Shown piece after piece: positions 1 through 30,950 of a DNA stretch of 30,950 bases. Origin of the DNA: a virus; IMG/VR virus record IMGVR_UViG_3300023112_000068, positions 1-30,950 of that record; one strand, given 5' to 3'. Made by a program: the position numbers and the translations under genes. The stretch's first letter is position 1, and each line of letters opens with the position of its first letter. Under the pieces are notes generated by a model, which did no database searches, was not told the DNA's origin, and worked only from the letters and a program-made list of their open reading frames with translations.

Positions 1-603
1 ATAATTTCTACTCATTAACCCATCTTCGTTTCCTGCCCTGGTCGCATTAATAAAGTGTGTTAGTTCGTGATCAAAAATATACCGAAGAAGAGATTTATAA
101 TTTGATGATCTCATAATGTTTATAATATCATCGTCATCCGAAATTTGTCTATATGTCTCTTCGTCCATAATACTATTAAAATATAGAGTCAGTTCTCTGG
201 TACCACTATTCCAAGACCCCATTGCACCCGATTCTTTATCAAATTTAATCTCGATAGAGGGCAGCCAATGGCCTTCCCGATCAATATCTTGTGAGATTAA
301 TTCTCCTTTTGGATCCACTTCTCGAACTTTTTCAACAATCTCGTGTCGACGAGGTATAACTAGAAGAAGTGCATGATCTCTTAGTTCATTCGGATCTATT
401 TTTTTAAAACCCGCTAGGCGCTTGAGCATTTCATCATCAAGCCAATCAGAATCCTCATAATCCTCTTTTTCCCCTTCCGATTCATATTCAAAGTTTTGAG
501 GATCAGAATAAGCATCCACAAAAAAATCCACTAAACGAGAATAAAGTTCATCAGTTTTTCTCTCATTCAAATACCCTCGCCAATTTTCAAGTAGGAATTT
601 CAT
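1..603 (-). CDS. Tagged HExxH metallopeptidase-like protein (partial, 3' end outside window)
   Basis: Open from an ATG at 603 to the window edge (201 codons, no stop), so the C-terminus is missing. Residues 1-14 are MKFLLENWRGYLNE, the leader shared with the next two genes, ending in L-N-E at 12-14. A very acidic stretch follows (about residues 35-58). Near the visible end is HELTH (H179, E180, H183) in the context DHELTHFINATR, a textbook HExxH zinc-binding motif preceded by a predicted helix. The third zinc ligand would lie beyond the edge. The ATG overlaps the stop of the upstream gene as ATGA, indicating translational coupling. By analogy with T4 internal head proteins, the leader suggests packaging in the head and injection with the DNA; that is inference. 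The substrate is unknown. The catalytic call rests on one motif plus context. Confidence 0.72.
   Translation of the reverse strand, partial: MKFLLENWRGYLNERKTDELYSRLVDFFVDAYSDPQNFEYESEGEKEDYEDSDWLDDEMLKRLAGFKKIDPNELRDHALLLVIPRRHEIVEKVREVDPKGELISQDIDREGHWLPSIEIKFDKESGAMGSWNSGTRELTLYFNSIMDEETYRQISDDDDIINIMRSSNYKSLLRYIFDHELTHFINATRAGNEDGLMSRNY
578..602 (-). repeat. Leader repeat, copy 1 (25-nt core)
   Basis: This 25-nt block encodes most of the N-terminal leader of the metallopeptidase-like gene. It is identical to the blocks at 1039-1063 and 1628-1652 except for one silent or conservative base. Identity at DNA level in otherwise unrelated genes points to recent spread by recombination or duplication, not only selection on the peptide. 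Confidence 0.8.
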
Positions 604-1064
604 ATTTTATCTTTCTCACAAATGTTCTGTGTTCCGTATTCTTGTTCACCACTCTCACCACAACTAATTCTATCAGCAATATATTTATATTCTTCTTCTC
701 TATTATAAGTCTTTAAAATATCTCTTACTCTTCCTTGGAGTTCTTTATTGTGATCAGCGTGTTGGGCGACAAGCCAGAGATTCTTCCAATCTTTGTCTGT
801 GAGGTTATTAAAATCTTCTTCTGATAAAGAACTAAATAAAGATTCAAATTCCTTTTGGTTTGGGGCATCCTTAAAAAGATCATCTGTTGTTGTACCGTGC
901 TCTTCGGCGAATTCGGCAGCTAATTCTTTGGAATAGCCACCTCCTTTGTCCATTTTAGCCGCCCATTTATTTCTCAACTCTTGATCAGAATCCCTCAAAT
1001 ATTTTAATTTTTGTGAGTAATTCTCGTTAATAAACTTCCGCCAATTTTCAAGTAGGAGTTTCAT
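600..1064 (-). CDS. Tagged DUF6624-like protein
   Basis: 154-residue protein. I chose the ATG at 1064 because it begins the shared leader MKLLLENWRKFINE and is preceded by a strong purine-rich Shine-Dalgarno (AGGGGGAAGAAA); an upstream in-frame ATG at 1118 lies deep inside the previous gene. After the leader (I-N-E at 12-14) there is a charged helical region. The C-terminal half has LWLVAQHADHNKELQ and later YIADRISCGESGEQEYGTQN. The QHAD and YGTQ motifs match the pattern I remember for DUF6624, a bacterial family of unknown function. It overlaps the upstream gene by 17 nt and the downstream gene by ATGA. The leader again suggests an internal head protein (inference). The role is unknown. Confidence 0.75.
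   Translation of the reverse strand: MKLLLENWRKFINENYSQKLKYLRDSDQELRNKWAAKMDKGGGYSKELAAEFAEEHGTTTDDLFKDAPNQKEFESLFSSLSEEDFNNLTDKDWKNLWLVAQHADHNKELQGRVRDILKTYNREEEYKYIADRISCGESGEQEYGTQNICEKDKI
1039..1063 (-). repeat. Leader repeat, copy 2 (25-nt core)
   Basis: Same 25-nt leader-coding block as at 578-602 and 1628-1652, here at the start of the DUF6624-like gene. Confidence 0.8.
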
Positions 1065-1653
1065 TTTCTTCCCCCTCTTTTTCTGTGTCTCTTTGCCACA
1101 ATAACTTTGGTTCATCAACTAGGGCTTCCGAATCCCAAATACATCCCGAAGCGACATCCCAGCCGTAATACCAACCGCTGTTGCTTCTGCGGAATTCCTG
1201 AAGGTATGGGCAAATTTCTATCCCATCCCAGTCGATGCCCGCAAGAAGTGGCCAATCAATCATTTGGTATATTCCATCAATTGGGCCGCCATGCACTGAC
1301 CTTTCTTGATACGGTGCCATAGCCCAGAACTCATATTCAAAGCTTTTGAACTGCTCCGCATTGGTGATGACTTTCATAAATGCATCGTATATTTCAAGTT
1401 CATAAACACAATTCACTCGGTCAAGCCAATCGGGGTGGTGATGCGCCATCCATTTAAGCCACTCGTCTCCACAGCCATACCAAACTCCATCTGGCTTAAA
1501 TCCCTTCTCCTGCTTGATGCCCGATGGAAAACCCTTCCACGGTTCGCTAAGTGCGAGAATTTTTTGCTCTGGTTTGATCTCTAAGTCAAGAGGAGAGGAT
1601 CCTTCACTCCCCTCTTTGATATATCCTCGCCAATTTTCAAGTAGGAGTTTCAC
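1048..1653 (-). CDS. Tagged protein of unknown function with conserved-looking W/G/D motifs
   Basis: 201 residues from a GTG at 1653. The first 14 residues, MKLLLENWRGYIKE, are the shared leader with I-K-E at 12-14. The body has motifs typical of a compact enzyme: GFKPDGVWYGCGDEWLKWM (about 51-69), WDGIEICPYLQEF and WYYGWDVASGCIWD near the C-terminus. A KPxGxWYGxG motif followed by DWxGIEIxPY and WDVASGCIW rings of a phage/virus family that I cannot name firmly; an ADP-ribosyltransferase-like fold is one possibility, unproven. The preceding gene ends 3 nt upstream and the next tagged gene begins inside its 3' end. The start site has only a weak Shine-Dalgarno, so translation probably depends on coupling. 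Confidence 0.72.
   Translation of the reverse strand: MKLLLENWRGYIKEGSEGSSPLDLEIKPEQKILALSEPWKGFPSGIKQEKGFKPDGVWYGCGDEWLKWMAHHHPDWLDRVNCVYELEIYDAFMKVITNAEQFKSFEYEFWAMAPYQERSVHGGPIDGIYQMIDWPLLAGIDWDGIEICPYLQEFRRSNSGWYYGWDVASGCIWDSEALVDEPKLLWQRDTEKEGEENETPT
1628..1652 (-). repeat. Leader repeat, copy 3 (25-nt core)
   Basis: Third copy of the leader-coding block. The match to the first copy extends a few bases further, to cover the R-G codons. The start codon here is GTG where the other two copies have ATG. Confidence 0.8.
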
Positions 1654-1656
1654 TTT

Positions 1657-1947
1657 CTATTCGCCAGCTTGTGATTTCAAAGCATTGTAAATCTCTTCCA
1701 TCTCTACTTCTGGCATTCCCATGACAATATCGTAGATGACCTTCTCCAATTCTTTTCGAGCGGCGACAATCCTTTTCTCTTCTTCATCTTTAAGATAACC
1801 CTTAACAACCGCAATCACAGTTTCCATTGGAAGCTTTGCCATGACAACATCTAAGTCGGCACCAATCGCATCATATGCATCTGATTCTCGCACATTCGAG
1901 ATTTCTTCTTTAATCAATTTGATTAAATGCTTCTTTGTAATTTTCAT
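1657..1947 (-). CDS. Small protein with a basic amphipathic leader
   Basis: 96 residues, ATG start overlapping the upstream stop as ATGA. The N-terminus, MKITKKHLIKLIKEEISNV, is a lysine-rich amphipathic helix in which I-K-E falls at residues 12-14, the same register as in the neighbouring LLENWR leaders although the sequence differs. I recall N-termini of the MKITK...IIKEEL type as common in marine phage proteins. The remainder is acidic and helical (YDAIGADLDVVMAKLPMETV; EEEKRIVAARKELEKVIYDIV) with no catalytic motif I recognise. Its position directly before three tagged genes suggests the same role, an internal or head-associated protein. Confidence 0.68.
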   Translation of the reverse strand: MKITKKHLIKLIKEEISNVRESDAYDAIGADLDVVMAKLPMETVIAVVKGYLKDEEEKRIVAARKELEKVIYDIVMGMPEVEMEEIYNALKSQAGE

Positions 1948-2141
1948 TTTCTATTCTCCGGTAATTTTGATTCCAGAAATGAAATAAGAGATTTCACATC
2001 AGAACCGAGTGGCGGGTGCACATCTGGAACAAAAGCATGCAATGCCTGCCCCAGGGAAGATAGGAAAAGACGAGAACTCAAAGCCAAAGCATGTCGGCAA
2101 TGAGCTAGGTAAGATTCGTTAATGTCTTTTAAGTGTCCCAC
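1944..2141 (-). CDS. Small hypothetical protein (65 aa)
   Basis: Starts at GTG 2141, 11 nt after the stop of the Rossmann-fold gene, and ends in an ATGA overlap with the next gene, which is the main reason to accept it. There is no clear Shine-Dalgarno, and no alternative ATG in frame. The sequence begins MGHLKDINESYLAHCRHALA and has a hydrophobic middle with HAFVPDVHPP. The pattern HLxxxxxSYLxHxxxAL...HAxxP recalls a small bacterial membrane-associated family (DUF6356-like), but this is from memory and weak. The leader tag is absent. Confidence 0.5.
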   Translation of the reverse strand: MGHLKDINESYLAHCRHALALSSRLFLSSLGQALHAFVPDVHPPLGSDVKSLISFLESKLPENRK

Positions 2142-2152
2142 AACTTATATAA

Positions 2153-3025
2153 TTAGTCTGTTTTGGTTAATAAGTTTAATAATTTTGAAGAGTAATTGTT
2201 CGGTTCTTCGGTGAATTGTTTAATTAATTCATCTGCCGTGTCGTATCGAAACTCAAATCTCTCATCATCCTCATAATAATTCTTAATATCTGGGAAAATC
2301 TCTCGCTGAGTTGCCTCAATCTTGGGAGAATAGTACCGATATATTTCTGGATTATATGTGTCTCTGCCGTTTCTTGCACCCTTAATGCCTGCATCCTTCA
2401 TCATTTGAAGTATTTTAAACCTAGCCATTGTATCTGAGTACTCAAAATCCTTTATATCATCCTCGTCCAAATATGATATCGACACAAGGTCTTTTCTAAC
2501 TCGTCCTGATTTTTGATTTCCGAATCTGTCAGAGGGGTAGAAAATAACCTTTTGAATGAAGTTGTCTTGGGTCTCAAAAGAATCATGATCGTGTTCCATG
2601 CCAGAGCGAACATCGAACCAATCCAGAACTCGTGATTTTCCAATTTTCCGACTCCTTATAGGAGGCAAACCAAAAACACCTTGATCATCAAATATAATCA
2701 ACTTCTTGAATTCAAATCTTCCCATTCGAGAGTTATGGGTTGGAGCCTTTAACAGATTATCGGAAATGTTTATTGAAGAGACTTTACCTCCCATGGGGGA
2801 CTTTCCAGATACCCCAAGAATAAAGTTTAATTTTCTCCAGATTTCCAACATGTTGGCTTTTTTGGATCCCAACAATGATTTCTCTTCCAGCACATCAAAC
2901 CTAAAAGGGGGAGCACCGCTGATATAAATGCAAGGGAGGTTATTATAATAAGAATACAATGCAGCACTTAAACCTCCCCCGATTACCATAGTGTCATATT
3001 GGTATATATGCCTATCTAGTTTCAA
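2153..3025 (-). CDS. Rossmann-fold, FAD/NAD-dependent oxidoreductase-like protein
   Basis: 290 residues from TTG 3025 (an ATG at 2989, residue 13, is possible; neither has a convincing Shine-Dalgarno). The N-terminus has a dinucleotide-binding signature, YDTMVIGGGLSAALYSYY: beta strand, GxGxxA-like glycine loop, helix (about residues 10-27), as in flavoproteins that bind the ADP part of FAD. The rest has no second GxG or FAD-binding motif I recognise, and at 290 residues the protein is shorter than most two-domain flavin oxidoreductases. The C-terminus is charged and tyrosine-rich (RYYSPKIEATQREIFPDIKNYYEDDERFEFRYD is split across several small motifs). Substrate and pathway are unknown. It follows the small tagged gene at 3042-3185 with a 16-nt gap. 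Confidence 0.6.
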   Translation of the reverse strand: MKLDRHIYQYDTMVIGGGLSAALYSYYNNLPCIYISGAPPFRFDVLEEKSLLGSKKANMLEIWRKLNFILGVSGKSPMGGKVSSINISDNLLKAPTHNSRMGRFEFKKLIIFDDQGVFGLPPIRSRKIGKSRVLDWFDVRSGMEHDHDSFETQDNFIQKVIFYPSDRFGNQKSGRVRKDLVSISYLDEDDIKDFEYSDTMARFKILQMMKDAGIKGARNGRDTYNPEIYRYYSPKIEATQREIFPDIKNYYEDDERFEFRYDTADELIKQFTEEPNNYSSKLLNLLTKTD

Positions 3026-3041
3026 GAGTTCGTTTGTTCTT

Positions 3042-3185
3042 TTATTTTAAGAGTTTATTAATCTTTTGTTCAACAATTATTTCCTGATTGCTTCTAACTG
3101 GCGATTCTAAAAGAACCTCCTTCTCTTTTAAAGTTTCTTTAATAAGATTTTTCAATAAATTTAAAAAGTTTTTATTTATCTTCAT
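3042..3185 (-). CDS. 47-aa lysine-rich small protein with leader-like N-terminus
   Basis: Short gene starting ATG 3185, one base after the stop of the GroES-like gene, with a strong Shine-Dalgarno (GGAGGG) about 7 nt upstream, inside that gene's last codons. It ends in TAA at 3042. The sequence begins MKINKNFLNLLKNLIKETLK, a basic amphipathic helix with I-K-E at residues 15-17, similar to the leader of the 96-aa gene at 1657-1947. The rest is charged and helical. It is almost nothing but a leader-like helix plus 30 residues, so it may be a small head-internal or scaffold-type peptide. Function unknown. The ribosome site and spacing make it credible despite its size. Confidence 0.6.
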   Translation of the reverse strand: MKINKNFLNLLKNLIKETLKEKEVLLESPVRSNQEIIVEQKINKLLK

Positions 3186-3186
3186 T

Positions 3187-3459
3187 CTAATGCCCTCCGA
3201 CAATTCCAAGAACATGGTTCTCTAATACTAAATAGACCGGTTCATCCCCAAAATCCACTTCTTCAATCATGTGACCAAGAACCACAACTTCATTACCCAC
3301 CTTGAGTGGTGGGCGAACTTCAGGTGAAATTGCCCTGATGGTTACCTTTTCAAATCTAGTTTTGGCGTCAAAGGTTCCTTCTGGCAGTTCTATGAGGCTG
3401 TGGACCTCTTCCCTCTGGATCCTATCGACTAATAAATATCTATTGCATGGTGTAAACAT
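3187..3459 (-). CDS. GroES-like co-chaperonin
   Basis: 90 residues, ATG at 3459 overlapping the RNR stop as TAATG, with a strong Shine-Dalgarno (AAGGAGATATA). The order of elements fits the 10-kDa chaperonin beta barrel: N-terminal NRYLLVDRI, a central VRPPLKVGNEVVVLG (the GxxV turn of GroES) and a C-terminal YLVLENHVLGIVGG corresponding to the E..ILAV end. A short segment around residues 19-34 (EVHSLIELPEGTFDAK) occupies the mobile-loop position that contacts GroEL. It is slightly shorter than bacterial GroES (about 97) and T4 gp31 (111). The likely role is to cap the host GroEL during folding of phage proteins such as the capsid. The sequence is divergent, hence moderate confidence. Confidence 0.68.
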   Translation of the reverse strand: MFTPCNRYLLVDRIQREEVHSLIELPEGTFDAKTRFEKVTIRAISPEVRPPLKVGNEVVVLGHMIEEVDFGDEPVYLVLENHVLGIVGGH

Positions 3460-5699
3460 TATATCTCCTTTTGGTTATTTGCACTTCTAAGTGCATCTAA
3501 ATATTCTGTTGGCATCTCACAGGCACCCCCAGCACAAGCTGATTCCTGTTGAAAATCTATATTATCTTCTTTTTCACACATCTCTGTCCAGTCAACATCC
3601 TTATACTCAAGAGACAGCTTTTCCCACATCTTGAGGTTATAAATGTCTTTCAGACAATAGGTCATCTTTCTTACCTCGCCATCGAAATGACTATCGGCAA
3701 ACTTAATCGCCGCGATTAACCACTCTCCCTTCACCCAGTCAACCGTCTCGATTGGCTCACCCACTCCAAGCAAGCAATCGGAGGCTGCCCACAGGTCACC
3801 CGAGAATGCCTTAAGTCCCGATTCTATAATGCCGGAGGCAAAAAAGGATCCGGGTCCATATTCCCTCAGAATGTCTTGTGGGTATGGCACTGCACAAAAG
3901 GGAGCCTGTGGATAATCTTTATCGCCAGAATTTGGGATAAGAGAAATGCCCGCAAAGTACTTTCTATTTTTAAAAATAAAATCTTCAATCAAGTCCCACT
4001 CATCTTGTCGAACATGAATCGTATTTGATACATTGTGACTTAGCCATGGCTGGGTGCACAGCTCTTTATTTGTGCCATAACGAACCCAATTCTGTTGTGT
4101 CAACTTAACACTTTCTAGTAACCTTGATGCATCAATTTGATTCTTTGTCTTTGCACCTGTCGGAACCTCGCACAAAAATGTAATAACCTCTGTGACACCA
4201 TTTGGATCCCACACAGATTTCTCAACAGCCCTTGGATTTATCTCTTTGAAATAACGAACTGGGTTTTCCTGCACATTTGCCTGCACCCTGCGAAAATAAC
4301 GCTTTGCATGATGGGGATGGATACCACTGGCAGTGCCGAGGATACAACTTGTTGAGCCAGCGGGTTTTACACAGGTAGTTCGTGCGGCTGGATTAATATT
4401 AATGATGGAAGCTATTTCCCTATTCGTGTCTTTTACGATTTTTGCCCCGTTTCTTTGGATTTGCGGATCAAAAAGAACCTCTGGGTTATCCATCATTCCG
4501 GTAATAGATACCCCCAGCAGTGCCTCCCGTTTCGTAATCTTTTCCGTCGTCTCACCCACATAGGGGAAGCTTGTATATGCTGCCTGAAGTGTTCCTAAAA
4601 TAGAAGCTGCCTTGCATGCCTGATAAAACTTTTCTTCCGTATTAGCCCTTTTGCCATTGATCTCTGCCAAGTTGCAAAACTGCCAACCCGGTTTGCCCGT
4701 CTCAACATCTACGGGGTAAAGTCCAATCTCAACACACGGATTGAAGCCCATCTCGGTGCTTTCTGCCCAAACAAACCCAGGCTCTCCGTACTCCTTCACA
4801 CACGACATCAGTTTATTAAATGTCGCCTTTGAAGTCTGATCTCGGACAAGCAGTGCACTGTTGTTGGACCTACCGCGTTGGGGATTCTCAATGAACCAAT
4901 TTCCTGTTTTTGCAGTGGCCATCGCCTCGTCATCGGGAGAGAAAAGGGCTATTGTCGCTGAGCGGCGGACACCGCCGGAGATTACAGCATCGGCGGCATG
5001 CATAATGATGTCATAGATATCAAGGGGGCACATCTTTACCTTGCGAGTGCGCGAAAGACTTTTTTCAAATATTTCTTCAATTTTCTCGATAGAACGACAT
5101 AAGCCAGCTGGGCCAGGAGCTTTAGCGCCTGAAGATAAGGGTGCACCCGCTGGGCGAACATTTGAGTAATCAAATACAATCTTCTCGCCGATATATTCAT
5201 CGAATTCAGGAATTCCGCCCATATAACTTGCAATAAGAACACCAATAGCATCTGCCCAGCCCTCAATAGTATCTGGTACTAGGTAGGTCTTTTCAATAAT
5301 TCCTCCTCGTTTTGCTGCCGGAGGTAGCTGAGAAATGTGATGTTTTTGCACGGAGAACCCGACTCCACAACCGCAGAGGAGCAGGTACATTAACTCTTGA
5401 AAGGCACGTGGTCGATTAATGTGCCCAAATCCACAGTTATAAACCCTCGCATTGTGCTTAAAAATTGGCTTGCCGCCAAACTGCAAGATTCTTTGTGACC
5501 CAAGAATATCTTTTTTCAGAACCGCACTTTTAGCAAACTCGATATGAGGTATCGCATCTGGATAATCTTTAAAATATTCCATGTGCATATCGAATACTCT
5601 ATCGATTTGCTCTTTCCAAGTTTCCCTGCGCCCCTCTTGTGGTAAGTATTTTGCATATTTTGCTATTCTCGTATAATCTTGTAGTATGCTAATTGACAT
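3459..5699 (-). CDS. nrdJ: Adenosylcobalamin-dependent (class II) ribonucleotide reductase
   Basis: 746 residues, close to the 739 of the monomeric Lactobacillus leichmannii RtpR, which it resembles end to end. N-terminal YLPQEGRRETWKE is typical. Catalytic residues visible: C89 (RVYNCGF) and C342 (FCNLAEIN) as the redox pair, N320-P-C322-V-E324 with C322 as the thiyl-radical cysteine, the substrate-phosphate loop KPAGSTS in the middle, and C-terminal shuttle cysteines C722 and C727 (CAGGAC). NPCVE replaces the more common NPCGE. It reduces ribonucleotides (triphosphates in the RtpR type) to deoxyribonucleotides using B12 and needs no small subunit or oxygen. No ATP-cone is evident. The ATG directly follows the helicase stop (TAAATG). 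The phage must obtain cobalamin from the host. Confidence 0.96.
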   Translation of the reverse strand: MSISILQDYTRIAKYAKYLPQEGRRETWKEQIDRVFDMHMEYFKDYPDAIPHIEFAKSAVLKKDILGSQRILQFGGKPIFKHNARVYNCGFGHINRPRAFQELMYLLLCGCGVGFSVQKHHISQLPPAAKRGGIIEKTYLVPDTIEGWADAIGVLIASYMGGIPEFDEYIGEKIVFDYSNVRPAGAPLSSGAKAPGPAGLCRSIEKIEEIFEKSLSRTRKVKMCPLDIYDIIMHAADAVISGGVRRSATIALFSPDDEAMATAKTGNWFIENPQRGRSNNSALLVRDQTSKATFNKLMSCVKEYGEPGFVWAESTEMGFNPCVEIGLYPVDVETGKPGWQFCNLAEINGKRANTEEKFYQACKAASILGTLQAAYTSFPYVGETTEKITKREALLGVSITGMMDNPEVLFDPQIQRNGAKIVKDTNREIASIININPAARTTCVKPAGSTSCILGTASGIHPHHAKRYFRRVQANVQENPVRYFKEINPRAVEKSVWDPNGVTEVITFLCEVPTGAKTKNQIDASRLLESVKLTQQNWVRYGTNKELCTQPWLSHNVSNTIHVRQDEWDLIEDFIFKNRKYFAGISLIPNSGDKDYPQAPFCAVPYPQDILREYGPGSFFASGIIESGLKAFSGDLWAASDCLLGVGEPIETVDWVKGEWLIAAIKFADSHFDGEVRKMTYCLKDIYNLKMWEKLSLEYKDVDWTEMCEKEDNIDFQQESACAGGACEMPTEYLDALRSANNQKEI

Positions 5700-7058
5700 T
5701 TATTTTTCCCCGCCTTTATTTTTCTTATATAATGTTACTAGCTTCTTTTCTTGTCTCTTTCTTGCCTCTTTTTTGACCTCGCCGATGGTCTCGCCAGAGG
5801 ATGGAAATACCTTGATTGTAATATTTGAAGTATTCATAAAAATGGGATAGATTACTCCATCAACCCCATTCCTGTTCTTAGCAATAAAAATACGTCCCGT
5901 ATTATTCAATTTGTCTTCCGATGTTCTGGATATTGAAAGTATAAAATCTGCGACAAAACATTTATTAAAAGCTTCACTAATAGATTCCATTGTAATAACT
6001 TCGGCGTTCAACCCAGAACGGTTTGTTTGAGATGCGGTCCAAACACAACATTTGTGTTCTTGCGCCAAGCCGCGTAGCTGTTCATAAATAGTTTCCAATT
6101 CATGTCTTTTCTCTCTTAATGTTGATGCTGGGCGTAAAAGATCTGCGTAGTCAACAATAATAATATCGGGTTTAAAGCCTCTATTGATTAATTTCTCCAC
6201 ATGATTCTTCAATGTTATAACGGAAGAAGATTTCGTTGGATATTCCTTGACAATGAGCTTGCCCTCTAAATTCTCAATCTTTTCAAAGATCTCTTCCTTG
6301 AAGCTTCTCAGGTCACCAAGAGGCACATTAGTTATGCAGCTATCGAACCTCGAACCCACGACGGTATCGGATAATTCCAAGGTATAATAAACGACATTCT
6401 TTCCATCCATCAATGCCTGTGCACCGATATGAACGAGCGCCATCGATTTTCCAGCTCCAGTTGGTGCGATAACCACACCAAGCTCCCCATTGCCAAGACC
6501 TTGGTGGGTAATTTTATCTATCTCCTCCCAGCCAGTGCGAACTGGATCTCTAGATTTTAACAAGAATCTCTGCTCAAAATCCTTTAGGTAATCATGCCCA
6601 AAATTAGAATCTGAACCCAGCTTGAGGGCTTCATTTATAACCTGCGAAATTTCATCAAATGAGGAATCTTTAATCAGGGACACCGACTTAAGCATTGCTT
6701 CTTTTAGCTTTTGCTTTCGGCAGAAATCCAAGGATACACTCTTAATATACTCAGAATCATCGATGTCTGCTTTGAAGATTCTAGCATAAAAGTTTCTTAG
6801 CTGCTGCTGGACAGAATCCAATTCATTAGAAAGTTCCGTTCGCAGGATGGACTTCATAATGTTTTCTGTTGGGTGGATAGAGAATTTTTCCCTATACTCC
6901 TGTATGAGTCTCACAAAAACTTGTAGATATTTTAGTTCCAGAAAATTTATATCCAGAACCTCATACATCTGATCTGCGAACGGGCGATCGATCAAAATCA
7001 GATGACACAAAGCTTCTTGAAAATCTTTACCGTACTGGCTAAAGTCTTCTTTTGACAC
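5700..7058 (-). CDS. DnaB-type replicative DNA helicase
   Basis: 452 residues, GTG start at 7058 with Shine-Dalgarno AGGGGG. There is a helical N-terminal domain (about 1-160) and a RecA-like C-terminal domain. Walker A APTGAGKS is at 198-205, the catalytic glutamate is in YTLELS (about 228), Walker B IIIVDYADLL at 299-308, and the sensor-like TASQTNRSG at 341-349. This matches the SF4 family (DnaB, T4 gp41): a hexameric 5'-3' helicase unwinding at the phage fork. Length equals DnaB (about 450-470). It has its own consensus promoter at 7082-7110 and is followed without gap by the RNR gene, so replication and nucleotide supply are co-transcribed. Confidence 0.95.
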   Translation of the reverse strand: MSKEDFSQYGKDFQEALCHLILIDRPFADQMYEVLDINFLELKYLQVFVRLIQEYREKFSIHPTENIMKSILRTELSNELDSVQQQLRNFYARIFKADIDDSEYIKSVSLDFCRKQKLKEAMLKSVSLIKDSSFDEISQVINEALKLGSDSNFGHDYLKDFEQRFLLKSRDPVRTGWEEIDKITHQGLGNGELGVVIAPTGAGKSMALVHIGAQALMDGKNVVYYTLELSDTVVGSRFDSCITNVPLGDLRSFKEEIFEKIENLEGKLIVKEYPTKSSSVITLKNHVEKLINRGFKPDIIIVDYADLLRPASTLREKRHELETIYEQLRGLAQEHKCCVWTASQTNRSGLNAEVITMESISEAFNKCFVADFILSISRTSEDKLNNTGRIFIAKNRNGVDGVIYPIFMNTSNITIKVFPSSGETIGEVKKEARKRQEKKLVTLYKKNKGGEK

Positions 7059-7081
7059 GGATCCCCCTGTGTTGAATTATT

Positions 7082-7110
7082 AGTATAGCACTTCTGGAGA
7101 GCCTTGTCAA
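7082..7110 (-). promoter_or_regulatory. Sigma70-type promoter for helicase operon
   Basis: On the minus strand: -35 TTGACA (7105-7110), 17-bp spacer, extended -10 TGC-TATACT (7082-7087). The expected start of transcription is near 7075, 17 nt before the helicase GTG. The -35 overlaps the last codons of the exonuclease gene. Confidence 0.85.
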
Positions 7111-8063
7111 GAATTACTTACGATTCTTTTGAATATAGAAAATAGCGATGTCGTATTCCATTCTCCGAACCCGTCCTCGCTCATGCGCTTAATTATCTCT
7201 GTCTTATTAAATTCTGGCTTGAAGCTTTCTAGGGAATGTTTTAATTTGTTCTTTGTCTGTATCGAGATAGATGGACTATAAAGTTGCATTATTTTATAAT
7301 TCTCCTCGATCAAATCGCGAGATTGCCCAATAGATGCTATTGTTTTAAGTCCCGTATTATCATTTTCACAGAATTCCATCACATCATCAATAGTCACATC
7401 TTCCTCTTCGGCGAAAAATGGCATCTTTTTGGACACAGTGGCTAGACCTACTCCGTGTACACCTACTAAATTGTCCGACTTGTCGCCTACGATGGCCCGT
7501 GCCAGTGCGAAATTTGTAGGATGGATATTATATTCTTCAAGGATTCTGGGTTTATTCATAAAAACCTTTTGAATTGGTCTGTATAACACAGTCTCGTCGT
7601 TGCACAGCTGGAAGAAATCTTTATCGCTCGAAACGATTATCTTCTGCCAGCCGCTATATTTGCCATGCTGTGCCACATACGAAATTACATCGTCAGCTTC
7701 GATACCGTCGCTGACAAGCTGAATGACGGGAGTGAAATTTAACATTTCCATAAGGCGGAGCTGTTGCCATACCTTATTTTGCATCTCCTGATCTTCTGTC
7801 AAGACCCTCACGGAGCGATTCAGACGGATGGGCTTTCTCCCCTCTTTATAGTTTTTGTTTACAGCCTTGCGCTTTGCCGAGCCTCCAGCACCGTCCCATG
7901 CGATAATAATTTCATCTGGCTTCATCTCTCGGCAGAGTTTTTGTAAAATCTTCATGAAACCCTTATATCCACCAATGGGGTCTCCATTTGTGGATAGACT
8001 CGGATCTACTATATAAGCCCTGAAATATGCATTAAGGGCATCAATAATTACCAACCTTTTCAT
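7107..8063 (-). CDS. 5'-3' exonuclease / flap endonuclease (T4 RNase H type)
   Basis: 318 residues, ATG at 8063 with Shine-Dalgarno AGGAG. The acidic active site of the PIN/FEN family is complete: D8 (VIIDALNAY), D57 (IAWDG), E122-A-D-D125 (IEADD), D147/D149 (SSDKDF), D194/D197 (GDKSDN). The helix-hairpin-helix is GVHGVGLATV (201-210). Length is close to T4 RNase H (305) and T5 D15 (291). It removes RNA primers and 5' flaps during lagging-strand synthesis. A dedicated consensus promoter lies immediately upstream. It sits between the J-domain gene and the helicase in the replication block. Confidence 0.94.
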   Translation of the reverse strand: MKRLVIIDALNAYFRAYIVDPSLSTNGDPIGGYKGFMKILQKLCREMKPDEIIIAWDGAGGSAKRKAVNKNYKEGRKPIRLNRSVRVLTEDQEMQNKVWQQLRLMEMLNFTPVIQLVSDGIEADDVISYVAQHGKYSGWQKIIVSSDKDFFQLCNDETVLYRPIQKVFMNKPRILEEYNIHPTNFALARAIVGDKSDNLVGVHGVGLATVSKKMPFFAEEEDVTIDDVMEFCENDNTGLKTIASIGQSRDLIEENYKIMQLYSPSISIQTKNKLKHSLESFKPEFNKTEIIKRMSEDGFGEWNTTSLFSIFKRIVSNS

Positions 8064-8081
8064 TTTTTTCTCCTATAATGT

Positions 8082-8111
8082 ATTATAACACTATTCTGGA
8101 ATGTTTGTCAA
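8082..8111 (-). promoter_or_regulatory. Sigma70-type promoter for exonuclease gene
   Basis: Minus strand: -35 TTGACA (8106-8111), 18-bp spacer, extended -10 TGT-TATAAT (8082-8087). Transcription would start near 8075, giving a leader of only about 12 nt that still contains the AGGAG ribosome site. The promoter overlaps the 3' end of the J-domain gene. Confidence 0.85.
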
Positions 8112-8717
8112 GACATGATCGAGATATTTGGACATGATCGAGTCGCGGCGGCCGCACTCGGCATTGTACCAAGCCCAAATCCAAGTATTCTTTTTAGTAT
8201 AAATTTCTTTCTTAATCTCGGAAGTCTTCTGTTCGAACAGTGCTATCTGCTCTTCTGAAATTTCTTCAATCGCTATATTCAATTCTTTTGCTAAAGAGTG
8301 AAGCTTTAAAATATTATCCTCCTCTTTCGCATCGTTAGCTTCCAAGAACTTTTTTTCTTTTTCTGCTCTTTCTTCTTCGGATGCCTTTAGTAGTTTATCT
8401 GGGTGTGTCTTGTTCGCGATCTGCTTATATAAGGACTCTGCGGCTTTGCTCGCCTTCTTTTTTGCCCTGCGTTGTGCACGGTTTAACCTTATCTCCTCTT
8501 GAGTTTTCGGCTGAATGGCCAGTTTTTCGCGAACTCCCCTCTTGTCCACCTCGGTATAAAAGCTGCTTTTGAATTCGCTGTCTGCGGTAGCTAATACAGA
8601 ATTATGGTATTCCAGCTCAGCCTCTAAGTATTTCAACTCGAAAAGCAGTTTGTCGTATTTCGCCTTTAAGACCGGATCCATACTACAAATAGTTTGAGAG
8701 GTGCCCAAAGGAAGCAC
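8091..8717 (-). CDS. J-domain (DnaJ-like) protein
   Basis: 208 residues from GTG 8717; an ATG at 8681 (residue 13, MDPVLKAKY) is equally possible, and neither has a clear Shine-Dalgarno. There is an N-terminal coiled-coil-like region (DKLLFELKYLEAELEYHN), a basic segment (RLNRAQRRAKKKASKAA), then ESLYKQIANKTHPDK with the J-domain signature HPD at 105-107, followed by a lysine/glutamate-rich helix ending FLEANDAKEEDN, as in helices II-III of DnaJ. It lacks the G/F region and zinc domain. It probably recruits the host DnaK (Hsp70), perhaps at replication or assembly complexes. It lies between UvsX and the 5' exonuclease. T4-type phages normally lack such a gene. Confidence 0.72.
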   Translation of the reverse strand: MLPLGTSQTICSMDPVLKAKYDKLLFELKYLEAELEYHNSVLATADSEFKSSFYTEVDKRGVREKLAIQPKTQEEIRLNRAQRRAKKKASKAAESLYKQIANKTHPDKLLKASEEERAEKEKKFLEANDAKEEDNILKLHSLAKELNIAIEEISEEQIALFEQKTSEIKKEIYTKKNTWIWAWYNAECGRRDSIMSKYLDHVLTNIPE

Positions 8718-8723
8718 GATGAA

Positions 8724-9842
8724 TTATTCATCAACATCATAATAGTCTTCAGCCTTACCTTCTCGCTTTTCAAACTTCATAATAACTTCTTCGTCCATAA
8801 TCTGATGAACTCTTTGTCTAAATTTTTCATTTTGCATCTTGTCTACCCACTTCGCAGCTTGAAACTTTTCCGTAGAGCCATCCTCAAAAACCATAGTATA
8901 CCAAGCCCCGGACTGAAGGATAGTGTCCGACCCCTTTACTGCATCGAAGAGAGATTCGTCATCTTGAATCGCGACATTTTCACCACCCCATAAAATTCTG
9001 AAGTTACAGTTTCTGCCCTGAGTTCCAAATCTAGATTTTTCAAGGGTTACCTTGACCTCCGAGCCGATCCTAAAGCCGTTGTCATCCAACACGAACGCGG
9101 ATTTTGCTTTGCGACCGGTCAACCAGATTCGCAGTGAGTATGCATAGTGCATTGCCTTACCACCTGGAGCAAACCAAGGAGTAGTCATCGCAATGATTCT
9201 GGCATTTGGTCCCTGTGGAATATTAGTCTTCAGCTGGTTCAAGACCAATAATGTTGACTTGGTATTCGCAATGGGAATTGTCAACTTCTTCATACCAACC
9301 GAAAGGACTCGGGGCTTTACTGCCATTGATGCCTGTGGGTTGAAATCCCCTTCAGCTACTTTGTCTGCAGGAGTCATTGCTAGGGAGTCCCAAATGAATA
9401 GAAATTGATTGTCTGTTGCAAGTAATTCTTCAATCGTCTCCAGCACAAATTCAACGGTGGTGGCTTGAATATATAAGAGCCTATTTAGATCACAACCAGC
9501 ATTCTCCAAGAAGGTCGGGTCAATTGCCGACTCTGAGTCGAAGTAGACGATATCCATATCCATCTTTTGTGCATTCGCTGCAATTTGGGCAGCCATATAT
9601 GATTTACCAGTACCCTCCAGTCCTGCGATCTCGGTGACCTTCCCAACTGGGATCCCAGCTAGCTGACCTCTGCAGACGATGGAGTCAAGCCAGCGGGAAC
9701 CAGTTGGGATCCACTGGGTTACCTCTGTGGGGTTTTCCTCCGTAAGGTCGTGAGCAACAACCATCCCTGCTTTCTTATTAATCATTTTTCTCATATCTGC
9801 CATGGAAAGTCTTCCAGCAGACGATTTAGTTCTCTTTGTCAT
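8724..9842 (-). CDS. uvsX: UvsX/RecA-type recombinase
   Basis: 372 residues, ATG with GGAG upstream, starting 3 nt after the methyltransferase stop. The RecA core has Walker A GLEGTGKS (74-81), the catalytic-type glutamate in FDSESAIDP (about 101-109), Walker B FLFIWDSLA (147-155), the L1/L2-like region with VLNQLKTN and a following TTPWFAPGGKAMHYAYSLRIWL stretch typical of UvsX/RecA. The acidic C-terminal tail ends YYDVDE. Length is near T4 UvsX (391). It performs strand exchange for recombination-dependent replication and repair, working with the SSB at 13412-14182. No UvsY is recognisable in the window. Confidence 0.94.
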   Translation of the reverse strand: MTKRTKSSAGRLSMADMRKMINKKAGMVVAHDLTEENPTEVTQWIPTGSRWLDSIVCRGQLAGIPVGKVTEIAGLEGTGKSYMAAQIAANAQKMDMDIVYFDSESAIDPTFLENAGCDLNRLLYIQATTVEFVLETIEELLATDNQFLFIWDSLAMTPADKVAEGDFNPQASMAVKPRVLSVGMKKLTIPIANTKSTLLVLNQLKTNIPQGPNARIIAMTTPWFAPGGKAMHYAYSLRIWLTGRKAKSAFVLDDNGFRIGSEVKVTLEKSRFGTQGRNCNFRILWGGENVAIQDDESLFDAVKGSDTILQSGAWYTMVFEDGSTEKFQAAKWVDKMQNEKFRQRVHQIMDEEVIMKFEKREGKAEDYYDVDE

Positions 9843-9845
9843 TTA

Positions 9846-10604
9846 TTACTCCGTTTCTAATATTTCTTTATATTTTTTCTCGATATTCTCGCATGCAAGG
9901 CGGAAATAATCTGGATCCTTCTCAATACCGATGAATCTCCTATTGTGTGTGATAGCAACCAGAGCCGTCGTGCCAGCTCCTAGAAATGGATCCACAATAA
10001 TATCGCCCTCATCTGTTGTCGGGAGTATGCAATTTTCCACCAATTTTTGAGGAAAAGTACAAACATGTCCGTCATTTCGTGATGGCGGTATTTTCCAAAT
10101 ATTAGTCAGTTTTAAATCGGAATTGTCCCACTTTTTTGGTTTGCCTATCTGGTACACCCTCTCCTCTTGTATATGATACCTCCTAGAGGGATTTCCTATT
10201 CCACACCTATCCCATATAATCTCGCACCAAATAGGAAATTTGTGTAGCCAATCCATTGGGTGATGAAGGTTGGATTCACTTCTAAAAATATTTCTATTAT
10301 GCCATGCAAACCTTACTTTATGATTGTAAAACACACTACTATCACAAACGCGAATGAGAGAATGGATCACTGATTGTTGCCACCCTTGATATTCCCACTC
10401 TGGCATATCATCATCGTACCATTTTTCGAACTTTTTGGTCATTGATTGGGAAGTGGCAGTTGAATTATAGTTAGCATATCTTTTGCAAAGATTATATGGC
10501 GGAGAGGTCACACACACTTGTGCACTATTTTTTTCTAGTGTCGCAAGGATGTCTTGGCAGTCTCCCAAATAAACGATTCCGTGGGGAAATTCTCTCTTTA
10601 TCAC
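9846..10604 (-). CDS. DNA methyltransferase, beta-type (N4-cytosine or N6-adenine)
   Basis: 252 residues from GTG 10604 (the overlapping ATG would stop at once), with GGAG 8 nt upstream and a consensus promoter. The catalytic motif TSPPYNL (33-39) comes before the AdoMet-binding motif DPFLGAGTT (205-213), the beta-class order. SPPY is common in both N4mC and N6mA enzymes, so the modified base cannot be fixed. There is no obvious separate target-recognition domain beyond the roughly 160 residues between the motifs. It neighbours a PD-(D/E)XK nuclease and an alpha-type adenine methylase, suggesting restriction-modification or defence against host restriction. Confidence 0.92.
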   Translation of the reverse strand: MIKREFPHGIVYLGDCQDILATLEKNSAQVCVTSPPYNLCKRYANYNSTATSQSMTKKFEKWYDDDMPEWEYQGWQQSVIHSLIRVCDSSVFYNHKVRFAWHNRNIFRSESNLHHPMDWLHKFPIWCEIIWDRCGIGNPSRRYHIQEERVYQIGKPKKWDNSDLKLTNIWKIPPSRNDGHVCTFPQKLVENCILPTTDEGDIIVDPFLGAGTTALVAITHNRRFIGIEKDPDYFRLACENIEKKYKEILETE

Positions 10605-10628
10605 ATCAAGCTCCTATTGATTAATATT

Positions 10629-10657
10629 ATTATAGCTCAAATTAAACACATTGTCAA
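10629..10657 (-). promoter_or_regulatory. Sigma70-type promoter for beta-type methyltransferase
   Basis: Minus strand: perfect -35 TTGACA (10652-10657), 17-bp spacer, perfect -10 TATAAT (10629-10634), without the TGn extension seen in its siblings. Transcription would start near 10622, 18 nt before the GTG. It can also serve UvsX. Confidence 0.87.
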
Positions 10658-10660
10658 GAA

Positions 10661-11695
10661 CTATTTAAATATTTTCTCAAAAGTGCCCCCTTCATAGATC
10701 TTTGGAGAAGGCTTTATTTTATCGAACTTAAGGGCTGCAGTTGTCGAATACTTCTTTCCATGGCACTTTCTCCTGATACGGATGTATCCGCCTATTGCAG
10801 AATCTTTAAATCTTGGTATGGACTGCGATGAGTCCCCAGTCGTGGAATATACGGAATCCTTCACTATAATGTAGTCCACACCCTTCTCTCTATAATAGTC
10901 TTCCACGATCTCACCTAGCTTTCTAGATAATTTTTCATCAGGTATTTCTAATATCTCATAACTCTCATCCCTTACCACAGAGCATACATCATTCGCGATG
11001 TCTGATATCTGCTCGAATACATCCGAAAGCTGTTCTGATTCTAGCTGGGTTTTTTGATAAAAATCACCTGTCTCGGGATTATGCGCTACCTGAAATTGAC
11101 CAAAGTCGGAACTGTATATAGTTTTTACTTCGAAGATCTTCGATGGCTTATCAAGACTGTCGTCGGTGTAAACAACAATGTCTGGATTACTGCTGGAGCC
11201 ACCTTCTTTTTTAGCCCTGTATTCTAAATTATATTCTTGAAACATTTTATTTAAAACCATAGCTATCTCGTCTTCGTAGGTGCTTCCTGCAAGTGCTGGT
11301 CCTCCGCCCTGATCAAACTGAAGGATTATGGGGTACTCTTTCCCTGGCTTCCCCGACTTAGTTGTGGTTCTATCTACAAAATTTGTCCTAGCACGATGAT
11401 ACATCTCCAATCTCTTTGGTTCTGGTGCGGAGAGCCACCCCTGCTTTGCCAAATCCCGTATTACCCGGTCTCTTTGCTTGAGGGAGCCAAAATTTGTAAA
11501 TCTTAAAACTCTCTTGCCTCCTTTGAATTCTAATTCGGCAGTTTTGTAAAGTTCTGGGTATTCTCTTATTATATATTTTATAATATCTCTAGCGACTTTT
11601 TTTAGAGCAATTGGCCCAGATGGCTCCGAGCCTTCAGGGGCATAGTAAACATCCTCTTTTAAAAACTCTTGCCACTTCTTAAATGTGCTTTTCAT
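10661..11695 (-). CDS. Tagged PD-(D/E)XK endonuclease-like protein
   Basis: 344 residues. I place the start at ATG 11695, 8 nt after AGGG; in-frame ATGs further upstream (to 11722) exist only because of the 70-bp tandem duplication. The leader MKSTFKKWQEFLKE ends in L-K-E at 12-14, like the LLENWR leaders. The body has GSTYEDEIAMVLN (E141), then NPDIVVYTDD (P171-D172) and, 16 residues on, IFEVKTIYSS (E189-V-K191): the E...PD...ExK arrangement of restriction-endonuclease-fold nucleases. It sits between two DNA methyltransferases, so restriction is the simplest reading. The leader suggests a packaged nuclease that might attack host or competitor DNA after injection. The target sequence is unknown. 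Confidence 0.72.
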   Translation of the reverse strand: MKSTFKKWQEFLKEDVYYAPEGSEPSGPIALKKVARDIIKYIIREYPELYKTAELEFKGGKRVLRFTNFGSLKQRDRVIRDLAKQGWLSAPEPKRLEMYHRARTNFVDRTTTKSGKPGKEYPIILQFDQGGGPALAGSTYEDEIAMVLNKMFQEYNLEYRAKKEGGSSSNPDIVVYTDDSLDKPSKIFEVKTIYSSDFGQFQVAHNPETGDFYQKTQLESEQLSDVFEQISDIANDVCSVVRDESYEILEIPDEKLSRKLGEIVEDYYREKGVDYIIVKDSVYSTTGDSSQSIPRFKDSAIGGYIRIRRKCHGKKYSTTAALKFDKIKPSPKIYEGGTFEKIFK

Positions 11696-11780
11696 ATTCA
11701 TCACCCTATACATAGTAAACATCCTCTTTTAAAAACTCTTGCCACTTCTTAAATGTGCTTTTCATATTCATCACCCTATA
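11641..11780 (-). repeat. Exact 70-bp tandem duplication
   Basis: Bases 11641-11710 and 11711-11780 are identical and adjacent. The unit covers the last codons and stop of the alpha methylase (TGATG overlap), the ribosome site and the first roughly 20 codons of the nuclease. Because 70 is not a multiple of 3, the upstream copy stops after 19 or 21 codons while the downstream copy leads into the nuclease. Perfect identity implies a recent event, or possibly an assembly artefact. Confidence 0.95.
11706..11765 (-). CDS. Free-standing 19-aa leader peptide created by duplication
   Basis: The upstream copy of the 70-bp repeat keeps the AGGG ribosome site and ATG (11765) and reads MKSTFKKWQEFLKEDVYYV then TAG. 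It is the complete nuclease leader including L-K-E at 12-14, with no cargo. An ATG two codons earlier (11771) overlaps the methylase stop. If translated it could compete for head targeting or simply be a by-product; there is no evidence for function. Confidence 0.4.
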   Translation of the reverse strand: MKSTFKKWQEFLKEDVYYV

Positions 11781-12733
11781 ATTAGTATCTCCGATGAGGA
11801 ACCCATCTTTTTTGTGCTAACATTTTTCATTCCGTAGGACCAATCGGTTTCGATAACTTCATAATTTTTATATAAATCTCTAATTTCGGGACTGTCATTG
11901 TAAGATAGAATCCAGTTTTCCCTCTTGATTAAAATATTGTATAGCCCCTGATGGTCGAATGAGGAATGCAGGTCACCATCTTTGCCGTACAGCTTGTCTC
12001 TATCCATCCAGTATCCACCCACAATCTTACCCGTTCTCTCGTCGGTGTGTTCTGGTATCCATTCCTTTTTTAGCATATAAGGGGGATCGAGATACAAAAA
12101 GGCATCTGGATGGTTTGCTATAGATTCCTTAAAGCATGCATGCCTTACTTCAAAGTTCTCAACCTTGAAATTTTTTAAATTCTTTAAAGTAGAATTAGTT
12201 AATCTCGCCCAGCTTGCTTTCCAAGACCAGCCGCCGGAAGTTGTTGCACCTGAAAAGGAGGTTCTATTGACAATATAATATTGGGCGGCGGCTCTATATA
12301 ACTTTTCCGATTTGGGCTTTGCCGCTCTAGTATTTACCAATTCTCGGATATCCTCGAAGTGAAGCTTGGATACCCCCTTCGTGGTCCCGTTCATCACCTC
12401 CATTAACTTTCGAAAGTCATTATCTTTTCCCTGAACTTTTGATATTTCGTTCTTTATTCTTTCGTCATCGGTATAATTGATAACCGACTCCCTGTATCTC
12501 TCGACATAGGAAAGTATTTTTTCTGGATCTTCCAGAAGTGCTTCCCAAAACCAAACAAGGGGAGCAAAGATATCATACCCGTGCACCTTTGTGCCCCGTT
12601 CGGCCACTGCTAATTCGATCGATCCGCCACCAAGAAAGGGAGAACAAAGTTCCCCACAGTCTTCAGGAATAAGAGGAAGAATGTGCTTGACGGCTCTTGA
12701 TTTGCCGCCGGGATAGCGTAGTGGCGTTTTCAT
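11771..12733 (-). CDS. dam: DNA adenine N6-methyltransferase, Dam/D12 class
   Basis: 320 residues, ATG at 12733 with AGGTAAC upstream. The alpha-class order is clear: RYPGGKSR (6-13), AdoMet motif SPFLGGGSIE (31-40), catalytic DPPY (216-219) in FLYLDPPYML, and a later WILSYNDSPEI motif typical of the D12 family. Length is a little above T4/E. coli Dam (259-278). The target is not readable from sequence (GATC is common for the family but not shown). It overlaps the nuclease leader copy at its stop (TGATG) and forms a cassette with the nuclease and the beta-type methylase. Confidence 0.94.
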   Translation of the reverse strand: MKTPLRYPGGKSRAVKHILPLIPEDCGELCSPFLGGGSIELAVAERGTKVHGYDIFAPLVWFWEALLEDPEKILSYVERYRESVINYTDDERIKNEISKVQGKDNDFRKLMEVMNGTTKGVSKLHFEDIRELVNTRAAKPKSEKLYRAAAQYYIVNRTSFSGATTSGGWSWKASWARLTNSTLKNLKNFKVENFEVRHACFKESIANHPDAFLYLDPPYMLKKEWIPEHTDERTGKIVGGYWMDRDKLYGKDGDLHSSFDHQGLYNILIKRENWILSYNDSPEIRDLYKNYEVIETDWSYGMKNVSTKKMGSSSEILIIG

Positions 12734-12815
12734 TTTGTTACCTATTCAGAACATTTTGCGAATAAAAAGTGAGACATCTGTAAGCCCATGCCTCCCTGCG
12801 GCCAGAGAAGGGCTG
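12734..12815 (-). terminator. Possible stem-loop between prolyl isomerase and methylase cassette
   Basis: An 82-nt spacer. On the minus strand AGCCC...GGGCT can pair around an inner CTCTGG/GCAGGG stem just after the isomerase stop, followed about 13 nt later by CTTTTTATT. It could be a weak terminator separating the SSB/isomerase genes from the methylase cassette. The distance to the T-run is long. I see no good promoter here. Confidence 0.3.
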
Positions 12816-13334
12816 CTAGGTTGTCGTGGTGGTCGTATCAGTAGTCGTTGTATCAGTCGCTCCGCTTGTGACTGAAACCAGCTCGATCTCAAATTGGAGA
12901 TCTTGTCCAGCCAGCGGGTGATTTAGATCAACCGTTACAGCATCGTCTTGTTGCTCCGTGATTCGGCCGTAAACAGTACGACCTTGGGGGGTACGGAGAG
13001 GGACGGGCATGCCATCAGTTAACTCAATCTCCGTTGGAAAGTTGGAACGGGGAATCACAGTTTTTGCCTCTGGATTAACCACACCGTATGCCTCGGCTGC
13101 GGGGATGGTTACCGTCTTTGTTTCTCCGGTGGTCATTCCAGTGACAGCATTATTAAACCCTGGAATCATCTGTCCTGCACCTACAGTAAAGGTGATTGGC
13201 TCCCCGCGAGTATGGGAATTGTCAAATTCGGAGCCGTCGTTTAGAGTTCCTCGATAGTGAACAGTTGCTGTACAGCCTTCTGTTGCCGTTGTTGTTGTTG
13301 TTGTTGTTGTGCCTGTTGTCGTATTCGTTGTCAT
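12816..13334 (-). CDS. SlyD-like FKBP-type prolyl isomerase with poly-threonine ends
   Basis: 172 residues. After an N-terminal threonine run (MTTNTTTGTTTTTTTT) comes a clear FKBP domain: TVHYRGTLNDGSEFDNS, GAGQMIPGFNNAVTGM and GETKTVTIPAAEAYG. A flap/IF-type insertion (about residues 88-135) and VDLNHPLAGQDLQFEIEL, the SlyD-type closing segment, follow. The C-terminus is again threonine-rich (DTTTTDTTTTTT). SlyD-type proteins isomerise X-Pro bonds and act as chaperones in the cytoplasm; the histidine-rich metal tail of SlyD is replaced here by threonine. The runs come from repeated ACN codons (simple repeat). It lies behind a terminator after the SSB gene, with only a weak Shine-Dalgarno (AGAG). 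Confidence 0.88.
   Translation of the reverse strand: MTTNTTTGTTTTTTTTATEGCTATVHYRGTLNDGSEFDNSHTRGEPITFTVGAGQMIPGFNNAVTGMTTGETKTVTIPAAEAYGVVNPEAKTVIPRSNFPTEIELTDGMPVPLRTPQGRTVYGRITEQQDDAVTVDLNHPLAGQDLQFEIELVSVTSGATDTTTTDTTTTTT
13284..13318 (-). repeat. Trinucleotide repeat encoding poly-threonine
   Basis: Mostly GTT/TGT triplets on the plus strand (ACA and ACC codons in the gene) coding for the N-terminal threonine run. A related, less regular ACN run codes for the C-terminal tail at 12819-12858. Such tracts can expand or contract by slippage without changing frame. Confidence 0.7.
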
Positions 13335-13369
13335 TCTACTCTCTATGTGTGTTGGTTTTTATAATTAAT

Positions 13370-13395
13370 GAGGGGCGGAACGAATTCCGCCCCTC
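13370..13395 (-). terminator. Rho-independent terminator after SSB gene (UUCG loop)
   Basis: Perfect 11-bp inverted repeat GAGGGGCGGAA / TTCCGCCCCTC with loop TTCG on the minus strand, 16 nt after the SSB stop. It is followed by an A/T-rich stretch (ATTAATTATAAAAA), not a pure T-run. UUCG-type loops are frequent in T4 terminators. It should limit transcription into the isomerase gene. Confidence 0.75.
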
Positions 13396-13411
13396 GTGGG
13401 CAGGGGGATTA

Positions 13412-14182
13412 TTATTTGCCCGTTAGTTCTTTGAATGCCGCTAGGACATCGGGGGTGTCTTCGGTCGAAAGCTGATCGGTGGACTCCGTGGTGGTGTCCC
13501 CCTCCAGAGAGGAAATAAAACCATCAAGTGCAGCTTGTACCTCCTCTTCGCTCTTTACCGTAAAGAGAGTATCGAATTTTGGAATATTCGCCAATAATCG
13601 ATTGCACTCCTCATCGCCCCCTACGACATCATCGCAAAGTGGACTTGTGCGACGTCTAGGGGTCAAAGTTGTTTTAGGAAAGTTTGCCCCCGGAGGTTTT
13701 CCGTATGTCAATGTCAGGTCTGTACCCTCATCGATAGCCGTAATATCGCCATATTCCGGATTCAAAACAAGATTAAGAAGCGATGTGTATGCTTCCTTTC
13801 CATATCCCCAAATTCGAATGCCCTCGGCCTCTTCAGTTCTCACCATTACTGGTGAAAAGAATCGTTGGCGCGGTGATAAATCCTTTGCCAGCTTCATAGT
13901 ATCCTGGTCCTGTGTTTCGTTAAAGTCCTTCCAAAGCTGATCCTTAAAGTCACAGATAGGACAGTTATCTCCGTGATTCTTTTTCGGACAAAGAAGTCCA
14001 CCTCGCTGGTCTGGACCCAGATTGTAGTGGAACCAATAATCCTTAAAGGGGTCTCCGTCCTCGGTTGGTACAATGCGGATTACCTGTGTGCCGTCCTTTG
14101 GACGCCAAAATGATCCTCCTGCCTTGCCATTGTTTTTTACATTATCGAGTCGTGCTCGAATTTTCGCGATGTCTAATGCCAT
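13412..14182 (-). CDS. Single-stranded DNA-binding protein, T4 gp32-like
   Basis: 256 residues from ATG 14182, preceded by a strong purine-rich ribosome site (AGAGGAGAAGAAGGG); longer in-frame extensions upstream run into the previous gene and lack one. The N-terminus MALDIAKIRARLDNVK is basic, as in the gp32 cooperativity region. The zinc site C65-x4-H70-x3-C74-x2-C77 (CPKKNHGDNCPIC) matches the gp32 HC3-type subdomain, embedded in aromatic OB-fold segments (FKDYWFHYNLG). The C-terminal tail is acidic and threonine/serine-rich, ending in AAFKELTGK, the usual partner-binding tail. Length is below T4 gp32 (301). Two consensus promoters inside the upstream gene point at it, and a strong terminator follows, so it is probably a highly expressed monocistronic unit. 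Confidence 0.9.
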   Translation of the reverse strand: MALDIAKIRARLDNVKNNGKAGGSFWRPKDGTQVIRIVPTEDGDPFKDYWFHYNLGPDQRGGLLCPKKNHGDNCPICDFKDQLWKDFNETQDQDTMKLAKDLSPRQRFFSPVMVRTEEAEGIRIWGYGKEAYTSLLNLVLNPEYGDITAIDEGTDLTLTYGKPPGANFPKTTLTPRRRTSPLCDDVVGGDEECNRLLANIPKFDTLFTVKSEEEVQAALDGFISSLEGDTTTESTDQLSTEDTPDVLAAFKELTGK

Positions 14183-14223
14183 CCCTTCTTCTCCTCTGTT
14201 GTGATTGTGCCATTCGGCTATAG

Positions 14224-15093
14224 TCAGGACGACGAATTTTTCGTCCCGCTGGTTTTGTTTTGTTCTTTTGTTTGAATGTGCGGGCTTGCCTCTATCACAT
14301 AGCCCATGTCGTAATCCCAATCATTTGAATATATCACATATTCTACATTGAGACCCTCTTGTGTCTTTAATTTTATTGAATTTTTTATTTTTTGAAAAAG
14401 TTTATTATCCGACCTCAACTTGTTTTCGTTTATACTATAAATATAACATTTATGACGCGGGTTGTCAAGGGAAAAAAACATTTTTTCTTTATTTTTCTCA
14501 ATATCAAACATTCCGATTGTCACCAAACGATGAGTGTCTTTAAGTTTGGAAATTTTACCAAATGCTGGATCGGTATTGTGGAATACATTTATCATGTGCA
14601 GGGCGGATACCAGTATTTCATTGAGTTTATCGTAATATCCGATCACTGGTGCACCATCTGCAATAGAATCTAGAGACTCGTTTGAAACGATATACATCTT
14701 TTCAAATACGGCAGACCTTGAATATTCCTGCATCACACCGAAGACGGCACGATCTTGTAGAGATTGGGTAGGGTTCAGCAACTCCTCTTCTGGTTTTATA
14801 TATAAAATCGATATTGGCAGTTTCTTGATGCTTTCTAGAATTCTCAAAGAGGCACAAGAGATCTTTCCGCCGCCGCCGACGATAAACAGTGTTTTTCCAG
14901 ATGTTCCTTTAAAAAACGATTTCAATTTTGGAAACCTATATTGCTCATATTCCTCTGCTTGTTCAAACTTAGGTATATTATAGCACCTATCGCCGGAGAT
15001 GTCAACATCTATTTTAAAAATTTTATATTGTGGATGCTGTGAAAAAACATCGGCGATTTTGCAGCCAGCATTGCCAAGACCTATAATATTCAT
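14224..15093 (-). CDS. FtsZ/tubulin-like GTPase-fold protein
   Basis: 289 residues, ATG at 15093 directly after the polymerase stop, with GGAG. Elements occur in the FtsZ/tubulin order. IGLGNAGCKIAD (4-15) matches the first glycine loop (FtsZ GVGGAGxNA). TLFIVGGGGKISCAS (68-82) sits where the tubulin signature GGGTGTG lies, but is degenerate. ILYIKPEEELL...A..G matches VTKPF.FEG.... MYIVSNESLDSI matches LIVIPNDKLL, and YYDKLNEILVSALHMI the next helix. INVFHNTDPAF...LVTIGMFD resembles the T7-loop strand region. The C-terminal part (200-289) is unlike FtsZ. It could be a phage cytoskeletal filament of the PhuZ/TubZ kind, or a non-hydrolysing relative. A Rossmann enzyme is the main alternative. 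Confidence 0.6.
   Translation of the reverse strand: MNIIGLGNAGCKIADVFSQHPQYKIFKIDVDISGDRCYNIPKFEQAEEYEQYRFPKLKSFFKGTSGKTLFIVGGGGKISCASLRILESIKKLPISILYIKPEEELLNPTQSLQDRAVFGVMQEYSRSAVFEKMYIVSNESLDSIADGAPVIGYYDKLNEILVSALHMINVFHNTDPAFGKISKLKDTHRLVTIGMFDIEKNKEKMFFSLDNPRHKCYIYSINENKLRSDNKLFQKIKNSIKLKTQEGLNVEYVIYSNDWDYDMGYVIEASPHIQTKEQNKTSGTKNSSS
14440..14468 (-). promoter_or_regulatory. Sigma70-type promoter, internal, proximal to SSB gene
   Basis: Minus strand: -35 TTGACA (14463-14468), 17-bp spacer, extended -10 TGT-TATATT (14440-14445). It lies inside the FtsZ-like gene, about 250 nt before the SSB start. Confidence 0.75.
14977..15005 (-). promoter_or_regulatory. Sigma70-type promoter, internal, distal to SSB gene
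   Basis: Minus strand: perfect -35 TTGACA (15000-15005), 17-bp spacer, extended perfect -10 TGC-TATAAT (14977-14982). It lies about 90 nt into the FtsZ-like gene, past its first glycine loop, so it cannot express the full protein and most likely feeds the SSB gene. Confidence 0.8.
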
Positions 15094-16278
15094 TTAAATC
15101 TCCAATCTCTTAAGATTGCCGAAATCTTTACCGACACTAACATTAACTAAAAATTTTCCCAATTCAGTGCTGGAGAAAATATCTATTATTTCTGGCAAGA
15201 GTTCTTTGTCTTCGAGCGAAAAGTCCAATACAACAGAATCATGGATCGGGAAAGCAACATACGATTTACAACCTTTTATATAATTAGACACCTTTATCAT
15301 TTGTCTCAGAACATTTTCCGCACAGGTGGACTGAATGATGTAGTTTAAGGCTGTTCGCTCTTCCGAGGGGATGATCTTGTTCCAAAAGGTCGTCACTTGG
15401 CCCTGAGTGAAGTGCTTTTGTACCACGGATTCTCTATCATAGGCGGATTCGCACTTGTTATCGATACTCTCCGGATTATAGAGCCAAGCAAAGATTCTTT
15501 TTTTCGCCTCGGATCGAGAAAGCTTTCCGTCGAAGACATTCTTAATATTCCAATTGTGGAGGTCTTCTTGCGGTTGTGCCTTACCTTGAAGCGACAGGAG
15601 AGTTCTCAGCTCTGCTGCATTAAAGTCTAGTTCTATAAAATAGTCGTTCTTTGGCTCGATTGCACACCTAAGTTCCCTGTCGAGAGTTAAAATTGGAAAA
15701 CTATTCTTAAAAGTTGTCAACCTTCCAGTCTTGGTTCCGCGCATGTTGAAACGACAATGGCTATCCATGTTACTCAACTTGTGTATAAATTTTCTATGCT
15801 TTGCCTTATAGAGTGAGAGATTTTTTCTGTTTATATTTAATCTTTGATACTTGATTCTTTCCAGCTCTCTTGTTAATCCAAGCAAATAATCATAGTTGTC
15901 TGGTTTTTCGTGGTTCTCAAAGATGTGTCTGCAAATTAAATCCTTCACATAACATAATTCCAAAAGAAACTTTTCAGGAACTAAATCGTAAAAACAGTTC
16001 TCATTTAGCGATACACGGGCGGTAGTAAATGACTTTAAGTAAGCTTCAAACTTCTTTTTTACACCGCACCAGCGGTCTCTCAGTGGCTCAGGGCACACTT
16101 CCTCAAGAGACTTTCCGTCGCAATACAAGCTGGCATACTGAATATTGTGATTTTCTAAGAAAGAAGAGTAAGACCAAGTGTGAGATAGGTTCTCTGGGAG
16201 AGTCTCGTTGAAAGACAGTTCACCATCGAGATAAATTCCCACACACTCCTTCTTGTCATCCAAGGTTTGAAATAGCAA
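15094..16278 (-). CDS. Family A DNA polymerase, polymerase domain only
   Basis: 394 residues from TTG 16278 with GAGGAA upstream; an own promoter lies 40-70 nt before. Motif A LDFNAAELRTLL (217-228, D218), motif B R255-xxx-K259-xxx-F263-xxx-Y267 (SRSEAKKRIFAWLY) and motif C FPIHDSVVLDF (343-353, H346 D347). The RGTKTGRLTT segment (180-189) is the usual T/RTGR substrate loop. The residue equivalent to E. coli F762 is phenylalanine. Motif C has HDS in place of the common HDE. There is no 3'-5' exonuclease domain: only about 170 residues precede the palm, against over 400 in Pol I, so proofreading must come from another gene not in this window. Presumably the replicative polymerase. Confidence 0.92.
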   Translation of the reverse strand: MLFQTLDDKKECVGIYLDGELSFNETLPENLSHTWSYSSFLENHNIQYASLYCDGKSLEEVCPEPLRDRWCGVKKKFEAYLKSFTTARVSLNENCFYDLVPEKFLLELCYVKDLICRHIFENHEKPDNYDYLLGLTRELERIKYQRLNINRKNLSLYKAKHRKFIHKLSNMDSHCRFNMRGTKTGRLTTFKNSFPILTLDRELRCAIEPKNDYFIELDFNAAELRTLLSLQGKAQPQEDLHNWNIKNVFDGKLSRSEAKKRIFAWLYNPESIDNKCESAYDRESVVQKHFTQGQVTTFWNKIIPSEERTALNYIIQSTCAENVLRQMIKVSNYIKGCKSYVAFPIHDSVVLDFSLEDKELLPEIIDIFSSTELGKFLVNVSVGKDFGNLKRLEI

Positions 16279-16285
16279 TAATTCC

Positions 16286-17533
16286 TCAATATATTTCGTT
16301 AATTGATTTCTTTATAATCATTATAACACGCTCAGAGAAATTGTCAAGTGAAATGTTTTCCCCATTGGCATAATAATTTTTAATATTTTCAAAAACAGTA
16401 GATCCTTCGTGGATAAACGGCATTCTAAATTTCTTGTCTATGTACTCAATTTTTCCGCGCGCCATTTCATTGGCATTAAAAATTATTTTTTCTATTTCAG
16501 AATCCGTATATTGATTTCCAGATTCATAATTTCTTAGTTTGATATATTTGCTGGTCCAGTAATTCATCTTCAAAGTTTTCTTAAGCATGTCCTCTTTTAT
16601 TACCTGTGTCCTCGCTTTCGCACAGCGACCATCCATATAAAAATCTTTTTTTGCAACCAACGAGTTGTATCCCACAACGACCGTAGAGATAAGGTAATCC
16701 ATATCCTGAGTTGCAACTTTTGCAAAGTTTTGATTAAGAAAACTTGCTGCCAAATCCGCCGAGTCGTATCCTGGCGATATCTTTTCCGCATTCGCTGGAG
16801 ATGACAAGTCAAAATTTAATCTCCACGGAATGTTTTTGTCGATAAGGAACCCTGAGTTAATTGCCGCCTGCTTGTAGAATGCAAAATTCTTGCTCTTAAT
16901 GAACTCATCTTTGTCTTTATTGGATGCCGGGTTCAGGTCTGCGATTTCCAAACTCAAAGCAGATCCCAAGGAAGAGTTCTCTCTTGATAGGTGATATGAG
17001 GTCTTTGTTAAAAAGGGAATATTTATATTTTCAATTATATGTTTAAAAAACATCCTAGAGTAATCTTTTATATTCCTAATTTCTGACTCTTTCTGAGTGT
17101 CGAATAGAAGTTTATTGAACTGAGAAATCATATCCGTCAAAAACTGATTATAGTTTACAGTTGCATCGATAAACCCGCGATATAAAATTGGTGTTTGTAA
17201 ATACCCATCTTCAGCGAGCCTGCCCGTTTTTGCTGGAATCCTGAACCTTTCCTGAAAGTTCAGAAATGATGCTGCAACTTCTGGGAAAGAATAAATAGTC
17301 TCGCCTTGATTCGGTATTGTCACCAATATTTCGTTGATTGGCTCGATGACCGACAGAGTTTTATCAACCTTTCCGTAAAGAAGGTTCTCAAGGTTCCAAT
17401 AATTTTTAATTCCGACTGGATCTCTAAATGTGGGGTTCCCTTGGGGAGAGAATGCAAAAAAATCATAAAAGATCCTTTCCACAAAAATTGAACTGAGAGG
17501 TGAATTATTGTCGGTAACGAACTTGCGTGTCAT
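16286..17533 (-). CDS. Hypothetical protein, probably virion-associated
   Basis: 415 residues. The start is set at ATG 17533, which overlaps the upstream stop as ATGA and has AGGAGAAGA before it; longer in-frame extensions run antiparallel to nothing and merely overlap the upstream gene. The sequence is rich in aromatic and asparagine residues (VERIFYDFFAFSPQGN; NFNFLTDMISQFNKLLF-like helices) with no catalytic motif or membrane segment I recognise. Coupling to the large hub candidate and its place at the end of the tail/baseplate block make a baseplate or tail accessory role likely. I do not recognise the family. Confidence 0.65.
   Translation of the reverse strand: MTRKFVTDNNSPLSSIFVERIFYDFFAFSPQGNPTFRDPVGIKNYWNLENLLYGKVDKTLSVIEPINEILVTIPNQGETIYSFPEVAASFLNFQERFRIPAKTGRLAEDGYLQTPILYRGFIDATVNYNQFLTDMISQFNKLLFDTQKESEIRNIKDYSRMFFKHIIENINIPFLTKTSYHLSRENSSLGSALSLEIADLNPASNKDKDEFIKSKNFAFYKQAAINSGFLIDKNIPWRLNFDLSSPANAEKISPGYDSADLAASFLNQNFAKVATQDMDYLISTVVVGYNSLVAKKDFYMDGRCAKARTQVIKEDMLKKTLKMNYWTSKYIKLRNYESGNQYTDSEIEKIIFNANEMARGKIEYIDKKFRMPFIHEGSTVFENIKNYYANGENISLDNFSERVIMIIKKSINEIY
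16320..16347 (-). promoter_or_regulatory. Sigma70-type promoter for DNA polymerase
   Basis: Minus strand: -35 TTGACA (16342-16347), 16-bp spacer, extended -10 TGT-TATAAT (16320-16325). It lies in the last codons of the preceding virion gene, marking the switch from the structural to the replication block. Confidence 0.82.
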
Positions 17534-20500
17534 TTCTTCTTCTCCTGCCTCTTGGGTTTCGTCTGCGAGCCACCGAACACGACTTCGCCGTCGCCGGAAG
17601 AGTTCCAAACAGCATCTATTGAAGTCTCGAAAGAGTTGTTTGCTATTGTGTTGCTCACCTTTGTCACGAAGTGGTATCCTCCAAGCCCCATTACATTTGA
17701 AATGGAATTTCTGTCCCAAGGGTTACCCATTGACCCAAGGACACGAGGATCGATGTATAGATAACTCCCAGGCCGGAAGAGGTTGTTTCCAAACATTTGG
17801 ATATTGACATTAAAAACATTTTTCAGTAAAGCATAAGGGTCGTTTTCCTCGATTGTCAACCTCTGTTCTCTGGCATATTCTAAGTCTACTTTTTCAAAAG
17901 AAATATTTTTGACCAGAGATGTCGTGGTTCCCAGAACAAAGTGGAATATTCCACTTTGTTCGTTTTCTCTTCTTTTCTTTGAATAAGAATTCGGGCCCGT
18001 ATTGGTAATCAAAAATTCGCCTGGTGTTGGAGAGTCGGAATATAAAACAAGATATTCGTAATTCGCACCCTGTACAAATAATCTGGTGTCATCCTTATTC
18101 TCTAAATCATACTCCTTTTCGGAGGTGGGAAGTAGTGGATTCTTGAGACTGTGATATCCGAGCCGAAAGGTTCTCGTATTTCCGTCTTTTAAGGAGATAT
18201 ATTTGTCGGCATTGTTAATAACAACTTGTGTCAGCAAATCTTTTATAAACATCGCAATAGGCTTCGAACTAATCTGAGTGCTCCCTATTGTGTCATACAG
18301 AAACTGTGTAAATAATGCCATATCAATTGGCAAGTCGGCTATATTGTAAGATTTTCCACCCACCTTAAATTCTGAACATATCAGCTTCATATCTTCCAGG
18401 ATATCCTTGGGGGTTCCCATAAATTCTGCAGAGCCGTTGGATCGTAAAGCATACGACATTGCAGCTTGGACAATATCTCCAAAAAAAGTATATAAAATAC
18501 GGTGGGGACGAGTTGTGCTTTCGTCAAGGGTTTCACGATCGGTGATATTTTTTATTAAAGCAATATCTGCTGGGTTTGGGTTGGATAGCGCGGCATTGTG
18601 TGCGGAGAGAGTCTCCCTTAGACCATCGCGAGCCAAGCCCCTGGGAAGGTCTAATTTCAAGATTTCGATGGCATTTTCGGCTTCCGACTGTCCCAGTACG
18701 GATATAAGCACACCCCTTGTGCTTATATCCCTCCAATAAACAGATCTATTTTCCAAAAGCATCTCCACCAATCTTTTGACCGCACGATTCCTTGCAGCTG
18801 CCTCTGTTTGTGCCTTCTTTTTTATAAGTCTTTCTCTTTCTGCAGACTTTCCCTCTTCACTTCCCAATGCTGCGATGGCGGTTTTTGTGGACAATATATT
18901 GGTCATCTCCGTTTTCGTTGGTGCCAAGATGTTAATGAGTTTATTCTTTGCTGCAGTTTCGGCTCTGGCTCTGTAATTGATTGTAATACTGGCTGCTCCG
19001 TTAGCATTGCCGTCGAATGTCAAGCTGTAATCCTGCATTGTCAAATGTAAATCGATGTTTCCCGCAGTGATAGCCGAAGCTTCTGCATCGCTCATAGATT
19101 CCGGACGTTGCCAGCCAGCTTGAATTCGGATATCACTATTAAATTTATCTCCCAAATTTTCCTTAGCTCCGGACTGCTCTGATTCGAGGGGCACCACCAA
19201 ATCAATATAGCGGTAAGGCTGACCGTCGCTTTTTCCGCGAAGGGCGGTAAACTGAGAAAAGTCCTGAAAATATAGTTCCAAAACTGCTTCTATGTCCTTG
19301 TCTACCGAAAATGGATCAGCTCCAGTATAACTCCAGCTAAAACTTTTTATTCCGAAGCCTCGCTTTGTTACTGGGAATTCTAGTGATTCATTTGGTTTCC
19401 TTTTTGCGAAACCTGGATCATAATTAAACATACCCAGGTCATTGTGGGTAGGAAATTTAATTTCTACTTCGCCCGCTTTTTCCATATTTTCATCATATTT
19501 TGTTTTGAAAATCCTTATCTTTGGCTGTAGTTTTGATAGTGCTCCGGTCTTCATGTTGAATATTTTCTTCCCAGAAGAAGCACCCGTCAATGACGATATC
19601 GTATTGAGATGGCTGTTTCTTAGCCTCACTATTCTGTTTTGAGTTATTCCCACTATTGGAGTCGATAATCTTTTCGGAGGAGATGATGCTGAAGTTGACT
19701 TAAAATATCTTAATTGTGAATAAGCAGATAGCTCGTCCATGTTTTGAATTAAATATCTTTGGGCAATAAATCTCGAATCCACAATTGATTGGCGAGTGGC
19801 ATCTATTTCGCTGGTTCTGGACCTTATAAGCTCCTCAACCTCTTCTTTGGCCAGGTCTCTGCCGAGTTCATCTTCTTGTTCGATTATGTCTTCCAGCAGT
19901 CCCAGCCTTGCTGCGAATAGATCTTCTGAAGATAGATCTTTATCCGAGTTTTTTGCAACCTCTTCTACCAGCTTAGATTCATCAACATATTCTCGCAAGA
20001 AAATTAAAAAGTAATAAAGATATACCCCCTCCTTCATCATTGCTTCGCGAAGATGTGTATTGAAGGTATAGGGGTTGGCAAATGTGAGATCCCTTTCGGC
20101 AATCATTTCTTTCATTTTCATGCGCTGGCGGTCTGTAATCGAGTCAAGCAATCGCTTGATATCGGTGTGCTTCGTCAAGTCGGGTGCCGACATTTGGCCG
20201 AATTCTTTTCCCAGTGGCTCTGCCGATGATGGATCTATTTTGATTAATAAATTTGAGATAAACCTTGCATCATAAACACCGCTTTTCAGATTAAATAGAA
20301 CATCTCCATCATATGGATCTGGGGCTATCCCTGTGCCGAGGAGTTGGGTGTCGAATTTTGGAAAAACACTCTCGACCAAAGTTGCCTGTTCAAAATATTT
20401 TGACGAAGTATACACTTGGTAAAGGTTAGAGGTACGGTCGTAGGAGGGCTTTTCTTCACCAGTGATTTTTGAAAGGGTCGCCCGGAGGCTGTAATTTAAT

Positions 20501-20544
20501 GAAAGAAATATTAATTCAAAGGCTTTGGCAGTTAAAGAACTCAT
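17530..20544 (-). CDS. Large baseplate/tail structural protein, hub candidate
   Basis: 1004 residues, ATG with strong Shine-Dalgarno TAGGAGG. Early part is helical and charged (a glutamate/arginine-rich coiled-coil-like stretch around residues 215-265). The middle has beta-rich segments (KRGFGIKSFSWSYTGADPF) and long helical ETAAKNKLINILAPTK and KSAERERLIKKKAQTEAAARNRAV. The C-terminal 120 residues contain LFRPGSYLYIDP and GLGGYHFVTKVSNTIANN followed by SFETSIDAVW, the pattern typical of gpD/gp27-type hub proteins near their end (position of the YhVxxVxHxI...fxTxIea motif). Its place after tape measure and LysM protein agrees. The specific call as hub is inference; structural protein is safer. 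Confidence 0.6.
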   Translation of the reverse strand: MSSLTAKAFELIFLSLNYSLRATLSKITGEEKPSYDRTSNLYQVYTSSKYFEQATLVESVFPKFDTQLLGTGIAPDPYDGDVLFNLKSGVYDARFISNLLIKIDPSSAEPLGKEFGQMSAPDLTKHTDIKRLLDSITDRQRMKMKEMIAERDLTFANPYTFNTHLREAMMKEGVYLYYFLIFLREYVDESKLVEEVAKNSDKDLSSEDLFAARLGLLEDIIEQEDELGRDLAKEEVEELIRSRTSEIDATRQSIVDSRFIAQRYLIQNMDELSAYSQLRYFKSTSASSPPKRLSTPIVGITQNRIVRLRNSHLNTISSLTGASSGKKIFNMKTGALSKLQPKIRIFKTKYDENMEKAGEVEIKFPTHNDLGMFNYDPGFAKRKPNESLEFPVTKRGFGIKSFSWSYTGADPFSVDKDIEAVLELYFQDFSQFTALRGKSDGQPYRYIDLVVPLESEQSGAKENLGDKFNSDIRIQAGWQRPESMSDAEASAITAGNIDLHLTMQDYSLTFDGNANGAASITINYRARAETAAKNKLINILAPTKTEMTNILSTKTAIAALGSEEGKSAERERLIKKKAQTEAAARNRAVKRLVEMLLENRSVYWRDISTRGVLISVLGQSEAENAIEILKLDLPRGLARDGLRETLSAHNAALSNPNPADIALIKNITDRETLDESTTRPHRILYTFFGDIVQAAMSYALRSNGSAEFMGTPKDILEDMKLICSEFKVGGKSYNIADLPIDMALFTQFLYDTIGSTQISSKPIAMFIKDLLTQVVINNADKYISLKDGNTRTFRLGYHSLKNPLLPTSEKEYDLENKDDTRLFVQGANYEYLVLYSDSPTPGEFLITNTGPNSYSKKRRENEQSGIFHFVLGTTTSLVKNISFEKVDLEYAREQRLTIEENDPYALLKNVFNVNIQMFGNNLFRPGSYLYIDPRVLGSMGNPWDRNSISNVMGLGGYHFVTKVSNTIANNSFETSIDAVWNSSGDGEVVFGGSQTKPKRQEKKK

Positions 20545-20552
20545 TTGTCCTC

Positions 20553-20894
20553 CTATAGACCGAAGCTTCGCAGAGCTTCTTCCAAAGAAAGCGGAACATA
20601 ATATGCATCCCCAACCTTAAAGTGATGATCTGTTGGCTTCTTATTAAATTGAGCAACGATCCACCAGTATCTGGAATCCCCATACATCTCGTATGCTATC
20701 TTATAAAGTCTATCGCCAACTTTCCAAGTTCTGGTGTCGTATGCCATAGCTGATAATTCTGAGGTTTCTGGGAAAAACAATTCTGGAGTTTCATATTGGC
20801 GAACTCCGTTTATTCCTCTTTCTTTGAAGATTTCGTCGTATATTTCTTGTTGATTAATCACTATGTCTCTATTCGAATATCTTGTTAATGGCAT
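20553..20894 (-). CDS. Baseplate protein with LysM-like domain (T4 gp53 / P2 gpX type)
   Basis: 113 residues, ATG overlapping the previous stop as TAATG. The C-terminal half WKVGDRLYKIAYEMYGDSRYWWIVAQFN followed by FKVGDAYYVPL fits the LysM fold used by contractile-tail baseplate proteins: GDxLxxIAxxxYGDxxxWWxIAxxN and a closing GxxLxVP. In T4, gp53 with this domain binds the hub/wedge junction; in P2-like tails gpX plays an equivalent role. The N-terminal half (RYSNRDIVINQQEIYDEIFK) is specific to the phage type. It sits between a baseplate candidate and the hub candidate. Confidence 0.82.
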   Translation of the reverse strand: MPLTRYSNRDIVINQQEIYDEIFKERGINGVRQYETPELFFPETSELSAMAYDTRTWKVGDRLYKIAYEMYGDSRYWWIVAQFNKKPTDHHFKVGDAYYVPLSLEEALRSFGL

Positions 20895-21544
20895 TATGTG
20901 TTACTCTCCAGGTTTTTCTCCAAAGATGCGGATGTTTGTTGATCTTCGCTTGCGGGCGGCGGGTCTTCCTCGACCACCGTACTGTTAGCACTGAAGGTGA
21001 TTTGGTTGGGATCGAACTTCTTGTAAAATTTTTCGGTTCGGTTTATGATTGTGGCAGACAAAGAGATGTTTATCCTCTTTGGCAAAATTAGGCGGTCACC
21101 ATCGGATGTCGTTATATTTCTGGCCCTATCGCCATAATTGACCTCTATTGATGATGGGGCACATAGTATGGGGGTTTTCGTGTCATAATCTTCTACAATC
21201 AAATTTCTATATCTTATTTCCAAGAGGGGTGCTTCCAAGATTCTTCCAGCAGAACTATATAGGGGTCTAATGAATTTACCTAATGCTAAAATTGCTTTGA
21301 GCTGTTGTTTGTAAAAATCGTTTTCCTCATCTGGCTTCACTGGCCAGCTTAAAGAAATAGTTTCGCCAGTTGATTGGTAGGTCTGAATTGCATCTTGCCT
21401 TCCGTAAACATTTACAGAGTCCCACTGTGCGGAGTAACTTCTATTGAAGGAATCAATTCCCTCCGAAAATCTCAAGTATTTTTCCGTTGCGACCATTTTA
21501 ATGATTAAGTCGTTCTTGTATTTTTCAAAAATATCTGTTGCCAT
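20894..21544 (-). CDS. Putative baseplate/tail-tube-associated protein
   Basis: 216 residues, ATG at 21544. The centre has SYSAQWDSVNVYGRQDAI followed by QTYQSTGETISLSWPV, a motif (W..V.VYGR.D.I..Y..T.R.IS..F.V) I associate with tail or baseplate proteins lying between tape measure and LysM protein in contractile phages. This is followed by beta-rich segments (ILEAPLLEIRYRNLIVEDY; PKRINISLSATIINRT). The C-terminus is low-complexity, acidic and proline/serine-rich. A role such as tube initiation or hub connection is plausible from order, but not demonstrated. Confidence 0.6.
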   Translation of the reverse strand: MATDIFEKYKNDLIIKMVATEKYLRFSEGIDSFNRSYSAQWDSVNVYGRQDAIQTYQSTGETISLSWPVKPDEENDFYKQQLKAILALGKFIRPLYSSAGRILEAPLLEIRYRNLIVEDYDTKTPILCAPSSIEVNYGDRARNITTSDGDRLILPKRINISLSATIINRTEKFYKKFDPNQITFSANSTVVEEDPPPASEDQQTSASLEKNLESNT

Positions 21545-21556
21545 ACTTGTTAATTC

Positions 21557-23932
21557 CTATGCTGTCTGTGGTTTTGGGGTAAAGGCCCGTGCTTGTGATA
21601 AGGCATCATTGCCACCTGTTTCTGCCATTGTTGTATTGTAAGCAAAGAGCTGAGGCATTCCAACACCGGCATTTATTTCGAGTGTGTGCTTCACACCACC
21701 CTCTGGGAATATTCCTGCTAGGGCAGCTGCGATACCTTCGGAGACTGCATCTGCGAGTGCTTTGCTTGAGCTTTCCATATCCGAAGCCCTGTTGAAAGAG
21801 TCGTTGCTCACTTCTGCCGAAGGGATATTGGCTGTTGTTCCTCCTCCGAATACAAAAGATATTGCACCCGAAATGAAGCCCAGTGCTTTGCCTGCTAGAT
21901 AAGATGCTAGGCTCTTAAGCCCGTCCATCAATTTCCCAATCATTTTAATTGGGTATTCAAATGCATCGCCGACAAGATAGATTGCGGCGGCAAGTAGTGC
22001 AAAAACCAACAAGAGCGGGGGGCTGTTACCAACGAATATCATGTGAAATAACTCACCGAGAACATGTATGACAGTACCGATAATGATGCCTAATGCGGTG
22101 AGTACAGCGGCAACAGCACCGATTGCCAGAACCAGTGGAGCCTGCCAAAGCAAGACGGCTGCAAAGACTGTCTTGAATCCCCCAATTTTCTCTGTTGCGA
22201 GGAGAAGTGCATCCACTATTTCCAGCCATGTCACAATAAAAGATGCCATGTTGATTACAAAGCTCTTAATTGCAGGTTCGCTTAATTTTAACCAAGAAGT
22301 GAATCCCTCGCCCTCTCCGACTAGCCTTCCAAAAGTTTCCGATATTCTATCGATAGTCGGCTGAGCCTCCTTCTTGACCTCTTTCCATATTTTGACGAAT
22401 GTTTCAGTTCCGCCAACTAAATCATATAGCCCCTTAAAAACAAATACCAGCCCAGCTATTGCCAAGGCGATGGCGGCAATTGGGGCGGCTGCGCCGCCAG
22501 TTGCAACTGCTAGGGCGATCATCGCGGCTGTGACTACCCCTAGTCCGCCAACGAGACTTGTCATCGGATTTGCTGCTAGGTGTCCAATACCGTCTGCTAG
22601 GAATTTGATTCCCTTTATGAGCGGACCAAGCACATTAATTGCAAAAGCACGTGCGATCTGGGCTAACTCTTCCATAATTGTGTTAAAGTCCTTAGTTTGT
22701 TCTGCAAGCTGCTCTAACTTATCGGAACTCATTTCCGTGGCTCCCGCGACAAGATCAAATCTACCTTTCATGACCAGTGCAAGCTCGTTTACATCGGATA
22801 ATCCCATGGCGGAGGCTATCATCTTTCTCTCATAATAGCCCATGGTATCGAAAGACTTTCCGGCCGAACTTGCCGCTTCGGACAACATTCTCATGCGGTC
22901 TGTGGGATCCGTGGTTGTAACCATTCGGATGGTACTCAAATATGGGCCGCCCAGTGCAGCATTCAATTTTCCAACCGAGGCGGCAGCTGAATCGAATCGA
23001 TCAAATTGCTCTGTTATTCTCAGCATCTGCGAGACTGACATATTGGCGGCACGGGCATTCTCTGCCATCTTCATAAATACTTTGCCCGCAGAGGCACCGA
23101 AGGCTGAAAGCTGTGGTGATGCTTCCTGGAAAGATGCTGCCATTTCTTGAGGGGGCATGCCAAGTGCCTGTGCGAGAGTAAACATTTGTCTAGTTGCTCT
23201 CTCTGCGGCATCATTTGTCATCCCCATGGAGGCTGTCATAAATTGAAAGCTTGCGCCAGTAGTATCTGAATCCACACCCAGTTCTTGTAACACGGCGGTT
23301 GTCTTTAGCAAACTCTCCCGAGAGGCATCGGACATATTTCTCAGGTTTGTGACATTTCTCACCAAGCCCGTTTGTGCCTCTGCGGCATCTCCTGCCGTGA
23401 TCCCATATTGGTACATCGTTTCTTCTAAAGATACGATGTTTGACCCGTACAGTTTGAGAGCACCAGTGGCTTTATTGAATGATACCAGTGCTCCATCCAT
23501 TTCATAAGCGAACTTGGCTGTCGCCTGCCAGACTTTGCTTAATAACATGTTTGCTATGGCGAGTGGTGCAAAGCCTTTTTTAAGCTGCGATGTGAAGCCT
23601 TTCATTGCATCGCCACCTTGCATGATTTTCCCCGCAATTCCAAGGAAGCTTTTTTCCGTATCGGCATTTATGCCAGCCATTCCAAGCATTGCATTTGCAA
23701 TGCCTTTGCCATCATTCTGCAGAGATTCTGCTGCAGATTTCATTTCTTTCTTACTACTATCGATAGAGGAAATAGACCCTTCAGCTTCTTTCCTCAGCTT
23801 ACCATATGCTTCGGCACCTGCGTCGCCGAGCCTGGACAACTCCTTAATTAGATTTGCGATGACTTCAGCCATGACCTTGGCTGCCTCGGTGGATGCCTCC
23901 ATTTCCTCTGGTGATGTTGGTTCGTCTGCCAT
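21557..23932 (-). CDS. Tail tape measure protein
   Basis: 791 residues. Long alpha-helical, alanine-rich N-terminal half with coiled-coil character, repeated MTNDAAERATRQMFTLAQAL-type helices, then several hydrophobic segments: GGLGVVTAAMIALAVATGG, AAPIAAIALAIAGLVFVF, VFAAVLLWQAPLVLAIGAV, LLLVFALLAAAIYLVGD. This is the usual layout of tape measure proteins, which fix tail length and reach the membrane at infection. At about 1.5 angstrom per residue the tail would be of order 120 nm (inference). It follows the tail assembly genes in the standard order sheath, tube, chaperone, tape measure. Confidence 0.9.
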   Translation of the reverse strand: MADEPTSPEEMEASTEAAKVMAEVIANLIKELSRLGDAGAEAYGKLRKEAEGSISSIDSSKKEMKSAAESLQNDGKGIANAMLGMAGINADTEKSFLGIAGKIMQGGDAMKGFTSQLKKGFAPLAIANMLLSKVWQATAKFAYEMDGALVSFNKATGALKLYGSNIVSLEETMYQYGITAGDAAEAQTGLVRNVTNLRNMSDASRESLLKTTAVLQELGVDSDTTGASFQFMTASMGMTNDAAERATRQMFTLAQALGMPPQEMAASFQEASPQLSAFGASAGKVFMKMAENARAANMSVSQMLRITEQFDRFDSAAASVGKLNAALGGPYLSTIRMVTTTDPTDRMRMLSEAASSAGKSFDTMGYYERKMIASAMGLSDVNELALVMKGRFDLVAGATEMSSDKLEQLAEQTKDFNTIMEELAQIARAFAINVLGPLIKGIKFLADGIGHLAANPMTSLVGGLGVVTAAMIALAVATGGAAAPIAAIALAIAGLVFVFKGLYDLVGGTETFVKIWKEVKKEAQPTIDRISETFGRLVGEGEGFTSWLKLSEPAIKSFVINMASFIVTWLEIVDALLLATEKIGGFKTVFAAVLLWQAPLVLAIGAVAAVLTALGIIIGTVIHVLGELFHMIFVGNSPPLLLVFALLAAAIYLVGDAFEYPIKMIGKLMDGLKSLASYLAGKALGFISGAISFVFGGGTTANIPSAEVSNDSFNRASDMESSSKALADAVSEGIAAALAGIFPEGGVKHTLEINAGVGMPQLFAYNTTMAETGGNDALSQARAFTPKPQTA

Positions 23933-23951
23933 TTCTTAAAAGGTTTCCTGT

Positions 23952-24278
23952 TTACTTAAACGGCCATTTAATGCCTGTTTTCGACTCAAAAGCCTTGGTG
24001 GCTTTGGTGAGCACACTCTTCTGCCTGTAGGTCTTTGGATCATCCAATCCATGTTTTTTCGCCATCTCGATATATTTCTTTTCGTTTCCAATTGCTTTTG
24101 CGAAAGCTCTCACATCACCGGGTTTGCCCTTGATGGAGCTAGTTCCTGAAAACATTGGCATGCCAAACATTTGTTTTATGAGAAGTTCTATGACCGTGCC
24201 ATACATTCTCAAGAAACTTTCATTGAGCATGTTTTCATTCTTTTTCATCTCTTCTAAATCTATCTCTATGTGTTCCAT
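23952..24278 (-). CDS. Small hypothetical protein before tape measure
   Basis: 108 residues, ATG at 24278, with GGGAG 11 nt upstream. Helical N-terminus with EMKKNENMLNESFLRMYGTV and IELLIKQMFGMPMFSG; C-terminus NEKKYIEMAKKHGLDDPKTY and a KTGIKWPFK end. No family recognised. It lies between the tube-like paralogue and the tape measure, a spot where tail assembly factors are often found. The basic C-terminus could bind another tail protein. Confidence 0.68.
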   Translation of the reverse strand: MEHIEIDLEEMKKNENMLNESFLRMYGTVIELLIKQMFGMPMFSGTSSIKGKPGDVRAFAKAIGNEKKYIEMAKKHGLDDPKTYRQKSVLTKATKAFESKTGIKWPFK

Positions 24279-24280
24279 TT

Positions 24281-25138
24281 TTAAAATTCTCCCATGCTTT
24301 GCTTTCCCTTCTTCGTGAAGGAGCTATTTATAATTTGTTCATATTTGCCTTTTTTGTTCGGTAATAAGGTTTCTACACCATGAAAATAAAACTTCATCGA
24401 GCCTTCCAGTATTTCTGAGTTTCCGTACTCTAAGGTTCCCAGATCGTAAGAAACTGGATATACTCCATAATATTTCATACTTCGTATCGGAGTGCTGGTT
24501 AGTTGTATACCGGCGGTGGCACTTGGGAGACGAGCCGCAAGTGAAATACTACCCGGTATTCCGTTCGCCTTGTCGCGCAGGGTTTGGGCGATGATCTCCC
24601 TTGCGGCGGACCTATTGGTCAGTGCCTGTTCCGTACCGGAAACTGGAGATCCGACACCTGGGTCATATATATTGATGATTATACTTGAGTTCTTTACCAC
24701 CGTGCGGCTTGGTTTTAGACTGATCCTGTCTTTGCTGAGTATTCTTGGCAATATGCCCCGGTATGTGGTCCGGTTCGCACCATTTGGCTTAAGATCTTGC
24801 AGATAGTATGTATAAAATATATCTTGGATATCAATCGCGAGGTCGGGAAACATATAGAATTGAAGTTCGAGTTCTGTCATTGTTGGGTCTTGGGATTCTA
24901 TGTTTGGTCCGTCAGAGCCAATGTTCGCAGCATCGTTATCATACCCAAAAGTAACTGATGGCAGATTTACAGCTTTAATGTATGCTGGATTGATAGTGAA
25001 AGGCTTAGTTATATCTAATTGAGCGATACCTGGTCCGGGACCACCTACCGAGACCATCTTGAAAATATTCGTCTGCACATCAAAACGAAATCTCTGCATT
25101 GGTTGAAAATTGCTTTCTGTCCAGAAGTCAGCAGCCAC
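24281..25138 (-). CDS. Second tail-tube-like protein
   Basis: 285 residues from GTG 25138 with GGGAG. The N-terminus MAADFWTESNFQPMQRFRF closely parallels that of the tube protein at 26243-26785 (MANEFWTSANVDPKRKYRF), and the C-terminal part GVYPVSYDLGTLEYGNSEIL..MKFYFHGVETL has the beta pattern of gp19-type tubes. It is about 100 residues longer than the first tube protein. It could be a tube initiator (like T4 gp48/gp54), a terminator or a second tube subunit. It has a putative late promoter 21 nt upstream. Confidence 0.7.
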   Translation of the reverse strand: MAADFWTESNFQPMQRFRFDVQTNIFKMVSVGGPGPGIAQLDITKPFTINPAYIKAVNLPSVTFGYDNDAANIGSDGPNIESQDPTMTELELQFYMFPDLAIDIQDIFYTYYLQDLKPNGANRTTYRGILPRILSKDRISLKPSRTVVKNSSIIINIYDPGVGSPVSGTEQALTNRSAAREIIAQTLRDKANGIPGSISLAARLPSATAGIQLTSTPIRSMKYYGVYPVSYDLGTLEYGNSEILEGSMKFYFHGVETLLPNKKGKYEQIINSSFTKKGKQSMGEF

Positions 25139-25158
25139 GGATATAGTCTCCCTTTATA

Positions 25159-25166
25159 TAAATAGT
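25159..25166 (-). promoter_or_regulatory. Putative late promoter element ACTATTTA
   Basis: Minus strand ACTATTTATATAA, ending 21 nt before the GTG of the second tube-like gene and directly after the stem-loop at 25167-25202. Same element as at 26810, 29742 and 30184. Confidence 0.5.
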
Positions 25167-25202
25167 AAAAGGTAAGAAATAATCCCCTATCTCTTACCTT
25201 TT
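25167..25202 (-). terminator. Stem-loop after tail assembly gene
   Basis: Perfect 11-bp inverted repeat AAAAGGTAAGA / TCTTACCTTTT with a 14-nt loop that contains the stop codon of the frameshifted reading frame. The arms give an A-tract before and a T-tract after the stem, as in terminators, but the stem has only three G/C pairs. Moderate support. Confidence 0.45.
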
Positions 25203-25382
25203 GAAGATTTTTTCATCTCATCGGCTTCTTTTTTGAGTTGATCAGCTAACCTGTTTAAGAACCAGCGCCGGATTTTGATTGGCAAATTGTATGCCTCAAT
25301 AAAGCTCCATCCGCCATGATATTTCATCAAAAAGAACTCTTCATAGACATTCTTTATGTATTCATCACTTAGGCCAAAAAAA
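25187..25382 (-). CDS. gp51-like C-terminal extension reached by frameshift
   Basis: An overlapping reading frame, shifted +1 (or -2) relative to the gp26-like gene, runs through that gene's stop to TAG at 25187. It reads LTFFGLSDEYIKNVYEEFFL then MKYHGGWSFIEAYNLPIKIR and RWFLNRLADQLKKE. The HGGWSF..AYNLPI..R.WF pattern matches the short domain that in T4-like phages follows gp26 (gp51 type). The only ATG in this frame is at 25327, giving 46 residues but cutting off VYEEFFL, which looks part of the domain. The seven T residues at 25376-25382 (TTTTTTT before GG) are a credible slippery site two codons before the TGA-TGA stops. Internal initiation at 25327 with a weak AGAG site is the alternative. 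Confidence 0.6.
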
Positions 25383-26225
25383 GTCAGTGGTGAACGGAAC
25401 CTCCAGGTCCGTTACATAACTGCATACTTCACATTCAAATGTCTGTGTCATATCTAGGTTTGGTGCAGCCTGCTCATAAATGCCTCTAAGAAATCTAGAA
25501 TCTCTAGCTGGAATAATTCCAATAAATTCTTTTATGATTGCTCTCGATTCTTCTCCGTTAACTGATGCTATCAGTATGTTCAAGGTATCAGTCAGTGTGC
25601 TCTCGGGCATTTTCTTTTTTCTTTTCGACTCAACAAGTCTTGCAAGATAATTTTCTTCTTTTCCTGTCATGAGCTTCATTTCAACCCTCACCTTGCACAG
25701 GGGGGCTACTACTGATATCGTGTTTGGGGAAGTCCATTCAAAATCGTTTTCTTCGGCTTCTGGGCTTTCGCGATTCGATAGAATTGATAGATCAAACTCC
25801 TGATCAGCCGAGTTCATGCAAGAAGGGCATGAGATTTTTGTCGAGTAGTCACTTCCATACCCATTGATGCGACATGCAACCAAAATAGCATTGCGGTCGC
25901 CACTCAAGAGAGAATCTGGACGGATCCTCTTATCAACAATGATGCTTTTCAGCAGCCTTTCAATAGCAACACCTTGCTTAATCAAGGTCTTGGAAGATAA
26001 AATATCCTCTTCTTTCGCGGTCATGTACTTTATCTCAACAGTAGCCACATTATGCAGTGGATGCTCCTCTGGATAATGGCGACCCTCTGAAGGGAGTTCT
26101 ACAAACTCGGTTGGAGTCGCGAAGGACAAACTACCGGTTTCTGTCAATTCTGCAACAGGATCTGCTGCAGAAGGTTTGGCAGGTTCTAGGTCTTTGCCCA
26201 GCCTGCTCTTACTGTTTCTTGCCAA
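25365..26225 (-). CDS. T4 gp26-like baseplate hub/tail assembly protein
   Basis: 286 residues from TTG 26225, with AGGTGA five nt upstream. FVELPSEGRHYPEEHPLHN (about 41-59), IKYMTAKEEDILSSKTLIKQG, LLSGDRNAILVACRINGYG are signatures of the T4-type baseplate/tail assembly family (gp26). Two CxxC pairs, CPSCMNS (about 133-136) and CEVCSYV (about 269-272), probably bind one zinc. The reading frame ends FFWPK-stop on a run of seven T. Sequence and position between tube and tape measure match the tail assembly chaperone slot, where many phages use programmed frameshifting; see the extension at 25187-25382. Confidence 0.82.
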   Translation of the reverse strand: MARNSKSRLGKDLEPAKPSAADPVAELTETGSLSFATPTEFVELPSEGRHYPEEHPLHNVATVEIKYMTAKEEDILSSKTLIKQGVAIERLLKSIIVDKRIRPDSLLSGDRNAILVACRINGYGSDYSTKISCPSCMNSADQEFDLSILSNRESPEAEENDFEWTSPNTISVVAPLCKVRVEMKLMTGKEENYLARLVESKRKKKMPESTLTDTLNILIASVNGEESRAIIKEFIGIIPARDSRFLRGIYEQAAPNLDMTQTFECEVCSYVTDLEVPFTTDFFWPK

Positions 26226-26242
26226 TTTTCACCTCTATGTTA

Positions 26243-26785
26243 TTATTTCAAGAATTCGGTTCGGTTTTCACCGACAATACAACTAGCCCAATCGTATCTC
26301 ATCGTCAATGTGAGTTCGCTCAGGTCTTCTGAAGCATAATCCAAGCCGTCCCAAGATACCTTGGTAATGAAGGCATTTTTCAGAGTCCATTGCTCCTGAA
26401 TATCTCCCTCTGCAGACAATTGCTTGATGATAACCTGACCGAGCCTGTCTGCTGCCAAAGACTTAGAGATAGATCTCTTATTTTCTGCAGCGCCTTGGGG
26501 ACCGGTGTATCCAGATTCTTGTAAAATCTGAAGCATTGTTGCGGAAGCATCTGGAGATACTGGATCAACCAATGTAAGGTTAATTTCGTTCCATTGAACG
26601 GTGCCAGGGTAATAAAAAGTATGTTGCATAAATTTTGTTTCCCCAGTATTAACAGTTATCTCTGGTTTGTCAACGGTTTTAGCAAACCAAACGGTTCCAA
26701 TTCCGCCAACTCCTGCCAGCTCTACCACAAATCTATATTTCCTTTTTGGATCGACATTAGCACTTGTCCAAAACTCGTTAGCCAT
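26243..26785 (-). CDS. Tail tube protein (gp19-like)
   Basis: 180 residues, ATG with GGAG. MANEFWTSANVDPKRKYRFVVEL opens in the way of T4-like tube proteins; the middle has VDKPEITVNTGETKFMQHTF and YYPGTVQWNEINLTLVDPVS, and the end VSWDGLDYASEDLSELTLTM followed by RYDWASC. This W.e..ltlvDp...... L.Yasedl.e..lt.ryDw.. pattern is the classic gp19/T4-type tube. Length equals T4 gp19 (163) plus a little. It forms the inner tube inside the sheath. A palindromic candidate promoter sits 24 nt upstream. Confidence 0.93.
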   Translation of the reverse strand: MANEFWTSANVDPKRKYRFVVELAGVGGIGTVWFAKTVDKPEITVNTGETKFMQHTFYYPGTVQWNEINLTLVDPVSPDASATMLQILQESGYTGPQGAAENKRSISKSLAADRLGQVIIKQLSAEGDIQEQWTLKNAFITKVSWDGLDYASEDLSELTLTMRYDWASCIVGENRTEFLK

Positions 26786-26809
26786 GATTTAATTTCTCCT
26801 ATCTACAAC

Positions 26810-26817
26810 TATATAGT
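26810..26817 (-). promoter_or_regulatory. Putative late promoter element ACTATATA in a 14-bp palindrome
   Basis: CAACTATATAGTTG at 26806-26819 is a perfect palindrome; the minus-strand core ACTATATA matches the other late elements and lies 24 nt before the tube ATG, between sheath stop and tube. Confidence 0.5.
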
Positions 26818-26829
26818 TGCTAGCTTTTT

Positions 26830-29697
26830 TTAATCCTCAAAACCCGCGCCTTGATTTGTAATAACAAAGTCAAGTGCGATGTACTCGATTGCCTTAGCTG
26901 GCTTCAAGAAAATCTTGGCATATACGATGTTCTGATCAACCAAATCTGGTGTAGTCGTCGTGTTGTCCAAAATTAATTTGTAGTCGCTCAAGCCGAGTCT
27001 AGTCTGTACACTGGCCAAGAAAGGATCAGCGAGACTTTTAAATCTATTCCAAGTAACTTCCACATTCTGGTCAAAGAGAATCGAGTTAGCAAAAATGGAA
27101 ACTTGCTTTTTAACAAAAATCATCATTCTTCTTACATTGATTCGGTCAAGTGCCGAAGGTGTAGCTTGAAGTGTCTTTTGTCCGAAAATCACAATGCCCT
27201 CATTTGGGAAAGAAGCAATAGGATTGATGTTTGTGTCATACAACCTATCCCTTTCTTTCGAGGTCAATCTCTGACTGACATTCAATACTGGAATTCCAGC
27301 GGAACCTTGCGATAATCCGCCCCTATTGAATCCTGCAGGTGCAAACCAGACTTCTGATTGAGCCTCTGAGGAAGCGAATGTCCCCAATGCCACAACCGAA
27401 GGCGGAACCCACAGTCTACTGTTAGATGTCACATTGTCTTGGATCTGAACCCAAGGATAATATGTACATCCGTAAGAATTGTTTATCTGTCGTTGTTCAA
27501 GGGTGTTGACAGCACTCGATACCGACTGGGGTCGTTGGCTTGGGTCAGCATACTGTGTGCTTCCCTCTGTGAAGGGGACATAAACATCTTGAATGTCTAC
27601 AATCGCCAAGCAATCTCCCCTGTCTGCACTAACTTGCATCATGTGGTCGGTTATCGTGGTATTTGTGATACCTGGAACAGCGATAAGATTGCAATCAATC
27701 GCTTCTGGATCTGCAACCATATCGACAGATTGGCGAAGAGTATTCAGGGCATAACTATTCTGAAGATTTTTGCCATCCATGCCCGTGTTTCTAAAGGGTT
27801 CTACCTCTACTAGGTTCAGCCCGTCAAAGCCGCCGAAGAGAGGTGCGGTGAATCTAGTCCATCCGTCGTCGACCACATCTCTCCAACTTCCAGATGCCGA
27901 GTATGAATCTCCAGCAACTCTGGATTCTGATGCATAATATGTGTATGTTTTGCCAAGTGGCTTGACAATATTATCAAGGGAGAAAGCCCACTGACTCTCG
28001 ATATCGCCAGAGGCGATTCCGCCGAGGGGATATAAATAATCTCCCAAGCCAGCATCTGCTCTACTGCTCGCATAAAATGTTGTATTCTCCAAGTAGGAAG
28101 AGGCGTTCAGACCGAAATAAGCATCTGTCTGATCCGTCAAGCCGCCTGCTGAAGAAGAGATTCTCAGTTGTGTCTCCGGGAAGTTAAGATTAAGTGTGTA
28201 ATCTGCAATGGATCCCGTGTTGATAATTCCGCCTGCGCCGACTGCTGGGGTAATGCCACGAGGACCAGCCAGACCTTTATCCAAAACAGTTGTAGGGGTG
28301 AGTGCTGATGGTTCCACCAAAACATCCTTGATTCTGGAAGGTCCGTATACTCCAAAGGGCAGCAAGACTGGATCTGCGATACCGTTACGAACCGTATCGG
28401 TCACTTCCACTCTAATGTACTTCGATGCATTCTCGTATTCACCATATTCTCTCAAAACTTTATCTGTCTGGCTCCAAACTCTATATTTATCGCCAATTTT
28501 CTTAGCGATGTAATTGTCAGAAAGCGGATTCAAATTCACATTTGAAAATCTTTCAACAATCTGTGTTATTCCATCAGTATCATCAGCCTTTCTAACGACA
28601 ACGGTAAAAGATCCATAAGAATTCGTTCCGGTTGTATCTCTAGAATAGCTCAGGTCTTGGACCGACACCTTGAGATTGTCCTGAATCCACTTACCTGGTT
28701 CAGTAGCATGGATTTTGAAAAGATTTTGCATTTTCGAAGCAGACCATGAAGCATAGTCGGTTCCCACATCTTGAGAGAAGAACCACCCTGTTGCCGCTTT
28801 GGTCGCATCTTGCCTATAATCGGATTTTGTTGAATCATCGAAAGGAAGAATGAGTCCGTATGATGCGGTACTCAGCGAGCCATCGTCGAGCTTCTTCTGA
28901 ATAAACGATTCATATGTCTCTCCAAGCCAATAGAGTTCTTCCCCTCTTGAGAAAGAAGATGCTGGGATAACTGCCGTATTTGTTGACTGCGGATTCGTAT
29001 TGAATACTTTTCTGATGAATGTTCTAGATGATACATCAAAATTAAAAGTGGTCTTGTACACTTCCGCATCCGAAGCATCAATAATCATAGCCTCGAAGTC
29101 CGGACCTTTAGAGCTTCCGATGTCCGAGGATGTGTTGAATAGTGCACCGATGCCCTGTGTTGGGGCTGTAGCACCTGCCAAGGTTCCGGTCATTGCCACT
29201 GCACCGCCGGAGGCAAAATAGAAAATACCCGCAAGGAACCCTTCGTGTTGCGATACGAGGGACGAAGATGGGTTACAAAGGAAAAGTCCGTATGCTCCAC
29301 CATTCGATGCTGCGGAAGTACTGATATTTACAGTGCCCCAACCTGCGGCGCCTGCAGGATCATCTGCATCGTCGTTTTCCAATCCGGCCAATCTTAAGAC
29401 CGTAATCGCATCTGGGCTGTTTCTTAAATATGCTTGGGCAGCATATGCTGCATAAGTTGGTCCCTGAAGGTTACCATCTCTCCACACATCACCAGTCGCT
29501 TTTCCTGGGACTGGGTTGCCAAAAACATCAACAAATTCTGAAAAAGAACTAATATTGACTGGTTCCATTGCTGGACCTCTCGGCAGGCGGCCGATAACTA
29601 CTGGTCCCGCATCTCTTGCTGCGGCGGGCAACTGGGAATTGTCTATTTCTTTGACAAAGACTCCAGGGGATACAAATTTGAATTTTTTAACTGACAT
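26830..29697 (-). CDS. Tail sheath protein (gp18-like)
   Basis: 955 residues. The N-terminus FVSPGVFVKEIDNSQLP followed by GPVVIGRLPRGPA and FSEFVDVFG is the diagnostic start of contractile sheath proteins. The C-terminus has INVRRMMIFVKKQVS, FDQNVEVTWNRFKSLADPFL and DLVDQNIVYAKIFLKPAKAI followed by EYIALDFVIT, the conserved domain that joins neighbouring subunits. About 300 residues longer than T4 gp18 (659); the extra length lies in the variable, surface-exposed middle. Contraction of this sheath drives the tube through the cell envelope. ATG at 29697 preceded by TAGGAG, with a late-type element 45 nt upstream. Confidence 0.95.
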   Translation of the reverse strand: MSVKKFKFVSPGVFVKEIDNSQLPAAARDAGPVVIGRLPRGPAMEPVNISSFSEFVDVFGNPVPGKATGDVWRDGNLQGPTYAAYAAQAYLRNSPDAITVLRLAGLENDDADDPAGAAGWGTVNISTSAASNGGAYGLFLCNPSSSLVSQHEGFLAGIFYFASGGAVAMTGTLAGATAPTQGIGALFNTSSDIGSSKGPDFEAMIIDASDAEVYKTTFNFDVSSRTFIRKVFNTNPQSTNTAVIPASSFSRGEELYWLGETYESFIQKKLDDGSLSTASYGLILPFDDSTKSDYRQDATKAATGWFFSQDVGTDYASWSASKMQNLFKIHATEPGKWIQDNLKVSVQDLSYSRDTTGTNSYGSFTVVVRKADDTDGITQIVERFSNVNLNPLSDNYIAKKIGDKYRVWSQTDKVLREYGEYENASKYIRVEVTDTVRNGIADPVLLPFGVYGPSRIKDVLVEPSALTPTTVLDKGLAGPRGITPAVGAGGIINTGSIADYTLNLNFPETQLRISSSAGGLTDQTDAYFGLNASSYLENTTFYASSRADAGLGDYLYPLGGIASGDIESQWAFSLDNIVKPLGKTYTYYASESRVAGDSYSASGSWRDVVDDGWTRFTAPLFGGFDGLNLVEVEPFRNTGMDGKNLQNSYALNTLRQSVDMVADPEAIDCNLIAVPGITNTTITDHMMQVSADRGDCLAIVDIQDVYVPFTEGSTQYADPSQRPQSVSSAVNTLEQRQINNSYGCTYYPWVQIQDNVTSNSRLWVPPSVVALGTFASSEAQSEVWFAPAGFNRGGLSQGSAGIPVLNVSQRLTSKERDRLYDTNINPIASFPNEGIVIFGQKTLQATPSALDRINVRRMMIFVKKQVSIFANSILFDQNVEVTWNRFKSLADPFLASVQTRLGLSDYKLILDNTTTTPDLVDQNIVYAKIFLKPAKAIEYIALDFVITNQGAGFED

Positions 29698-29741
29698 TCT
29701 AGGGATTCTCCTATAAAAATCTAGATTGTTTTATCACATAA

Positions 29742-29749
29742 TAAATAGT
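29742..29749 (-). promoter_or_regulatory. Putative late promoter element ACTATTTA
   Basis: Minus strand AAACTATTTATTATG, 45 nt before the sheath ATG. Fourth member of the ACTATWTA set; the flank TTATG resembles that of the other copies. Confidence 0.5.
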
Positions 29750-29771
29750 TTCCTATTTTTCCAAAGACGGA

Positions 29772-30152
29772 TTATTTATTTGGTTTCTTTTTCTTGAGAA
29801 ATCCGGGACGTCCTGTTGCTTCTGGGATTTCAAAGTAATAGAATATATCTTCAGGAATTCCACAATCTTCCTTTATTTCTTTTATTTTTAAATCAGATGC
29901 TTCTTCTAATCTTTCGATCGCCTTTATGGCTTTGTACTCTTTCATCTTCACATCATAAAAAAAAGATTTTAAATCATCGTGCAACTTATTTATGCTATCT
30001 TCGAAATTTTTGATGCCTGCTGCCTGCGACCACGGCACCTCTATGACATCCGGAAGAACGAGAGGTTGTTCTAACACTTCTTCTTCAGGCTCCTCTGGGA
30101 TTTCAATAACCTGTTCCTTTTTGGAAAATAAAGATTTTATATATTTAAACAT
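29772..30152 (-). CDS. Small acidic/helical hypothetical virion-block protein
   Basis: 126 residues, ATG at 30152 with a purine-rich GAGGAGAGAAC upstream. A basic N-terminus (MFKYIKSLFSKKEQ) is followed by an acidic proline-rich linker (EIPEEPEEEVLEQPLVLPDV), a helical segment with coiled-coil character (SINKLHDDLKSFFYDVKMK; AIERLEEASDLKIKEIKED) and a lysine-rich end (GFLKKKKPNK). No family recognised. Located between a fibre-like gene and the sheath, it may be a neck or fibre-assembly factor; that is inference from order only. Confidence 0.68.
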   Translation of the reverse strand: MFKYIKSLFSKKEQVIEIPEEPEEEVLEQPLVLPDVIEVPWSQAAGIKNFEDSINKLHDDLKSFFYDVKMKEYKAIKAIERLEEASDLKIKEIKEDCGIPEDIFYYFEIPEATGRPGFLKKKKPNK

Positions 30153-30183
30153 TTGTTCTCTCCTCGATTCCTCTTAACACTAA

Positions 30184-30191
30184 TATATAGT
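30184..30191 (-). promoter_or_regulatory. Putative late promoter element ACTATATA
   Basis: Minus strand TAACTATATATTAG, 32 nt before the small virion-block gene and 14 nt after the terminator at 30205-30228. Confidence 0.5.
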
Positions 30192-30204
30192 TACAAATAA
30201 AAGT

Positions 30205-30228
30205 GCCCTCCCACAAATGTGGGAGGGC
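30205..30228 (-). terminator. Rho-independent terminator after fibre-like gene
   Basis: Perfect 11-bp inverted repeat GCCCTCCCACA / TGTGGGAGGGC separated by TT on the minus strand (in practice a loop of 4-6), followed by ACTTTTATTTG. It lies 38 nt after the fibre gene stop and just before a late-type promoter element. Confidence 0.85.
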
Positions 30229-30265
30229 AAGACAAATAATTAATATTATATATCTTTATAGTCTA

Positions 30266-30950
30266 TTATGATTGAAGTGTGATAGCCTTCTCGCCGTAGT
30301 AAGCAATGCGATCGCCAGCATAAATCTGGATATCGAAAGTGATACCGTCGACATTTCCGTTGCCGTCCAAGTTCAAGGTGTAGTCACCCTGTCCAGCTAC
30401 AATCGGAGCCATGATCATACCATTAATGGATACATAAGCAACTTGCGACATTGGATCGTGTCCATTCGCAGCGAAGCTCAAAACCATTCCTGGTGCGACG
30501 TTCGCAACCTGAATTGGATATACATGCATTTGCCACTTAGTGTTCATCGCCACGATGTCCGCGCTTACCTTACCTTCTTGAAGGAGGCGAGCAGCTTCTT
30601 CTGCAGCGATTGCAGCGTCTGCATCAGCTTCATTCTGATTAACATCAGCCTGAATAGCAGCTTCCGCAGCCAGTGCACGTGCTTCTTCAGCATCAACATC
30701 GGCAGCTCTTGCAACTTCTTCTGCAGCCAACCTGGTGGTCAAAGATGCATCGGCTGCAGCTCTTGCAACTTCTTCAGCACCCAAACGAGTGGTGAGTGAT
30801 GCTTCAGCAGCATCCGAATCAATCTCATTCTGATCAATATCAGCCTGAAGTGCGGCTTCTGCAGCAGCGGCTCTAACTTCTTCAGCAGCCAATCTGGTGG
30901 TCAAAGATGCATCTGCAGCACCTCTTGCAACTTCTTCAGCACCCAATCTG
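30266..30950 (-). CDS. Coiled-coil repeat fibre-like virion protein (partial, 5' end outside window)
   Basis: At least 228 codons, open to the right edge; the apparent TTG start at 30946 is only an internal codon. The first half is alanine/glutamate-rich with the motif ASLTTRLAAEEVARAAA. Spacing between copies of ASLTTRL is 36, 18 and then 29 residues, that is combinations of 18 (7+11) and 11, pointing to a mixed heptad/hendecad triple coiled coil. The last roughly 100 residues form a beta-rich cap with VAYVSINGMIMAPIVAGQGD, YTLNLDGNG and IQIYAGDRIAYYGE, typical of the C-terminal cap domains of phage fibres or whiskers. Probably a trimeric fibre or decoration on head or neck. The terminator follows 38 nt after the stop. 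Confidence 0.75.
   Translation of the reverse strand, partial: RLGAEEVARGAADASLTTRLAAEEVRAAAAEAALQADIDQNEIDSDAAEASLTTRLGAEEVARAAADASLTTRLAAEEVARAADVDAEEARALAAEAAIQADVNQNEADADAAIAAEEAARLLQEGKVSADIVAMNTKWQMHVYPIQVANVAPGMVLSFAANGHDPMSQVAYVSINGMIMAPIVAGQGDYTLNLDGNGNVDGITFDIQIYAGDRIAYYGEKAITLQS

Follow-up and report, generated by a model that had tools for sequence, protein, structure and literature searches.

The characterised phage tubulins make filaments, as in the PhuZ spindle and in TubZ partition (PMC8314001, PMC7824862). PhuZ is encoded by nucleus-forming jumbo phages and keeps a T4 motif of the GGGSGS type (L119). The contacts of FtsZ to GTP include Asn166 and Phe183 (PMC10020519). Here we describe TUB1, a protein encoded in a viral DNA window (the whole stretch analysed, 30,950 nucleotides of IMG/VR record IMGVR_UViG_3300023112_000068). 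TUB1 is, like PhuZ, a phage-encoded tubulin homologue, but it is without canonical T4 and T7 motifs and belongs to T4-like phages with the gp23 capsid protein.

The TUB1 ORF occupies 14224-15093 on the minus strand (289 aa), with the ATG at 15093 and the stop at 14224-14226; the plus-strand frame of the same interval has stops throughout. An earlier note on this DNA had described a divergent FtsZ/tubulin-like protein of 289 residues next to DNA polymerase. The position is as described, the stop codon of the polymerase gene directly abutting the TUB1 start, and the structural assignment was borne out by modelling (see below). The features of the locus are listed here:

14224..15093, minus strand: TUB1, predicted tubulin/FtsZ-fold protein, 289 aa (family alignments, AF2 model, Foldseek)
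15055..15084, minus strand: T1 loop, residues 4-13 (I-GLGNAGCK-I), equivalent of FtsZ GxGGGGxN (column tally, hhalign register)
14845..14880, minus strand: T4 loop, residues 72-83 (VGGGGKISCASL), replacing the tubulin signature GGGTG[TS]G and about 2 residues shorter
14713..14730, minus strand: C-terminal end of H5, residues 122-127 (QEYSRS), candidate partner-binding patch
14680..14682, minus strand: codon of T6 Asn138, equivalent of the guanine contact N165 in E. coli FtsZ (hhalign register)
14578..14637, minus strand: helix H7, residues 153-172, with Tyr154 and Asn158 at its start and His166/Asn169 near its end (AF2 model, alignments)
14527..14580, minus strand: residues 172-189, the H7-S7 interval in the place of FtsZ T7 and H8; no NxDFxD, no helix
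14284..14526, minus strand: reduced C-terminal domain, residues 190-270 (S7, S8, H10, S9, S10; without H8/H9) (DSSP against the TUB2 model)
15094..16278, minus strand: PolA, family A DNA polymerase, 394 aa; its TAA stop directly abuts the TUB1 ATG
13412..14182, minus strand: gp32-type single-stranded DNA-binding protein; likely start ATG 14182 with GAGGAG upstream, mechanical ORF to 14320

Fold and extent of the TUB1 family

The AlphaFold2 model of TUB1, computed with a 27-sequence alignment as input, reached a mean pLDDT of 91.3 and a pTM of 0.89. It has the two-domain tubulin layout, with an N-terminal nucleotide domain, helix H7 (153-172) and a reduced C-domain (S7-S10). Foldseek comparison of the model with the PDB gave 595 matches at E ≤ 0.001, and the top 50 were all FtsZ or TubZ. 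The best match was FtsZ 4dxd (E 1.2e-12, TMq 0.71), and TubZ 2xka was matched at E 4.3e-12; the fit to PhuZ was weaker (E only 1e-6, TMq 0.51). The best viral match, in BFVD, was A0A6J5RW92 of an uncultured Caudovirales phage (E 1.6e-13, TMq 0.76), which is annotated as FtsZ and differs from TUB1 in its length of 452 aa, with 13% identity; other phage tubulins and PhuZ came next. We concluded that TUB1 has, by its predicted structure, the tubulin/FtsZ fold with both domains, the C-terminal one reduced.

The protein shares with FtsZ the two-domain fold, the T1 glycines, the T6 Asn and the H7 aromatic residue and Asn for guanine, whereas identity is 10-13% and the T3 loop GAGANP, the T7 motif NxDFxD, H8/H9 and the C-terminal tail motif are missing. 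Unlike FtsZ, it carries G[SAG]Gx[IV]S in T4 in place of GGGTGTG and is encoded in a phage replication operon. The likeness to TubZ lies in the fold (2xka, E 4e-12); TUB1 differs in having no H11/C-terminal extension and no T7, and no constant small tubR-like regulator was seen beside it, the constant neighbours being PolA and gp32. The four FtsZ-core motifs listed in the earlier note, GLGNAGCKIAD (5-15), GGGGKISCAS (73-82), IKPEEELL (99-106) and IVSNESLD (135-142), are present in that order. Since they stand on conserved family columns and, in the high-confidence model, within the secondary-structure elements where they belong, they are not a chance string.

The note had also proposed structure prediction with comparison to FtsZ, TubZ and PhuZ, which placed FtsZ and TubZ closest in the PDB, and a sensitive profile search, which assigned it to no known family. 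The single protein and 27 members gave nothing significant against Pfam, NCBIfam, PHROGs and PDB sequences; PF00091 reached 0.043 at best, in 2 of the 27 members and below cut-off, and hhalign against E. coli-like and proteobacterial FtsZ gave the right register without significance. Against TUB2, a second tubulin described below, one hhalign comparison reached E 0.0047, with unrelated pairs at 0.17-0.4. Because these profile-profile matches are weak, the homology of TUB1 to tubulins rests mainly on the fold and on the joint decay of its nucleotide-site positions.

Some members have weak Pfam matches to TrkA_N (0.007) and other Rossmann-type families, and a weak PDB profile match to alcohol dehydrogenase (E 1.3) was also obtained, as might be expected if TUB1 were an ordinary NAD(P)-binding Rossmann protein or other dinucleotide enzyme whose likeness to FtsZ is a chance GxGxxG. 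We consider this exceedingly improbable. No dehydrogenase was nearest in the structural search, and since the alignments with FtsZ and TubZ run over the whole chain, C-domain included, TUB1 is not a bare Rossmann domain; helix H7, the conserved T6 and H7 asparagines and the co-decay of T1, T2, T4, T6 and H7 positions also speak for a tubulin. A plain Rossmann fold without the tubulin C-terminal domain and T7 loop was the outcome that the earlier note had set against its own reading: the fold is a different one and the C-terminal domain is present in reduced form, whereas the catalytic T7 loop is indeed absent.

A single-protein scan of IMG/VR recovered 45 TUB1 loci; with a profile the number rose to at least 571. 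A tblastn search of 50,697 phage records with three divergent members as queries yielded no relative (a PolA query, used as positive control, did give matches), and a GTDB genome scan returned 423 pattern matches and 0 relatives. Literature searches found no description of the family. We concluded that TUB1 is an undescribed family, placed in the tubulin/FtsZ superfamily by its fold and not represented in the family libraries that we searched, and that it is a core gene in an uncultured marine clade of T4-like phages that is abundant in the ocean.

Column conservation was assessed in the 27-sequence alignment, in a column tally of 101 sequences and in 174 unique proteins. Across the 101 unique proteins, strictly or nearly strictly conserved residues are G5, G7, A9, G10, C11, Q22, Y23, K27, D29, E47 and E50 in the N-terminal part, G76, L83, Y98, P101, Q122, E123, Y124, R126, S127 and N138 in the middle, and Y153, N158, H166, M167, N169, T192, G194 and others later on. 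The dN/dS ratio between close pairs is 0.04-0.15, with the neighbours PolA and gp32 alike, and TUB1 is under strong purifying selection. Apparent in-frame stops in three relatives, considered as possible recoding, were rejected since each stop is the end of the match in the aligned translations.

Nucleotide-site elements kept and lost

Elements were assigned from their order in the model and from the hhalign register. T1 reads GLGxAGC[N/A] where FtsZ has GxGGGGxN, with G5, G7, A9 and G10 near-invariant; T2 is represented by Asp29, and the T3 GAGANP loop is missing. The T4 signature GGGTG[TS]G is replaced by GGGGKISCAS in the window protein, as the earlier note had pointed out, and by G[SAG]Gx[IV]S in the family. 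The guanine-contact positions N138 (T6) and N158 (H7) are found in 101/101 proteins of the tally, in which residue 154 is mostly Y, H or F; in the window protein Tyr154 takes the stacking position. These three residues align with FtsZ N165, F182 and N186 in the hhalign register, and the Tyr154-Asn158 spacing of +4 equals that of the FtsZ Phe and Asp/Asn. Our reading of Asn158 follows the Asp/Asn after the H7 Phe in FtsZ, which we take to be a GTP contact.

Residues 172-189, where FtsZ has T7 and H8, are poorly conserved and contain neither a catalytic acid motif nor a helix, and the N-D-F strand proposed for this part of the protein was not recovered. The T7 catalytic acids and H8 of a canonical polymerising GTPase are thus lacking. 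The TUB2 model served as a same-method control and keeps the T7 motif SFDSKDLE, followed by H8 (236-244) and H9. With the guanine-contact residues present and T7/H8 absent, TUB1 would have kept guanine recognition and lost the inter-subunit hydrolysis machinery. Since T3, T7, H8 and the full T4 signature are missing or altered, canonical filament-activated GTP hydrolysis appears unlikely, as judged from sequence and model. The earlier suggestion that GTP hydrolysis or binding may be altered fits the hydrolysis and polymer-activation side (T3, part of T4, T7 and H8 gone), but the window protein retains the residues for guanine recognition (Asn138, Tyr154, Asn158 and the T1 glycines).

The pocket has nevertheless decayed in some lineages. 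Asn138 is kept in 161/174 unique proteins and lost in 13, and the tree needs 7 independent losses. Asn158 is lost in 10/174, every time along with Asn138 and with 4 losses on the tree; co-loss was thus seen in 4/4 independent events (sign test p=0.125, too few), or 4 of the 7 N138 losses. Gly76 of T4 is replaced together with N138, mostly by charged residues, in 6/7 independent pairs (sign test p=0.031). The columns decaying most in pocket-less proteins are N138, N158, Y153, D29 and L106, followed less strongly by G10 and G5, so that positions of T1, T2, T4, T6 and H7 decay together; conservation also drops at Y259 and Y217 of the C-domain. Because most of the decaying columns are those expected of a tubulin nucleotide site, the pattern supports the residue mapping and, with it, the binding of a nucleotide by most members.

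A second set of residues behaves differently. Q122, R126, S127, E50, N169 and Y98 are unchanged in 13/13 N138-less proteins, and Q122 and R126 are invariant (174/174). Judged by topology, the nucleotide-distal end of the N-domain would carry Q122-S127 from the end of H5, Y23 from the start of S2, and H166/N169 from the end of H7.

These results bear on whether TUB1 forms filaments of the PhuZ/TubZ type that position, segregate or organise replicating phage DNA, the nucleotide sitting where subunits meet and hydrolysis being achieved by some other mechanism or not needed (a static filament). The tubulin fold with its reduced C-terminal domain, the guanine pocket kept in most members and a DNA-replication gene context that suits DNA positioning are all in keeping with such filaments. 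The T7 catalytic acid, H8 and T3 are lacking, however, T4 is shortened, the pocket has been lost 7 times with the gene retained, and the structural match to PhuZ falls short of that to FtsZ. A patch that only touched the nucleotide of a neighbouring subunit would be expected to decay along with the pocket; the patch at the opposite end does not, which makes a different partner more likely. We regard a PhuZ/TubZ-type filament as unlikely. Decay of the pocket at least 7 times, with another patch intact, suggests a role other than that of ordinary moving filaments. A hint at a PhuZ-like spindle in the earlier note was not supported, since the gene's position, its conservation and the pocket losses indicate a role tied to replication. 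Its notion of a type distinct from PhuZ in a T4-like genome stood up well: the T4-type major capsid protein gp23 is present in 10/10 long TUB1-clade records, which also argues against the chimallin setting of nucleus-forming jumbo phages.

A second tubulin in some of these phages

A subset of the TUB1 phages encode TUB2, a protein of about 345 aa (344-349 aa in the first three seen) with canonical motifs. The genes are located as follows:

L113:1036-2085, minus strand: TUB2
L312:1039-2073, minus strand: TUB2
L313:1015-2055, minus strand: TUB2
L319-L398: further TUB2 genes

TUB2 was found at at least 223 IMG/VR loci, and tblastn in the phage collection gave no match. It scores over or near the cut-off of PF00091, its PDB matches are FtsZ, CetZ and TubZ, and Foldseek with its AF2 model matched FtsZ at E 1.5e-19. 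The two proteins occur in the same phage group and are collinear from T1 to H7 in the profile comparison, but TUB2 has GVGGGGGK, GGGGGTGS, the T7 motif, H8 and H9, in all of which it differs from TUB1. Its gene lies away from TUB1 (in L313 near a gp21-like prohead protease). TUB1 is present in 7/7 TUB2 records of at least 135 kb, whereas TUB2 is absent from 6/6 TUB1 records of at least 150 kb; TUB2 is accessory in the clade, not universal. Tubulins are thus common in this T4-like group, with TUB1 at every PolA-baited locus tested and the canonical TUB2 in a subset. A tie between pocket loss and TUB2 was considered and is not supported as a rule: only 3 TUB2-positive phages are without N138 (L401, L404, L405), and most N138 losses sit in fragments where TUB2 status is not readable.

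FtsZ is often targeted by phages, and TUB1 could mimic FtsZ so as to cap or poison filaments of host FtsZ or of TUB2, its nucleotide face binding the T7 face of the target and its own lack of T7 stopping growth. A missing T7 next to a mostly intact nucleotide face is the expected look of a capping subunit. The fixed place in a replication operon and the slow evolution are unlike those of host-takeover genes, however, pocket-less lineages persist, and across a broad clade no member tested lacks TUB1. The absence of TUB2 from the long TUB1 records means that TUB2 is not the general target. We judge a capping role to be improbable.

The replication-gene neighbourhood and a possible role

The order PolA-TUB1-gp32 was found in 150/151 loci, with a PolA-TUB1 gap of at most 20 bp in 103/156. 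In a PolA-baited scan, 77/78 newly fetched loci carried TUB1, and the 78th held its first 51 aa at a contig end. Elsewhere the window has a T4-like gene content rich in replication functions, encoding RecA, DnaB, a 5'-3' exonuclease, a class II RNR and an FKBP together with two DNA methyltransferases and T4 baseplate and tail sheath proteins. An isolated relative, Flavobacterium phage immuto (NC_055915.1:1-9483, L233), has the operon order PolA-SSB-RecA-exonuclease-DnaB-RNR without TUB1; hence some replisomes of this kind do without TUB1, which is specific to its clade as far as tested. Immuto gp002 and gp003, which occupy the same operon place, were considered as split TUB1 homologues and rejected by eye. 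The gp45 sliding-clamp C-domain was found in 0/12 long clade records, in a scan of fragmentary records with a single model (L280, L263, L248, L101, L116, L086, L349, L354, L331, L376, L326, L360; T4 and P-SSM2 controls positive).

The best explanation we can offer, to which we give about even credence, is that TUB1 is a guanine-nucleotide-holding, non-hydrolysing scaffold or accessory subunit of tubulin fold that acts in the phage replication machinery through its conserved patch, a function suggested by gene order and conservation. TUB1 would be made together with PolA and gp32 and act in DNA replication. In most phages a guanine nucleotide would serve as a structural or regulatory ligand, with no hydrolysis through filament contacts, and the conserved N-domain end that lies across from the nucleotide site would bind a partner, which could be PolA, gp32 or another neighbour in the replisome. 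If TUB1 works by such partner binding, some lineages could have dispensed with the nucleotide. More tentatively, and with some doubt, these phages, in which no T4-type clamp was detected, may have taken over a tubulin homologue as a core replisome component that forms no filaments, for instance as an accessory factor of their exonuclease-less PolA; the nucleotide pocket would then have ceased to be an engine and become a ligand site that can be spared. A replisome subunit, if true, would be a job that we know for no other tubulin homologue. A slowly evolving replication-operon protein that is universal in its phage group, has no catalytic half and has repeatedly lost its nucleotide site uncouples the tubulin fold from polymerisation driven by GTP, and its pocket losses are a natural experiment on the purpose of that fold.

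Several further observations were made on the neighbouring genes. The polymerase motifs of PolA look intact (DFNAAELR, RxxxKxxxFxxxY, HDS), and at 394 aa it is too short to include a 3'-5' exonuclease domain; a 5'-3' exonuclease is encoded separately at 7107-8063. A MazG-like ORF stands between PolA and TUB1 at L314:1179-1490 (record G087), and up to 2.5 kb is inserted there in other relatives. The FKBP-type prolyl isomerase gene (12816-13334) adjoins gp32 and has the same place in L002, L018, L078, L085, L112 and L116. The tail sheath protein (26830-29697) is 955 aa long, and known sheath domains match its C-terminal third only (about residues 665-947).
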